This document shows positions 1 to 64,000 of a stretch of DNA of 64,000 nucleotides, piece by piece. Both the position numbers and the translations under genes were made by a program. Position 1 is the first letter of the stretch; each line of letters starts with the position of its first letter. The notes beneath the pieces were generated by a model, which saw nothing but the letters and a program-made list of their open reading frames with translations, searched no databases and had not been told where the DNA came from. The stretch comes from an uncultured Pelagibacteraceae bacterium. GTDB lineage: Bacteria; Pseudomonadota; Alphaproteobacteria; Pelagibacterales; Pelagibacteraceae. The stretch is taken from positions 1 to 64,000 of the forward strand of contig CACFAI010000001.1 in NCBI GenBank assembly GCA_902564265.1. The letters run 5' to 3'.

Positions 1-160
1 TAATTTTTCCAGACTTTTCAGTAATCAGCAATTCTTTATTAGATATAAAAGTTGAGCCCCAAGGGGCATTTAAATCTGCAATTTTATTTATTTTAAATTC
101 TGTTGCTTCAGCTGATACTGAAAATATAAATAAAAATAGAATTAACCTTTTCCACGCCAT
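1..160 (-). CDS. N-terminal part of a secreted PQQ-dependent (aldose/glucose-sorbosone) sugar dehydrogenase-like protein, truncated by window edge
   Basis: Own translation of the minus strand from ATG at 160: MAWKRLILFLFIFSVSAEATEFKINKIADLNAPWGSTFISNKELLITEKSGKI; signal peptide followed by the 'PWG..F....LLITEK.G.I' opening typical of that family. Confidence 0.6.
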   Translation of the reverse strand, partial: MAWKRLILFLFIFSVSAEATEFKINKIADLNAPWGSTFISNKELLITEKSGKI

Positions 161-2067
161 GGAATAGTTTTATCTATTATTTTTCTTAATGTAACGTCAA
201 ATAATAGTCCCAGCATACCCATAATGAAAATAGTTATCCAAATAACTTCATATTGGAAATATTTTTTTGCGACATTTTCAACAAATCCAATTCCTGTAGT
301 ACCTGCTAAAAATTCTGCTGCAACAAGTGTTCCCCAGCACATACCAACCGCAACTCTTATTCCTGTAAGAATTTCAGGCAAAGAGTTAGGGAAGATTACG
401 TATCTCAAAATTTGTTTTTTAGATGCACCAAGAGAATGTGCTGCATGAATTTTTGATAGTTGAGTTCCAGATGCACCAGCTCGTGCGGAAATGATCATGA
501 TTGATAATGAGACCATAAATAACAAGAATACTTTTCCAGTATTATCAATACCTAGAACTGAAATGATTAAAGGAGCCCATGCTAATGGTGGCACAGGTCT
601 GTAAAGTTCAATTAAAGGGTCAAAGAAACCTTTAGCAAATCTATTTAAACCCATAAATAATCCAAGCGGAACTCCAATCAAAATTCCAAAGATAAGTCCC
701 AAAAAGACTCTTAAAAATGAATCCCAAATATGCCCGTAAGGAACTGGAATTTTAAATAATTTGAAATCTCCTGTAACAACTTTTAGAACTCTTCCTTTAA
801 AGTTTTGTTCAACTACACCGTCTTTTGTATGGATAGGGTATTCCCCTGGAAGAATGTCGGCTATCCAATCTGGTAAAATAAATCCAATTATTTTACTTAC
901 ATCCATCATATCAATCCAAAGTAATGGTATATTTTTGTAACCAACGCTTGGTTTTGACATTAAGATAAATTTATTAAGTGTATCTGATGGTTTTGGTAGC
1001 CATCTTCCAGAACCTTGTTCAGAGCAACTCGTTCCACTTGATACAATTGTTCCCGCAGGAAATAAAAACATATCTATAAATCGTAACCCTCCTTGTTTAG
1101 ATTTTTGAACATTATCGAATTCAACAATTGCATTTTGCATTTCATTGAGTGCATTTGGTGGATAAATACTTCCATACTCTATTCTTCTTGCAATTTTGAC
1201 AATATTTTTTGCAAAGGTAGATGCTACTTCCTCTGTATCGTCTAAGTTGCCTCTGTATTCTTTTATTTTGTCCTTTAAAGATTTAATAGAATTTTTGAAT
1301 TGCGGATTATGATTTCTTAATTTAAAGAATTTATCATTTATAATCTCAAGCTCCTTTGCTGCAGCATCAAACTTAAGACCTTTATCAGTAGCTGGGACCA
1401 AAGGGACTTCAATTGTGTTTTCTATTGAACCTGTGCCAGATTGAACTTTTGTTATACCCCAACCACCTTCTTCAGATACTGCTTTTAATCTCTCATTTTT
1501 TTGTTCATCAGTTTCAAATGGGTAATCGTTTTTTTTAAAGTTTGACGTTAAAAGTCTTATTTCTTCTGTCATTTCTTTGATCTGAATCTTTGTATCTGTT
1601 TCCATTAAATTTTCATTTGTTAGTAATGGAATTAATTGTTTCGTCTCGTTGATAAATCCAACTAAAGTTGTTTTCTGTGGACTGCTTAAATCTGGTGAAC
1701 TTTGTATTTCTTTAGTGATTATTTGAAGATTTTTATTTTCAATTTTTATTATTGATGTACTTTTAAATTCTCTCTCTTCTATGGGAAATTGATACTTTAA
1801 ACCTAAAAGCGATTCATTAACTTTTGCTACCTGGCACAATTCGTTAGCAGATTTAGGATAAAAACCTTTCGCTATATCCCAAGAGTAATATAACCAAATT
1901 AATAGTATCGCACTACTTCCCACAATAATCCAATGTGTTCCACCTTTAGCTCTTTCAGGGTTACCAAATACAGCGTCAACTTTTTCTGTTCGAATTAATC
2001 TTCTTCCGTAAAGAATACATCCAACAATTGATACTAAAATTAATATTGTAATAAATTGGGTAAACAT
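142..2067 (-). CDS. tauC: Taurine-type ABC transporter permease with a long N-terminal extension (641 aa)
   Basis: C-terminal ~250 aa is a BPD_transp_1 permease (GVPLGLFMGLNRFAKGFFDPLIELYRPVPPLAWAPLIISVLG); adjacent to ATPase and binding protein. Confidence 0.8.
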   Translation of the reverse strand: MFTQFITILILVSIVGCILYGRRLIRTEKVDAVFGNPERAKGGTHWIIVGSSAILLIWLYYSWDIAKGFYPKSANELCQVAKVNESLLGLKYQFPIEEREFKSTSIIKIENKNLQIITKEIQSSPDLSSPQKTTLVGFINETKQLIPLLTNENLMETDTKIQIKEMTEEIRLLTSNFKKNDYPFETDEQKNERLKAVSEEGGWGITKVQSGTGSIENTIEVPLVPATDKGLKFDAAAKELEIINDKFFKLRNHNPQFKNSIKSLKDKIKEYRGNLDDTEEVASTFAKNIVKIARRIEYGSIYPPNALNEMQNAIVEFDNVQKSKQGGLRFIDMFLFPAGTIVSSGTSCSEQGSGRWLPKPSDTLNKFILMSKPSVGYKNIPLLWIDMMDVSKIIGFILPDWIADILPGEYPIHTKDGVVEQNFKGRVLKVVTGDFKLFKIPVPYGHIWDSFLRVFLGLIFGILIGVPLGLFMGLNRFAKGFFDPLIELYRPVPPLAWAPLIISVLGIDNTGKVFLLFMVSLSIMIISARAGASGTQLSKIHAAHSLGASKKQILRYVIFPNSLPEILTGIRVAVGMCWGTLVAAEFLAGTTGIGFVENVAKKYFQYEVIWITIFIMGMLGLLFDVTLRKIIDKTIPWRGKG

Positions 2068-2865
2068 TTAATTCTCTTTTCCCATTATTTCTTCTTCCAT
2101 ATTCCATATCATGGAAAGTATTTCTTCTCGTTTTGATGAAAATTCTTTATTTTTTTTAATTTCTCTTAAGTCTTCTTTTAATCCCATTTCTGCGAATGGG
2201 AGTTTATATTCTTTGTGAATTCTACCTGGTCTTGGTGCCATCACATACAATCGTTCACCTAATAACAAAGCCTCCTCAACTGAGTGAGTAATTAAGATAA
2301 TTGTTTTTCCTGTTTCTTTCCAAATTTTTAAAACAAGTGATTGCATTTTTTCTCTAGTTAAAGCATCTAAAGCACCCAAAGGTTCGTCCATTAAAATTAA
2401 ATCAGGATCATTAATTAAACATCTAGCAAGCGCTACTCGTTGCTGCATACCACCTGATAATTGATAAGTGGGAGTATTTCCAAAACCTTTAAGACCAACT
2501 ATTTCTAACCACTCATCAACTTTTTTTTGAGTTACACCTGGATCTTTTTTCTTCATTCTTAATCCAAAGTTGACATTTTCAGAAACTGTTAACCATTCAA
2601 ACAAAGCTCCTTGTTGAAATACCATTCCTCTATCAACTCCAGGACCATTAATTTCATTTGAACCTAAAGTTATTGTTCCTGATGTAGGTCTAATAAAACC
2701 AGCTGCAATATTTAATAAAGTTGTTTTTCCACATCCTGATGGACCAAGAACTGTTAATAGTTCTCCTTTTTTGATTGTGAAATTTAAATCTTTTAATGCA
2801 TGAACAGTTTCTCCTTTTGGAGACTTAAAGATCATATTTAGATTTTGAGAAACTAAATCACTCAT
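2068..2865 (-). CDS. tauB: Taurine/nitrate/sulfonate-type ABC transporter ATP-binding protein
   Basis: Walker A GPSGCGKTT, signature LSGGMQQRVALAR, Walker B LILMDEP. Confidence 0.85.
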   Translation of the reverse strand: MSDLVSQNLNMIFKSPKGETVHALKDLNFTIKKGELLTVLGPSGCGKTTLLNIAAGFIRPTSGTITLGSNEINGPGVDRGMVFQQGALFEWLTVSENVNFGLRMKKKDPGVTQKKVDEWLEIVGLKGFGNTPTYQLSGGMQQRVALARCLINDPDLILMDEPLGALDALTREKMQSLVLKIWKETGKTIILITHSVEEALLLGERLYVMAPRPGRIHKEYKLPFAEMGLKEDLREIKKNKEFSSKREEILSMIWNMEEEIMGKEN

Positions 2866-2892
2866 AACAAGACATTACATTAAAATTTGTAT

Positions 2893-2932
2893 AAAAAAAA
2901 TAGGCACCAATTAAAAAAAATTGGCGCCTATT
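2893..2932 (-). terminator. Intra-operon hairpin plus U-tract between tauA and tauB
   Basis: Minus strand TAGGCGCCAATT...AATTGGTGCCTA followed by TTTTTTTT; inverted repeat at 2901-2930. Confidence 0.75.
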
Positions 2933-2953
2933 TAATTCTATTTAACCTTCTAA

Positions 2954-3895
2954 TTATAAAGGTAAGAAACTAGTGTCCACGTTTCCTCTAGGTGTTCCCA
3001 TTCCTTTTAAGAATGCATCTAGATTTCCTTTAGTCATAGATTGCTTAGTCTCTGCTGGTGTTAAAAATTTGAAACCACTTAAAGTTTCTTTCATATCACC
3101 AACTTTCATTTCAGAAGCTTTAGACATTGCGTTCATGTCACTTTTGCCAGCTCTGTATCTAGCATTAGCTTCATGAGTAACTTCAATAAAAGTTCTTAGC
3201 ATTTCAGGATTTTCTCTCATAAATTTAGTAGTTACTGAAGTAATATCTATTCCTAAGATACCAGCGTCTCTTGCTTCTTGAACTGTAAGTAATCTTGTTC
3301 CAACAGCTGTTGCAGCTTTAATTGAATTACCACCAAATAAACATGCCATTACAACATTACCGCTTACTAAAGCAGCAGCACCTTCTTCAGGGTCCATTTG
3401 AATGATATCCATTTTTTTTCTGTCTGCGCCAACAACTTTCATACTTTCATCAAAAACGTATTCAGCCATTGTTCCTAGTGGGACAGCAACCTTTTTACCT
3501 TCAAGTTCAGTAGCATTAGCTTTCGTAATACCTGAAGCATTTGAAGTTACACAAGTTGTTCCTCCCATTCCATATTCCATAGCTATATCAACAAGCTTGA
3601 TAGGTGCTTTTGATTTAACTGCGTTTATGAATGGTACTAAACCTTGTGAGTAAGAAATATCGATGTCTCCTGCTAACATAGCATCAGTCATTGCTCCACC
3701 ATTTGTGAAGTTAGTCCACTTAACTGGTACACCTAAAGCTTTAGCAAAATTTTTCTTCTGCATGTCCTCTAGGTTTGGACTAGGCCATTCTAAAAAGTAA
3801 GCAACTCTAACTTCTTTTGCAGCTGAATTAGCAACTGAAATAGTTAAGTTAAGAGCTAGGATACTTCCAAGAATAAAACTTAGTATTTTTCTCAT
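2954..3895 (-). CDS. tauA: Taurine ABC transporter substrate-binding protein
   Basis: Signal peptide, TauA-like VRVAYFLEWPSPN.., MLAGDIDISYSQGLVPF; operon with tauBC. Confidence 0.85.
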   Translation of the reverse strand: MRKILSFILGSILALNLTISVANSAAKEVRVAYFLEWPSPNLEDMQKKNFAKALGVPVKWTNFTNGGAMTDAMLAGDIDISYSQGLVPFINAVKSKAPIKLVDIAMEYGMGGTTCVTSNASGITKANATELEGKKVAVPLGTMAEYVFDESMKVVGADRKKMDIIQMDPEEGAAALVSGNVVMACLFGGNSIKAATAVGTRLLTVQEARDAGILGIDITSVTTKFMRENPEMLRTFIEVTHEANARYRAGKSDMNAMSKASEMKVGDMKETLSGFKFLTPAETKQSMTKGNLDAFLKGMGTPRGNVDTSFLPL

Positions 3896-4074
3896 TTATT
3901 CCTCTCCTTATTTAAATTTATAAGCAGCATTTAAGTTGAAAATAGAACCAATGTAAATGAAGTTGTTAATAGGAATGGGTGTCAAAATAGACTATTCAAT
4001 TTTTAGTTGTACTGTTATAATAGATTTTTATAGTTAATTAATATTAATTAGTCTAAAGATTAGGAATAAAAAAA

Positions 4075-5415
4075 ATGAGTCAAAAACCTTCTATACCAAA
4101 TTCGCTCAATGAACATTGGATGCCATTTACATCCAATAAAGACTTTAAAGAAAGACCAAGATTAATTACTGAGGCTAGAGGTGTTTATTTAAAAAATCAT
4201 GAAGGTAATACTCAAATAGACGCAAGCTCAGGATTATTCTGTAATCCTTTAGGTCATGGCAGACAAGAAATTATAGATGCAATATCAAATCAATTAAAAA
4301 CTTTAGACTATGCTCAACCGTTCCAACAAGGTTTTGGTGGATCGTTTGAATTAGCAACAAGAATTTCAAAACACACACCAGGAAATTTAAATAGAATTTT
4401 TTATACAATATGCGGATCGACTGCAGTTGAAACAGCAATAAAAATTGCAATCGCTTATCATAAAGCAAGAGGTGAAGGACATAGATTTAGATTTGTTGGA
4501 AGAGAAAGAGCTTACCACGGAATGAATATTGGAGCCACTTCAGTTGGTGGAATGATTAATAACGTAAAAACTTTTGCAAGTGTATTGATGCCAGGCGTTG
4601 TTCATATGAGACATACTCATTTACCAGAACACAAATTTGTTTCTGGACAACCAGATACTGGTGCAAATAGAGCAGAAGATTTAGAAAGAATTTGTACAAA
4701 CTTTGGTGCAGAAAATATTGCAGCATGTATTGTTGAACCAATTGCTGGTTCAACTGGAACATTAGTTCCTCCTAAAGGATATTTACAAAAACTAAGAGAA
4801 ATTTGTGACAAACATGGAATACTTTTAATTTTTGATGAAGTTATAACTGGATGGGGAAGAACAGGTTCTGCTTTCGGTGCACAAGAGTTTGGAGTTACGC
4901 CAGATATAATGACTATGGCAAAAGCTACAACAAATGGAATTGTTCCAATGGGTGTTGTTGCAAGTAAAGAAGAAATTTATGACACGATAATGGATGCATC
5001 TCCAAAAGGAACAATTGAATTGTTTCATGGTTATACTTATTCAGGTATTCCAATTTCAGTTGCAGCTGCACTAGCTGTACAAGATATTTTTGAAAAAGAG
5101 GATATTTTTAAAAGAGTAAAAGAATTAGCACCGTACTTCCAAGATGGCTTGATGTCTTTAAAAGATTTAGAGGCAGTAGAAAATATAAGAGGTTACGGAA
5201 TGATGGGTGGAATTGATATGAAGATGGATCAAAAACCTGGAAGAGCAGGACTTACAACTTTCAAACATTGTTATGATGCTGGTGTAAACTTTAAAGCTAC
5301 AGGAGACTGTTTGATTATTGCACCAATGTTTATATCTGAGAAAAAACATATTGATGAAATAATTGAAAAATTAAGAACTGGTATTAGCAATTATTCTAAA
5401 AGTAAGAAAAATTAA
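4075..5415 (+). CDS. tpa: Class III omega-aminotransferase, probable taurine--pyruvate aminotransferase
   Basis: HWMPFTSNKDFK, PLP site LIFDEVITGWGRTG...TMAKATTNG; context with tauABC and ald. Confidence 0.75.
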   Translation: MSQKPSIPNSLNEHWMPFTSNKDFKERPRLITEARGVYLKNHEGNTQIDASSGLFCNPLGHGRQEIIDAISNQLKTLDYAQPFQQGFGGSFELATRISKHTPGNLNRIFYTICGSTAVETAIKIAIAYHKARGEGHRFRFVGRERAYHGMNIGATSVGGMINNVKTFASVLMPGVVHMRHTHLPEHKFVSGQPDTGANRAEDLERICTNFGAENIAACIVEPIAGSTGTLVPPKGYLQKLREICDKHGILLIFDEVITGWGRTGSAFGAQEFGVTPDIMTMAKATTNGIVPMGVVASKEEIYDTIMDASPKGTIELFHGYTYSGIPISVAAALAVQDIFEKEDIFKRVKELAPYFQDGLMSLKDLEAVENIRGYGMMGGIDMKMDQKPGRAGLTTFKHCYDAGVNFKATGDCLIIAPMFISEKKHIDEIIEKLRTGISNYSKSKKN

Positions 5416-5423
5416 TTTTCTAA

Positions 5424-6542
5424 ATGAAAATTGGCGTTCCTAAAGAAATAAAACCACAAGAAAATAGAATTGGATTAACCCCTGAAAGTGTAAAAACTTT
5501 AGTAGGTGAGGGTCATGAAGTTTTAGTTGAGAACAATGGTGGATTTGAAGCTGGTTTTGATAATGATCAGTATACAAAAGCTGGAGCAAAAATTGCAAAG
5601 ACAGCTGGAGATATTTTTAATGATGCAGACATCATAGTTAAAGTTAAAGAGCCTCAAAAAGTTGAAGTGGATATGTTAAGAGAAAATCAAATTCTTTATA
5701 CTTATCTTCATTTAGCAGCTGCAAAAGAACTTACTGAAGGATTGATTAAATCCAAAAGTGTAAATATTGCCTATGAAACAGTTACAGATGATAATGGTAG
5801 ACTTCCATTACTTGCACCAATGAGTGCAGTTGCTGGACGTATGTCAGTTCAAGCAGGAGCACATTGTTTAGAAAAAAATCAAAAGGGTAGAGGTATTTTA
5901 TTAGGTGGGGCACCAGGCGGTGAGCCAGCAAATGTATTAATTCTTGGTGGTGGAGTAGTTGGAGAGAACGCTGCAATTATTGCAACAGGCATGAGAGCTA
6001 AAGTTCATATAGTTGATAAGTCTGAAGAAAGATTAAAACAATTAGTAAAAATGTTTGGTGATAAAATTATTCCAGAGCAAAGTGATAAAGTTGATTTAAA
6101 TAAGTTAGTTTCTGAAGCAGATTTATTAGTTGGTGGCGTTTTAATTCCTGGTGCAGAAGCTCCAAAATTAGTTACTAAAGATATGTTAAAATTAATGAAA
6201 AGAGGCTCTGTAATAGTGGATGTTGCAATTGATCAAGGAGGATGTGTTGAAACAAGTAAACCAACTACTCACGGAGACCCAACATATATAGTTAACGATG
6301 TTGTTCATTATTGCGTTGCTAATATGCCAGGTGGAGTTCCTAGAACTTCTACATTTGCACTTAATAAAGCAACTCTTCCATATTTAGTAAAATTAGCGAA
6401 TAAAGGTTATCAAAAAGCCTTAGGTGAAGATAAGAACTTTTTAGCAGGATTAAATGTTCATAAAGGACATGTGACCTATAAAGCTGTTGCAGATGTTTTT
6501 GGTCACGAATATGTTAGTGCAGGAGAAGCAATCAAAAATTAA
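5424..6542 (+). CDS. ald: Alanine dehydrogenase
   Basis: MKIGVPKEIKPQENRIGLTPESV; NAD-binding VLILGGGVVGENAA. Confidence 0.9.
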   Translation: MKIGVPKEIKPQENRIGLTPESVKTLVGEGHEVLVENNGGFEAGFDNDQYTKAGAKIAKTAGDIFNDADIIVKVKEPQKVEVDMLRENQILYTYLHLAAAKELTEGLIKSKSVNIAYETVTDDNGRLPLLAPMSAVAGRMSVQAGAHCLEKNQKGRGILLGGAPGGEPANVLILGGGVVGENAAIIATGMRAKVHIVDKSEERLKQLVKMFGDKIIPEQSDKVDLNKLVSEADLLVGGVLIPGAEAPKLVTKDMLKLMKRGSVIVDVAIDQGGCVETSKPTTHGDPTYIVNDVVHYCVANMPGGVPRTSTFALNKATLPYLVKLANKGYQKALGEDKNFLAGLNVHKGHVTYKAVADVFGHEYVSAGEAIKN

Positions 6543-6546
6543 TTAG

Positions 6547-8991
6547 ATGAGTAAAAAAATACCTAGTAGCACAAAAGTTGTGGTTATTGGTGGTGGGGTT
6601 GTTGGATGTTCATGTGCTTATCACTTAGCAAAATTTGGGTGGAAAGATGTTATCCTTTTAGAAAGAGACAAACTTACTTCAGGTACCACTTGGCATGCAG
6701 CAGGATTAGTTAGTCAACTAGGACCCTCTGCAACAATTACAAAAATTAGAAAATATTCTTTAGATTTGTATAAAGAATTAGAAAAGAAAGTGGATCATTC
6801 AGCAGGGCTTAGATTAAACGGCGCAATGTCAATTGCTCAAAAAGAGGGAAGATGGCAAGAATTAAAAAGACAAGCAACCACTGCTCAACTTTTTGATGTT
6901 GATGTACAAATTTTAAATAAAGATCAAATCAAAGAAAAAGTTCCATTAATTAAAAATGATGATTTGTTGGGTGGTATTTTAATGCCTGGCGATGGTTCAG
7001 GAGATCCATCCGGAATAACTCAATTACTTGCTAAAGCTGCAAGAGCAGAAGGTGCAAAAATTTTTGAAGACTCGCCTGTCGAAGATATTTTAGTAAAGAA
7101 TAAAAGAATAGAAAGTGTGGTTGTTAATGGAGAAAAAATTGAGTGTGAATATATTGTTTTAGCAACAGGAATGTGGTCAAGACAAATTGGAGAAAAGTTA
7201 GGTGTAAGTATTCCATTATATCCTGCTGAACATTTTTATGTAATTACTGAACCAATAAAAGAAGTACCAAAAGATTTACCAGTAATCAGAGATTTTGATA
7301 GTAGAACTTATTTCAAAGAAGATGCTGGAAAATTACTTTTAGGAATATTTGAAGGAAAATCAATTCCTGCATTTGATAAAACAAATAAAGTTCCAGAAGA
7401 TTTTTCTTTTGGTGAGTTTCCAGAAAATCTTGAACATTTTGAACCTTATTTAAATGCATGTATGAAAAGATTTCCTATTTTAGAAAAAACAGGAATTAGA
7501 AAGTTTTTTGCAGGACCAGAATCTTTTACACCAGATACAAATACTTTATTAGGTGAAGTGCCTGAAGTTAAAAACTTTTTTGTTTGTTGTGGTTTAAATA
7601 GTATTGGAATAGCAAGTGCAGGAGGTGTTGGTAAAGTAACAGCTGAATGGATGATGAACGGTCATATTAATGAAGATATTTTTAGTTATGACATTAAAAG
7701 ATTTCAAAAATTTCACTCTGGTATTAATTTTATTAAAGAAAGGGTAACAGAAACACTTGGTGATTTATATGGAATGCATTGGCCATATAAACAACATAAA
7801 ACTTCAAGAAATGTAATTACTCTTCCTTATCACGATAGATTAAAAGAACATGGTGCATGTTTTGGTGTTTCAGGTGGTTATGAAAGACCAATGTGGTTTT
7901 CAAAAGATGAGAAAAATAAAGATTACAAATATAGTTACAATTATCAAAATTGGTATCCAAGTGCAGAGTTTGAAACAAAAAATGCAAGAGCAAATGTAGG
8001 TTTATTTGAATTATCCCCATTTTCAAAATTTGATTTAAAAGGTGAAAAAGTTCACGAAGAATTGCAAATATTGTGTACAGCAAATATTCCAAATGAACCT
8101 GGTAAAATTAAATATACACAAATGTTGAATTCAGATGGTGGAATTGAGACTGATTTAACTGTTATTTGTATTGAAAAGAATTATTTTAGAATTGTTTCTT
8201 CTGCTGCAAATAGAGAACATGATAAATTTCATATTTTAAAGCATATTTCTAAAGATGTGAAATTAACTGATGTAACAGAAGACTATTGTTGTTTAGGTTT
8301 ATTTGGTCCTAAAAGTAGAGAAATGATTTCTTCAATAAGTACAGATGATTTTTCTAATGAAAACTTTAAATTTGGTACAGCTAAATTTGTTAAAATTGAT
8401 GATGTAGAAGTATGGGCCCAAAGAATTTCATATGTGGGTGAATTAGGTTTTGAACTTTATGTAAAAAAAGAAAATGCTTTAGAACTTTTTGATATTTTAA
8501 TTGATAAAGGTAAAACTTATAAAATTTCTCTTTGTGGAATGCATGCAATGGATATTATGAGGATGGAAAGTGGTTATTTACATTGGGGCCACGATATTTC
8601 ACCTGAAGAAAACCAATTTGAGGCAGGTTTAAACTTTGCTGTTAGTTTTAAAAAGAATATAAATTTTATCGGAAGAGCTGCTTTGGAAAAAAAGCGAGAC
8701 AAAAAGGACCATAAGAAATTTAAAATGCTCATTTTGAACCATTCTAAAGAAGGAGCGCCTCTTCTGCTCCACGACGAGCCGATCTATTTAAAAGATAAGA
8801 TTGTGGGTCGTACAACTTCTGGCTGTTACTCTTTTAATTACAACAAAAATTTAGCATTTGGCTATATTAATTCAGGCTTAACTAGCGATCAAATAGATAA
8901 ACAAGCCTTTGAGATAGAGGTTGAGAAAAAAAAATACCCGGCATCTGTGATAACTAGACCTCTTAATGATAAAAAGTTGAGCTCTCTTTAG
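6547..8991 (+). CDS. FAD-dependent oxidoreductase fused to GcvT-like aminomethyltransferase domain (dimethylglycine/sarcosine dehydrogenase family)
   Basis: N-term VVVIGGGVVGCSCAYHLAKFGWKDVILLERD...TSGTTWHAAGLV; C-term GcvT/FAO domains (RISYVGELGFELYV, MRMESGYLHWGHDI). Confidence 0.8.
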   Translation: MSKKIPSSTKVVVIGGGVVGCSCAYHLAKFGWKDVILLERDKLTSGTTWHAAGLVSQLGPSATITKIRKYSLDLYKELEKKVDHSAGLRLNGAMSIAQKEGRWQELKRQATTAQLFDVDVQILNKDQIKEKVPLIKNDDLLGGILMPGDGSGDPSGITQLLAKAARAEGAKIFEDSPVEDILVKNKRIESVVVNGEKIECEYIVLATGMWSRQIGEKLGVSIPLYPAEHFYVITEPIKEVPKDLPVIRDFDSRTYFKEDAGKLLLGIFEGKSIPAFDKTNKVPEDFSFGEFPENLEHFEPYLNACMKRFPILEKTGIRKFFAGPESFTPDTNTLLGEVPEVKNFFVCCGLNSIGIASAGGVGKVTAEWMMNGHINEDIFSYDIKRFQKFHSGINFIKERVTETLGDLYGMHWPYKQHKTSRNVITLPYHDRLKEHGACFGVSGGYERPMWFSKDEKNKDYKYSYNYQNWYPSAEFETKNARANVGLFELSPFSKFDLKGEKVHEELQILCTANIPNEPGKIKYTQMLNSDGGIETDLTVICIEKNYFRIVSSAANREHDKFHILKHISKDVKLTDVTEDYCCLGLFGPKSREMISSISTDDFSNENFKFGTAKFVKIDDVEVWAQRISYVGELGFELYVKKENALELFDILIDKGKTYKISLCGMHAMDIMRMESGYLHWGHDISPEENQFEAGLNFAVSFKKNINFIGRAALEKKRDKKDHKKFKMLILNHSKEGAPLLLHDEPIYLKDKIVGRTTSGCYSFNYNKNLAFGYINSGLTSDQIDKQAFEIEVEKKKYPASVITRPLNDKKLSSL

Positions 8992-9081
8992 CACCATTTT
9001 GGACAAAGCTCAAAAAATTACAACTCATTTTGAACAACGCTTTTCTTGAAAAACCGAATCGGGTGATGTTAAATACGATTT

Positions 9082-9270
9082 ATGAGTGGAGAAACATCAG
9101 ACTTTGACCAACAAGTTGAATTAAAGAAAACACCAAATATCAAAGTTGATATCAACGATTTACTATCAAGAGTTAGAGACGAGAAGAAAAAAGAAAGAAA
9201 AGAAAATCTTTTATTTCTAGGATTAATTGGTTCAGTGATAGTGATAACTGGTATTATTGCGTCTCTTTAA
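9082..9270 (+). CDS. Small single-TM protein of unknown function
   Basis: 62 aa, charged N-term, C-terminal TM helix NLLFLGLIGSVIVITGIIASL; fits between neighbours without overlapping a better ORF. Confidence 0.5.
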   Translation: MSGETSDFDQQVELKKTPNIKVDINDLLSRVRDEKKKERKENLLFLGLIGSVIVITGIIASL

Positions 9271-10271
9271 TTAAATACGATAGTATTCAATATTTTCGTT
9301 AACATTCTAATAAATCTTTCTTCATTAGTTTTATTAATATCTCGAACTGCTTTTAAAGTTACATCTTTTTCAATAGTCATTGTATCCAATCTCGGCAACC
9401 CGAATAAAAGATAAAGATTATTTTTATCTTTTTTAAGCAATTTTCTTTTAAGCAAAGTATTTAATTTTCTAAGAGCTGTAGGTCTTGGTATTCCTGATAA
9501 TTCAGATATGGTCATTGCATTTAAACCTTGGTTTCCCCAATTGTTAATTTTTTCAATAAAATTATCTGTTGTTAATTCCGGACTTACACTTTCTTTAAAA
9601 CCTTTATTCATTACAAGATTTTGATTATAAGCGCATTGAGCCCAGATAGACCAAGTCTCTATATCCCCAAAAAATTTTTTCCAACCCACAATAGTTGGTA
9701 TTTGAAATTCAAAAAAGATAGTCCAAATTTGTGTGAAATTATCTCTTATCTTTTTATCTAGAACAGAGTTTTCAACTTTTTTGTCTAAATAACCTGCCTT
9801 ACTTAGAAATTCAGTAAATTTTGAAAGCAATCTAGACATGTTTCGTATAGAATCTTTCGGCTTTTGGTACTCTTGTCCTTTACGATTTATCATTATTTTT
9901 TTTTTATCTTTTTTAATGGCTCCATCTCTTTCCATTTCTAAAATTTTTCTTCTAGTTGTTTCCTTTGAGATTAGCAATTCTCTTGACAAATCAATTACAT
10001 TTATTTTCGGTATTTCGTAAGTTTCTTTTGCATAAAACTCATCAAATGAATTTTTAATTTGATAATCTCCATATGCTTTAAAAGTTTTGTGTACTAAATG
10101 AATTAAGATTAAATATTTATCGAAGTCTTTAAATCTATTATAAGCAGCATGCAGCCATTGTTGTTGGAAATAAAATCTTTCTGTAACAATATAATTAAAA
10201 TTTTTGTGATAGACAGATTTGATTTGATCTTCTTGGATTTGATTTGAAAATTTTAACTCTCTTAATGACAT
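9267..10271 (-). CDS. Putative transcriptional regulator with two winged-HTH-like segments
   Basis: LSRELLISKETTRRKILEMERDGAI and ISELSGIPRPTALRKLNTLLKRKLL look like two separate HTH motifs. Confidence 0.6.
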   Translation of the reverse strand: MSLRELKFSNQIQEDQIKSVYHKNFNYIVTERFYFQQQWLHAAYNRFKDFDKYLILIHLVHKTFKAYGDYQIKNSFDEFYAKETYEIPKINVIDLSRELLISKETTRRKILEMERDGAIKKDKKKIMINRKGQEYQKPKDSIRNMSRLLSKFTEFLSKAGYLDKKVENSVLDKKIRDNFTQIWTIFFEFQIPTIVGWKKFFGDIETWSIWAQCAYNQNLVMNKGFKESVSPELTTDNFIEKINNWGNQGLNAMTISELSGIPRPTALRKLNTLLKRKLLKKDKNNLYLLFGLPRLDTMTIEKDVTLKAVRDINKTNEERFIRMLTKILNTIVFN

Positions 10272-10381
10272 TTTTTATTATTTACGCAAATAATCCTAAA
10301 TTTTATGTTTCCGCAACCCCAAAATGAACAAAAATGCCTTGAAATTTATTTTTTTTCCTTCATAAAGCTCATGAGGGAATT

Positions 10382-11236
10382 GTGGAATTTGTAAAAACTG
10401 TTGGACCACTTGGCATGATTTTCATCATGTTTTCTTTAGGTCTTAATTTATCTTATAAAGATTTCTTTGAAGTGTTGAAAAAACCCAGAAATCTTATTGT
10501 TGCACTTATATGCCAAATGATAATGCTTCCATTAATTGGAATTATCATTATTTCTTTTTTTCCAATGCAAGCTGAATTTCAACTTGGAGTATTCTTGTTA
10601 CTTATTCTACCTTCTGCAGTAATGTCAAATTATGCAACTAAACTTGTTAAAGGAAATGTTGCTTTATCAATAACTATTACCTCCATTTGTGGATTAATTT
10701 CGTTCATAACCATTCCAATGTTTTTGAAGATTTATGCTGCATTCTTTTCATCGGTAGAATTTGATCTAAATCTTCTCAAGTTTTCAGTTAGAATGTTTTT
10801 ATTTATAGCTTTACCAACATTTGTTGGAATTTTAGTAAGGGGAAATTTTAAAAGATTTTCTGAGCAAAATAATTTAAAATTTGATAGAGCTGCTCTAGCT
10901 TTATTTATAATTATTTTGTTAGTTGCGATATTTACAGAGCAAGGAAATTTAGGTGGTTATTTTGCTGATGCGGGAGCAATTGCTTTTGTAGTAATCATAT
11001 CAGTACTAACATCTGTGTATATAATAACAACTTACACCCTAAGAGATATTAAGGTAAAAAGAACTATAATGATTGAGGCTATGCTGCAAAATGGTGCGAT
11101 GGGTTTTATAGTTGGCGCTCAATTGTTTCATGAAATTGAATATATTACACCGATAGCAATTTATGCTTTGATACAATACGTTGCTTTAATGTTTTACATT
11201 GGTAATATAAACATAACAAGAATAACTACAAAGTAA
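10382..11236 (+). CDS. Bile acid:sodium symporter-family (BASS) transporter; GTG start
   Basis: Polytopic; MIFIMFSLGLNLSYKDFFEVLKKPRNLIVALICQMIMLPLIG is BASS-like. Confidence 0.65.
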   Translation: MEFVKTVGPLGMIFIMFSLGLNLSYKDFFEVLKKPRNLIVALICQMIMLPLIGIIIISFFPMQAEFQLGVFLLLILPSAVMSNYATKLVKGNVALSITITSICGLISFITIPMFLKIYAAFFSSVEFDLNLLKFSVRMFLFIALPTFVGILVRGNFKRFSEQNNLKFDRAALALFIIILLVAIFTEQGNLGGYFADAGAIAFVVIISVLTSVYIITTYTLRDIKVKRTIMIEAMLQNGAMGFIVGAQLFHEIEYITPIAIYALIQYVALMFYIGNINITRITTK

Positions 11237-11247
11237 TTTAAAATAGT

Positions 11248-11310
11248 GGCGGGGTAGCTCAGTTGGTTAGAGCGCGGGACTCATAAGCCCGAGGTCAGTG
11301 GTTCGATCCC
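11248..11310 (+). pseudogene. Truncated tRNA-Met(CAT) remnant (first 63 nt only)
   Basis: 63 nt identical to 13499-13561; 3' T-stem and acceptor strand replaced by ctcaatttcctaatt, so the cloverleaf cannot close. Confidence 0.85.
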
Positions 11311-11342
11311 CTCAATTTCCTAATTAATTTAAGCAAACATAA

Positions 11343-11380
11343 ATATTGGTCCACTGGTGGTCCACTGATAAGTTAGTTTT
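11343..11380 (+). repeat. TGGTCCA-rich leader repeat, copy A
   Basis: atattggtccactggtggtccactgataagttagtttt; 36/38 identical to 12608-12645; directly upstream of ATG at 11383. Confidence 0.85.
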
Positions 11381-11382
11381 TA

Positions 11383-12348
11383 ATGAAAAATAAAGATTAT
11401 AAAAGTTATAGCTATGATCAACTGCTGACTTTTGAAAAACAAGGCCCAGTTTTAATTGAAAAATTAGTAGATCAAAGCGATAAAAAAGATACAAAAATAA
11501 AAGATCTCAAGTCTAGGTTAGAACATATCGACGAAACAATTAAAACTTCTGTAGAAAAAAAGATTGGAGTTAAACCTGGATCAAGCTTTAGAAATTTCTT
11601 TGATAAATTATACGATGATAATTTTGGATATTTTGCTGGTGGTTGCATTTTATTAGGATTTCTCCATTTAAAAATTAACGTTAATCTTCCAATTATTTTA
11701 TCAGCTATGGGAGCATTTATTTTAATTGGACCTGGTATAATGATTGGTTTGATGCTGGGATTAACAGTCTTAGAAACAATAATTAAATTTTTAATTGGCG
11801 GCGATGCACAAGATAAATACCAAAAAAAATATGAAAAATTATTTGAGCAAATTAAAAAAGATAAGCACAAGAAACCAATTGAATTAATCCATAAAAAAAT
11901 TGAAGATCTTGATGATGAAAAAAGTACGTTATATGTAGAACGTAGGGATATAGAAAAAGCTTTAAATGAAATTGTTTCTCTTAAGCGAAGAGCTAAAAAC
12001 AAAGAAGATAGAGCAAAAATTGCAGCATTTAATAATAAAGCTAGATCTGCAGCAAGTTATGTGAGGGCAAGTTTATTAAAAGAGATACTAAATAAAAAAA
12101 AATGGGAATGTCCCTATTGTCACAAAATGTATGATATTGAAAACAAGAATTATACTAAATTATTAGATGCAGATCACATTCATCCTGTTCACAAAGGTGG
12201 CTTAAGCACGAAACAGAATATGATTTTAGTTTGCAAAAGCTGCAATTCTAAAAAAAAAACACTCACACTTAGACAATTCTGCAAAATTAGAAGACTAGAC
12301 TATGAAAAAACTTGCAATGTATTAGAGAAAATGGGCAAAGATGTTTGA
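11383..12348 (+). CDS. Membrane-anchored HNH endonuclease-like protein
   Basis: N-terminal coiled coil, hydrophobic helices LPIILSAMGAFILIGPGIMIGLMLGLTVLETIIKFLIGG, second coiled coil, C-terminal HNH/zinc motif WECPYCHKMYDI...LDADHIHPVHKGGLSTKQNMILVCKSCNSKK. Confidence 0.8.
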   Translation: MKNKDYKSYSYDQLLTFEKQGPVLIEKLVDQSDKKDTKIKDLKSRLEHIDETIKTSVEKKIGVKPGSSFRNFFDKLYDDNFGYFAGGCILLGFLHLKINVNLPIILSAMGAFILIGPGIMIGLMLGLTVLETIIKFLIGGDAQDKYQKKYEKLFEQIKKDKHKKPIELIHKKIEDLDDEKSTLYVERRDIEKALNEIVSLKRRAKNKEDRAKIAAFNNKARSAASYVRASLLKEILNKKKWECPYCHKMYDIENKNYTKLLDADHIHPVHKGGLSTKQNMILVCKSCNSKKKTLTLRQFCKIRRLDYEKTCNVLEKMGKDV

Positions 12349-12439
12349 ATTAGATCTTCAATATTGTATAGTTTCTTAGTCCTGATTTAGAAAATATCTC
12401 TACTTGCTGGGACTTTAAACACAACGCTAAAGGAGGCAA

Positions 12440-12607
12440 ATGAAAATAATAATACAATCAATAAAAAACTATTTTAAATCAAAGAAGGATAGGGGATTAG
12501 AACCTGTATTTTTTGAAAAGATAGGTGATAAAAAAACATCTAGAGATCAAATGCGTAAGAATCTAATAAAAGCACTAGAAAAAAACGGCTGGACTATAAA
12601 AAAATAG
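12440..12607 (+). CDS. Small 55-aa protein of unknown function (below ORF-track cutoff)
   Basis: Own translation MKIIIQSIKNYFKSKKDRGLEPVFFEKIGDKKTSRDQMRKNLIKALEKNGWTIKK; strong Shine-Dalgarno aaaggaggcaaATG. Confidence 0.65.
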   Translation: MKIIIQSIKNYFKSKKDRGLEPVFFEKIGDKKTSRDQMRKNLIKALEKNGWTIKK

Positions 12608-12645
12608 ATATTGGTCCACTAGTGGTCCACTGATAAGATAGTTTT
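12608..12645 (+). repeat. TGGTCCA-rich leader repeat, copy B
   Basis: atattggtccactagtggtccactgataagatagtttt; 36/38 identical to copy A; immediately followed by ATG at 12646. Confidence 0.85.
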
Positions 12646-13083
12646 ATGAGAAAAATATTAACAATAATTTTTTTTAGTTTATTAATACCAAATAGCATTA
12701 ATGCTAATCCAATAAAGGCTAACTGGGTTGTCAAAAAAGCTATTGTGTCGAGCGTATTCCTGAAAACAGAGGATACAATTGGGAAAGAACAGTTTTTTTC
12801 AAGAGAAAAATCAGAAGGAGTTTTTTTTAATTGTCCATTTGGTGCAGGTGAGGTCAGTAGTTACACAACATATAACTATGATGAGTTTATTAATAATAAA
12901 CAATTTAAGATCTTTAAGCAAAATATCAAAAAATTAAATTTTCCAATAAATAATAAAATTTACGTAGAAAAATTAACTTGCGCAGATAATAAATCGGTCC
13001 TTTATCCTTTTATACAATTTGAAAATAGCGATATTGCATTTTATGAATTTGGTCTTGGAATTTATCAATTAAATAAAAAATGA
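12646..13083 (+). CDS. Putative secreted protein of unknown function
   Basis: Signal peptide MRKILTIIFFSLLIPNSINA; no recognised domain. Confidence 0.6.
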   Translation: MRKILTIIFFSLLIPNSINANPIKANWVVKKAIVSSVFLKTEDTIGKEQFFSREKSEGVFFNCPFGAGEVSSYTTYNYDEFINNKQFKIFKQNIKKLNFPINNKIYVEKLTCADNKSVLYPFIQFENSDIAFYEFGLGIYQLNKK

Positions 13084-13349
13084 CCTCTCATGATAACTTG
13101 ATAGCTAGAATTTTTTTAACTGTTTTATGTGGCGGTATTTATCTAACAGTTCTAATATTAATAATTACTGGATTTGATATTTTATTTAAGAGTATTATTT
13201 GGGAGTCAATTTGGGATTTGTTTTTTTCTAATTCAAAACAAAATCCACTTCAAAGAGTTGGAATAATCTTAATGCTTGCTTTTTTTATAGGACTTATAAC
13301 ACCTATAATTTTTCCTAAACTTCCTAAAACATTTAAAAAAGAAAAATGA
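13080..13349 (+). CDS. Small two-TM membrane protein of unknown function
   Basis: Overlaps previous stop by 4 nt (ATGA); two hydrophobic helices. Confidence 0.55.
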   Translation: MTSHDNLIARIFLTVLCGGIYLTVLILIITGFDILFKSIIWESIWDLFFSNSKQNPLQRVGIILMLAFFIGLITPIIFPKLPKTFKKEK

Positions 13350-13364
13350 TTAGTCACACACGGG

Positions 13365-13415
13365 GGTCCCATGGACCAAATTTTTTGGTCCAATTTTGGT
13401 CCACTGGTGGTCCAC
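13365..13415 (+). repeat. TGGTCCA cluster, copy C, with inverted repeats
   Basis: ggtcc-cat-ggacc (13365-13377); TGGACCAAA-ttt-TTTGGTCCA (13372-13392); ttggtccactggtggtccac (13396-13415), the last identical to 11346-11365. Confidence 0.8.
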
Positions 13416-13498
13416 AGAGAAACCCTTATTAAACGCAATTTCTTAATTTCTTGTTTGAACGAAAAAAAATAAGTAGTATAAATCAATACGAATTTAAT

Positions 13499-13575
13499 GG
13501 CGGGGTAGCTCAGTTGGTTAGAGCGCGGGACTCATAAGCCCGAGGTCAGTGGTTCGATCCCACTTCCCGCTACCA
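13499..13575 (+). tRNA. tRNA-Met (anticodon CAT), CCA encoded
   Basis: ggcggggtagctcagttggttagagcgcgggactcataagcccgaggtcagtggttcgatcccacttcccgctacca folds as a cloverleaf: acceptor GGCGGGG/TCCCGCT, T-arm AGTGG-TTCGATC-CCACT, anticodon loop CTCATAA. Confidence 0.9.
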
Positions 13576-13623
13576 ATATCTTCACAAAAAGTTTAGTCTG
13601 TTTTTTAAATTCTCTCTAAACAG

Positions 13624-14700
13624 CTAGTTTATCCATTTATTAAAAATCAAAAAATCACTTAAGGTTAAACCTGATAAGCTTTTGTGTATATTTCTAGTTA
13701 TAGGAATTCCATCTTTGAAAAAATCATTATCAGATTTTTTTTCGTTAATTGACCATTCCTTTGGATAATTCATTTTATGATTAATATCTTTAAATTCAGG
13801 ATATTTAACAGCATACTCCGAGCAACCTCTTTTTATTTCATGTTTAAATTTTTTGCCGAGTATTATTTTTATTACAGGTGTTATTTCTTTTGATAATTTT
13901 TCAGCTGATTCAATACTATTTAGGTAAATATAGCCTCTAAAATTTCTTAATTTTCTATCTACCATACATTTTCTATTAAAAAGATTTAAATTTTTATACT
14001 GGTCAAAAAAAAGAACAAGCTTAATTATATCAAACGGTTTATCTAAATAAATTACAATCTTTATGCAACTAAAACAAAATTTCGGAATAGTATTAAATTT
14101 GAAAAAAATTCGTTTATGTCTTTCACAATTTAGGTCTATTTCATTTCTTCTGAAAATTTGATCTTCATTGAATTCAAAGTTGTCAATTTTTTGTGCTTCT
14201 AATTTGCATTTATCGATTATGTCCGAAATGAATTCATCTTTTATTTTCTCTCGAAAATTAATCTTAGAGTTAATTTTTTGAATTTTGTTATTAATATCTA
14301 CCAAATTATTATTAAAATTTTTAACAGGATTAATGTGAGACAAAAGTTTTATTATTGCAAACTTACTCCGTTTATCATTTGAACTTTTATAAACCTTCAA
14401 AAAAAAATCTAAAGATTTTGTCAATTCTCCCTTATCATAATAGGCTATACCTAAATTAAAATATGGATCCAAAGTTTTTGGATTTGACTGAATAGCTTTA
14501 TTAAAATAAAAAATACTCTTTTCCCAATCCTTTAACCCCAAGTTTATTAGACCTAACAAGTTTAGATAAAAGTTTGAATTTTCCAATTGCAGATGTTTTG
14601 ACTGAGATAAATTAGCTTCCAGAAGGGCTTTTTTAAAATTTTGATTTTTATAAAGTGTAACTATTTTTTGTATTTCTGAATTTATTAAATTTTCACTCAT
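13624..14700 (-). CDS. TPR-repeat protein with uncharacterised C-terminal domain
   Basis: NFYLNLLGLINLGLKDWEKSIFYFNKAIQSNPKTLDPYFNLGIAYYDKGELTKSLDFF is TPR-like. Confidence 0.65.
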   Translation of the reverse strand: MSENLINSEIQKIVTLYKNQNFKKALLEANLSQSKHLQLENSNFYLNLLGLINLGLKDWEKSIFYFNKAIQSNPKTLDPYFNLGIAYYDKGELTKSLDFFLKVYKSSNDKRSKFAIIKLLSHINPVKNFNNNLVDINNKIQKINSKINFREKIKDEFISDIIDKCKLEAQKIDNFEFNEDQIFRRNEIDLNCERHKRIFFKFNTIPKFCFSCIKIVIYLDKPFDIIKLVLFFDQYKNLNLFNRKCMVDRKLRNFRGYIYLNSIESAEKLSKEITPVIKIILGKKFKHEIKRGCSEYAVKYPEFKDINHKMNYPKEWSINEKKSDNDFFKDGIPITRNIHKSLSGLTLSDFLIFNKWIN

Positions 14701-14790
14701 TTATTATAATAAATAGCAGATATACAAAGTCATGTCTAATCGCTTTAAATCCTGCATCATAGCTCGATCAGATAATTTGTTGAAAATATA

Positions 14791-15495
14791 TTATAAAATT
14801 TTTCTAAACTTCGCTATATTCATAGTTGAATTTAACGGAAGACTGTTTTTTCTAATCTTTAGAAATTTCTTTTTAATTGCTTTATTATCTTTTTTAGCAA
14901 AACTATAAACAGATTGTACAGGACCTCCTATATTTATTATGCCTTTTTTATTTATTAATTTAAAAAAAACTTTTGCTAAGTTTTCATGGAACATAAAATT
15001 TGATTTTAAGTTTGTATAAGCATATTTATAAGCGAAAGGTTTTTCAGTCATACAAATTCTCAAAATTAATGAATTTTTTAACATTTTGACTGCACATTCC
15101 CCACCAAGTTTAGACCAACCATAATTATTTATTGGAAGTAAGGGATTATGTTCTTTGTAATTCCCTTTTTTAAATGGATAAACATAATTAGTTGAAAAAA
15201 AAATTAGCTTTATCTTATATTTGTGACAAAGAGTTACTATATTTGCTGTTCCAATGATATTTGTATTGATACTTCTATCAATTTTTTCTTCATGAAGATC
15301 CATTGGTCTTGAAATTGCTGCAGCATGAATAATAAATTTTGGTTTTATTTTTCTGATAAATTTTTCCATCTTTTTAAGATTTGTTATGTCAAAACTTTGT
15401 GATGAAGGGTAGTAAATATTTTTTTTATTTAAATTAAATTTTTTAAATACTTTGCCAAATCTTCCACTACCACCGGTAAAAATTATTTTTTTCAT
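14791..15495 (-). CDS. Short NAD-dependent sugar-nucleotide reductase/epimerase (RmlD-like)
   Basis: GGSGRFGKVF Rossmann; HAAAISRP; STNYVYPFKKGNYKEHNPLLPINNYGWSKLGGE. Confidence 0.65.
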   Translation of the reverse strand: MKKIIFTGGSGRFGKVFKKFNLNKKNIYYPSSQSFDITNLKKMEKFIRKIKPKFIIHAAAISRPMDLHEEKIDRSINTNIIGTANIVTLCHKYKIKLIFFSTNYVYPFKKGNYKEHNPLLPINNYGWSKLGGECAVKMLKNSLILRICMTEKPFAYKYAYTNLKSNFMFHENLAKVFFKLINKKGIINIGGPVQSVYSFAKKDNKAIKKKFLKIRKNSLPLNSTMNIAKFRKIL

Positions 15496-15498
15496 TAA

Positions 15499-16365
15499 TC
15501 AAATTAGTTTTTTTAAATAATTGGTATAGTCACACTTTCCATAAAATTGAATTGCATTTAAAATTTCTTTTTTTCCAATCCATTTATTGTTAAAAGCAAT
15601 TTCTTCAAGGCAACCAATTTTAAAACCTTGCCTGTTTTCTATTGCTGATACAAAAGAACTCGTTTTATAAAAATCCTCTATAGATCCAGTATCTAGCCAT
15701 GCACCCCCACGACCAAGGATATCAGATGTCAATTTTTTTTTTCTTAAATAGATTTTTAGTAAATCAGTAATCTCCAATTCGTTTCTAAATGAAGGTTTCA
15801 GCATTTTTGAGTATTCAACAACTTTTTTATCAAAAAAATATAAACCAGTTATTGCTAAATCAGAAAAAAACTTTTTGGGCTTTTCTTTTATTGATAAAAT
15901 TTTTCCATTTTTGGAAGTTTTCGCTACTCCAAATGACTCTGGTTTTGCAACTTTATGAAGGATAATTTTTGCACCATTTTTAAGTTTTGTGCAGTTAATC
16001 AATTTTGAAGTTAAATTTTGTCCATAAAAAAAATTATCTCCAAGTATTAATGCAACGTTTTTATTATCTATAAATTTTTCTCCTAATAAAAAAGCATCAG
16101 GGAGACCTCTTGGAGAAATTTGTTCTTTAAAGGATATGTTAATACCTAAGCGTTTACCGTCTGGTAAAATTTTTTTATATTGACTTAATTGTCCCTTATT
16201 AACAATGATTAAAATATCTTTTATTTTTGCTAACATCAAAATTGAAAGCGGGTAAAAAATTAAAGGCTTATCATAAATTGGAAGCAATTGTTTATTGACT
16301 GCTTTCGTCAAAGGACTCATTCGAGTTCCCATGCCTCCAGCTAAAATAATTGCTTTATTAATCAT
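15499..16365 (-). CDS. rmlA: Glucose-1-phosphate thymidylyltransferase
   Basis: AIILAGGMGTRMSPLTKAVNKQLLPIYDKPLIFYPLSILM; LGDNFFYGQ. Confidence 0.9.
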   Translation of the reverse strand: MINKAIILAGGMGTRMSPLTKAVNKQLLPIYDKPLIFYPLSILMLAKIKDILIIVNKGQLSQYKKILPDGKRLGINISFKEQISPRGLPDAFLLGEKFIDNKNVALILGDNFFYGQNLTSKLINCTKLKNGAKIILHKVAKPESFGVAKTSKNGKILSIKEKPKKFFSDLAITGLYFFDKKVVEYSKMLKPSFRNELEITDLLKIYLRKKKLTSDILGRGGAWLDTGSIEDFYKTSSFVSAIENRQGFKIGCLEEIAFNNKWIGKKEILNAIQFYGKCDYTNYLKKLI

Positions 16366-17384
16366 TTAATTACACCAAGTCTCTTTGTGATATCCTTTTT
16401 TTTTAAGGATGTATAGTATTTCATATTTTTAAAATACCAGTTGAATGTGTACTCTAAACCTTTTCTCAGATTTATTTTAGATTTCCATTTAAGTTTTTTT
16501 AAAATTTTTTTACTGTCTAAGGCATAACGAGTATCATGACCTGGTCTATCTTTAATGAATTTTATTTTTACATTTTTACCCAATTTAATTTTTTTTCTTG
16601 CAATTTTTATTAATAAATTTGCTATATCAAAGTTGTTACTGTTTATATTCGACCCAATATTGTAAAAATCTCCCATCTTTCCATTCTTGAATACTTTGAA
16701 TAAAGCTTCACAATGATCATCAACAAATATCCATTCCCTAGAATTTTTTCCCTTACCATATAAGGGAAGAGGCTTATTATTAATTAAGTTATAAATCAAT
16801 TTTGGAATAAGTTTTTCTGGATGTTGATGAGGACCATAATTATTCGAACAATTAGTTATCATTGCGTTTAGTTTATAAGTTCTAACATAAGAATATACCA
16901 AGTGATCAGATGAAGCCTTCGATGCTGCATAAGGTGAACTGGGTCTGTAAGGGTCAGTTTCTTTGCTTCTACCTTTTAAAACATCTCCAAAAACTTCATC
17001 AGTTGAGATATGAATTAGTTTAGTTTTTTTATTTTTTTTACTAAATTCTCTAAACGTTTCTAGCAAACTAAACACACCAACTATGTTGCTTTTTATAAAC
17101 TCTGCAGGACTGTCTATTGATCTATCAACATGTGTTTCTGCAGCCGAATTAAAGATAGCAATAGGTTTATATAAGTTAAAAACCTTTTTAAGTTTTGATC
17201 TGTTATTGATATCTAATTTGATAAATTTATAATTTTTTATATTTGAAAATTCTCTTGTATTATAAAAGTTTGAGGCGTAACTGAATTTATCAATATTAAT
17301 AACATAAAAATTTTTTTTAATTAATAGCTTTATTAAGTTACTACCAATAAACCCCAAACCACCAGTAACAATTATTTTTTCCAT
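16362..17384 (-). CDS. rmlB: dTDP-glucose 4,6-dehydratase
   Basis: GGLGFIGSNLI; AAETHVDRSIDSPAEFI; HISTDEVFGD; SPYAASKASSDHLV. Confidence 0.92.
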   Translation of the reverse strand: MEKIIVTGGLGFIGSNLIKLLIKKNFYVINIDKFSYASNFYNTREFSNIKNYKFIKLDINNRSKLKKVFNLYKPIAIFNSAAETHVDRSIDSPAEFIKSNIVGVFSLLETFREFSKKNKKTKLIHISTDEVFGDVLKGRSKETDPYRPSSPYAASKASSDHLVYSYVRTYKLNAMITNCSNNYGPHQHPEKLIPKLIYNLINNKPLPLYGKGKNSREWIFVDDHCEALFKVFKNGKMGDFYNIGSNINSNNFDIANLLIKIARKKIKLGKNVKIKFIKDRPGHDTRYALDSKKILKKLKWKSKINLRKGLEYTFNWYFKNMKYYTSLKKKDITKRLGVIK

Positions 17385-17433
17385 TACTTTTTTTTTTACA
17401 ATAATAATTATTTTAAGTATACTTCATTCTCAA

Positions 17434-18300
17434 ATGGAATTTACAAGCGATAATCTTACTTTTGTAATAGTCACATTTAAAAGCAAAAAAGTAATCTATG
17501 ATTGCTTAAATTCCTTACCAAAAGATTATCATAAAATAATAATTGAAAATTCATCTGATAAGGAATTAAAAAAAGAATTAGAGCAGAATTATGATAAAAC
17601 TGAGGTGGTTTTGTCAAATAATATAGGGATGGGAGCTGGTAATAATCTTGGTATTGTTAAATCTAATACACAGTATGTATATGTTCTAAATCCAGATGTT
17701 GTTTTAAAAAGTGACACTATACTAAATATCAATAATTCAATTTCAAAACTAGAAAATTTTGCAATCTTATCACCTATGTCAGATAACCCTCTTTATCCAA
17801 ATTATAGAGGAAATTCTGATGAGATAATAAAAAATAATAATAAATCAATTAGTAATGTTGAAGAGATTGATGGTTATTCAATGATTATTAATAAAGATTG
17901 TTTTGAAGATAATATTTTTTTTGATGAAAAATTTTTTATGTACTTAGAAAACGTTGACTTATGCTTAAGAGCAAAAAAAAATGGTGGAAAACTATATATC
18001 GTTATGAATTCTAAAGTTCGTCATCTAGGAGCCAAAGCTGTTGATGATAAATATAGTGAGGAGATAGAACTTTCAAGAAACTGGCATTGGATGTGGTCAA
18101 GATTTTATTTTAATAAAAAACATCGAGGCATTATTGTCTCGTTCTTATTAGGATTAATCAGTTTATTAGGAAACTTAATAAAATATACTATCTGCCTATT
18201 CACTTTTAACAAAAAAATAAATATTTATAGAATGAGAACATTAGGCACCTTCAATGCTTTATTAGGTAAACAATCTTGGTATAGGCCAGAAATAAATTAA
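17434..18300 (+). CDS. Family 2 glycosyltransferase (rhamnosyltransferase-like)
   Basis: TFVIVTFKSKKVIYDCL; NNIGMGAGNNLGI; YVLNPDVVL; FFMYLENVDLCLRAKK. Confidence 0.85.
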   Translation: MEFTSDNLTFVIVTFKSKKVIYDCLNSLPKDYHKIIIENSSDKELKKELEQNYDKTEVVLSNNIGMGAGNNLGIVKSNTQYVYVLNPDVVLKSDTILNINNSISKLENFAILSPMSDNPLYPNYRGNSDEIIKNNNKSISNVEEIDGYSMIINKDCFEDNIFFDEKFFMYLENVDLCLRAKKNGGKLYIVMNSKVRHLGAKAVDDKYSEEIELSRNWHWMWSRFYFNKKHRGIIVSFLLGLISLLGNLIKYTICLFTFNKKINIYRMRTLGTFNALLGKQSWYRPEIN

Positions 18301-18824
18301 TGTCCTGGAAAATCGATTAAGTTTTCAACTTTAAAACCTTTTTCAATTAATTTATCAGATCCACCTAAGTCAAATAAGTTTATAACAAAAATAAACGCTC
18401 CAACTTTTCCCTTTGAGATTTCAATAAGTCTTGAAGCTGCTTCAGCTGTTCCGCCGGTAGCAATTAAATCATCAATTATTAAAACAGTATCATTTTCATT
18501 AATTGAGTCCTTATGCACTTCAATAGTTGCAGTTCCATACTCTAATTCAAAATCTACTGAGTGAGTTTGAGCAGGTAATTTATTTTTTTTTCTTAACATT
18601 ATAAAAGGTTTTTTAAGAATATATGAAACAGCAGATGCAAAAACAAAACCCCTCGACTCAATTGCTGCAATCTTATTAAATTCAAACTTTTTAGATCTTT
18701 CAACTATTTGATTAATTGTTTCTTCAAAAGCTTTTTCGTCTTTAATTAAAGTTGTTATGTCTCTAAATAAAATACCTTTTTTAGGATAATCAGGAATTGA
18801 TCTTATAAACTTTTTTAAATCCAT
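18297..18824 (-). CDS. apt: Adenine phosphoribosyltransferase
   Basis: IRSIPDYPKKGILFRDITTLI; VLIIDDLIATGGTAEAA. Confidence 0.95.
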   Translation of the reverse strand: MDLKKFIRSIPDYPKKGILFRDITTLIKDEKAFEETINQIVERSKKFEFNKIAAIESRGFVFASAVSYILKKPFIMLRKKNKLPAQTHSVDFELEYGTATIEVHKDSINENDTVLIIDDLIATGGTAEAASRLIEISKGKVGAFIFVINLFDLGGSDKLIEKGFKVENLIDFPGH

Positions 18825-18865
18825 TTAAATTTGCGTTATATTATTAAATAAACTATCTTTTAAAT

Positions 18866-19738
18866 ATGGCAAACAATAAATTAGCTATAATTGGTGGAAG
18901 CGGGTTGTATGATGTTGAAGAATTTAAGGATAGAGAGTTATTAGATATAAATACACCATGGGGAAAACCTTCAGATAAAATTTTAAAAACTAATTACAAA
19001 AATAAAGAAGTTTATTTTTTGCCAAGACATGGTAGAGGACATTTTATAAGTCCATCCAAAATAAATTTTAGAGCGAATATCGATGCCCTTAAACAACTTG
19101 GAGTTACCGACATTGTTTCTATCTCAGCTGTAGGATCACTTAAAGAAAATTTGTCACCAGGAAAATTTGTTATAGTTGACCAATTTATTGACAGAACTTT
19201 TGCGAGAAATAAAACATTTTTTGAAGACGAAATCGTAGCCCATGTTTCAATGGCACATCCAACTTCAACTGGATTAATGAATGCATGTGAAGATGCAATT
19301 AAGAAAGAAAAAATCGATTATCAAAGAAATGGCACTTATGTTGTTATGGAAGGACCACAGTTTTCAACATTAGCAGAATCTAACTTATATAGATCCTGGA
19401 AAGCTGATGTAATTGGAATGACTAATATGCCAGAAGCAAAATTAGCTAGAGAAGCTGAAATAAGATATGCTTCCGTATCAATGGTCACAGATTATGATTG
19501 TTGGCACCCGGATCATGAAAACGTTGATGTTCAACAAGTAATTAAAGTTCTTTTAGGTAATGCTGCAAAAGCAAAAGATATGATTAAAAATCTAATAGAA
19601 AATTTTGAAAAACATATTGATCCTAAAGATCCAACTAATAATTGTTTAGATGTGGCTATTATAACAGCACCAGAAAAAAGAACCCAAAAAACAAAAGACA
19701 AACTAAAAACAGTTGCAGGTAGAGTTTTAAGTAAATGA
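18866..19738 (+). CDS. mtnP: S-methyl-5'-thioadenosine phosphorylase
   Basis: LAIIGGSGLYDVEEF; LPRHGRGHFISPSKINFRANIDALKQLGV; VVMEGPQFST; IGMTNMPEAKLAREAE. Confidence 0.95.
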   Translation: MANNKLAIIGGSGLYDVEEFKDRELLDINTPWGKPSDKILKTNYKNKEVYFLPRHGRGHFISPSKINFRANIDALKQLGVTDIVSISAVGSLKENLSPGKFVIVDQFIDRTFARNKTFFEDEIVAHVSMAHPTSTGLMNACEDAIKKEKIDYQRNGTYVVMEGPQFSTLAESNLYRSWKADVIGMTNMPEAKLAREAEIRYASVSMVTDYDCWHPDHENVDVQQVIKVLLGNAAKAKDMIKNLIENFEKHIDPKDPTNNCLDVAIITAPEKRTQKTKDKLKTVAGRVLSK

Positions 19739-20805
19739 AAATTGAAGGCAAAGAATACCGAACTATTTGGTTTGAAAACAATTTAGTAAAAATAATTGAT
19801 CAAACAAAACTCCCACATCAATTCGTTATTAAAGAATTAAAAACAGTTAAAGATTCAATAAATGCCATCAAAACAATGGAGGTGAGAGGTGCACCTTTGA
19901 TAGGGGCAACAGCTGCATATGGTTTAGTTTTAGCGGTATTAGAAAATAATGACCAATCTTTTTTAAAAAAATCAGGTGACGACTTAATTAAATCTAGACC
20001 CACTGCAATTAATTTAAAATGGGCAGTAGATAGAATGATGAAAAAACTTTCAGGTGTTAATAGCGAAAAAATTTTGGATATTGCATTAAGTGAAGCAAAA
20101 GAAATTTGCGAAGAAGATATAAAATTTTGCGAAAATATAGGATTAAATGGTCTTAAAATAATTGAGAAAATTTATAAAAAAAAAAAAGATACAGTAAACA
20201 TTTTAACTCATTGTAACGCTGGATGGCTTGCAACAATTAATTGGGGAACAGCCACATCCCCAATTTATCATGCACATAAAAAGGGTATTCCCGTACATGT
20301 TTGGGCAGATGAAACTAGACCCAGAAACCAAGGCGCAAACTTAACGTCATATGAATTAAATGAAGAGGGTATTAAAAATACAATTATTGCTGACAATACT
20401 GGTGGAATTTTAATGCAGAGAGGGCAAGTTGATATGTGTATAGTTGGAACTGATCGCACTTTATCTAATGGCGATGTGTGTAATAAAGTAGGGACTTATC
20501 TTAAAGCGCTTGCTGCAAAAGATAACAATATACCATTTTATGTGGCCTTACCAAGTTCGACTATCGACTGGAAAATTAAAAATTCAAAAGATATTCCTAT
20601 TGAAGAAAGAAGTTCAGAAGAGTTGTCAAAAATTGAAGGTGTTGATGAAGATGGAAAAGTAAAAAAAGTAAAGATATACCCAAATAAAAGTAAGGCTATG
20701 AATTTAGCATTTGATGTTACTCCAGCAAAATATATAACTGGCTTAATAACAGAAAAAGGTATTTGCGAAGCATCAAAAAAAGGATTAAAAAATTTATTTA
20801 AATGA
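19735..20805 (+). CDS. mtnA: S-methyl-5-thioribose-1-phosphate isomerase
   Basis: MEVRGAPLIGATAAYG; LTHCNAGWLAT; ADETRPRNQGANLTSYEL; VGTDRTLSNGDVCNKVGTY. Confidence 0.95.
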   Translation: MKIEGKEYRTIWFENNLVKIIDQTKLPHQFVIKELKTVKDSINAIKTMEVRGAPLIGATAAYGLVLAVLENNDQSFLKKSGDDLIKSRPTAINLKWAVDRMMKKLSGVNSEKILDIALSEAKEICEEDIKFCENIGLNGLKIIEKIYKKKKDTVNILTHCNAGWLATINWGTATSPIYHAHKKGIPVHVWADETRPRNQGANLTSYELNEEGIKNTIIADNTGGILMQRGQVDMCIVGTDRTLSNGDVCNKVGTYLKALAAKDNNIPFYVALPSSTIDWKIKNSKDIPIEERSSEELSKIEGVDEDGKVKKVKIYPNKSKAMNLAFDVTPAKYITGLITEKGICEASKKGLKNLFK

Positions 20806-21125
20806 ACCCACTTATTTTATCACTTGTTTGTCTTTTATTAGTCGGAGTTTCTGCTAATTGGCTAAGTATTGTTAAGAATAATAAGACATTAATTTATCTT
20901 TCTTTAGCACCATGTATTTATATAACAATTTATGGAATTTATTTAGTTATTGGACCTGTTGATTTGTATGAAGACGGTTCAAAAAACTTTTTTAAGCAGA
21001 ACCCTTATGAAAGTGAGCTTCCACCACAGTTTTTACTATTAAAGCTTTACCAGTATATTCTTATGGGCGTAGGTCTAATTTTTGGGTATTTATTTTTAAA
21101 ATATTTAAAAAATTATGGACGTTAA
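20802..21125 (+). CDS. Small membrane protein of unknown function
   Basis: 107 aa, three hydrophobic helices; 4-nt overlap with mtnA. Confidence 0.55.
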   Translation: MNPLILSLVCLLLVGVSANWLSIVKNNKTLIYLSLAPCIYITIYGIYLVIGPVDLYEDGSKNFFKQNPYESELPPQFLLLKLYQYILMGVGLIFGYLFLKYLKNYGR

Positions 21126-21762
21126 GAGTAGAGAAGAAATAATAAAATTTGCACAAAAACTAAATAGTACAAATTTATCTCCGTTAAGATCAGGAAATAT
21201 TTCACTTAAAGCTCAGAACAATAATGAAGAGGGGTTTTTAATTACTCCATCAGGCAAAAAATACGACAGTTTAAAAGCTGATGATATAGTATTTGTATCT
21301 TTAGAGGGGAGATATGATGAAAAAGGTTTGCAGCCTTCTTCGGAATGGAGATTTCATAAAGATATTTATTTAAAGAAGGCTGATGCAAAAGCAATCGTTC
21401 ATGCTCATTCACCACACGCAACAGCTGTATCTGCACACAATAAAGACATTCCAGCTTTTCATTACATGATAGCGTTAGCTGGAGGAGACAATATAAAGTG
21501 TGCAAAGTATGCAACTTTTGGAACACAAGAACTATCTGACAATATTATTGAAGCATTAGAAAATAGAAAAGCATGCTTAATGTCTAATCACGGTCAAGTT
21601 GCTTATGGGAATAACTTAAACTCAGCTTTCGAACTTGCAGAAGAAGTTGAAAATATTTGCCATCAATACATAAATGCAATAAAGTTAGGAGAACCTAAGA
21701 TTCTTTCATCAAGTGAGATGGATGTAATATTAGAAAAAGTTAAAAATTATAAAAAAGGATAA
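21115..21762 (+). CDS. Class II aldolase (fuculose-phosphate aldolase/MtnB superfamily)
   Basis: SGNISLKA...FLITPSGKKYDSLKADDIV; AIVHAHSPHATAVS; LMSNHGQVAYG. Confidence 0.85.
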   Translation: MDVKSREEIIKFAQKLNSTNLSPLRSGNISLKAQNNNEEGFLITPSGKKYDSLKADDIVFVSLEGRYDEKGLQPSSEWRFHKDIYLKKADAKAIVHAHSPHATAVSAHNKDIPAFHYMIALAGGDNIKCAKYATFGTQELSDNIIEALENRKACLMSNHGQVAYGNNLNSAFELAEEVENICHQYINAIKLGEPKILSSSEMDVILEKVKNYKKG

Positions 21763-21768
21763 CTTTTT

Positions 21769-22809
21769 ATGACGAAGGTTGGGGAGCACGTCACTTTAGA
21801 TATAATAGGTACTGAAAAAGAGTACGAACCAAAATTCTTTGAAAAACTAGTCTACAAGATATCAAAGAAAGCAAAGGTAACTGTTTTAGAGATTTCAAAG
21901 TATAAATTCGAACCACAAGGCTTCACTCTTGTAGCTCTATTAGCAGAAAGTCATATTAGCTTTCATACTTTCCCAGAAAGAGGAATTATAAGTTTTGATT
22001 TTTTTACGTGTGGAAAAGTAAATCCTAATGTTGCTTATGATATTTTAAAAAAAGAAATTAAACATAAAAGAATTGTTAAAAAAGAATTCAATAGAGATAC
22101 AATAAGTTATTATGATGATATTTATAGCTCACCAGGTTTAAAAAAATATTACATGGTAAAAGATGTTTTAGAAAACTTTACATCAAAAGTAGGTCAAAAC
22201 ATTGAAATTTTAGATTTAGAACAGTTTGGTAAATCCCTTTTTATAGACGGTGAGCTTCAAGTGGCAGAAAATGATGAACATTTGTATAGCTCAACATTTG
22301 TAAATTCTGGTTTAAAACTCAATCCATCAAATGATAAAACTGCAATTATCGGTGGAGGGGATGGAGGAGTTGCAAGAGAATGTATCTCTAAAGGTTTTAA
22401 ATTGATTGATTGGTATGAGTTAGATCCTGAAGTTGTAACAATGTGTGAAAAATATTTATCTAAGGTAGGTAAGAAAGCAACAACAAAAAATCATGTACAG
22501 TGTGTATGGGGAGATGCATTTGAAAGTATTAAATCAGTTGAAGATAATAAGTATGATAAAATTTATGTGGACTTAAACGATGATCAGTATTGTATTGATT
22601 TGGCCGCAAAAAATATCAAATCTTTAAAAAGAATTCTTAAGCCAAATGGAACAATAACTGCACAAGTTGGAAGCCAAGATAAAAAGCCTAAGCAAGTTGA
22701 TAAATGGTTAAATCTTTTTGAAAAAAGTTTTGGCAATACGTCATTAGATAGAGTTTATATCCCAAGCTTTGATTGTTCTTGGAATTTTGCATCTTCTCTA
22801 AATAAATAA
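21769..22809 (+). CDS. S-adenosylmethionine decarboxylase-spermidine synthase fusion
   Basis: N-term SpeD signature LAESHISFHTFPERGIISFDFFTCG (pyruvoyl-forming ES); C-term SpeE signatures ALFIDGELQVAENDEHLYSS-like segment, AIIGGGDGGVARE, YDKIYVDLND. Confidence 0.9.
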   Translation: MTKVGEHVTLDIIGTEKEYEPKFFEKLVYKISKKAKVTVLEISKYKFEPQGFTLVALLAESHISFHTFPERGIISFDFFTCGKVNPNVAYDILKKEIKHKRIVKKEFNRDTISYYDDIYSSPGLKKYYMVKDVLENFTSKVGQNIEILDLEQFGKSLFIDGELQVAENDEHLYSSTFVNSGLKLNPSNDKTAIIGGGDGGVARECISKGFKLIDWYELDPEVVTMCEKYLSKVGKKATTKNHVQCVWGDAFESIKSVEDNKYDKIYVDLNDDQYCIDLAAKNIKSLKRILKPNGTITAQVGSQDKKPKQVDKWLNLFEKSFGNTSLDRVYIPSFDCSWNFASSLNK

Positions 22810-23199
22810 TTAATATTTAGTATACTCTTTAATCTCTTTGATCTTAGATCCGGTGTGATTATTTATTTCTAACTTAATACTTGCTCGTTTGTCGTTTAAG
22901 AAGTGTATCTCTCTTGATAATAAAATGAAATGATCATCGAATTTTGAATCCTTTTCGCATTGTCTTTTATTATCTTCAATATCCCACAGTTTAGCATTTA
23001 TTTCTTTTAATTCAGAGAAAAGACTCTTAATCTTTTCATCAACTTTCACATTTTTATCATATTGTTCCTTTAAAGAATCATATTCTAAATTTATGAATTT
23101 TAATTTTTCTGCGTCTTTGATTTTGTCTTTTTTGATTTCAAGGATAGTTAATTTATCTAACAACTCACCAACAGATACTTCAACTAATATTTTATTCAT
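22810..23199 (-). CDS. DUF6165-like small protein
   Basis: ILVEVSVGELLDKLTILEIKKDKIKDAEKL; DIEDNKRQCEKDSKFDDHFILLSREIHFLNDKRA. Confidence 0.55.
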   Translation of the reverse strand: MNKILVEVSVGELLDKLTILEIKKDKIKDAEKLKFINLEYDSLKEQYDKNVKVDEKIKSLFSELKEINAKLWDIEDNKRQCEKDSKFDDHFILLSREIHFLNDKRASIKLEINNHTGSKIKEIKEYTKY

Positions 23200-23231
23200 A
23201 AAATTTTATAGTGTGATAAATTGTTAAAAAT

Positions 23232-24161
23232 ATGTCTAATATATTAATCATAAAGCACGGATCACTAGGAGATATAGCTCAAGCTAGTGGGGCAATTCAA
23301 GATATTTATGATAACCATAAAGATGATTTTATTTATTTATTAACATCTCACGTATATTCAGATCTTTTCAAAAAAAATCCTAATATTAAAGAAGTAATTG
23401 TCGATAAAAGATTATCCAGGTTTAATTTGATCTATCTTTTTTCTTTAATGAAAAAAATTAAACAACATAAGTTTACAAAGGTCTACGATCTACAGAATTC
23501 TTCAAGGACCTCATTTTATAAAAAAATTTTATTTCCTAATTTAGGATCTTATAAATGGTCTTCTTCTGAAACTACTCTTCCAGCAAATGAAACTAAAAAA
23601 GAATTTGATAAAAAGCCAGTATTAGAAAGATTTGATCACCAATTAAAGATATCTGGTTTAAAAACATTTCACACTTTAAAGCCAGATTTTTCTTGGGGTT
23701 GTTCTAATATCGATAAACTTATTTCTAAATATAATTTATCTGATTATATATTGTTATTTCCATTCTGCTCTGAGCATTTAAAGCAAAAGAAATGGCCATA
23801 TTACAATCAATTAATAAAACTTATAAAACAAAATCATCCCAATCTAAAAATAGTGATAGCTCCTGGTCCTAGTGAAATAGAAAAAGCAAAAGAATTAGAT
23901 GCTGTTTCTATTCTAAGTGAAGACAAAGCTATTTCTATCTCAGAACTGGCAGGTTTAATAAAGAGAAGTAAATTTGTTGTCGCCAATGATACAGGTCCTG
24001 CACATATGGCAGCACATTTGAATGTTAAAGGTCTGTCGTTGTTTGGAAGTCATACGACAGCTTATAAAGTAAGTATTGAAAGAGAAAACTTTAAAGCAAT
24101 ACAAGTTAGTGATTTAAAAAACCTAAGTGCAGAGAAAGTTTTTGAAAGATTAGCTCTTTAA
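23232..24161 (+). CDS. Glycosyltransferase family 9 (heptosyltransferase-like)
   Basis: ILIIKHGSLGDIAQASGA; VVANDTGPAHMAAHLNVKGLSLFGSH. Confidence 0.85.
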   Translation: MSNILIIKHGSLGDIAQASGAIQDIYDNHKDDFIYLLTSHVYSDLFKKNPNIKEVIVDKRLSRFNLIYLFSLMKKIKQHKFTKVYDLQNSSRTSFYKKILFPNLGSYKWSSSETTLPANETKKEFDKKPVLERFDHQLKISGLKTFHTLKPDFSWGCSNIDKLISKYNLSDYILLFPFCSEHLKQKKWPYYNQLIKLIKQNHPNLKIVIAPGPSEIEKAKELDAVSILSEDKAISISELAGLIKRSKFVVANDTGPAHMAAHLNVKGLSLFGSHTTAYKVSIERENFKAIQVSDLKNLSAEKVFERLAL

Positions 24162-25238
24162 AATTTCTAAATATTTTTTTAAGATTTCTGGCCAAAGAAA
24201 TTTTTTTGCATTTTCTTCTGCATTTTTTCCCAAAACCTTAAATTTATTATTCTGCAATATATCAACTAAACTTTGATAGATTTCATCCATGTTATTTCCA
24301 TCACAAAGTAGGCCAGTTTCATTATTGACAATTGCGTCAGACGCACCACCAACCTTTCCACCAATTGATGGAACTCCATATTGAGCAGCTTCAATATAGA
24401 CAATTCCAAATCCCTCTACAGATTTTTTATAAGAAATTGATGGCATAACAAAAACATTTGAATTTTTTAAGTAAGAGTTTTTTTCATCTTTAGATAAATT
24501 TTTCAAAAACAAAACATTACTCTCAAGTTTTAATTCTTTAATAAGTTTTTTCTGAGATTCCAAAGTATCGCCTTGACCAATACAAATATAAATTATGTTT
24601 GGGTAAATTTCTTTCAAATTTCTCAAAGACATAATTATTTTTTCATGATTTTTTCTTCTATCAAATCTAGCAACAGTAATTAGTCTTGGCTCTTTCCCTT
24701 CAAGTTTCTTTAATATTTTTTCATCAATTTTTGGATTTATTTCTTCTCTTTGAAATACACCTGGGTTAATAACTTTGATTTTTTCCTCATTAACACCTAT
24801 TTCAATACCTAGGTTTTTTGTGAAGTTTGAATTTGCAATGATATGATCGCAGTTGTTTAAAACTCTAACAACTCGTTTATTAAGAAAAGAATCTTTTTTA
24901 TGATTTATCTCTTTAGAGTGAATTAGACATGTTTTTCTTATTTTCGTATTGATGTTTTCTAAACTTTTCCAATGATCAGAGATGATATTTTTTACTTTTG
25001 TATTTTTTTGTAGGTAATTATTAATTAATGAAGCTTTTCTAAATTTTCTAAAGATTTTTGGCCCTCCGACTCTTTCAATTGAAAATGATAAATCTTCATC
25101 AAATTTTTCCTGCTGATAATGTTCATCAGCAAATACTTTAACCATCATATGTTCCGACAGTGATTTTGTAAGGCCAAACATAAGATTTTGCATACCTCCA
25201 ACATCAGGTGGAAAATTTCTTGTGATAATTAAATTCAT
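24150..25238 (-). CDS. Glycosyltransferase family 4
   Basis: RNFPPDVGGMQNLMFGL; VARFDRRKNHEKIIMSL; EGFGIVYIEAAQYGVPSIGGKVGGASDAI. Confidence 0.88.
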   Translation of the reverse strand: MNLIITRNFPPDVGGMQNLMFGLTKSLSEHMMVKVFADEHYQQEKFDEDLSFSIERVGGPKIFRKFRKASLINNYLQKNTKVKNIISDHWKSLENINTKIRKTCLIHSKEINHKKDSFLNKRVVRVLNNCDHIIANSNFTKNLGIEIGVNEEKIKVINPGVFQREEINPKIDEKILKKLEGKEPRLITVARFDRRKNHEKIIMSLRNLKEIYPNIIYICIGQGDTLESQKKLIKELKLESNVLFLKNLSKDEKNSYLKNSNVFVMPSISYKKSVEGFGIVYIEAAQYGVPSIGGKVGGASDAIVNNETGLLCDGNNMDEIYQSLVDILQNNKFKVLGKNAEENAKKFLWPEILKKYLEILKS

Positions 25239-25792
25239 TATTTAAACCATTTTATACTGCATCCCATACTAGGATATTGTTCTTTCGGACCTTGTTGGGT
25301 TTTAGCAATTAGCTTCATTGATTTAAGCAACTCACTTTCACCCGAACCCACAGGCTTTAAATCATTTAATTCTCTTATTCTTCCTCTGTAATTGAGCTCA
25401 AGGTTTTTGTTGTAGCCAAAGAAGTCTGGTGTACACACTGCATCATATTTTTTTGCAACTTCTTGAGTTTCATCAATTAAATAAGGAAATGAAAAATTAT
25501 ATCTTTCAGAAAACTTTTTCATGTTTTCAAAAGAGTCTTCAGGATAGTTTTTGGTATCATTTGACATTATCGCAACTGAGTTGATGCCATCTTCTTTAAG
25601 TTTTGCACAATCATCTGCAAGTTCTCTTATTATAGCTTTTACATAAGGACAATGATTGCAAATAAACATTATCAAAGTTCCATTATCGCCTTTGACATCA
25701 TTCAATGTTAATAATTCCCCATTAATTGATTTAAGCTTAAAATCTATTGCATTCAGACCGAAATCACATATTGGAGTTTTTAAAAGTGCCAT
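25238..25792 (-). CDS. Thioredoxin-family/AhpC-TSA-like redoxin
   Basis: GTLIMFICNHCPYVKAIIREL; YDAVCTPDFFGYN. Confidence 0.8.
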   Translation of the reverse strand: MALLKTPICDFGLNAIDFKLKSINGELLTLNDVKGDNGTLIMFICNHCPYVKAIIRELADDCAKLKEDGINSVAIMSNDTKNYPEDSFENMKKFSERYNFSFPYLIDETQEVAKKYDAVCTPDFFGYNKNLELNYRGRIRELNDLKPVGSGESELLKSMKLIAKTQQGPKEQYPSMGCSIKWFK

Positions 25793-25809
25793 GTTAGAAT
25801 ATATAAATT

Positions 25810-26322
25810 ATGTTTTACGATTTGGAAAATAAAAAACCAAAAAACTCTGGCGAAAATTGGGTAGCACCTAATGCTGTTATCATTGGAGATGTAACGTTAG
25901 ACAAGAATACAAGTGTTTGGTTTAATGCAACCTTAAGAGGTGACATTGAAAATATTCATATTGGTGAGGGATCAAACGTTCAGGATGGTTGTGTATTACA
26001 CACTGACCCAGGTTGTCCTTTAAAGGTTGGAAAAAATGTAACCATCGGACATCTAGTGATGCTTCATGGATGCACAATAGGGGACAATAGTTTAATTGGA
26101 ATTGGTGCAGTGATCCTCAACAAAGCAAGGATAGGAAAAAATTGCATTATAGGCGCAAAGGCTTTAATAACAGAAAATAAAGAGATACCAGATAATTCTT
26201 TAGTTGTAGGGTCTCCAGGAAAAATTATTAGACAAGTAACTGAAGAAGAGAAAAAAGCAGTCTTTGAAAACACTAAACACTATCAAGACAATTGGAAAAA
26301 ATATTCTAAATCAATTTTTTAA
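25810..26322 (+). CDS. Gamma-carbonic-anhydrase-family hexapeptide protein
   Basis: NAVIIGDVTLDKNTSVWFNATLRGDIENIHIGEGSNVQDGCVLHTDPG; TIGHLVMLHGCTIGDNSLIGIGAV. Confidence 0.88.
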   Translation: MFYDLENKKPKNSGENWVAPNAVIIGDVTLDKNTSVWFNATLRGDIENIHIGEGSNVQDGCVLHTDPGCPLKVGKNVTIGHLVMLHGCTIGDNSLIGIGAVILNKARIGKNCIIGAKALITENKEIPDNSLVVGSPGKIIRQVTEEEKKAVFENTKHYQDNWKKYSKSIF

Positions 26323-26325
26323 TTT

Positions 26326-26703
26326 ATGAAAAAACTATCTCTTTATATCTTTTTGAATTTAATGTTGTGTAACTTTGGTTATGCAAATAATTTTAGCTAC
26401 ACATGTTCATTTGAAACTCATTTTAAAGTTTCTGACATTAGTAACTGGAAATATAAAGAAACAATGAAATTTAAAATTTATAACTCCAAAAATAATCTTA
26501 AAATTTATGATTATGAAATTGAATATGAACGTGATGAACATGTAATTTTAGTCAATAATCAAAATGAGGTAGTTGCCTATAGAATTGACTCGGACAAAAT
26601 AGGTACTCTTGTAATTAATAAAAAAACATTGTTTGCGAAACATCAAAATATGTATTTTGATAATGAAGGTGGAGGAGAATATAATATTGGTAAATGTTAT
26701 TAA
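26326..26703 (+). CDS. Small secreted protein of unknown function
   Basis: Signal peptide MKKLSLYIFLNLMLCNFGYA; no recognised domain. Confidence 0.5.
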   Translation: MKKLSLYIFLNLMLCNFGYANNFSYTCSFETHFKVSDISNWKYKETMKFKIYNSKNNLKIYDYEIEYERDEHVILVNNQNEVVAYRIDSDKIGTLVINKKTLFAKHQNMYFDNEGGGEYNIGKCY

Positions 26704-26771
26704 ATGATTATAAGTTTTGTAAAAAAAAAAGATCAATGACCGGTTTATTAATTAGAAAAATTCAAGACTAG

Positions 26772-26785
26772 GGAACTAACCAAGT
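26772..26785. repeat. 14-nt near-direct repeat, left copy (ggaactaaccaagt)
   Basis: 13/14 match to 28366-28379; minus strand reads ..TWLVP-stop as in the 3' end of the 28362-28961 gene. Confidence 0.55.
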
Positions 26786-27551
26786 GATAAGAGCTTTTTT
26801 AATTAAAAATTTATTGTCTGCAGATAAAAAAACTAAAAAAAGACTTAAATTTTTCTCTGAACTTGGAATTTTTTTTGTATTAGCAGCACTTATCTCATCG
26901 GGAATATCTATATTTTTTGAAAATAAACTAAATGAAAAAAAGAGTAGAATCATTAAGCTTGAACTTGAAGAATTTAAAATTCAAGAATGGCTTACTGATG
27001 CGCCAAGTAGAAATTTAAATAATAAGATAGGAAAATTTAATTTTGACACAATTGAAAACTACAGTTTTTTTAATATCAGTAAAAAAAGATATTATTTCTA
27101 TCTTCTAAGATGGTACCCTCTTACTATAAACTATGCGATTGATGATATTGAGCTTATAGATAATGATGAACTAAAGAAAAAATATAATTTTAAAAAGATA
27201 AAAGACACAAATCAGGCAGCTCTTAATTATATATATGCAATAAGTGACAAGCTTCCGTCAAATAAGGATGAATATTTAACTAAAGAAGAAATAGAAGAAA
27301 TAGAAAAAGTATTTATTGATATACCATTTAAAGAAATAATATTTCACCTAGATCAATCAGAATTTAATACGCTACAAATAAATTTGTTTTTTCAAGAATA
27401 CAATTCAATTGTTGATAAAGAGAAAGAAATTATTACTAAACAAATTATAGAGATGACTAATAAGTCTACAAATGCAATTTTATATGCATTTATATTTCAA
27501 TTAGTTATATTTTCTTTAGTCCAGGTTTTTGAATTGAGAGAAATCTCATGA
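26784..27551 (+). CDS. Membrane protein with long extracytoplasmic helical region, unknown
   Basis: GTG start; TM near N-term (ELGIFFVLAALISSGISIFF) and C-term (AILYAFIFQLVIFSLVQVF). Confidence 0.6.
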   Translation: MIRAFLIKNLLSADKKTKKRLKFFSELGIFFVLAALISSGISIFFENKLNEKKSRIIKLELEEFKIQEWLTDAPSRNLNNKIGKFNFDTIENYSFFNISKKRYYFYLLRWYPLTINYAIDDIELIDNDELKKKYNFKKIKDTNQAALNYIYAISDKLPSNKDEYLTKEEIEEIEKVFIDIPFKEIIFHLDQSEFNTLQINLFFQEYNSIVDKEKEIITKQIIEMTNKSTNAILYAFIFQLVIFSLVQVFELREIS

Positions 27552-28348
27552 GAAGAGGAAGGGGGAAACTTTCACCTATTAATTGGACGTTGGTACTCTT
27601 AGCTGGAATATTTCAAATGTTAACCTTAATTTTTGATCAAATTGTTATTCAATATGAGGAAGAACTTCGTAAATCTAATTATGAGATAATAACTAAATCA
27701 GAAAGTAGATCTGCTTATCTTAAAATGAATAATAGAGTAAATGATTTTTTATTAGCTTTTGAAAACACAGTATTCTTAGTATCTTCATCAAATTTTTCTG
27801 AAGATAAAAAGAAATTTTATTACTTTTCAAATATTCTTGATCAAACGAGGCTAATGGAAGATATTTTAACTGATAAAATGGTTATTGACGGACTATCTGG
27901 ACGTACAATTCAAGCTGCTAATACTGATAATGAAAAATTAGATCAAAAAATATTTTCTTTTGAAGAATACTTTAAGAGACTAATTGATGATAATCATTGG
28001 TTGACAGAACAATTTGATAAAGACAATAATTTTGAAATTAAATATACAGATCTTGAAGGCAATGAAAAAACAGTAAGTGCATTGGTAACTATAAAATCTT
28101 TTGTAGAACACAATAACAATTACTTACAAGATTTGTTAGAAGCTATGGCTGAACTCGGAATAAAATCGTCTTCTGATCTAGATAGTTTAATAAATACTTC
28201 ATCAAAAGTAGAAAATAGAAAACAATTGTTGTTATTATTAGGTGTATCATCACAATTATTGAGTTTATTGTGTTTGCTTATATTATTTAGAAGATTGTTA
28301 ATGATAAATATTAGTCTCGTTGGATCTAAAAGTAGGATCAGTAAGTAG
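27548..28348 (+). CDS. Second membrane protein with same topology, unknown
   Basis: 4-nt overlap with upstream gene; N-term TM NWTLVLLAGIFQMLTLIF and C-term TM LLLLLGVSSQLLSLLCLLILF. Confidence 0.6.
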   Translation: MRRGRGKLSPINWTLVLLAGIFQMLTLIFDQIVIQYEEELRKSNYEIITKSESRSAYLKMNNRVNDFLLAFENTVFLVSSSNFSEDKKKFYYFSNILDQTRLMEDILTDKMVIDGLSGRTIQAANTDNEKLDQKIFSFEEYFKRLIDDNHWLTEQFDKDNNFEIKYTDLEGNEKTVSALVTIKSFVEHNNNYLQDLLEAMAELGIKSSSDLDSLINTSSKVENRKQLLLLLGVSSQLLSLLCLLILFRRLLMINISLVGSKSRISK

Positions 28349-28361
28349 TAGTCAAAATAGT

Positions 28362-28961
28362 TTAAGGAACTAGCCAAGTATCCTTTTTATTTTCCAAATC
28401 AAATTTTGCTCTTCGATGTCCTTTTGCTGCAAGATATAACCACTCAATAGATTTAATCTTACATTGTATGACAGTGAAATTTTTATAACCTCTTTCACTT
28501 TGCTCTTTGGTATAATCAAAATTATCTAAGTCAGGCTTTAATCCTGATGTTGGAACATCAGATACTGTTCCTGGACCATTATCAACCAAATAACATTTAC
28601 GGCTTATATGTTGAGTTTTCTTCCAAGAATTTTTTGTTATGTCGTTTTTATGATTAATAATGCAGTTTACTTTAAGTCTAACCTGAATTTTTTCATCCTT
28701 ATCGTAAAATAATAGAGCAGCATTGGAATTATTTTTAAGTAATTCAATTTTATCTGATCTTATATCACTATGGAATTGAACTAAGTTATTTTGTTGATCT
28801 GATTTTCTTAAAACAACTATTCTTCCATCTACATCGTTATTATGACCACATATAAAAGTGGGAATTCTAAATTGAGAACTTCTATTAGTCACTGCATCAT
28901 CTAGCATTGACCAGATTTTCTTCTTAATTTCTGTGAAGTCTTCATAGTACGCAGGTTGCAT
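28362..28961 (-). CDS. Pyridoxamine 5'-phosphate oxidase-like FMN-binding protein
   Basis: GRIVVLRKSDQQNNLVQFHSDIRSDKIELLKNNSNAALLFYDKDEKIQVRLK; C-term IEWLYLAAKGHRRAKFD. Confidence 0.75.
   Translation of the reverse strand: MQPAYYEDFTEIKKKIWSMLDDAVTNRSSQFRIPTFICGHNNDVDGRIVVLRKSDQQNNLVQFHSDIRSDKIELLKNNSNAALLFYDKDEKIQVRLKVNCIINHKNDITKNSWKKTQHISRKCYLVDNGPGTVSDVPTSGLKPDLDNFDYTKEQSERGYKNFTVIQCKIKSIEWLYLAAKGHRRAKFDLENKKDTWLVP
28366..28379. repeat. 14-nt near-direct repeat, right copy (ggaactagccaagt)
   Basis: See left copy at 26772-26785. Confidence 0.55.
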
Positions 28962-28965
28962 ACTT

Positions 28966-29835
28966 TTACTTTCTAAATCTTTTTATTAAGCTTGAAGTAT
29001 CCCATCTTTTACCACCCATATCTTGAACTTCAGCATAATACTTATCAATTATTTCTGTGATTGGTAATAGGGATCCATTGTTCTTTGCTTCTTCCATTGC
29101 AATTTTAAGATCTTTTCTCATCCAATCTACAGCAAATCCAAAATTAAATTTATCTTCTAACATTGTTTTATATCGGTTCTCCATTTGCCAAGATTGTGCA
29201 GCACCTTTTGAAATAACTTCAATGACATCTTTCATGTTTAATCCTGCTTTTTCGCCAAAGTTAATTGCTTCAGATAATCCTTGTACTAATCCTGCAATAC
29301 AAATTTGATTAACCATCTTTGCTAATTGACCTGAACCAGATTTACCTAACAACTTTACTTTTTTGCTATAACAATCAATTTTATCTAATGCTTTGTCATA
29401 ATCTCCTTGGTCTCCACCAACCATTACAGTTAATGCACCATTTTCAGCACCTGCTTGACCACCAGATACGGGTGCATCTAAAAAACCGAAACCATTTTTT
29501 TTTGCGTACGAATAAATTTCTCTTGCTATTGTAGCGGAAGCAGTAGTGTTGTCGATGTAAACTGCTCCTTTTTTAATTGATTTAAATATTCCATTTTCAC
29601 CAAATGTAACTTCTCTTAAATCGTTATCGTTTCCTACACAAGTGAAAACATAATCAGCGTCTTTCGCTGCATCTTTAGGTGTGTCAGCTTTTTTACCTTT
29701 AAATTCTTTAAGCCATTTGTCAGCTTTAGCTCCTGTTCTATTATAAACAGTTACATTGTGCCCACCTTTTGATATATATCCAGCCATGGGATATCCCATT
29801 ACACCAAGACCAATGAAAGCAACGTTACAAGACAT
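28966..29835 (-). CDS. NAD(P)-dependent beta-hydroxyacid dehydrogenase (3-hydroxyisobutyrate/tartronate semialdehyde reductase family)
   Basis: VAFIGLGVMGYPMAGYI; DAPVSGGQAGAENGALTVMVGGD; LAKMVNQICIAG. Confidence 0.88.
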   Translation of the reverse strand: MSCNVAFIGLGVMGYPMAGYISKGGHNVTVYNRTGAKADKWLKEFKGKKADTPKDAAKDADYVFTCVGNDNDLREVTFGENGIFKSIKKGAVYIDNTTASATIAREIYSYAKKNGFGFLDAPVSGGQAGAENGALTVMVGGDQGDYDKALDKIDCYSKKVKLLGKSGSGQLAKMVNQICIAGLVQGLSEAINFGEKAGLNMKDVIEVISKGAAQSWQMENRYKTMLEDKFNFGFAVDWMRKDLKIAMEEAKNNGSLLPITEIIDKYYAEVQDMGGKRWDTSSLIKRFRK

Positions 29836-29841
29836 AATTTA

Positions 29842-31044
29842 ATGTTAAAAAATTTAAGTATTAAAGTAATTATTTTTGGATTTATTTTTACATTTTTTTC
29901 AAGCTTTGGACAGAGTTTTTTTCTAGGATTGTTCAACGAAAGTATAAGAAATGAATTAAATATCACTCATGGACAATTTGGCTCAATTTATGCATCAGCA
30001 ACTTTACTGAGCAGTATAATTCTAATTTGGGTTGGAAAAAAAATTGATGACTTTGATGTTTTAAAATTTTCTTTTTTTGTTATTTCATTACTTGCAATTT
30101 CAACTTTTACCTTTTCGAAAATTAATTCAGTAGTATTTCTTTTTGTTGCAATATTACTTATGAGGTTTTCTGGTCAAGGAATGATGTCTCACACCGCTTC
30201 TACAACAATATCTAGATACTTCACTAACACTAGAGGCAAAGCTCTTAGCACTGGGTGGTTTGGTTTATCCGCTGCAGAATTTTTAATGCCTGTTACAATT
30301 ATTTATGCTCTTATGATAATGGATTGGAGAAATATATGGATTATCATTTCAGTCTCCATAATTTTGTTTCTTCCATTAATCTCTTACTTCTTAGTTAAAG
30401 ATGTCAAACTTTCATCGAGAGAGGATGATAATGAAGTAATCAAAGAAAATATAAAACAATGGAAAAGATCTGAAGTTATTAAAGATTATAGATTTATTAT
30501 TATCGCATTAAACATGCTAGCAATGCCATGGATTGCTACAGGTATATTTGTTTATCAGTCATTTATTTTATCTGCAAAAAATTGGGGAGAATATACTATT
30601 GCCCAATCATTTATGGTTTATTCAATAGCATCAGTGTTAACTCTATTTGTAGCTGGATATTTGATTGATAAATTTACAAGTAGAAAACTACTTATATATA
30701 TGAATATCCCTTTTTTAATTTCTTTATTAATTTTAATTTACTTTCAATCACCAGTTTCCTCTTTTTTCTTTCTAGGACTTATTGGTGTATCAAATGGATT
30801 TGCTAACGTTTTAGGTTCATCAACATGGGCTGAATTATATGGAGTTAAATTTATAGGATCTATTAAAGCGCTTACCACTGCTTTAATGGTATTTTCAACA
30901 GCATTTGGAACAGCTTTTTTTGGATTAATGATAGACTCTGATTTTTCGATAGAACATATATCCATGATTTCTGGAGGCTATATTTTAATTTCCTTAATTT
31001 TGCTATTTTTAATTAAGAACAAACTCAATCCAACTATTTTATAA
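29842..31044 (+). CDS. MFS transporter
   Basis: 400 aa, ~12 hydrophobic helices; FFLGLFNESIRNELNITHGQFGSIYASATL. Confidence 0.85.
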   Translation: MLKNLSIKVIIFGFIFTFFSSFGQSFFLGLFNESIRNELNITHGQFGSIYASATLLSSIILIWVGKKIDDFDVLKFSFFVISLLAISTFTFSKINSVVFLFVAILLMRFSGQGMMSHTASTTISRYFTNTRGKALSTGWFGLSAAEFLMPVTIIYALMIMDWRNIWIIISVSIILFLPLISYFLVKDVKLSSREDDNEVIKENIKQWKRSEVIKDYRFIIIALNMLAMPWIATGIFVYQSFILSAKNWGEYTIAQSFMVYSIASVLTLFVAGYLIDKFTSRKLLIYMNIPFLISLLILIYFQSPVSSFFFLGLIGVSNGFANVLGSSTWAELYGVKFIGSIKALTTALMVFSTAFGTAFFGLMIDSDFSIEHISMISGGYILISLILLFLIKNKLNPTIL

Positions 31045-31086
31045 AAACACCTTGATTTTGTAGACTTCAGAGTATAAATACTTCGC

Positions 31087-31614
31087 ATGGCTAGAGTAAC
31101 TGTAGAAGATTGTATCGACAAAGTAGACAGCCCTTATGAATTAGTTTTAGTTGCAAAGGAAAGAGCTACTCAATTAAATTCTGGAATTGAACCTAGTGTG
31201 GAAAAAGATAACGATAAAAACACCGTTGTTGCACTTAGAGAAATTGCAAACGAAAATGTCAAAACAAGTGAGTTGACTGATAGTGCTGTTTACAAACTTA
31301 GAAAACATATCGAACAAGTTGATGATTTAAGTGAGGAAGATGAAGATATAGGAGATGATTTTGAAAACTTATATAAAGGAGAAATCTCAAAAAGTGGAGC
31401 ACCTATTTTACCTTCTAAAAGAGCGAGAAAAGTTCCAGAAAAAATTCAAGTTTCAAAAGAAGATTTAGCTGAATTACAAAACGCAGATGCACCTCAATCA
31501 AATGACGCCCCAGCCGAAGAGGGTGGAGAAGAGGAAAGTAACGAAGTTTCTTTAGATGAAATAGCTGAAAACGATCAGCAGGATGCTGATAATCCAGAGA
31601 ATTCAGAACAATAA
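31087..31614 (+). CDS. rpoZ: DNA-directed RNA polymerase omega subunit with long acidic C-terminal tail
   Basis: [33 protein letters not shown]...[11 protein letters not shown]; tail rich in D/E. Confidence 0.88.
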
Positions 31615-31661
31615 TATTTCATTCATAATCAAAATAAGTTATTTAATTAAACATAGTTTTA

Positions 31662-32303
31662 ATGAATAAGTCTTTAAGAATTGCATGTGACGGAGAAGCT
31701 GCTAGCGGTAAAAGCACAGGTGCAAAATTAGTCTCAAAAAAATATAAACTTTTTCTTATCAATTCTGGATTATTATACAGATATGCAAGTAAAATTATCA
31801 TTAAGCATAAGCCAAAAAAAATAGTTCCTTTTTTAAAACAGAAATTTAAGAATATCTCTTATAATAAAATAAAAAAGCAATCCCTTCACTCACAGGAAAT
31901 TAGTAATCATGTTGGTTATTTGGCCAAAAATAAAGACGTAAGAGAAATAATGAAAAAATTTCAAAAAAAAATTATCCAAAAAAATAAAAGAATATGTGTT
32001 GAGGGAAGGGATATAGCCAGCACTATCCTGAAAAAAAATCCCCGTTATGACATAGCTTTTTATTTTACTTGTAATTTAAATGAAGCTTCCATTAGAAGAT
32101 GGAAAGATTTGAGGAAAAAAGTCCCATTAAAAGAAGTTAAGAAAAGTCTTAGGATTAGAACAAGACTTGATAAAAAAAGAAAACATTCACCATTAAAAAA
32201 AATGAGAGATGCTTTTTTGATTAGAACAGATAAGTTAAATAAAAAAAAAGTATTACTTAAAATGTCTCAGGAGATAGAAAAAATTAATTACAAAATTCTT
32301 TAA
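31662..32303 (+). CDS. cmk: Cytidylate kinase
   Basis: IACDGEAASGKSTGAKLVSKKYKLFLINSGLLYR; CVEGRDIAS. Confidence 0.85.
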   Translation: MNKSLRIACDGEAASGKSTGAKLVSKKYKLFLINSGLLYRYASKIIIKHKPKKIVPFLKQKFKNISYNKIKKQSLHSQEISNHVGYLAKNKDVREIMKKFQKKIIQKNKRICVEGRDIASTILKKNPRYDIAFYFTCNLNEASIRRWKDLRKKVPLKEVKKSLRIRTRLDKKRKHSPLKKMRDAFLIRTDKLNKKKVLLKMSQEIEKINYKIL

Positions 32304-33429
32304 TAATTTTTTCTCTATGTTCATCTAAATCTGGAATATCACCTCTTTTTTCATCATCTTTATAATTAGACATTTTTATTGGGTTACCAGCAGTTTTAAA
32401 TTCACCAATTTTTTTATGATATGAATTTACAATCATATTTCTTGCTTTGATTTGAGGATTTTCAACAGCTTGTTTTATATTAAAGATTGGACCACAAGGA
32501 ATTTTTTCTTTTTCCATCAATGAGACCCAGTCACTTGTATCTTTAATTAAAAGCTCTTTTTCTAAGATTTTTTTTAGTTCATCCATATTTTGAGCTCTAG
32601 ATGAATTTGTTTTAAATTTTTCATCTTTTAAAACATTATTTATATTTAAAACTTGGCAGAGTTTTTCGAAAAGTTTGTCGTTACCCGCTGCTATTATAAT
32701 ATGACTGTCTTTTGTTTTAAAAGCTTCAAAAGGTGCTATTGATGGATGACGTGATCCCATTGGTTTAGGTATTTCATTCTTTGCCAAGTATCTTGCAATT
32801 GCATTTTCCAAAATTGCAATTTGACAATCAAGCATCGAAACGTCGATATAAGTTCCTTTTCCTGTTTTTTTTCTGTCGTAAAGTGCTGCATTAACACCTA
32901 TCGCTGTGAACAAACCAGCAGTAATATCACCAATTGATGTTCCAACTCTTGTTGGCTCAGAATTTGGTTGACCTGTTACACTCATTAATCCACCCATTCC
33001 TTGAACAACCATATCGTATGCAGGCAGTTCTCTTAATGGACCTGTTTGACCAAAACCTGATGCAGAAGCATAAATTAATTTTGGATATTTTTTACATAAA
33101 TCCTTCCAACCAAATCCCCATTTCTCTAATGTTCCAGGTTTAAAATTTTCAACAAGCACATCAGCTTTTTTAAGTATTTGTTCAAAAATTTTTTTATCTT
33201 CTGAATTTTTTAAATTTAAAGCTATACTTTCTTTTCCTCGATTAAGGGACATAAAGTATGCTGACTGATCATCAATAAAAGGTCCAAATTTTCTAGAGTC
33301 ATCTCCAGTTTTAGGTGCTTCAACTTTAATTACCCTTGCACCCAAATCTGATAAAATCATTGTACAATATGGACCAACCAGCACTCTAGTTAAGTCTAAA
33401 ACTAATATATCTTTTAAGGGTCCGTTCAT
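32284..33429 (-). CDS. CaiB/BaiF-family (type III) CoA-transferase
   Basis: GPLKDILVLDLTRVLVGPYCTMILSDLGARVIKVEAP; LVENFKPGTLEKWGFGW. Confidence 0.92.
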   Translation of the reverse strand: MNGPLKDILVLDLTRVLVGPYCTMILSDLGARVIKVEAPKTGDDSRKFGPFIDDQSAYFMSLNRGKESIALNLKNSEDKKIFEQILKKADVLVENFKPGTLEKWGFGWKDLCKKYPKLIYASASGFGQTGPLRELPAYDMVVQGMGGLMSVTGQPNSEPTRVGTSIGDITAGLFTAIGVNAALYDRKKTGKGTYIDVSMLDCQIAILENAIARYLAKNEIPKPMGSRHPSIAPFEAFKTKDSHIIIAAGNDKLFEKLCQVLNINNVLKDEKFKTNSSRAQNMDELKKILEKELLIKDTSDWVSLMEKEKIPCGPIFNIKQAVENPQIKARNMIVNSYHKKIGEFKTAGNPIKMSNYKDDEKRGDIPDLDEHREKIIKEFCN

Positions 33430-33523
33430 AATTAATAGCGCTAATTGTATTTTAAAGCATATTGACTCTTATCAAGAAGTTACATTTAATACACCAATAA
33501 AATAATAATAGAGAGGAAAAATA

Positions 33524-34534
33524 ATGTTCAAAAAAATATCTTTATATTTTCTTTCATTAGTTTTCGTAACCACAACTATTGGATCAGCTTTTGCAGTAAC
33601 TTTAAAAGCTAGTCACCAATGGCCAGGTACGCCAAGAGCCGATGGATCTTACGACGTAAGACATGAAATGGTTCAAATTATTGCTGATGAAATGAAAAAA
33701 GCAAACGTAGGTGTAGACATAAGAGTTTATCCTGCAAAATCACTTTACAAACCAAAGGAACAATGGAAGCCGATGACAACTGGTCAGTTGGATATTTCAG
33801 CTTTCCCATTAGCATATGCTGCTAAGTTTCACCCAGAGTTTGACATTACTTTGATGCCTGGAATGGTAAAAAACCACAAACATGCTTTAAGAGTAAACAA
33901 ATCTCCGATGATGGATGAAATTAGAAAAATCATGGATGATGCTGGAGTAATAGTATTATCTGATGCATGGTTAGCAGGTGGATTTGCTTCAAAAACTAAA
34001 TGTATTAGAAACCCATCAGACGCTCAAGGTCAGGTTATGAGAGCAGCTGGAAAAGCATTTAACCAAATGTTAGCAGCAGCTGGTGCTGGTATTCAAAAAA
34101 TGCCGTCATCTGAAATTTATACTGGTCTTCAGACTGGAGTACTAACTGGTGCAAATACAAGTTCAGGAAGTTTTGTAAGTTACAAAATTTATGAACAAGT
34201 AAAATGTGCAACACCTCCAGGAAAATTTGGTTTATGGTTTATGTATGAGCCAATTTTAATGTCTAAGAAGAACTTCAACGCTTTAAATGAAAAACAACAA
34301 AAAGCATTGATGAAAGCTGGAAAAAAAGCTGAGAAGTATATGACTAAACAAGCAGCAGGCTTAGATAAGACTTTTGAAAAAGCTTACAAAGAAGCTGGTG
34401 TTGAACTAGCATATATGGATCAAGATGATTTCAACGCATGGTTAGAAATAGCTAAGAAATCTTCTTACAAAAATTTTGCAGATAAAGTACCAGGCGGTCA
34501 AAAACTGATCGATATGGCTTTAGCTGTTAAGTAA
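33524..34534 (+). CDS. dctP: TRAP transporter solute-binding protein
   Basis: Signal peptide; LKASHQWPGTPRADG; DISAFPLAYAAKFHPEFD; operon with DctQ/M. Confidence 0.88.
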   Translation: MFKKISLYFLSLVFVTTTIGSAFAVTLKASHQWPGTPRADGSYDVRHEMVQIIADEMKKANVGVDIRVYPAKSLYKPKEQWKPMTTGQLDISAFPLAYAAKFHPEFDITLMPGMVKNHKHALRVNKSPMMDEIRKIMDDAGVIVLSDAWLAGGFASKTKCIRNPSDAQGQVMRAAGKAFNQMLAAAGAGIQKMPSSEIYTGLQTGVLTGANTSSGSFVSYKIYEQVKCATPPGKFGLWFMYEPILMSKKNFNALNEKQQKALMKAGKKAEKYMTKQAAGLDKTFEKAYKEAGVELAYMDQDDFNAWLEIAKKSSYKNFADKVPGGQKLIDMALAVK

Positions 34535-34548
34535 AATAATATATAAAG

Positions 34549-34583
34549 AACCCCTACTATGAAAATAAGTAGGGGTTTTTTTT
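34549..34583 (+). terminator. Intra-operon hairpin plus T-tract between dctP and dctQ
   Basis: aacccctact-atgaaaata-agtaggggtt followed by T-tract, abutting the dctQ ATG at 34584. Confidence 0.85.
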
Positions 34584-35078
34584 ATGAAATCTAAATACCT
34601 TAAATTTTGCGATATAATTTCCAAAGCTTGTGGAGCTTTTGCAGTAATAGCACTAGCATTAGCAATATTAATAATAGTCGAACTAGTATTTGAAAGATAT
34701 TTTTTTCAAAGAGCAATAACTTGGCAAAATGAATTAGTGACAATGCTTCTTGTAGCATCTACATTCATTGGAAGCGCATACGTTTTAAGTGAAAAAGCTC
34801 ATGTAAGCATGGAATGGGTTTATGATTTTTTATCCAAAAAAAATATTATTAGATTAAAAATATTCACATCATTTTTAAGTTTATTATTTTTTATTTTATT
34901 GTTCTATTTTGGTTATTTGATAACTGCAGAAGCGTTTATCAAAAATTACACCACTGGAAGCATATGGGATCCACCACTTTGGATACCTTACTCATCAATG
35001 TTAATTGGGGCAATTTTAATGATACTTCAATACATCGCTGAAATAATTAAGTTATTAGATGAGGGGGATTTAGATTAA
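34584..35078 (+). CDS. dctQ: TRAP transporter small permease
   Basis: Four TM; ITWQNELVTMLLVASTFIGSAYVLSEKAHVSMEWVYDFL. Confidence 0.88.
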   Translation: MKSKYLKFCDIISKACGAFAVIALALAILIIVELVFERYFFQRAITWQNELVTMLLVASTFIGSAYVLSEKAHVSMEWVYDFLSKKNIIRLKIFTSFLSLLFFILLFYFGYLITAEAFIKNYTTGSIWDPPLWIPYSSMLIGAILMILQYIAEIIKLLDEGDLD

Positions 35079-36409
35079 TGGATCCTTTAATAATAGCATT
35101 AATAGTTGCCGTATTTACCTTAATTGTTTTATTTTCGGGAATACCAATCGCATTTGGATTAAGTTTTGTTTCAGTTGTACTTCTAGTTTCATTTGAAGGC
35201 TTTCAAATGCTTGATGTCTTTGCTGAAACTTTTTACGCAGGTTTAAATTCTTTTGTATTACTTTCAATACCAATGTTTATTCTCATGGGAATGGCCGTTG
35301 CAAACTCACCAGCAGGAAAAGATTTGTATACTGGACTTGATAGATGGCTTTGGAGAGTACCAGGTGGATTAGTTATTTCAAATATTGGAGCATGTTCAAT
35401 CTTTGCTGCTTTAAGTGGATCAAGTCCCGCAACATGTGCAGCAATAGGAACAATGGGAATTCCAGAAATGAGACAAAGGGGATATTCTGATCAAATTGCT
35501 ACAGGAACAATTGCAGCTGGTGGAACTTTAGGAGTTCTAATTCCTCCAAGCATCGTTTTAATTGTTTACGGTATGGCTACTGGAACTTCAATTGGAAGAT
35601 TATTTTTATGCGGTTTGATACCCGGTTTTATGTTGGCTGGATTATTTGCTCTTTGGGCATTAATTCACAGTTACTTTATTGATAAAGATTCAGCTAAAGC
35701 TTTAAGACAAAGAACACCACCGACATTAAAAGAAAAGCTAGAAGTTCTTCCAAGAGTACTACCTTTTTTACTTATTATTGCTGGAGTTTTATATGTTTTA
35801 TATGGAGGAGTTGCTACTCCATCGGAAGCATCTGGAGTAGGGGCTTTCTTAGTCTTTCTTCTTATTGCTGTTGTTTATAAAATTTATCAGCCAAAAAGAA
35901 TATGGAACATTATTAAAGTATCAATGAAAGAGAGTGTGATGATAATGTTTATTATTGCTGCGTCATACTTTTTTTCATTCACATTATCACAGTTATATGT
36001 AACCCAGTCTCTAGCTCAAAGCATGATAGAGATAAGTGCTAATAAGTGGGTAATATTTTTCTTAATAAATATCTTTTTACTTGTTGCTGGCTTTTTTTTA
36101 CCTCCAGTGGCTGTGATAGTAATGACTTCAGCTATACTATTGCCAGTAATAACAACTTTGGGATTTGACCCTTATTGGTTCGCAATAGTTTTTACAATAA
36201 ATATGGAAATTGGCTTAATTACACCTCCGGTAGGACTTAACCTATATATTATAAAAGGTATAACACCCGATGTAAGCTTATCTAAAATTTTAAGGGGATC
36301 TATACCATTTATGTTTATGATGGTTTTAGCAATTATAATTTTATGTATTTTTCCTGAAATTGTAACTTGGTTACCTGACAAATTAATGGGCAAACCTCTT
36401 GGATACTAA
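35078..36409 (+). CDS. dctM: TRAP transporter large permease
   Basis: GIPIAFGLSFVSV; GSSPATCAAIGTMGIPEMRQRGY; GTLGVLIPPSIVLIVYG; ITPPVGLNLYIIKGI. Confidence 0.93.
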   Translation: MDPLIIALIVAVFTLIVLFSGIPIAFGLSFVSVVLLVSFEGFQMLDVFAETFYAGLNSFVLLSIPMFILMGMAVANSPAGKDLYTGLDRWLWRVPGGLVISNIGACSIFAALSGSSPATCAAIGTMGIPEMRQRGYSDQIATGTIAAGGTLGVLIPPSIVLIVYGMATGTSIGRLFLCGLIPGFMLAGLFALWALIHSYFIDKDSAKALRQRTPPTLKEKLEVLPRVLPFLLIIAGVLYVLYGGVATPSEASGVGAFLVFLLIAVVYKIYQPKRIWNIIKVSMKESVMIMFIIAASYFFSFTLSQLYVTQSLAQSMIEISANKWVIFFLINIFLLVAGFFLPPVAVIVMTSAILLPVITTLGFDPYWFAIVFTINMEIGLITPPVGLNLYIIKGITPDVSLSKILRGSIPFMFMMVLAIIILCIFPEIVTWLPDKLMGKPLGY

Positions 36410-37406
36410 TAAAAAAAATATAAATAGAAAAATATCAGTAGCACCGATGATGGACTGTACCGATAGACACGACCGTTATTTCTTAAGATTGATCAGTAAA
36501 AATGTGATGCTTTATTCAGAAATGGTGGCAACGAAATCAGCAATTCATGGGGATAGAAAAAAAATACTTGGTTTTAGAGAGGAAGAAAAACCTGTTGCTC
36601 TTCAAGTAGGAGGTTCAGATAAAAGTGAATTAGCGGAGGTTGCTAAACTAGCTGAACAATTTGGCTATGATGAAATTAATATTAATTTGGGTTGTCCGAG
36701 TAAAAAAGTACAAAAAAATTCATTTGGTGCGTGTTTGATGAAAGAACCCGATTTAGTTGCAGAGTGCATCAATAACATGGTCAATTCATGCAAAATACCT
36801 GTTACAGCCAAAACTAGGATAGGGGTTGATGAAATTGAGGACTTTGAATATCTAAATAATTTCATTTACAAAATAAAACAATCAGGATGTAAAACAGTTA
36901 TACTTCATGCAAGAAAGGCTCTGTTAAAGGGTCTTACTCCTAAGCAAAATCTAAATATACCAAAACTTAATTACAAAATGGTTTACGAAATTAAGAAAGC
37001 AAACCCAGAGCTTGAGATAATAATCAATGGAGGAATCTCACAAACTGATAAAATTAAAAAACATTTAGAACATTGTGATGGTGTGATGATCGGAAGAGCA
37101 ATTTATCAAAATCCCTACTTTTTGACTGACATAGAGAAAGAAATATTTAATACAAATGAAATACCATCAAGAGAACAAATAGCAAAACAAATTATTGCTT
37201 ATTTAGAGGAAGAGGTAAAGCTTGGTACAAAAGTAAATCATATTATGAGACATACAGTTGGACTATACCACGGCCAACCTGGCTCTAAAGATTGGAAAAG
37301 ATATTTGAGTGACAATATGATGGCTAGAGACTCAGATTTTCAAAAAGCAAAACACATAATGACTATTGTGCAAAACAATGAGAAAGCAAATCAATTAAAT
37401 TCCTAA
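36399..37406 (+). CDS. dusA: tRNA-dihydrouridine synthase (DusA type)
   Basis: SVAPMMDCTDRHDRYFLRLIS; INLGCPSKKVQKNSFGACLMKEP; HARKALLKGLTPKQN. Confidence 0.9.
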   Translation: MDTNKKNINRKISVAPMMDCTDRHDRYFLRLISKNVMLYSEMVATKSAIHGDRKKILGFREEEKPVALQVGGSDKSELAEVAKLAEQFGYDEININLGCPSKKVQKNSFGACLMKEPDLVAECINNMVNSCKIPVTAKTRIGVDEIEDFEYLNNFIYKIKQSGCKTVILHARKALLKGLTPKQNLNIPKLNYKMVYEIKKANPELEIIINGGISQTDKIKKHLEHCDGVMIGRAIYQNPYFLTDIEKEIFNTNEIPSREQIAKQIIAYLEEEVKLGTKVNHIMRHTVGLYHGQPGSKDWKRYLSDNMMARDSDFQKAKHIMTIVQNNEKANQLNS

Positions 37407-38242
37407 TGGAAAATTTAAATATCAATGAAATTTTTTATCTCTTAACTGTTTTAGCTATTGCTGCAGCAGTTGCAGGATTTATGGCTGGTTTACTTGGAGT
37501 AGGTGGGGGCATAATTATGGTTCCCGCTCTTTATTACGCATTTACAGTCTTAGAATTTGACATTGTAACAAGGATGCATTTAGCAGTTGGTACATCTTTA
37601 GCAATAATAATACCAACCTCAATTATATCTACTTTAACTCATAGAGAACATGATGCAGTAGATTTTAAAATGGTAAAATCTTTTGGAATTTTTATTTTAA
37701 TTGGAGTTTTTTTTGGAACTTTCTTAGCAGTTAATTTGAAAACTCCTGCGCTTGTGTTATTTTTTTCTATATTTGCATTTATGGTTGGGCTTTTTTTTAT
37801 TTTTTTGAGAGAAAAATTAGTTGATAATCCAAAACAAATATCAAACTTTATAAAAAATATTTCTGGTATATTAATCGGATTTATTTCTATTCCTTTAGGA
37901 ATTGGAGGCGGATCATTGATGGTTCCTTTCATGAGAACATTTGGTTACGATATTAGAAAATCGATTGGAACAGCTGCAGCAGTAGGTTTCCTTATCGCTG
38001 TTACTGGAACAGTTACAATGATCACTGGTGGAAAAATTATTGATAACGTTAATACACCGTTCAGTTTGGGGTATATAAATTTACTTGGCTTCATTGTGTT
38101 TGTCCCAGTTACTATGATAATGGCTAGGTTAGGTGCAAAAGCAGTCTATAAAATAGATAAAAAAATCCTGAGCAAAATATTTGGAACTTTTTTAATTTTG
38201 GTATCAATTAGATCATTTTTAGAATATCTAAGTATCAATTAA
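37406..38242 (+). CDS. TauE/SafE-family sulfite/sulfonate exporter-like permease (paralog 1)
   Basis: GFMAGLLGVGGGIIMVPALYYAF; ISIPLGIGGGSLMVPFMR. Confidence 0.88.
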   Translation: MENLNINEIFYLLTVLAIAAAVAGFMAGLLGVGGGIIMVPALYYAFTVLEFDIVTRMHLAVGTSLAIIIPTSIISTLTHREHDAVDFKMVKSFGIFILIGVFFGTFLAVNLKTPALVLFFSIFAFMVGLFFIFLREKLVDNPKQISNFIKNISGILIGFISIPLGIGGGSLMVPFMRTFGYDIRKSIGTAAAVGFLIAVTGTVTMITGGKIIDNVNTPFSLGYINLLGFIVFVPVTMIMARLGAKAVYKIDKKILSKIFGTFLILVSIRSFLEYLSIN

Positions 38243-38251
38243 ATTAAAATT

Positions 38252-39082
38252 GTGGATCAGATTATTTTCAACGAATACATATTTTTCATTTTATTAATGA
38301 TTGCTGCAGCTATTCCCGTTGGTTTTTTTGCAGGATTATTTGGTATTGGTGGTGGATTAATTTCTGTACCATTTCTTTTCTTTATTTTCGAAACTTTTGG
38401 AATAGATAAAGATTATCTTATGCATCTTACAGTTGGGACTGCATTTACAATAACAATATTAACTTCATTCTCATCAGTATTAGCTCATAGAAAACATGGT
38501 GCTGTTGATTTAGGTATAATAAAAACTTTTGGAACATTTGTTATTTTTGGTGTCGTAACCGGGACTATAATTGCTTCTATGATGAATACTAAATCATTGG
38601 TTCTTTTTTTTTCAATTATGGTCTATTTTTTAGGCGCTTATCTACTTCTTGCAAAAAACAAAAATAAAAAAATTTATCCTTCATTTAATTTGCTGCCTCG
38701 TCTTTCATTTGGATTTATCTCTGGCTTAATTTCAGCTCCAATGGGTATTACTGGAGCTATGATTAATGTCCCTGTTTTAAGATACTTTGGTTACTCGATA
38801 AATAGAGCAATAGGGAGTGCTGCAGCCATTGGATTTATAATTTCACTGTTTGGCGCTATTGGTTTTTTCTTGTCAGGATTATTTAAGAATGTTGATATTC
38901 CCCTCAGCATTGGTTTTGTAAATATCCCTGCCTTTATAATATTCGTCCCTATTACAACAATAATGGCTAGAATTGGGGCTAATACAGTGCACAAACTTGA
39001 GAGGGCAAAAGTTCAAGTTCTTTTTGGAATTTTTTTATACGTAGTTGCTACAATATTTCTTTACAGATATTTTAATATTTAA
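38252..39082 (+). CDS. TauE/SafE-family permease (paralog 2), GTG start
   Basis: GFFAGLFGIGGGLISVPFLFFIF; ISAPMGITGAMINVPVLRYFGY. Confidence 0.87.
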   Translation: MDQIIFNEYIFFILLMIAAAIPVGFFAGLFGIGGGLISVPFLFFIFETFGIDKDYLMHLTVGTAFTITILTSFSSVLAHRKHGAVDLGIIKTFGTFVIFGVVTGTIIASMMNTKSLVLFFSIMVYFLGAYLLLAKNKNKKIYPSFNLLPRLSFGFISGLISAPMGITGAMINVPVLRYFGYSINRAIGSAAAIGFIISLFGAIGFFLSGLFKNVDIPLSIGFVNIPAFIIFVPITTIMARIGANTVHKLERAKVQVLFGIFLYVVATIFLYRYFNI

Positions 39083-39140
39083 TGGTGATAATTCAAAAAC
39101 TTATCTTGAACTTAAATATAAATTATTTAAATTTTAATTA

Positions 39141-39542
39141 ATGGTTTCTAAATTAAAAAACTTTTTACTAAACTTTGAAGCTCTTGCTTCTCTTTTATTA
39201 AGATTTGGTATTGGAATAGCTTTTATCATTCACGGCTATGCTAAATTTCCTTTGCCACCAGCAGGTCTAGTTGAATATTTTGGTTTACCTCCAGCACTTG
39301 CAACATTTGTTGCATTAAGTGAACTTTTATCTGGAATAATTTTAATTGTGAGTGGTTTTTTGAGAAATCCCATAGGAGATACGCTTACAAGATTTGCGGG
39401 ACTTGTAATTGTAATACTCATGACAAATATATTTATAATTGCTCACCCAGATTGGTTTATTACCCAAAAATTATTTACTAGTGAACAAATTTTTCTTTTT
39501 ATTGGTGGTTTTTATTTTTTGATTAAAGGAAATAAAGTTTAA
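39141..39542 (+). CDS. DoxX-family membrane protein
   Basis: LLLRFGIGIAFIIHGYAKFPLPPAGLVEYFGLPPALATFVALSELLSGIILIVSGF. Confidence 0.85.
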   Translation: MVSKLKNFLLNFEALASLLLRFGIGIAFIIHGYAKFPLPPAGLVEYFGLPPALATFVALSELLSGIILIVSGFLRNPIGDTLTRFAGLVIVILMTNIFIIAHPDWFITQKLFTSEQIFLFIGGFYFLIKGNKV

Positions 39543-39544
39543 AA

Positions 39545-40990
39545 CTATATTTTTTGATCGTATTCACCTATCTTTCCAGTTTTTTGAAGTAGATCATCAA
39601 TAAATCTAAAGATATCGGTTTTTATTTTATCTGATACCGGACTTTCTGTAACGACAACAAGCGATGGTTTGTTTGAAGATGCTCTTACAAGACCCCAAGA
39701 TCCATCAGTAAGAGTAAATCTTACACCATTGACTGTAAGTATGTCAGTTATTTCCTGATTACATATTTTTTGTTTGTCAGTCTGAAGTTTTTTTATATTA
39801 GAGATAATTTCGTCTATAACTTTATATTTTTCTTCATCTTTGCAAAATGGTCCCATAGTTGGGCTTTGAAAAGTTTTAGGTAAATCATTTATTAAAATAT
39901 CCAAATTTTTATTTTGATTATCTATCAAATGACAAATTTGAATTGCTGAATTTATTCCGTCGTCAAAACCAAATCCCAAGGGTTTATTAAAAAAAAAGTG
40001 ACCACTTTTTTCAAATCCAGCAATGGCATTATCTTCTTTTACTTTTCTTTTAATATACGAATGCCCTGTTTTCCAATATAAAGTTTTACAATTATTTTTT
40101 TTTAAAATTTCGTCATTGCTGAATAATCCCGTAGATTTCACATCTACAATAAATTTATTGTTAGGATGTAACTCAGAAATATTTCTAGCAATTAATAAAC
40201 CAATTTTGTCTGCAAATATTTCATTTCCTTTATTGTCTATAACTCCAACTCTATCTCCATCACCATCGAAACCAAAACCAACGTCTGCATGGTTTTCTTT
40301 TACACATTTTGAAATTTCATGTAACATTTTCATATCTTCCGGATTTGGATTATATCTTGGAAAACTATAGTCAAGGTTACAGTCAAGTTCTATTACTTCA
40401 CAACCAACGTTCCTTAGAATTTCAGGTGCAAATATTCCTGCAGTTCCATTACCGCATGCAGCTACAACTTTTAATTTTTTCTTTATCTTATTTTTCGATA
40501 ATTCGTCAATATATACTTTATTAAAATTTTCTACTTTTTCGTATTTACCTGAACCTTGCTTAAAAGTTTCATTCATTACAATTGATTTAAGTTCAGACAT
40601 TTCATCTTTGCAATGAGTTAAACCTTTTTCAATTCCCATCTTTATTCCTGTCCAGCCATTTTCGTTGTGGCTCGCAGTTATCATTGCTACTGCATTGGAT
40701 TTTATTTTAAATTGAGAAAAATAAACCGTAGGTGATAAACATAGACCTATATCTTTTACATTGCAGCCGGTTGATAAAAGTCCTTTGATAAAATTATTTT
40801 TAACTTCTTCGCTATAGGATCTGTAGTCATTTCCAACGATTACAGTTGGATTCTTTTCAGAGTTAATAACTTGGGTCCCGAATCCTTTTCCTACTGCCTC
40901 GATTCCCTTCGAGTTGATGCTTTTTGGGTATAGCCACCTTGCGTCATACTCCCTAAATCCGAATGGGTCGATTTTTTTTTCCACTTCCAT
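39545..40990 (-). CDS. Phosphomannomutase/phosphoglucomutase
   Basis: FREYDARWLYP; MITASHNENGWTGIKMG; GFGFDGDGDRVGVID; start moved to internal Met (MEVEKKIDPFGFREYD) relative to the 519-aa ORF. Confidence 0.88.
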   Translation of the reverse strand: MEVEKKIDPFGFREYDARWLYPKSINSKGIEAVGKGFGTQVINSEKNPTVIVGNDYRSYSEEVKNNFIKGLLSTGCNVKDIGLCLSPTVYFSQFKIKSNAVAMITASHNENGWTGIKMGIEKGLTHCKDEMSELKSIVMNETFKQGSGKYEKVENFNKVYIDELSKNKIKKKLKVVAACGNGTAGIFAPEILRNVGCEVIELDCNLDYSFPRYNPNPEDMKMLHEISKCVKENHADVGFGFDGDGDRVGVIDNKGNEIFADKIGLLIARNISELHPNNKFIVDVKSTGLFSNDEILKKNNCKTLYWKTGHSYIKRKVKEDNAIAGFEKSGHFFFNKPLGFGFDDGINSAIQICHLIDNQNKNLDILINDLPKTFQSPTMGPFCKDEEKYKVIDEIISNIKKLQTDKQKICNQEITDILTVNGVRFTLTDGSWGLVRASSNKPSLVVVTESPVSDKIKTDIFRFIDDLLQKTGKIGEYDQKI

Positions 40991-41147
40991 GTTGATATAT
41001 GTACATTTTTTTGATTTTTTTATTGAACTATTTTTTTTATGTTCTATAAATGTTCTGTTGATTTTTAATTTATATAGTGTATTAAAGAAATCTGCACACA
41101 ACATATAGTTGTTTTACTAATAAATAGTATTAAAAAAAGGGAGTATA

Positions 41148-43085
41148 ATGAACAAAGTCTTGTCTCAGGCAATAAAAAAAGCTGTCTCTGAATTTAAACC
41201 TCAGGTTGATCAGAAGAATAAGACTAAAGGTCCAGATTTATTCTCTTTAAACAACAACACCGAGCTATTTCAAAACTCTAGGGGTATCACGATTAAGATT
41301 GATAGAAGCAGAGATGAAAATCTAACAGATTTTGGAAAAGCAACACTTAGCGATAGATATTTAGGAGAGAATGAATCTTTCCAAGACTTGTTTGCAAGAG
41401 TAGCAAGTCATTACGCTGATGATAATTTACACGCACAAAGACTATACAATTATATTAGCAATCTTTGGTTCATGCCCGCAACACCAGTGCTGTCTAATGG
41501 GGGAACTACAAGAGGTTTACCAATATCATGTTTCTTGAATGAGGCGAGTGATAGTTTAAATGGTATCTTGGGTCTTTGGAGTGAGAATGTTTGGTTAGCT
41601 GCTAGAGGTGGTGGTATTGGAAGTTACTGGGGCAATCTAAGATCTATTGGTGAAAAAATTGGAAGAGTTGGAAAAACTTCTGGAATAATTCCTTTCATAA
41701 AAGTTATGGACTCTTTAACTATGGCAATCAGTCAAGGTTCGTTAAGAAGAGGATCTGCTGCTTGTTATTTACCTATTGACCATCCAGAGATTGAAGAATT
41801 TATTGAAATGAGAAGACCTACTGGTGGAGATCCAAATAGAAAAGCTCTTAACCTGCATCATGGTGTTCTTGTTTCAGATGCTTTCATGAGAGCTGTTGAG
41901 CTTGATGAACAGTGGGCACTTAAGAGTCCGAAAAATGGATCTGTGCAATCAACTGTTTCAGCTAGGAATTTATGGATCAGATTATTGACTGCAAGAGTTG
42001 AAACAGGCGAGCCTTATATAATTTTTATTGATACAGTTAATAGACAAATACCTCAACATCATAAGTTAGCTGGCTTAACAGTTAAGACATCTAATTTATG
42101 TAGTGAGATTACTCTTCCAACAGGTATTGATAAAGAGGGCAGAGATAGAACTGCTGTTTGTTGTTTATCTTCATTAAATATTGAAAAATACGATGAATGG
42201 AAAGACGATGAAAGCTTTATAGATGATGTAATGAGATTTTTAGATAATGTCCTAACTGACTTTATTAACAATGCGCCAGAAGAATTTAGTGATGCAACAT
42301 ATTCAGCTGCAAAAGAACGTAGTGTTGGTTTAGGTGTCATGGGGCTTCACTCATACTATCAAAAAAAGATGATACCTCTCGAGTCAGTTATGAGTAAAGT
42401 TTGGAACAAAAAAATTTTTGAAAATATTCAAAAGAAAGTTGATAAATCTTCAAAAGATTTAGCAGAAGAAAGAGGAGCATGTCCTGATGCTGCTGAATAT
42501 GGTTTTAAAGAAAGATTTTCAAATAAAACTGCGATTGCTCCAACTGCTTCAATTTCAATTATTTGCGGTGGAACTTCCCCTGGAGTCGAACCAATTGCAG
42601 CAAATAGCTATACTCACAAAACTCTCTCCGGATCTTTTAATGTTAGAAATAAATACTTAAGAAAGTTATTAGAAAAACATGGAAAAGATACAGATGAAAC
42701 TTGGTCAACAATTACGACTAATCAAGGTTCTGTATCACATTTAGATTTTTTAACACAAGAAGAAAAAGATGTTTTTAAAACAGCTTTTGAATTGGATCAA
42801 AGATGGCTTGTTGACTTAAGTGCGGATAGAACTCCACATATTTCACAAGCACAATCTATTAACTTATTTTTACCAGCAGATGTTCATAAAAGAGATCTTC
42901 ATCAAATTCATTTCCAAGCTTGGAAAAAAGGATTGAAGAGTCTTTATTATTGCAGGTCTAAATCAATACAAAGAGCGGAAAATGTTAATGATGCGAAATC
43001 AACCGACATTACTGCGAATGTTTATAAATCAAAACAACAAGAAACCGACGAAAACAAATATGAGGAGTGTCTATCATGTCAGTAG
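41148..43085 (+). CDS. nrdA: Class I ribonucleoside-diphosphate reductase alpha subunit, lacking obvious ATP-cone
   Basis: FMPATPVLSNGG; GGGIGSYWGNLR; CCLSSLNIEKY; C-terminal YEECLSCQ. Confidence 0.9.
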   Translation: MNKVLSQAIKKAVSEFKPQVDQKNKTKGPDLFSLNNNTELFQNSRGITIKIDRSRDENLTDFGKATLSDRYLGENESFQDLFARVASHYADDNLHAQRLYNYISNLWFMPATPVLSNGGTTRGLPISCFLNEASDSLNGILGLWSENVWLAARGGGIGSYWGNLRSIGEKIGRVGKTSGIIPFIKVMDSLTMAISQGSLRRGSAACYLPIDHPEIEEFIEMRRPTGGDPNRKALNLHHGVLVSDAFMRAVELDEQWALKSPKNGSVQSTVSARNLWIRLLTARVETGEPYIIFIDTVNRQIPQHHKLAGLTVKTSNLCSEITLPTGIDKEGRDRTAVCCLSSLNIEKYDEWKDDESFIDDVMRFLDNVLTDFINNAPEEFSDATYSAAKERSVGLGVMGLHSYYQKKMIPLESVMSKVWNKKIFENIQKKVDKSSKDLAEERGACPDAAEYGFKERFSNKTAIAPTASISIICGGTSPGVEPIAANSYTHKTLSGSFNVRNKYLRKLLEKHGKDTDETWSTITTNQGSVSHLDFLTQEEKDVFKTAFELDQRWLVDLSADRTPHISQAQSINLFLPADVHKRDLHQIHFQAWKKGLKSLYYCRSKSIQRAENVNDAKSTDITANVYKSKQQETDENKYEECLSCQ

Positions 43086-44086
43086 CAAAAAAAGAGGAAA
43101 AAGGAAAAATTATTCAACCAAAAAAAATGGGATTATTAGTAGAAAATCCTGTTTATAAACCATTCAGATATCCGTGGTGTTATGATGCTTGGTTAACTCA
43201 ACAAAGAATACACTGGTTACCAGAAGAAGTGCCTTTAGGAGATGATGTTAGAGATTGGCAGAAAAATTTATCAGAACCTGAAAAAAATTTGGTGACACAA
43301 ATCTTTAGATTTTTTACTCAAGCAGATGTTGAAGTTAATAACTGTTATTTAAGACACTACACAACAGTATTTAAACCAACAGAAGTTTTAATGATGATGA
43401 CGGCTTTTGCTGCAATGGAAACAGTACACGTAGCTGCTTATTCACATCTATTAGACACAATAGGAATGCCTGAATCAGAATATTCAGCTTTCATGAAATA
43501 TAAAGAGATGAAAGATAAGTATGATTACATGCAAGGTTTTAATGTAAACTCAAAAGAAGATATCGCCAAGACTGTTGCTGTATTTAGTGCTTTTACTGAA
43601 GGTCTACAATTATTTGCGAGTTTTGCAATTTTATTAAACTTTCCAAGACACAATAAACTTAAGGGTATGGGGCAGATAGTTACTTGGTCAGTAAGAGATG
43701 AAACTCTTCACTGTAATTCAATGATCAGAATTTTCAAAGAGTTTATAAAAGAAAATCCAGAAATCTGGACACCAAAACTTAAAAAAGAAATTTATGATGC
43801 ATGTAGAACAATTGTAGAGCATGAGGATGCATTTATAGATTTAGCTTTTGAAATGGGACCAATGAAAGGTCTTACAGCTCAAGAGGTTAAGGACTATATT
43901 AGATTTATTGGAAACAGAAGACTGGTTCAGTTAGGTCTTGAGCCAATTTACGATGTAGAAAAAAATCCGCTTACTTGGCTTGATACTATGTTGAATGCTG
44001 TTGAGCACATGAACTTCTTTGAAGGAAGGGCAACAGAGTATTCAAAAGCATCAACACAAGGTAACTGGACAGAGGCCTTTTCGTAA
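43067..44086 (+). CDS. nrdB: Ribonucleoside-diphosphate reductase beta subunit
   Basis: AFAAMETVHVAAYSHLLDTI; VTWSVRDETLHCNSMIRIF. Confidence 0.92.
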   Translation: MSIMSVAKKEEKGKIIQPKKMGLLVENPVYKPFRYPWCYDAWLTQQRIHWLPEEVPLGDDVRDWQKNLSEPEKNLVTQIFRFFTQADVEVNNCYLRHYTTVFKPTEVLMMMTAFAAMETVHVAAYSHLLDTIGMPESEYSAFMKYKEMKDKYDYMQGFNVNSKEDIAKTVAVFSAFTEGLQLFASFAILLNFPRHNKLKGMGQIVTWSVRDETLHCNSMIRIFKEFIKENPEIWTPKLKKEIYDACRTIVEHEDAFIDLAFEMGPMKGLTAQEVKDYIRFIGNRRLVQLGLEPIYDVEKNPLTWLDTMLNAVEHMNFFEGRATEYSKASTQGNWTEAFS

Positions 44087-44107
44087 ACTTAAGTAAGTTT
44101 AGTTGAA

Positions 44108-45232
44108 TTATCTTTGATTGATTGGTACCACTTTTCGGTAACTACTACCTTTGTAACTTGCTAATGGTCTTATAAGTTTGTTAGCAGCGTGTTGCTCAAG
44201 AATATGTGCGGACCATCCTGTTATTCTTGAAATTACAAAAATCGGTGTAAAAAAATCAGTGTCAAATCCCATTAAATGATAAGTTGGTCCGGTAGGATAA
44301 TCTACGTTGGGATGAATATTTTTTCTTTCAATCATGACCTTTTCGACAATGTCATAAATTTTTTCAAACTTCTTGTCTTTCTTTACTTTTGCAACTTTAG
44401 AAAAATATTCTCTCATAGTTGGTACCCTTGAATCACCGCTTTTATAAACTCTATGACCAAAACCCATAACAACAGCTTTTTGATCTAAAGCGTTGTTAAT
44501 CCAATTTAATGCATTTTCAGGTTTTTTTATCTTACTCATCATGTGCATTACTTCTTCATTTGCACCTCCATGCAATGGTCCTTTTAAACTTGCAATGGCG
44601 CCAGTAATTGCTCCATGAATATCTGACAAGCTGCTAGTGATTGTTCTTGCCGTAAATGTAGAAACATTAAAACTATGTTCTGCATACAATATCAATGATA
44701 CATCAAAAGCTTTTACAATTTCTTTTTCAGGAACTTTACCAAAACACATATAAAAAAAGTTTTCCGAGAAAGACAAGTTACTCTTTGGTTTTATTATTTT
44801 TTTTCCTTTTCTAATTCTGTAGAATGCAGCTAAAGCAACAGGTGTTTTAGCAAAAATTCTCATGACTTTTCTCAAGTTTGCTTCAGGAGAATTATCTTTA
44901 GTTTCTTTATCTTCTAATCCCATTATACTTACTGCTGTTCTAGCCACATCCATAGGATGTGATTTTTTAGGAAAATTCTTAATACTTTCTAATAATGTTT
45001 TTGATAGGTTTCGCTCTTTTCTCTCAATTTTTTCAAAATTTTTTAACTGTTTTTCAGAAGGTAACTCTCCATTTAGAATAAGATATGCAACTTCTTCAAA
45101 CTTACATTTTGCACATAGGTCTTGCGCCGCATATCCTCTATAAGTAAGAGAATTTATTTCTGGCATCACCTTTGAAACCTCAGTTTCATCAACTACAATT
45201 CCAAGTAAACCTTTTTTAATATCTTCAGTCAT
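44108..45232 (-). CDS. prpC: 2-methylcitrate synthase/citrate synthase family
   Basis: GLLGIVVDETEVSKVMPEINSLTYRGYAAQDL; SLKGPLHGGANEEVM; VMGFGHRVYK. Confidence 0.9.
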   Translation of the reverse strand: MTEDIKKGLLGIVVDETEVSKVMPEINSLTYRGYAAQDLCAKCKFEEVAYLILNGELPSEKQLKNFEKIERKERNLSKTLLESIKNFPKKSHPMDVARTAVSIMGLEDKETKDNSPEANLRKVMRIFAKTPVALAAFYRIRKGKKIIKPKSNLSFSENFFYMCFGKVPEKEIVKAFDVSLILYAEHSFNVSTFTARTITSSLSDIHGAITGAIASLKGPLHGGANEEVMHMMSKIKKPENALNWINNALDQKAVVMGFGHRVYKSGDSRVPTMREYFSKVAKVKKDKKFEKIYDIVEKVMIERKNIHPNVDYPTGPTYHLMGFDTDFFTPIFVISRITGWSAHILEQHAANKLIRPLASYKGSSYRKVVPINQR

Positions 45233-46128
45233 TAATCGTGTCCATCTGTACTAAAATTGTATATTTTTTTATCGAGAGCATTGTATTTTTCATAATCCAC
45301 TAAATCATACAATCTACTTCTAGTTTGCATTTTATCAATAAGGTTTTTTTGATGTCCTTCTTCAAAAATTTTTCTCAAACCTTCCTCCACACTCTTCATT
45401 GCTAATCTTTGAGTTGTAACGGGATATATAACAATATTATAACCCATATTTTCTAGCTCTTTATAATCTAAAAGATCTGATTTTCCAAATTCTGTCATGT
45501 TTGCAAGTAAATATGAATTTAGACTTTTCCTCACTTTTTCAAATTCACCTTTATCTTTTAAAGCTTCAGGGAAAACTATTTCAGCACCTGCGTCGATATA
45601 TGCTTTACATCTATCAATCATCTTATCTATTCCCTCAACACTTTTTGCATCAGATCTCGCAATTATCTTAAAATTTTTATCCTTTTTTGCTTTAACACAC
45701 TCTTCAATTTTTTTTATCATTTTTTTAACAGAAATAAGTTCTTTGTTATCAAGGTGACCACATCTTTTTCTTTCAACTTGGTCTTCTATATGTACTGCTG
45801 TCACTCCAAATTTTTCAAAAGTTTTAATAGTTTTCTTGCAAGACTTAAAACCAGTATCTATATCTACAATTGTGGGTAAGTTTGTTACTCGTGCTATTTG
45901 TTTTGATCTATTACTTACATCTTCAAGTGTAGTAAGACCTATATCTGGGTAACCAAGGTCATTAGACATAACACCACCAGAAACATAAACAGCGTCATAG
46001 CCGATTTCTTCAATTACTTTAGCGGTTAATGGGTTGTATGCACCAGGAACTCTTAAAATTTTTCCACTTTTTAATTTATCAACAAAATCTTTTCTTTTTT
46101 CTTTTATTTTTTTTTTAATAAAGTGCAT
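45232..46128 (-). CDS. prpB: Methylisocitrate lyase
   Basis: LRVPGAYNPLTAKVIEEIGYDAVYVSGG; VDIDTGF; VHIEDQVERKRCGHLDNKELIS. Confidence 0.9.
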   Translation of the reverse strand: MHFIKKKIKEKRKDFVDKLKSGKILRVPGAYNPLTAKVIEEIGYDAVYVSGGVMSNDLGYPDIGLTTLEDVSNRSKQIARVTNLPTIVDIDTGFKSCKKTIKTFEKFGVTAVHIEDQVERKRCGHLDNKELISVKKMIKKIEECVKAKKDKNFKIIARSDAKSVEGIDKMIDRCKAYIDAGAEIVFPEALKDKGEFEKVRKSLNSYLLANMTEFGKSDLLDYKELENMGYNIVIYPVTTQRLAMKSVEEGLRKIFEEGHQKNLIDKMQTRSRLYDLVDYEKYNALDKKIYNFSTDGHD

Positions 46129-47630
46129 TAAAAAATACCAATTTTTTTATTTTTTTTAATATTTCTACTATTAATTTCAATATTTAATTTGTGTAACTGA
46201 TTTGACTTTAATTTTCTTAAGTTTTGAACATCCCTAAGAAATCTATCTGACTCTTTTTTGGCTATAATATCTTTTGTGAGTGTTAAAAACTTTTTAATAT
46301 AATCAGCCCTTTTGAATGGCCTTAAACCATAAGGATGAGCATCTGCAATCCCTTGTTCTTCAACAATTTTTTTATTATTTTTTAATGTGACTATAACTTT
46401 AGCACCAAAAGCTTTATTTTTTGGGTTTGGATCATGATAACGTTTCGTCCATTTTTTATCTTCATGAGTTTTAATAGATCTCCATATCTTTATAGTGCTT
46501 TTCTTTCTTGCTCTTGATTTGCTATATGATTTAACGTGGTGCCAATCAGCATCCTCTAAAGCAACGGCAAATATATACATTATTGAGTGATCTAAAGTTT
46601 CTCTACTTGCATTAGGATCCATTTTTTGTGGATCGTTTGCTCCTGTTCCAATTACATAATGAGTATGATGACTTGTATATATATCTATTTTTTTAATTTC
46701 ATTTAAATTGTCTATTTTTCCATTTAATTTTTTTGCAAGATCTATAAGCGCTTGCGCTTGATATTCTGCTGAATATTCTTTTGTGTAAGTTTCAAGAATA
46801 GCTTTTTTTTTCTGATTTTTTTTTGGAAGAGGAACTTTATATAATGCTTTTTTTCCATCGAGTATTCTTGCAATCACACTATCTTCACCTTCATAAATCG
46901 GACTTGGTGCTCCTTCGCCTCTCATTGCTCTGTCGACTGCCTCAATACCAAGTTTTCCAGCATGCGCAGGAGCAAAAGCTTTCCAACTAGAAATTTCTCC
47001 TTTTCTAGATTGTCTTGTAGAAACAGTTACATGCAATGCTTGTTGGACAGCTTGATAGATGGTTTCTGTTTTTAAATTAAGCATTGTTCCTAAACCTGCA
47101 GCAACACTTGGACCTAAATGAGCGATATGATCTACTTTATGTTTATGAAGACAGATACCTTTTACAAGATTTACTTGTACTTCGTATGCAGTAATAATTC
47201 CCTTAATTAAGTTTAAACCAGAGACTTTCTTTTGTTGTGCAACAGCCATTAATGCAGGAATATTATCTCCTGGATGACTATAATCTGCAGCTAAAAAAGT
47301 ATCGTGAAAATCTAATTCTCTTACAGCAGTTCCATTGGACCATGCAGCCCATTCACAATCAAATTTCTTTTTTGAATTAATTCCAAATAAAGTGGCACCA
47401 TTACGCCTTGAATGTTTCATTGCCATCTCTCTTGAGGTAATTACAGCTTTTCTGTTTAATGAAGCGATAGCTACAGATGCATTATCAATCATCCTGTTTA
47501 TCACCATGTCAACTGCATCTTTATTTAATTTGGCATTATCACTAGCAATTTCTGCAATTTTCCACGCAAGTTGATTTTTTTTGATTAGTTTATCTTTTGA
47601 TGCGAAAACTTTTACTTTATGTATTTTCAA
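46128..47630 (-). CDS. prpD: MmgE/PrpD-family 2-methylcitrate dehydratase
   Basis: TAVRELDFHDTFLAADYSHPGDNIPALMAVAQ; HIAHLGPSVAAGLG; WKAFAPAHAGKLGIEAVDRAM. Confidence 0.9.
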   Translation of the reverse strand: MKIHKVKVFASKDKLIKKNQLAWKIAEIASDNAKLNKDAVDMVINRMIDNASVAIASLNRKAVITSREMAMKHSRRNGATLFGINSKKKFDCEWAAWSNGTAVRELDFHDTFLAADYSHPGDNIPALMAVAQQKKVSGLNLIKGIITAYEVQVNLVKGICLHKHKVDHIAHLGPSVAAGLGTMLNLKTETIYQAVQQALHVTVSTRQSRKGEISSWKAFAPAHAGKLGIEAVDRAMRGEGAPSPIYEGEDSVIARILDGKKALYKVPLPKKNQKKKAILETYTKEYSAEYQAQALIDLAKKLNGKIDNLNEIKKIDIYTSHHTHYVIGTGANDPQKMDPNASRETLDHSIMYIFAVALEDADWHHVKSYSKSRARKKSTIKIWRSIKTHEDKKWTKRYHDPNPKNKAFGAKVIVTLKNNKKIVEEQGIADAHPYGLRPFKRADYIKKFLTLTKDIIAKKESDRFLRDVQNLRKLKSNQLHKLNIEINSRNIKKNKKIGIF

Positions 47631-47664
47631 TTTGTTCCTTCTTGAGTTTAGTACTTCATTTATT

Positions 47665-48354
47665 TTAAGTATTCAAATATTTTGAAACTATTTTCTCAAT
47701 ACCCTGAAAGTTGGTTACCAAGTGATCATGAGGTATTTCACTTACTTTTTTATCAGTATATCCGTCCTCGAGCAATATAAATGGTAAGTTTGCAGAATTA
47801 GCAGCAGCAGAATCTGTTTCACTATCACCAATCATTAAGGATTTTTTTATATCCCCTTGAAGAATTTCAATCACAGAAGTTAAATGTCTAGGATCTGGTT
47901 TGCAATAATCAAAAGTATTACTACCAGCGACATATTCAAAATAGTCAAAAATTTTTATTTTTTTTAATAAATCAATTGCTAAATGTTCTTGTTTATTAGT
48001 GCAAACTGCCAGTGAAATATCATTTTGTTTTGACCATTTCAAAAATTCTATCACGCCATCAATAATCTTACTTTCATTTACAATATTCTTTCCATAGTAA
48101 TCTATAAAATCCTTTACCATTTCATCTTTAATTTTTTTATCTGATATTTTTCCAAACTCTTTTTTGGCTGTTCCCCAAATAGATCTTCCAATCAAAGCAC
48201 CAGCACCTTTACCAACAAGGTTTCTAATTTCTTCTGTTGTCTTTGTTTCGAACCCAAACTTTTTCATTACATAATTGTGGGCATTCATTAGATCTGGAGC
48301 TGTATCTACTATGGTTCCATCTAAATCTACCAAAACTGTGAATTTTTGACTCAT
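47665..48354 (-). CDS. gph: HAD-family phosphoglycolate phosphatase-like
   Basis: VLVDLDGTIVDTAPDLMNAHNYVMKKFG; LAVCTNKQ; MIGDSETDSAAANSANLPFILLEDGYTD. Confidence 0.82.
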   Translation of the reverse strand: MSQKFTVLVDLDGTIVDTAPDLMNAHNYVMKKFGFETKTTEEIRNLVGKGAGALIGRSIWGTAKKEFGKISDKKIKDEMVKDFIDYYGKNIVNESKIIDGVIEFLKWSKQNDISLAVCTNKQEHLAIDLLKKIKIFDYFEYVAGSNTFDYCKPDPRHLTSVIEILQGDIKKSLMIGDSETDSAAANSANLPFILLEDGYTDKKVSEIPHDHLVTNFQGIEKIVSKYLNT

Positions 48355-48425
48355 TTTTAAAAAGTATTATTAAGAAATATTTTGTGAATTCTTTATCATA
48401 AATACTTATCTATAAGAAAAAATCA

Positions 48426-49037
48426 ATGAAACAAACTGATATTCAAAATAAATTTAGAAAAAAATTTTTAAATAAGGGTGTAAAAATGACTGCGCCTGAG
48501 ACTGTTTTTTTTTCAAATGATACTAAAATTGGAAAAAATGTAACAATCGAACCATACGTTGTTTTTGGATCGAAGGTAAAAATCAAAAACAATGTTAAGA
48601 TATTAGCCTTTTCACACCTTGAAGGTGTAAGTGTTGATAATAATGTTTCAATTGGTCCGTACGCACGTTTAAGACCCGGAACTGTTTTGGAAGAAGGTTC
48701 AAAAGTCGGTAACTTTGTTGAAATTAAAAAATCTCGGTTAAAAAAGAATTCAAAAGCAAATCACCTTGCTTATATTGGAGATGCTACAGTAGGTAAAAAA
48801 TCTAATATTGGTGCGGGTACAATTACTTGTAATTACGATGGAGTTAAAAAAAGCAAAACAATAATTGAAGATGGTGCCTTTATAGGATCAAACACATCAC
48901 TGGTTGCTCCAGTTAAAATTGGAAAAAAAGCAATTGTTGGTGCTAGCTCTGTAATCACTCAAAATGTCAAAAGCGGTTCTTTAGCGCTTACAAGGTCAAA
49001 GCAAACTGAATTAAAAAATTATAAAAGAAAAAAATAA
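48426..49037 (+). CDS. Stand-alone acetyltransferase (left-handed beta-helix) domain resembling the C-terminal half of GlmU
   Basis: [86 protein letters not shown]. Confidence 0.88.
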
Positions 49038-49040
49038 ATT

Positions 49041-50861
49041 ATGTGTGGAATTATTGGAATAACAAGTAACAAATTAGTTTCTTCACCAATTATAAATTCT
49101 TTAAAAAAATTAGAATATAGAGGTTACGACTCAGCAGGAATTGCTACAATCGATGCTGGCTTCATTAAAGAAGTTAAATGTGAGGGTAGAGTTGAAAGTT
49201 TAGAGGAAGCTGTTTCAAAATCAAAGTTAACAGGAAATGTCGGAATTGGACATGTAAGATGGGCAACTCATGGAATTCCAAACACCATTAATGCTCACCC
49301 ACATTCATCAGAAAATGTATCTGTGGTTCATAATGGAATAATTGAAAATTCTACATTGTTAAAAAAGTTTTTAGTTAACAAAGGACATAAGTTTAAATCT
49401 CAAACAGATACTGAGGTAATTGTTCATCTTATTACTGAATACTTGAAAAAAGACAATCTTAAAGATGCAATTATTAAAGTTTTAAAAAAACTTCATGGAA
49501 GTTTTGCGCTCGGTATAATTTTTAAAGACAATCCTAATTTAATAATTGGCGCAAGAAGAGGTTCACCTTTAGCTGTTGGCTATGGTCCTGGTGAAAATTA
49601 TTTAGGATCAGATTCTTATGCTTTAAAGTCTATGACCAATAAAATTTCATATCTTAATGACGGTGAGTTTTGCATTATTAAAAAAGACAATGTTGAGTTT
49701 TTTAATCAGAGCGGAAAAAAGATAAATAAAAAAATATTACATTTATCATCAAACGAACAAAATTATGAAAAGGGTGACTACAAACATTTCATGGCTAAAG
49801 AAATTGATGAACAGCCAAATACTATCAAAAATTGTGTCAATGAATACATCGACAAAATCAATAATGACATAAATATTTTTAATTTTCCATTTAAAGAAAA
49901 GGAAATTAATTCTATTACATTAATCGGATGCGGCACAGCTTATCACTCTTGTCTTATTGCAAAATACTGGTTTGAGCAATTAACATCATTTGATGTTAGT
50001 ATCGATATTGCCTCAGAGTTTCGTTATAGAAAAAATAAATTTAAGAAAGATTGTCTTTATATTTTTGTTTCTCAGTCAGGTGAAACTGCTGATACTTATG
50101 CAGCTTTAGATCTTTGTAACAAGAATAAAATGAAAACATGCTCAGTTGTAAATGTAATTGAAAGTTCAATAGCAAGAGACTCCAAATTCGTTTTACCTAT
50201 TCATTGTGGTCCAGAAATCGGTGTTGCATCTACTAAAGCTTTCTTAGGACAAATGCTTGTTTTATATATACTTTGCTTAAAATTGGCTCAAAAAAGGAAA
50301 GATTTAAGTAAAAAAGATTATTTAAAGAAAATCAAAAATTTATTTAATCTCGCAAAATTAGTTAAACATTCTTTAGAAACTGAAAATAAGATACAATCAA
50401 TATGTAGTTCGTTTGTTGATGCAAAAGGTTCAATGTTTTTAGGTAGAGGATATTCATTTCCAATAGCATTAGAGGGAGCTTTAAAATTGAAAGAATTAGC
50501 TTATGTACATGCAGAGGGTTATCCTGCAGGTGAAATGAAGCATGGACCACTAGCTCTTATAGAAGATGGAATGCCAGTAGTGGTAATTGCTCCAAGAGAT
50601 CAACATTATAAAAAAACTATTTCAAATATGCAGGAAGTCATAGCTAGGGGAGCGAAAGTTTTGCTTGTTACAAATAAAAGTAAAGATGAAGTTTATTCCG
50701 AAAATATTTGGGAGACTATTGAAGTTGAGAATACCGAAGATGACTTATTTCCTTTTTTAGTAACTATTCCTTTACAAAAGCTTGCATATTATTCTGCGCT
50801 AAAAAAAGGTTATGACATTGATAAACCAAGAAATTTAGCTAAATCAGTAACAGTAGAATAA
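49041..50861 (+). CDS. glmS: Glutamine--fructose-6-phosphate aminotransferase
   Basis: MCGIIGITSN; KLEYRGYDSAGIA; HVRWATHG; C-terminal KPRNLAKSVTVE. Confidence 0.97.
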   Translation: MCGIIGITSNKLVSSPIINSLKKLEYRGYDSAGIATIDAGFIKEVKCEGRVESLEEAVSKSKLTGNVGIGHVRWATHGIPNTINAHPHSSENVSVVHNGIIENSTLLKKFLVNKGHKFKSQTDTEVIVHLITEYLKKDNLKDAIIKVLKKLHGSFALGIIFKDNPNLIIGARRGSPLAVGYGPGENYLGSDSYALKSMTNKISYLNDGEFCIIKKDNVEFFNQSGKKINKKILHLSSNEQNYEKGDYKHFMAKEIDEQPNTIKNCVNEYIDKINNDINIFNFPFKEKEINSITLIGCGTAYHSCLIAKYWFEQLTSFDVSIDIASEFRYRKNKFKKDCLYIFVSQSGETADTYAALDLCNKNKMKTCSVVNVIESSIARDSKFVLPIHCGPEIGVASTKAFLGQMLVLYILCLKLAQKRKDLSKKDYLKKIKNLFNLAKLVKHSLETENKIQSICSSFVDAKGSMFLGRGYSFPIALEGALKLKELAYVHAEGYPAGEMKHGPLALIEDGMPVVVIAPRDQHYKKTISNMQEVIARGAKVLLVTNKSKDEVYSENIWETIEVENTEDDLFPFLVTIPLQKLAYYSALKKGYDIDKPRNLAKSVTVE

Positions 50862-50920
50862 TAAAAATAAGTATTCTCTTTTGTCATAATTTAGTTATAT
50901 ATTCATCTTAAGGTTGAATT

Positions 50921-52300
50921 ATGAAAAATTGGAAACCAAACAGTTGGAGAAAATATCCTGTCAAACATGTTCCTTCTTATGAAAGTGAAAAGGAACTTAA
51001 TCAGGTATTAAGTAAAATTAAATCTTTTCCCCCACTAGTTTTTGCTGGTGAGACAAGACATCTTAAAGATCAACTTTCACAAGTTGTTGATGGAAAAGCT
51101 TTTCTTTTACAAGGAGGAGACTGCGCAGAAAGTTTTGCTGAGTTTAACCCTGACAATATTAGAGATACATTTAAAGTAATTCTTCAAATGTCATTGGTAC
51201 TTACGTACTCAGCTTCGCTTCCAATTATAAAACTTGGAAGAATAGCAGGACAGTTTGCAAAACCTAGAAGTGCACCAACAGAAAAACAAGGTGATAAAGA
51301 ATTACCAAGTTATTTAGGTGATAATGTAAATGGAATTGATTTTACTGAAAAATCTAGAAGACATGATCCAAAAAGATTATTCAAGGCATACTCTCAGTCT
51401 GCTTCAACATTAAATCTTTTAAGAGCATTTTCAAATGGAGGTTTTGCTGATTTAAAAAACGTTCATTTATGGAATTTAGGATATATTAAAAAAAGCCCTC
51501 AAGCTAAAAAATTTAAAGAGCTTGAAGACAAAATTGCAGACGCATTAGCATTTATGGATGCGTGTGGAATAAATTCAGATTTTAATAGAAGATTGAAAAC
51601 AGTAAACTTCTGGACATCACATGAAGCTTTACATTTACCTTTTGAAGAAAGCATGGCAAGGGTTGACTCGACTACAGGTGAATACCATGCAACGTCAGCA
51701 CACTTTGTTTGGATTGGCGATAGAACAAGACAATTGGATGGTGGACACGTTGAATTTTGTAAAGGTATTGAAAACCCAATAGGTATTAAGTGTGGCCCGA
51801 CATCTAAACCAGAGGAGATTGCAAAAATTTGTGAAGTAATAAATCCAAAAAATGAAAAAGGTAAAATTACTTTAATATCCAGGTTTGGTCACGATCAAGT
51901 CGAAAAATTCTTACCTAAATTGATAAGACGAATTAAAAAAGAAGGTTTAAATGTAATTTGGTCATGTGATCCAATGCATGGAAACACGATTAAATCTACA
52001 ACAGGTTTTAAAACAAGACCGTTTAATAAAGTATTAAATGAAGTAAAAAATGTTTTTGCAGTACATCAAAGCGAAAGTTCTTATGCTGGTGGATTGCATA
52101 TAGAAATGACTGGACAGAATGTGACAGAATGTACAGGTGGGGCAAAAAATATATCTGAACAAGATTTATCAAGCAGATATCACACTCATTGTGACCCTAG
52201 ATTGAACGCAGATCAAGCTTTGGAATTGGCTTTCTTAATCTCAGATGAGATTAAAAAGAATTCCAACTATGCAAGAAATGCAATTAAAGCGGCATCTTAG
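50921..52300 (+). CDS. aroG: Class II (plant-type) 3-deoxy-7-phosphoheptulonate synthase
   Basis: NWKPNSWRKYPVKHVPSY; LLQGGDCAESF; KPRSAPTE; VIWSCDPMHGNTI. Confidence 0.93.
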   Translation: MKNWKPNSWRKYPVKHVPSYESEKELNQVLSKIKSFPPLVFAGETRHLKDQLSQVVDGKAFLLQGGDCAESFAEFNPDNIRDTFKVILQMSLVLTYSASLPIIKLGRIAGQFAKPRSAPTEKQGDKELPSYLGDNVNGIDFTEKSRRHDPKRLFKAYSQSASTLNLLRAFSNGGFADLKNVHLWNLGYIKKSPQAKKFKELEDKIADALAFMDACGINSDFNRRLKTVNFWTSHEALHLPFEESMARVDSTTGEYHATSAHFVWIGDRTRQLDGGHVEFCKGIENPIGIKCGPTSKPEEIAKICEVINPKNEKGKITLISRFGHDQVEKFLPKLIRRIKKEGLNVIWSCDPMHGNTIKSTTGFKTRPFNKVLNEVKNVFAVHQSESSYAGGLHIEMTGQNVTECTGGAKNISEQDLSSRYHTHCDPRLNADQALELAFLISDEIKKNSNYARNAIKAAS

Positions 52301-52337
52301 ACATTTAAAAATTTAAATTTTGTCTTATATTTGAATC

Positions 52338-53075
52338 ATGGAACCTTCTAAAAAAGTAATATTTATTAAAGATTGGATTTTAAATTACGTAAATTCAATG
52401 CCAGTAAAGGCTAAATCATTAGTTATTGGTATATCAGGAGGAATTGATTCTTCAGTTTCAAGTACACTCAGTGCCATGACTGGATTAAGAACAATCGTAT
52501 TATCGATGCCAATAAAACAAAATGGTTCCCAACACGATTTAAGCTTAAGGCATCAAGAATGGTTAAAGAAAAATTTTAAAAATGTTGAAGGGCATACAGT
52601 TGAACTAGACAGTTTATTTAAAACATTCGAAAGTACGCTAAAAGATTTTACTAGCGAACATGGTATGGCTAATTCAAGAGCAAGATTAAGAATGTCAACA
52701 CTTTATCAAGTTGCTGCCGCTAACAACGGAATAGTTGTTGGAACGGGAAACAAAGTTGAAGATTTTGGAGTTGGTTTTTATACAAAATATGGTGATGGTG
52801 GTGTTGATATATCTCCTATAGCTGATTGTAATAAAACTGAAGTTTGGGAACTTGGAAGAGAACTAAAAATACTTGATGATATAATTAAAGCAGCTCCAAC
52901 AGATGGTCTTTGGGATGATGGTCGAACTGACGAGGGTCAACTAGGGTTATCATACAAAGAAATAGAAGAAGCTATGGATAACGAGAATTCAAAAAATCGA
53001 GATAAATATATTCAAATCAGAAAAGCAAATTTGCATAAAATGGAGCCAATTCCAATATGCAAGATTCCCAATTAA
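52338..53075 (+). CDS. nadE: NH3-dependent NAD(+) synthetase
   Basis: VIGISGGIDSSVSSTL; ANSRARLRMSTLYQVAAANNGIVVGTGNKVEDFGVGFYTKYGDGGVDISPIAD. Confidence 0.93.
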   Translation: MEPSKKVIFIKDWILNYVNSMPVKAKSLVIGISGGIDSSVSSTLSAMTGLRTIVLSMPIKQNGSQHDLSLRHQEWLKKNFKNVEGHTVELDSLFKTFESTLKDFTSEHGMANSRARLRMSTLYQVAAANNGIVVGTGNKVEDFGVGFYTKYGDGGVDISPIADCNKTEVWELGRELKILDDIIKAAPTDGLWDDGRTDEGQLGLSYKEIEEAMDNENSKNRDKYIQIRKANLHKMEPIPICKIPN

Positions 53076-53120
53076 TCAAATAGATTCACAAATCTAAATT
53101 AAAGGTATATTCCTAATATA

Positions 53121-54482
53121 ATGAAGAAAGATATATATTTAACTAATAGTCTTGGCGGTAAAAAAGAAATATTTAAACCGATAGATCCAAAGAAGGTAAG
53201 AATGTATGTATGTGGACCAACTGTATATGATGATCCACATATTGGTAACGCAAGACCTTTAGTGGTTTTCGATATTCTTTTTAAGGTTCTCAAATGTAAA
53301 TATGGAAACTCTTCAGTTTTATATGCAAGAAATATTACTGATGTTGATGATAAAATTATAGATGGTGCAAAAAATAAAAATATAACAATAAATAAACTTA
53401 CTGAAGACACTACAAAACGCTTTAATGAGGATTGCAATTATTTAAAGTGTGAAAAACCTTCTTTTGAACCAAAAGCAACTGAGAACATTCCCTTAATGAT
53501 CGACATGATAAATATTCTCATAAAAAAGAATAATGCATATGAAAATAAATCACATGTTTATTTTAACGTGTCGAGTTTCAAAGACTATGGAAAACTATCA
53601 AATAAAAATGTTGATGAACTTTTTGCAGGGGCCCGAGTTGAGGTATCAGAAAATAAAAAAAGACCTGAAGATTTTGTTTTATGGAAACCATCTACAAAAG
53701 ATGAGCCCGGATGGGACTCTCCTTGGGGAAGAGGTAGACCAGGTTGGCATATAGAATGTTCAGCAATGTCAAAAAAATTTCTTGGAGATACATTTGATAT
53801 ACACGGAGGTGGACGTGATTTATTATTTCCGCACCACGAAAATGAAATAGCTCAGTCAAGATGTGCAAATGAAAATAAATCATTATCAAATTATTGGATA
53901 CACAATGGCTTTATTACGGTTTCGAATGAGAAAATGGCAAAGTCTCAAGGAAATGTTTTTAAAATAAAAGATTTTTATGAAAGGTATAATGGTCAAGTAT
54001 TAAGATTAGCATTAATGTCAACTCATTATAGGCAAGCAATGGATTGGAATGAAAATCTATTAACACAGTCAAAAAAAACTTTGGATAAATGGTACGAGTG
54101 CCAAAAAAAACCAGAAGGTAAAGTATTGATACCAGATGATGATTTAGTTCCTCTTTACGATGATTTAAATACACCTGGGTATATAAGTAATATTCATAAA
54201 TTATATGACAAAGCTGCCAAAGGATCTGACAAAGATAAAGAAATTTTTACAACAGCATGTAATTTTATTGGTCTGTTAACTGAGCCAAAATCAAAATGGC
54301 AAGAGTTTAAAAAGAATATTTTAGAAATTTCAGAGGAAGAGATTTTGCAAAAGATAAAAGATAGAAACACAGCTAGAGACAACAAAAATTACCAATTAGC
54401 TGATGAAATCAGAAACGAACTTTTAGACAAAGGTATTTTAATTGAAGATAAAGATGATAAAACAACTTGGAAAATAAAATGA
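53121..54482 (+). CDS. cysS: Cysteinyl-tRNA synthetase
   Basis: MYVCGPTVYDDPHIGNARPLVVFD; PGWHIECSAMS; KMAKSQGN. Confidence 0.95.
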   Translation: MKKDIYLTNSLGGKKEIFKPIDPKKVRMYVCGPTVYDDPHIGNARPLVVFDILFKVLKCKYGNSSVLYARNITDVDDKIIDGAKNKNITINKLTEDTTKRFNEDCNYLKCEKPSFEPKATENIPLMIDMINILIKKNNAYENKSHVYFNVSSFKDYGKLSNKNVDELFAGARVEVSENKKRPEDFVLWKPSTKDEPGWDSPWGRGRPGWHIECSAMSKKFLGDTFDIHGGGRDLLFPHHENEIAQSRCANENKSLSNYWIHNGFITVSNEKMAKSQGNVFKIKDFYERYNGQVLRLALMSTHYRQAMDWNENLLTQSKKTLDKWYECQKKPEGKVLIPDDDLVPLYDDLNTPGYISNIHKLYDKAAKGSDKDKEIFTTACNFIGLLTEPKSKWQEFKKNILEISEEEILQKIKDRNTARDNKNYQLADEIRNELLDKGILIEDKDDKTTWKIK

Positions 54483-56080
54483 GTAAAGAACGATTATACA
54501 TATTTGATACAACATTGAGAGACGGGGCTCAAACCCAGGGTGTGCATTTTTCAATTGATGAAAAAACAAAGATTGCCCATGCTTTAGATGATCTTGGTGT
54601 AGATTATATAGAAGGAGGATGGCCAGGTGCCAATCCATCTGATACAGAATTTTTTCAGAAAGGTTTAGATTTAAAAAACTCCACCTTTACTGCTTTTGGG
54701 ATGACAAAGAAAGCTGGACGAAGTGCTGAAAATGATCCAGGCTTGTCAGCAATTTTAAATTCAAATACCAATTCTGTTTGTTTAGTGGGAAAGTCATGGG
54801 ATTTCCATGTTGATGTCGCATTAGGAATAACCAAGGAGGAAAATTTAGAAAATATTAAGGAAACAACAAAACATTTTGTAAAAAATAATAAAGAATTCAT
54901 GTTTGATGCAGAACATTTCTTTGATGGTTACAAAGCAAATCCGAAATATGCTTTAGCTTGCATTAAAGCTGCATACGATAACGGTGCTAAATGGATAGTT
55001 CTTTGTGATACTAATGGTGGAACACTTCCTCATGAAGTTACAAAAATAGTTAAAGAAGTCTCAGAACATATTCCTGGTGAAAACTTAGGTATCCACGCAC
55101 ATAATGATACTGGTAATGCTGTTGCAAATTCAATCGCAGCCGTTTTATCAGGAGCAAGACAAATACAAGGAACAATAAATGGCTTAGGTGAAAGATGTGG
55201 TAACGCTAACTTAATGTCGATTATTCCAACATTTCATCTTAAAAAAGAATTATCGGATAAGTTTGAAATAAGTATTAAAGAAAAAAATATTAAACACATT
55301 ACACAATGTTCAAGATTACTTGACGAGATACTAAATAGAAAACCAAATAAACATTTGCCATATGTAGGTGCTGCAGCATTTTCACACAAAGGTGGATTAC
55401 ATGTATCTGCCGTTCAAAAAGATCCTAAAACTTATGAGCATATAAATCCAGAAGATGTTGGTAACAATAGAAATATAGTTGTTTCTGATCAGTCAGGTAA
55501 ATCAAATATTCTGTCTAGACTAAAAACAATTGGAATAGAAATTGAAGAAAACGACCCAAAAGTTAAAAAACTTTTGGAAGAAGTAAAAGACAGAGAATTT
55601 ATTGGTTACAGTTACGATGGAGCTGATGCTTCTTTCGAATTACTAGCGAGAAGAGTAATGGGAGAAATTCCAAGATATATCTCAATTAAAGAATATGACG
55701 TTTCAGTTTCAAAAAATGATCAAGATAAAATTGTTTCTAGAGCAAAAGCAAAATTAGAAGTTGATGGTGAACAAATAGTCTGCGAAGGTGAGGGTAATGG
55801 ACCTGTTCATGCTTTAGACAACGCGATAAGAAAAAATGTTACTAAGTTAGAAAAATACTCTGAATATTTAAAAGATTTAAAACTAGTTGACTACAAAGTA
55901 AGAATTTTAAATACAGGAACTGAGGCAACCACAAGAGTTTCGATCGAAAGTACAGACTCTCAAGGAAAAAATTGGTTTACCATTGGTGTATCACCAAACA
56001 TAATTGATGCATCGTTTAAAGCTCTTATCGATAGTTTAGATTTCAAATTATTTAAGGATAAAGCTCCTGCAAGTAAATAA
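54479..56080 (+). CDS. cimA: Citramalate synthase / LeuA-like
   Basis: LYIFDTTLRDGAQTQGVHFSIDEK; IHAHNDTGNAVANS; GLGERCGNANL; start set at ATGA overlap with cysS. Confidence 0.9.
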   Translation: MSKERLYIFDTTLRDGAQTQGVHFSIDEKTKIAHALDDLGVDYIEGGWPGANPSDTEFFQKGLDLKNSTFTAFGMTKKAGRSAENDPGLSAILNSNTNSVCLVGKSWDFHVDVALGITKEENLENIKETTKHFVKNNKEFMFDAEHFFDGYKANPKYALACIKAAYDNGAKWIVLCDTNGGTLPHEVTKIVKEVSEHIPGENLGIHAHNDTGNAVANSIAAVLSGARQIQGTINGLGERCGNANLMSIIPTFHLKKELSDKFEISIKEKNIKHITQCSRLLDEILNRKPNKHLPYVGAAAFSHKGGLHVSAVQKDPKTYEHINPEDVGNNRNIVVSDQSGKSNILSRLKTIGIEIEENDPKVKKLLEEVKDREFIGYSYDGADASFELLARRVMGEIPRYISIKEYDVSVSKNDQDKIVSRAKAKLEVDGEQIVCEGEGNGPVHALDNAIRKNVTKLEKYSEYLKDLKLVDYKVRILNTGTEATTRVSIESTDSQGKNWFTIGVSPNIIDASFKALIDSLDFKLFKDKAPASK

Positions 56081-56941
56081 ATGAAAATCAAGAAGTTCTC
56101 TAAGAAACCTACTGATATAGAAAGCAGGGTAGGAGCAGATCCTGTTGTTTGTTACCCAAATGAAAACATAAATAATAATCTTGAAATATTGCATGAAGCT
56201 AGAAAATACATTAAACAAATCGATGAAGTTATAGTCCCTCCAAGAGATGCTAAAACTTTTAATGTTAAATCAGGTAATTTCTTTAGAATAGAAAGTGTTG
56301 AAGGACCACAAGTTGGAGATTTAAATTTATTTCAAGCTAATAATTTAGAGGAAAAGTTTTATTCTGGAAAAACTAGAGCTCTCTACGGAACACATATTTC
56401 AGTTGGAGATAAAATGTTTAGTAGCTTCCCGTATTTAAGATCATTAGCTACAATTACGTGGGATACATTAGATTGGTATGGTTATGACAAAGATGGGGGC
56501 TCAGTCCACGATGTTATTGGTACCAGATGCGATCCTTACACATATAAACTAACATCAAACAACGATTATCATTATTGTTGTCATTCAAACTTAACTAGAG
56601 CTTTGGTTAAAGAGAAAAATGTCAAATTAGATGATGCAGAAAAAATTGTGCACGATGTATTAAATGTATTTATGCTTACTGGTTTTACTAATGACACTAA
56701 ACAATACTTTATGAAATCAAGTCCTGTAAGACCTGGCGATTATTTAGAATTTTTTGCAGAAACAGATCTATTAGGGGTTTTATCTGCTTGCCCAGGTGGA
56801 GACTGTGGATCAGAACATTCATCTGATGTTGCAAAGTGTTACCCTTTAAAGGTTTCTATATGGGATGTTGATCATAAATATCTTAAAGGAATTAATCCCT
56901 CAACATTGTCTAACTACAATAGAAATCATGGCATCAAATAA
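56081..56941 (+). CDS. Urea carboxylase-associated family (DUF1989) protein
   Basis: VEGPQVGDLNLFQANN; TRCDPYTY; HSNLTRAL. Confidence 0.72.
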   Translation: MKIKKFSKKPTDIESRVGADPVVCYPNENINNNLEILHEARKYIKQIDEVIVPPRDAKTFNVKSGNFFRIESVEGPQVGDLNLFQANNLEEKFYSGKTRALYGTHISVGDKMFSSFPYLRSLATITWDTLDWYGYDKDGGSVHDVIGTRCDPYTYKLTSNNDYHYCCHSNLTRALVKEKNVKLDDAEKIVHDVLNVFMLTGFTNDTKQYFMKSSPVRPGDYLEFFAETDLLGVLSACPGGDCGSEHSSDVAKCYPLKVSIWDVDHKYLKGINPSTLSNYNRNHGIK

Positions 56942-57655
56942 ATGAACAAGAATAAAGTTACATTTATTTTACATAAACCACAGCTATCAGAAAATATTGG
57001 TGCTTGTGCAAGAGCAATAAAAAATTTTAATTTTCAAAAGTTATATTTGATTGATCCAAAACCTATTTTTCCAAACGATAAAATATTAGCAATATCTGTC
57101 GGAGCAAAAAACATCATAAAGAAAAGCAAAGTATTTAATAATTTAGAAAGTTCATTAGGAGATATTGATATATTAATCGCTACATCTGCAAGATTTAGAA
57201 ACAAAAATGTGAAACATATCAATCTTGAGGGTCTAAAAAAAATAGATTTTAGAAAAAAAATTGGATTTTTATTTGGCTCAGAGGCATCAGGGCTTTCAAA
57301 TAAAGAAGTTAGTTATGCAAATTACACTTTACAAATACCCACAAACATAAATTTTAAATCTCTAAATTTATCCCATAGCCTTATAATTATTGCGCAATTC
57401 ATCTCAAGTTTATTAAATTCCAAATCTAGCCAATTTAAAAAGTCAAAAAAGATAAAGAAAGCATCTAAAAAAGAAATTCAAGCGATGATAAATTTATGCC
57501 TAAATAACCTAAATGAAATAAATTTTTTTAAACACAAAGAAAAAAAACCTATAATGCTTGAAAATTTAAGAAACATTTTTTATAGAATGGAACTTTCAGA
57601 TAAAGAAACACGTATTTTATCTAGCGTATTTGCAAGTTTAGGAAAAAAACGTTGA
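56942..57655 (+). CDS. TrmH-family RNA methyltransferase (TrmJ-like)
   Basis: FILHKPQLSENIGACARAIKNFNFQKLYLIDP; FLFGSEASGLSNKEV; SLNLSHSLIIIAQ. Confidence 0.88.
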   Translation: MNKNKVTFILHKPQLSENIGACARAIKNFNFQKLYLIDPKPIFPNDKILAISVGAKNIIKKSKVFNNLESSLGDIDILIATSARFRNKNVKHINLEGLKKIDFRKKIGFLFGSEASGLSNKEVSYANYTLQIPTNINFKSLNLSHSLIIIAQFISSLLNSKSSQFKKSKKIKKASKKEIQAMINLCLNNLNEINFFKHKEKKPIMLENLRNIFYRMELSDKETRILSSVFASLGKKR

Positions 57656-57695
57656 TTGACAAATAAGATGTTAAGTTTATAACCCATTTCACTAA

Positions 57696-58313
57696 ATGAC
57701 AAAAAGATTAAATTCTAAACACAAAATAGACAGAAGGTTAAAGGTAAACCTTTGGGGAAGACCAAAAAGCCCTTTCAACAAAAGAGCATATCCTCCAGGA
57801 CAACACGGACAATCTAAAAATGCAAAACTTTCAGACTATGGAACTCAACTTCAGGCTAAGCAAAAACTAAAATCATACTATGGAAATATAAATGAGCGAC
57901 AATTCAGAAATGTTTATAGAAAAGCCATTATGAAAAAAGGTGATACTGCAGAAAATTTAATAGGATTATTAGAGAGAAGACTAGACTCAGTTATCTATAG
58001 AGCAAAATTTTCTAGTACGATTTTTTCATCAAGACAATTTATTAATCATGGACATGTAAAAGTGAATGGTAAAAAAGTAAACATATCAAGCTACCTTTTA
58101 AGTGAAGAAGACACTATCGAGATTAAAGATAAATCAAAACAATTAGCTATCATAGATATTGCATTAGCTAATAAAGAAAGAGATATACCTGAATACTTAC
58201 AAGTAGATGAAAAGAAAAGATCTATTAAGTTTGTCAGAACACCAAAGTTTGAAGAAGTTCCTTATCCTGTTGTTATGGAGCCAAATCTAGTAATCGAATA
58301 TTACTCAAGATAA
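57696..58313 (+). CDS. rpsD: 30S ribosomal protein S4
   Basis: [32 protein letters not shown]4 domain [36 protein letters not shown]. Confidence 0.97.
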
Positions 58314-58315
58314 GA

Positions 58316-58648
58316 TTATTTTTTATAACCTATACCTTTTTCGTCGAAAACTTTTTTAAGTTCACCGTTCTCAAACATTTCCTTGATAATATCACATCCG
58401 CCGATGAATTCTTTTTTAATGTAAAGTTGAGGGATCGTTGGCCACTCGCTGTATATTTTAATGCCCTCACGAATTTTCTGATCTTGCAACACATCAACAC
58501 TTTGGTATTTAACTTCTAAGATTTTTAAGATATTAGAAACAGCTAATGAGAAACCACACTGCGGGGCTTCTGGACTTCCTTTCATGAATAAACAAACATC
58601 GTTATTGTTTATTGAATTTTCTATTTGTTCTTTAACTTGTTGATCCAT
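58316..58648 (-). CDS. grxD: Monothiol glutaredoxin (Grx4 family)
   Basis: VCLFMKGSPEAPQCGFS; SEWPTIPQLYIKKEFIGGCDII. Confidence 0.95.
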   Translation of the reverse strand: MDQQVKEQIENSINNNDVCLFMKGSPEAPQCGFSLAVSNILKILEVKYQSVDVLQDQKIREGIKIYSEWPTIPQLYIKKEFIGGCDIIKEMFENGELKKVFDEKGIGYKK

Positions 58649-58878
58649 TAATTTTCCTTTGTCTTTAATGCTAGAGCATGAAGTTCATTTCCCATTTTTC
58701 CTTTAAGAGCATCATAAACCATTTTATGTTGTTGTACTTTATTCTTACCTTTAAATTGAGAAGAAGTCACTGTGGCGGAATAGTGATTACCATCACCAGC
58801 TAAATCTTGTATATTAATAGATGCATCTGGTAGTGCTTCTTTAATCATTTTTTCAATTTCTTTCAAATCCATTGCCAT
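58648..58878 (-). CDS. BolA-family protein
   Basis: IQDLAGDGNHYSATVTSSQFKGKNKVQQHKMVYDALKGKMGNELHALALKT; next to grxD. Confidence 0.92.
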   Translation of the reverse strand: MAMDLKEIEKMIKEALPDASINIQDLAGDGNHYSATVTSSQFKGKNKVQQHKMVYDALKGKMGNELHALALKTKEN

Positions 58879-58880
58879 AA

Positions 58881-61070
58881 TTAACTCATATATTTATATA
58901 ACCAACCTTTATAAAATTCTGTAACCTTGTCCACTGTAAAAGTTGGCTCATCATTAATTATAATCTCTTTGTCTGTTGTTTCTCCTAATAAATCAAAATG
59001 CACAGAGTTTTTCTTAAGAATACTTTCTACTTTTTTTAGGTTATTTTTGTCTACCTCAATAATATATCTGCCTTGATCCTCAGAAAAAAAGTATTGATAA
59101 ATATTTGTTAAATTCTTGAATTTATAAAATTTAATTCCCTTACTGCCTTCTATACACATCTTTAAGGCACCAATCACTATTCCACCTAGAGATACGTCGT
59201 GGACTGATAAGGCTAATTTTTCTTTAATAATTTTAAGAATTGTTTCTCCATTATTTTTTTCATTAAATAAATTTATTTCAGGCGGTGGTCCTTTTTTTTC
59301 ATTTAAAATTACATTTGCAAAGATACTTTGATCTAAATTTCCTTCTGTTTTTCCAATGATTAAAACTAAGTTCCCTTTTGATTTAAACCTCATAGTCATT
59401 AAATCTTTATAGTCTTTTATTAAGCCTACTCCTCCAATTGTTGGGGTAGGTTTAATACCTTTATCTTTTGTTTCGTTGTAAAAAGATACGTTTCCTGAAA
59501 CGACAGGAAAATTTAAGTATTTACTTGCTTCATTAATGCCATCAATGCATTCAACAAATTCTCCCATATTTTCTTTTTTTTCTGGGTTTCCAAAATTTAA
59601 GCAATTTGTTATTGCTATAGGTTCAGCGCCAACTGAAACTAAATTTCTCCAAGCTTCACATACCACTTGTTTTCCACCAGTGAATGGATGCGCATGACAA
59701 TAAGATGCAGATGAGTCAACTGATGAAGCTATTGCTTTTTTAGTACCATGCACTCTTACAACTCCTGCATCACCACCAGGCTTCTGAATTGTATCTCCCA
59801 TAACAGTATGATCATATTGTTCCCATATCCATTGCTTAGAACAAATATTTGGGTGAGAAATCATTTTTTTTATGACATCATTAAATTTTAATTTTTTAAA
59901 ATCATTATTAGAAAATTTAATTTTTTGAGGAAGTTTAGTTTTTTTCCAAGGCCTATCATACATAGGAGCTTCATTTGCCAAAAATTTAATTGGCACATTT
60001 GCTACTTTTTCTTTTTCAAAATAAAGTTCAATATTTTTGGAGTTAGTTGTTTGGCCAATTACTGCAAAATCTAAATTCCATTTATCAAATATTTTTTTTG
60101 CACTATCCTCCTTACCGTTTTCCAAAACTATTAACATTCTTTCTTGGCTTTCAGATAACATAATTTCATAAGGTGTCATTTTTTCTTCTCTACATGGAAC
60201 TTTATCTAAATGTAATTCAATTCCTAAATTTCCTTTTGATGCCATTTCAATACTTGATGAAGTTAATCCTGCTGCACCCATATCTTGAATTGCAATAATA
60301 GATTTGTCAGACATTAATTCTAAACAAGCTTCTAAAAGAAGTTTTTCAGTAAAAGGATCTCCAACTTGAACAGTTGGTTTTTTTTCCTCTATTTTGTCAT
60401 CAAATATTGCTGATGCCATGCTTGCACCATGAATACCATCTCTTCCAGTTTTTGATCCAACGTATATAACTGGTTTGTTTAATCCTGCAGCTTTTGAATA
60501 GAAAATTTTATTTTTATTTACTAAACCTAATGTCATTGCATTTACTAAAATATTTCCATTATAGGATTGATCAAAGCAAGTTTGGCCAGCTATAGTTGGG
60601 ACACCAATACAATTTCCATATCCTCCAATTCCTTTAACGACACCTCTTAACAAATTTTTAGTTTTTTTGTGTTGTGTTGAACCGAAATGAATTGAATTTA
60701 AGTTTGCGATTGGTCTTGCGCCCATTGTAAAAACATCTCTCATTATTCCACCAACACCTGTTGCTGCACCTTGATAAGGTTCTATAAATGAGGGATGATT
60801 ATGACTTTCAATTTTAAAAACTATTGCATCGTCATCTCCAATATCAATGACACCAGCATTTTCACCCGGACCCTGAATCACCTTTTTTCCCTTAGTGTTT
60901 AATTTTTTCAAATGTAATCTTGAAGATTTGTATGAGCAATGTTCATTCCACATTGCTGAAAAAATACCTAACTCTGTTATATTTGGTATACGTTTTAATA
61001 AATCACAAATTTTTTTATATTCATCTGGTTTTAAACCATGATCTACTGCAATTTTTTCATTTACTTCCAT
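58881..61070 (-). CDS. purL: Phosphoribosylformylglycinamidine synthase, large subunit
   Basis: GIFSAMWNEHCSYKSSRLHL; GPGENAGVIDIGDDDAIVFKIESHNHPS. Confidence 0.97.
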   Translation of the reverse strand: MEVNEKIAVDHGLKPDEYKKICDLLKRIPNITELGIFSAMWNEHCSYKSSRLHLKKLNTKGKKVIQGPGENAGVIDIGDDDAIVFKIESHNHPSFIEPYQGAATGVGGIMRDVFTMGARPIANLNSIHFGSTQHKKTKNLLRGVVKGIGGYGNCIGVPTIAGQTCFDQSYNGNILVNAMTLGLVNKNKIFYSKAAGLNKPVIYVGSKTGRDGIHGASMASAIFDDKIEEKKPTVQVGDPFTEKLLLEACLELMSDKSIIAIQDMGAAGLTSSSIEMASKGNLGIELHLDKVPCREEKMTPYEIMLSESQERMLIVLENGKEDSAKKIFDKWNLDFAVIGQTTNSKNIELYFEKEKVANVPIKFLANEAPMYDRPWKKTKLPQKIKFSNNDFKKLKFNDVIKKMISHPNICSKQWIWEQYDHTVMGDTIQKPGGDAGVVRVHGTKKAIASSVDSSASYCHAHPFTGGKQVVCEAWRNLVSVGAEPIAITNCLNFGNPEKKENMGEFVECIDGINEASKYLNFPVVSGNVSFYNETKDKGIKPTPTIGGVGLIKDYKDLMTMRFKSKGNLVLIIGKTEGNLDQSIFANVILNEKKGPPPEINLFNEKNNGETILKIIKEKLALSVHDVSLGGIVIGALKMCIEGSKGIKFYKFKNLTNIYQYFFSEDQGRYIIEVDKNNLKKVESILKKNSVHFDLLGETTDKEIIINDEPTFTVDKVTEFYKGWLYKYMS

Positions 61071-61753
61071 TATTTCAAATTTTTTAATAAATTTTCAAAA
61101 AATATTGAGCCATCTTCACCAGATAAACTTTGATCTATCATTCGTTCTGGATGAGGCATCATTCCTAAAATATTTTTCTTTTCATTAAATATTCCAGCAA
61201 TATTTTTTATTGCACCATTCGGATTTGACTTTTCATCAATTTTTCCATCAGAGCCGCAGTAGTAAGCTGCGATTTGATTATTATCTTCTAATGACTTTAA
61301 TTCGTCTTCGGTACAAAAATAGTTACCTTCATTATGAGCAATATGAAGTTCTAAGACATCTTTATCTATATTTTCAAAAAATTTGTTTTCAATATTATTA
61401 ATTTTGACAAATATATTTTTGCAAATAAATTCAATATTTTTATTTTGTTGAAGAACCCCTTTTAGTAGACCAGTTTCTGTTAAGATTTGAAACCCATTGC
61501 AAATTCCTAAAACTAAACCTCCAGAGTTTGCAAAATTTATAACTGATTGAATAATCTTAGATTTTCCAGCTATACTTCCACACCTAAGATAGTCCCCATA
61601 AGAAAATCCACCTGGCAAGACAATTAAGTCACTTTTAGGCAATTTATCATCGTCATGCCAAACCATTTTATTTTTAAAACCAAATTTTTTTAATGCAACA
61701 TCCATATCCCTATCACAATTAGATCCTGGGAATATAATTACTGATGAATTCAT
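61070..61753 (-). CDS. purQ: Phosphoribosylformylglycinamidine synthase, glutaminase subunit
   Basis: IIFPGSNCDRDMDVALKKFG; LPGGFSYGDYLRCG; GICNGFQILTE. Confidence 0.97.
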   Translation of the reverse strand: MNSSVIIFPGSNCDRDMDVALKKFGFKNKMVWHDDDKLPKSDLIVLPGGFSYGDYLRCGSIAGKSKIIQSVINFANSGGLVLGICNGFQILTETGLLKGVLQQNKNIEFICKNIFVKINNIENKFFENIDKDVLELHIAHNEGNYFCTEDELKSLEDNNQIAAYYCGSDGKIDEKSNPNGAIKNIAGIFNEKKNILGMMPHPERMIDQSLSGEDGSIFFENLLKNLK

Positions 61754-61986
61754 TAAATAATTTTAAAATCCTCAATGACTTGATTGGCTAGAAGCTTTTT
61801 ACATATTTCTTCTGCAGAATTTTTTGCTTTTTGTTCATCACTTTCATCAATATCGATATCAAAATATTTTCCTTGTCTAACATCTTTAACATTTGCAAAA
61901 CCCATTCCATTTAAAGTTTGTTGTATTGCTTTACCTTGAGGATCAAGAACTCCAGATTTAAGAGTAACAATTACCTTTACTTTCAT
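61753..61986 (-). CDS. purS: Phosphoribosylformylglycinamidine synthase, PurS subunit
   Basis: VIVTLKSGVLDPQGKAIQQTLNGMGFANVKDVRQGKYFDIDID. Confidence 0.96.
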   Translation of the reverse strand: MKVKVIVTLKSGVLDPQGKAIQQTLNGMGFANVKDVRQGKYFDIDIDESDEQKAKNSAEEICKKLLANQVIEDFKII

Positions 61987-62769
61987 TTATTTTTTGTTTT
62001 TTACCGCTTTTGGTTTTTCGAAGTTAACAGCTCTTATATTGGATTGTTCGTGAAGAATGCCTAGTCTTTTTGCTACCTCTTGGTATGCATCAATTAAATT
62101 TCCTAAATTATTTCTAAATCTATCTTTATCTAACTTTTTATCAGTTTTATTGTCCCACAATCTACATGTATCTGGACTAATCTCATCTGCCAGTAATATA
62201 TCTGTTTTTCCGTTGTTCACAAATCTTCCAAACTCAACTTTAAAGTCTACAAGTTTAATACCAACCCCTCGAAACATTCCTACCATGAAATCATTTATCC
62301 TTAGCAATTGTTTATCTATTTTTTCTATTTCTTTTTTAGTTGCCCAGTTAAAAGTATAGATATGCTCTTTTGATACCAGAGGATCTCCTAACTCATCATT
62401 CTTTAAACAATATTCAATTAGCGGATCTTCTAAGATAGTGCCGTCTTCTATCCCAAGTCTTTTTGTAAGAGAGCCAGTTGCAATATTTCTAACAATAAAT
62501 TCAATCGGAATAATTTCGACGTGTTTGATGAGCTGTTCTCTCATGTTAAGTCTTTTAATTAAATGATTTTTTATACCAACTTGATCTAAATTTAATAAAA
62601 TATGTTCTGAAATTCTATTATTCAAAACACCTTTACCTTCAATTTTTGCCTTTTTTTGATTATTGAAAGCAGTTGCGTCATCTTTAAAGTGTTGAATTAC
62701 AAAGTCCTTACTTTCAGTTGCAAAAATTACTTTTGCTTTTCCCTCATAAAGTTTTTTACCTTTTTTCAT
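61987..62769 (-). CDS. purC: SAICAR synthetase
   Basis: LYEGKAKVIFATE; FKDDATAFNNQKKAKIEGKGVLNN; ADEISPDTCRLWD. Confidence 0.96.
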   Translation of the reverse strand: MKKGKKLYEGKAKVIFATESKDFVIQHFKDDATAFNNQKKAKIEGKGVLNNRISEHILLNLDQVGIKNHLIKRLNMREQLIKHVEIIPIEFIVRNIATGSLTKRLGIEDGTILEDPLIEYCLKNDELGDPLVSKEHIYTFNWATKKEIEKIDKQLLRINDFMVGMFRGVGIKLVDFKVEFGRFVNNGKTDILLADEISPDTCRLWDNKTDKKLDKDRFRNNLGNLIDAYQEVAKRLGILHEQSNIRAVNFEKPKAVKNKK

Positions 62770-64000
62770 TATTTAAACACTCTTCTAAAAATATAATTTA
62801 CATTTTTTAAATGTTTTGAATATGTAAATACTTTTTTAATTTTTTTCTCTGGAATTAAAGATGTAATCGACTTATCTTTTTTAATCAATTCAATCAAATT
62901 AGTATTTTTGTTAAAGCTATTAATTGCATGCGTTTGAATTTTTTTATAAGCCTTTTCTCTTGAAAGACCAACTTTTGTAAGTTCTAACATCATCTCCTGT
63001 GAAAAAATTACTCCTTTAGTTATATTAAGATTTTTCATCATATTTTTCGGATAAATAATCATATTATCCACAAGATTTGTAAGTCTAAATAAAGCAAAAT
63101 CTAAAGTAATATTAGCATCAGGGCCTATATTTCTCTCTACGCTAGAGTGAGATATATCTCGCTCGTGCCAAAGAGCAATATTTTCAAGTGCAGGAATAAC
63201 ACTACTTCTCACAAGTCTTGCAAGTCCTGTTAAATTTTCACTAAGTATTGGATTTTTTTTATGAGGCATTGCGGAAGATCCTTTTTGGCCTTTTGAAAAA
63301 AATTCTTGTAACTCATAAACCTCAGATCTTTGTAAATGCCTAATCTCAGTTGCAAACCTTTCAATTGATCCAGCTATAATTCCTAAAACAGAAAAATAAT
63401 ATGCATGTCTATCTCTTGGAATAATTTGTGTTGATATTGGTTCAGGCTTCAGTTTTAATTTTTTTGATACAAAAACTTCCACTCTTGGATCTATATTAGC
63501 AAAAGTTCCAACTGCCCCAGAAATAGCACAAGTTGAAACTTCATTTATAGCATTTTCTAATCTTTTTTTATTTCTTTTAAATTCTTCATAATAAGATGCC
63601 AGCTTTAAACCAAATGTAATTGGCTCTGCATGAATACCATGACTTCTTCCAATACACGGAGTCATTTTATGCTTAAAAGCTTTTTTTTTAATTACAGATA
63701 ATAATTTCTCTAAATCTTTCATTAAAAATTTTCCTGATTGGACTAATTGAATATTAAAACTCGTATCAAGAACATCTGACGAAGTCATACCTTGATGTAG
63801 ATATCTTGCTTTAATTCCTGCTTTCTCAGTAATTGAGGTTAGAAAAGCAATTATATCATGTTTTACTTTGCCTTCGATTTGATGAATTCTTTTGACGTTA
63901 ATTTTACCTCTTCGCTTGACTACAGAGGACACACCCTTGGGTATAATTTTCAGTTTTTCCATTGCCTGAGCCGCTGCTATTTCAACATCAAGCCATATTT
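62769..64000 (-). CDS. purB: Adenylosuccinate lyase, 5' end truncated by window edge
   Basis: Frame stays open beyond the listed Met to position 64000 (..IWLDVEIAAAQAMEKLKIIP); GSSAMPHKKNPILSENLTGLARL signature. Confidence 0.93.
   Translation of the reverse strand, partial: IWLDVEIAAAQAMEKLKIIPKGVSSVVKRRGKINVKRIHQIEGKVKHDIIAFLTSITEKAGIKARYLHQGMTSSDVLDTSFNIQLVQSGKFLMKDLEKLLSVIKKKAFKHKMTPCIGRSHGIHAEPITFGLKLASYYEEFKRNKKRLENAINEVSTCAISGAVGTFANIDPRVEVFVSKKLKLKPEPISTQIIPRDRHAYYFSVLGIIAGSIERFATEIRHLQRSEVYELQEFFSKGQKGSSAMPHKKNPILSENLTGLARLVRSSVIPALENIALWHERDISHSSVERNIGPDANITLDFALFRLTNLVDNMIIYPKNMMKNLNITKGVIFSQEMMLELTKVGLSREKAYKKIQTHAINSFNKNTNLIELIKKDKSITSLIPEKKIKKVFTYSKHLKNVNYIFRRVFK

Follow-up and report, generated by a model that had tools for sequence, protein, structure and literature searches.

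Small cassettes that target tRNA genes and carry a tRNA-fragment repeat have been described as additive flexible genomic islands in Actinomarinales (PMC7771536) and Methylophilaceae (PMC10872708). SNIPE is a GIY-YIG nuclease of the inner membrane that cleaves phage DNA as it is injected and becomes toxic once its membrane segment is removed (Nature 2026, PMC13190303); ZorE, the HNH nickase of Zorya type II, is a soluble protein recruited by the ZorAB motor (PMC11890865). The locus described here, in a 64,000-nt stretch of DNA from an uncultured Pelagibacteraceae bacterium (hereafter, the window), can be compared with each of them: an islet of 2,188 bp lies between a fragment of a tRNA-Met gene and the intact gene, and encodes an HNH protein with a putative membrane segment. 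SAR11 bacteria have some of the smallest genomes of any free-living cells, and these genomes are often assumed to be poor in defence genes. Islets of 1–4 kb at one tRNA gene, with exchangeable and often nuclease cargo, would show how cheaply such cells can gain and trade defence. Should the HNH protein act at the membrane, HNH would be a second nuclease type, evolved independently of the GIY-YIG of SNIPE, that is put to this use.

An integrative islet at tRNA-Met

The left boundary of the islet (11244–11310; all islet features given here are on the + strand) is a 5′ fragment of tRNA-Met, nt 1–63 of which lie at 11248–11310 (Rfam tRNA partial match, 35.7 bits). It forms a 67-bp direct repeat with 13495–13561, with one mismatch and 64 nt exact, and the second copy falls in the intact tRNA-Met(CAT) gene that the islet restores (13499–13575). 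The fragment is followed by a conserved left end (11311–11390) that includes a first TTGGTCCACTGGTGGTCCAC repeat (11347–11365), always 37 nt past the tRNA fragment, and then by the HNH gene. A second repeat (12600–12657, 86% identical to 11335–11392) divides this cargo unit from another, which consists of genes for a 145-aa protein with a signal-peptide-like start (12646–13083) and an 89-aa membrane protein (13080–13349), neither assigned to a family. The conserved right end (13349–13498) holds several TGGTCCA(C) repeats and a likely tRNA promoter region. With one unit formed by the HNH gene and a small open reading frame, p55, and the other by the 145-aa and 89-aa genes, the islet looks like the product of accretion of a second unit.

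A close relative (G048) holds a single tRNA-Met without an insert at the same place, downstream of an SBF transporter gene 98% identical to the window's, so the window segment is an insertion. Because the fragment is the 5′ part of the tRNA, the islet would have come with a 5′ part and leader of its own; on insertion, these would rebuild a whole tRNA and strand the 63-nt fragment at the far end. An exact 64-nt repeat of part of a tRNA, an intact tRNA and an empty site together place the islet among tRNA-integrated cassettes. The preliminary description, made without comparison to other genomes, had called the HNH gene island cargo, and the tRNA-Met fragment boundaries, the empty site in the close relative and sister islets with different cargo bear it out. 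Mobility of the islet is thus well supported. Directly 3′ of the tRNA-Met, a TPR gene (13624–14700) that is missing at that place in G048 marks another variable insertion, with no visible tRNA fragment.

Sister islets and their exchangeable cargo

A scan for the islet repeat found ten Pelagibacteraceae loci, and with further searches the islets with both boundaries numbered 11, the window's included. The tRNA fragment, a right end of ~150 bp and a left end whose TGGTCCACTRGTGGTCCAC repeat lies exactly 37 nt past the fragment are common to all 11, and the TGGTCCAC repeats are present in ten sister islets as in the window islet. Islet sequences occurred in 5 of 150 and 7 of 397 sampled genomes, all of the window's genus (three chance matches removed). 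Matches to the left-end pattern in G420, G453 and G268 were set aside as chance, with no tRNA-Met nearby.

The cargo between the left end and the p55 module differs in nearly every islet. It includes a ResIII/helicase protein of 1,090 aa that matches a PADLOC type IIG restriction model (2.7e-70) and is the sole large cargo of its islet (L177:8047–11319), an Mrr_cat nuclease (2.6e-12) accompanied by TerB, a T5orf172 (GIY-YIG-type) protein (1e-4), a treble-clef DUF4379/CapR protein with a PD-(D/E)xK-like stretch recognized by eye, and unassigned membrane or secreted proteins. Nuclease or restriction-type genes are present in 4 of the 11 islets, or 5 when the treble-clef protein is counted, a tally for the islets alone. 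Since about half of the sister islets are without a recognized nuclease gene (L097, L141, L144, L149, L173 and L179), the islets do not, as a family, amount to dedicated defence islands.

The same islets bear on the idea that the HNH protein works on behalf of its own islet, cutting or nicking uninterrupted tRNA-Met sites or islet ends for spread in the manner of a homing endonuclease. The frequent use of the HNH fold by homing nucleases, the lack of an integrase in the islets and the other nucleases in several sisters would all fit. However, the islets without a recognized nuclease have the same ends, so a nuclease is not needed for insertion; the boundaries resemble site-specific recombination within a tRNA, and a membrane anchor would make no sense for homing. 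We regard this explanation as quite unlikely.

Source of the integrase

No integrase is encoded in any of the 11 islets. The window genome has a single PF00589 protein (tyrosine recombinase), at C1:174126 and outside the islet, and most sister genomes have one or two tyrosine recombinases of similar length, which by size alone look like XerC/XerD. Tycheposons carry their own tyrosine recombinase, and we rejected a tycheposon assignment for an islet that has no recombinase inside it. The islet also differs from tycheposons and additive-island cassettes in its SAR11 host, its defined conserved ends with their repeats, its SAM-II-like leader with p55 and its 5′-side tRNA fragment. No earlier description of the SAR11 islet family appeared in the literature searched, the coverage of which was incomplete. 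The mobile context of the HNH gene is firm and of a kind known from additive islands.

We assume that an integrase acts in trans, supplied from elsewhere. The islet repeat, right end and p55 were all absent from the viral contigs and phage records searched, which therefore give no evidence for a phage carrier. The tRNA-Met of G318 has an islet on its 5′ side and, immediately on its 3′ side, a prophage-like region that encodes a tyrosine integrase (PF00589, 2.3e-4, below cut-off) and starts at about position 5190 of the reverse complement of L173. Use of the 3′ side by this region and by other insertions would suit a role for the HNH protein in inter-element conflict, in which it keeps rival prophages or islets away from a tRNA-Met site already taken, rather than protecting the host as such. 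But this is the single prophage-like region seen, an islet sits alongside it in that genome and has no recognized nuclease, and we consider a site-guarding role improbable, even more so than homing.

An HNH protein with a probable membrane hairpin

The HNH gene (11383–12348) translates into 321 aa with zero internal stops, and the protein is arranged as a coiled coil, a hydrophobic segment, a second coiled coil, an HNH domain and a C-terminal helix. The HNH domain named in the preliminary description was recovered by a Pfam profile search, with PF01844 matching aa 243–292 (codons at 12109–12258) at E = 6e-10 and 39.5 bits against a cut-off of 21.4; HNH_5 also matched (E = 2.9e-6), barely above its cut-off. 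The motifs are intact, comprising CPYC (aa 243–246), DADHIHPVHKGG/DADHIHP, QN and CKSCN, with the DH and N residues in place. A profile match above the curated cut-off together with the C-C / DH / N / C-C motif makes the protein a member of the HNH endonuclease superfamily.

The rest of the proposed architecture held up in all but one part. Heptad bias was strong at aa 20–62 (a/d positions hydrophobic at 0.58 versus 0.16 at other positions) and at aa 166–205 (0.75 versus 0.21), and these coiled coils, which flank the hydrophobic segment, are basic, strongly charged stretches. The hydrophobic segment (aa 82–137, codons at 11626–11793), a probable membrane hairpin by hydropathy and low-confidence helices, has its Kyte–Doolittle 19-mer maximum (mean 2.31) at aa 112–130. 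On a rough scale of insertion energy, aa 102–134 are favourable and aa 82–98 weaker, so that the second arm of the hairpin has a clear, TM-like hydrophobicity, whereas the first arm is only probable. A single-sequence AlphaFold model of the protein (P0001) placed helices at aa 68–98 and 102–137 with a mean pLDDT of 42.9, too weak for use.

Neither 200 relatives nor 349 genomes of the phylum (E ≤ 1e-8) yielded a full-length relative of the HNH protein, so its gene is not a core gene, and the objection foreseen in the preliminary description, that homologues might be fixed core genes, falls away. Searches with back-translated patterns found no homologues in viral and genome collections, and the N-terminal 230 aa had no relative in the 200 relatives, where all matches had E > 0.008. 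Matches elsewhere cover the HNH domain alone or together with the preceding coil. Other SAR11 HNH matches were rejected as homologues: those inspected are ~330-aa HNH-HIT proteins with only the HNH domain in common, and the remaining ones are mostly open frames of ~190 aa. The best relative, the HNH protein WP_012592925 from Thauera plasmid pTha01, shows 37% identity over the C-terminal 111 aa (aa 211–321), the C-terminal helix included. Like the islet protein, it combines a coiled coil, an HNH domain and a C-terminal helix on a mobile element; unlike it, it has no hydrophobic hairpin, and the N-terminal 200 aa of the islet protein are not detectably related to it. An alignment search of viral contigs based on the Thauera protein yielded one weak HNH match, and PHROG HNH families match aa 163–312.

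The hairpin-free plasmid relative and the PHROG matches would both suit a soluble coiled-coil HNH nuclease, restriction-like or of phage type, in which the hydrophobic stretch forms a buried helical hairpin or oligomer core and any defence is cytoplasmic. Against this, aa 102–134 reach a hydrophobicity typical of transmembrane segments and lie between strongly charged stretches, and we think a soluble protein unlikely. That the gene is a functionless passenger, newly acquired and decaying, could account for its presence in one genome only among those searched and for its lack of relatives. The intact 321-codon frame, the full set of HNH motif residues and a composition that resembles that of the neighbouring genes speak against decay, and of the explanations considered this seems to us the most improbable.

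A candidate membrane-tethered nuclease

As the best joint explanation we propose, with some reserve and at slightly less than an even chance, that the HNH gene is exchangeable cargo of an integrative tRNA-Met islet and that its product is tethered to the membrane and cuts incoming DNA. A helical hairpin would hold the protein in the inner membrane, and the HNH domain and the two coiled coils would lie on the cytoplasmic side. Phage or plasmid DNA would be cut on arrival at the membrane, while the tether would keep the nuclease off the nucleoid. A role in defence or inter-element conflict is plausible because genes of nuclease or restriction type occur in 4–5 of the 11 islets and because SNIPE offers a precedent. 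Besides the hairpin-free nearest relative of the HNH part and the weak first arm, the PADLOC search counts against this proposal: no model was convincing, and the best (PtuB, 7.4e-6; LmuB, 1.7e-4) covered the HNH domain or the coiled coil only.

Like SNIPE, the HNH protein is a single protein with a (here putative) membrane segment in its N-terminal half, a helical middle and a C-terminal nuclease domain, and it would likewise act at the inner membrane; SNIPE homologues also vary in their N-terminal regions. The membrane segments of SNIPE homologues lie within the first 70 aa (PMC13190303), whereas the putative one of the HNH protein is at aa ~82–137. SNIPE combines DUF4041 with GIY-YIG; the islet protein has HNH instead and gave no DUF4041 match in Pfam at E ≤ 1. 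Lacking both SNIPE domains, it is not a SNIPE, but by analogy it may work like one. ZorE is similar as an HNH nuclease that is drawn to the membrane when a cell is infected, but the islet has no ZorAB-like gene. We rejected Zorya II, since the neighbours of the HNH gene encode an SBF transporter, p55 and the 145-aa and 89-aa proteins and include neither ZorA nor ZorB. Septu (PtuA/PtuB) and Lamassu (LmuB with an SMC-like partner) were rejected as weak matches at the level of the HNH domain or coil, with no ATPase gene in the islet. Whether this is a single-gene system, as had been suggested, is uncertain because the islet also holds the 55-aa frame, the 145-aa predicted secreted protein and the 89-aa membrane protein.

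The p55 module

A block of ~233 bp on the 3′ side of the HNH gene, 91–93% identical in most sister islets, encodes p55, a conserved 55-aa open reading frame (12440–12607). Among the complete islets, p55 is present in 10 of 11 and missing only from L143, and its variable columns fall 12:4:32 by codon position, indicating purifying selection. It is headed by a SAM-II-like riboswitch leader (12369–12452; RF00521, 26.7 bits, E = 0.0024, below the gathering score of 36), and the SAM-II model matched with similar, sub-gathering strength at several other loci. P1 and pseudoknot pairing is preserved in the leader, and at two pairs both partners have changed, which lends modest support. AlphaFold predicted three helices for p55 with a pLDDT of 65, too low for a fold search.

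The module of p55 and SAM-II-like leader was found in 24 of the 200 relatives (L183–L207), suggesting a wider family of p55-marked islets, and it provides a marker for counting them. Some copies lie near tmRNA (L193, L195) or another tRNA-Met (L199, L202). A more ambitious joint reading, which we consider doubtful, is that these elements form a modular, integrase-less SAR11 cassette system, located at tRNA-Met and, for its p55-bearing relatives, at tmRNA and elsewhere. Unrelated and often nuclease cargo would sit between the left end and the SAM-II-like RNA/p55 module; p55, under control by SAM, would govern excision or mobilization, and the HNH cassette would be a new single-gene membrane-tethered defence nuclease.

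Other insertions at the site

Insertions on the 3′ side of tRNA-Met in L118 (G019), L119 (G051) and L125 (G108) have left 3′ fragments of the tRNA (nt 24/25/28–77); they are in tandem in G108, and their cargo includes secreted and trypsin-like proteins. The L120 locus (G061) has a gene for a 437-aa secreted protein between a diverged 44-nt 5′ fragment of tRNA-Met and tRNA-Met (7237–8946); without the usual islet ends, it may be an old islet or one of a different type. Unrelated cargo proteins of L118, L125 and L179 begin with a near-identical signal peptide (MKKLLGIVVLGLL...), as though leaders had been exchanged between different mature parts.
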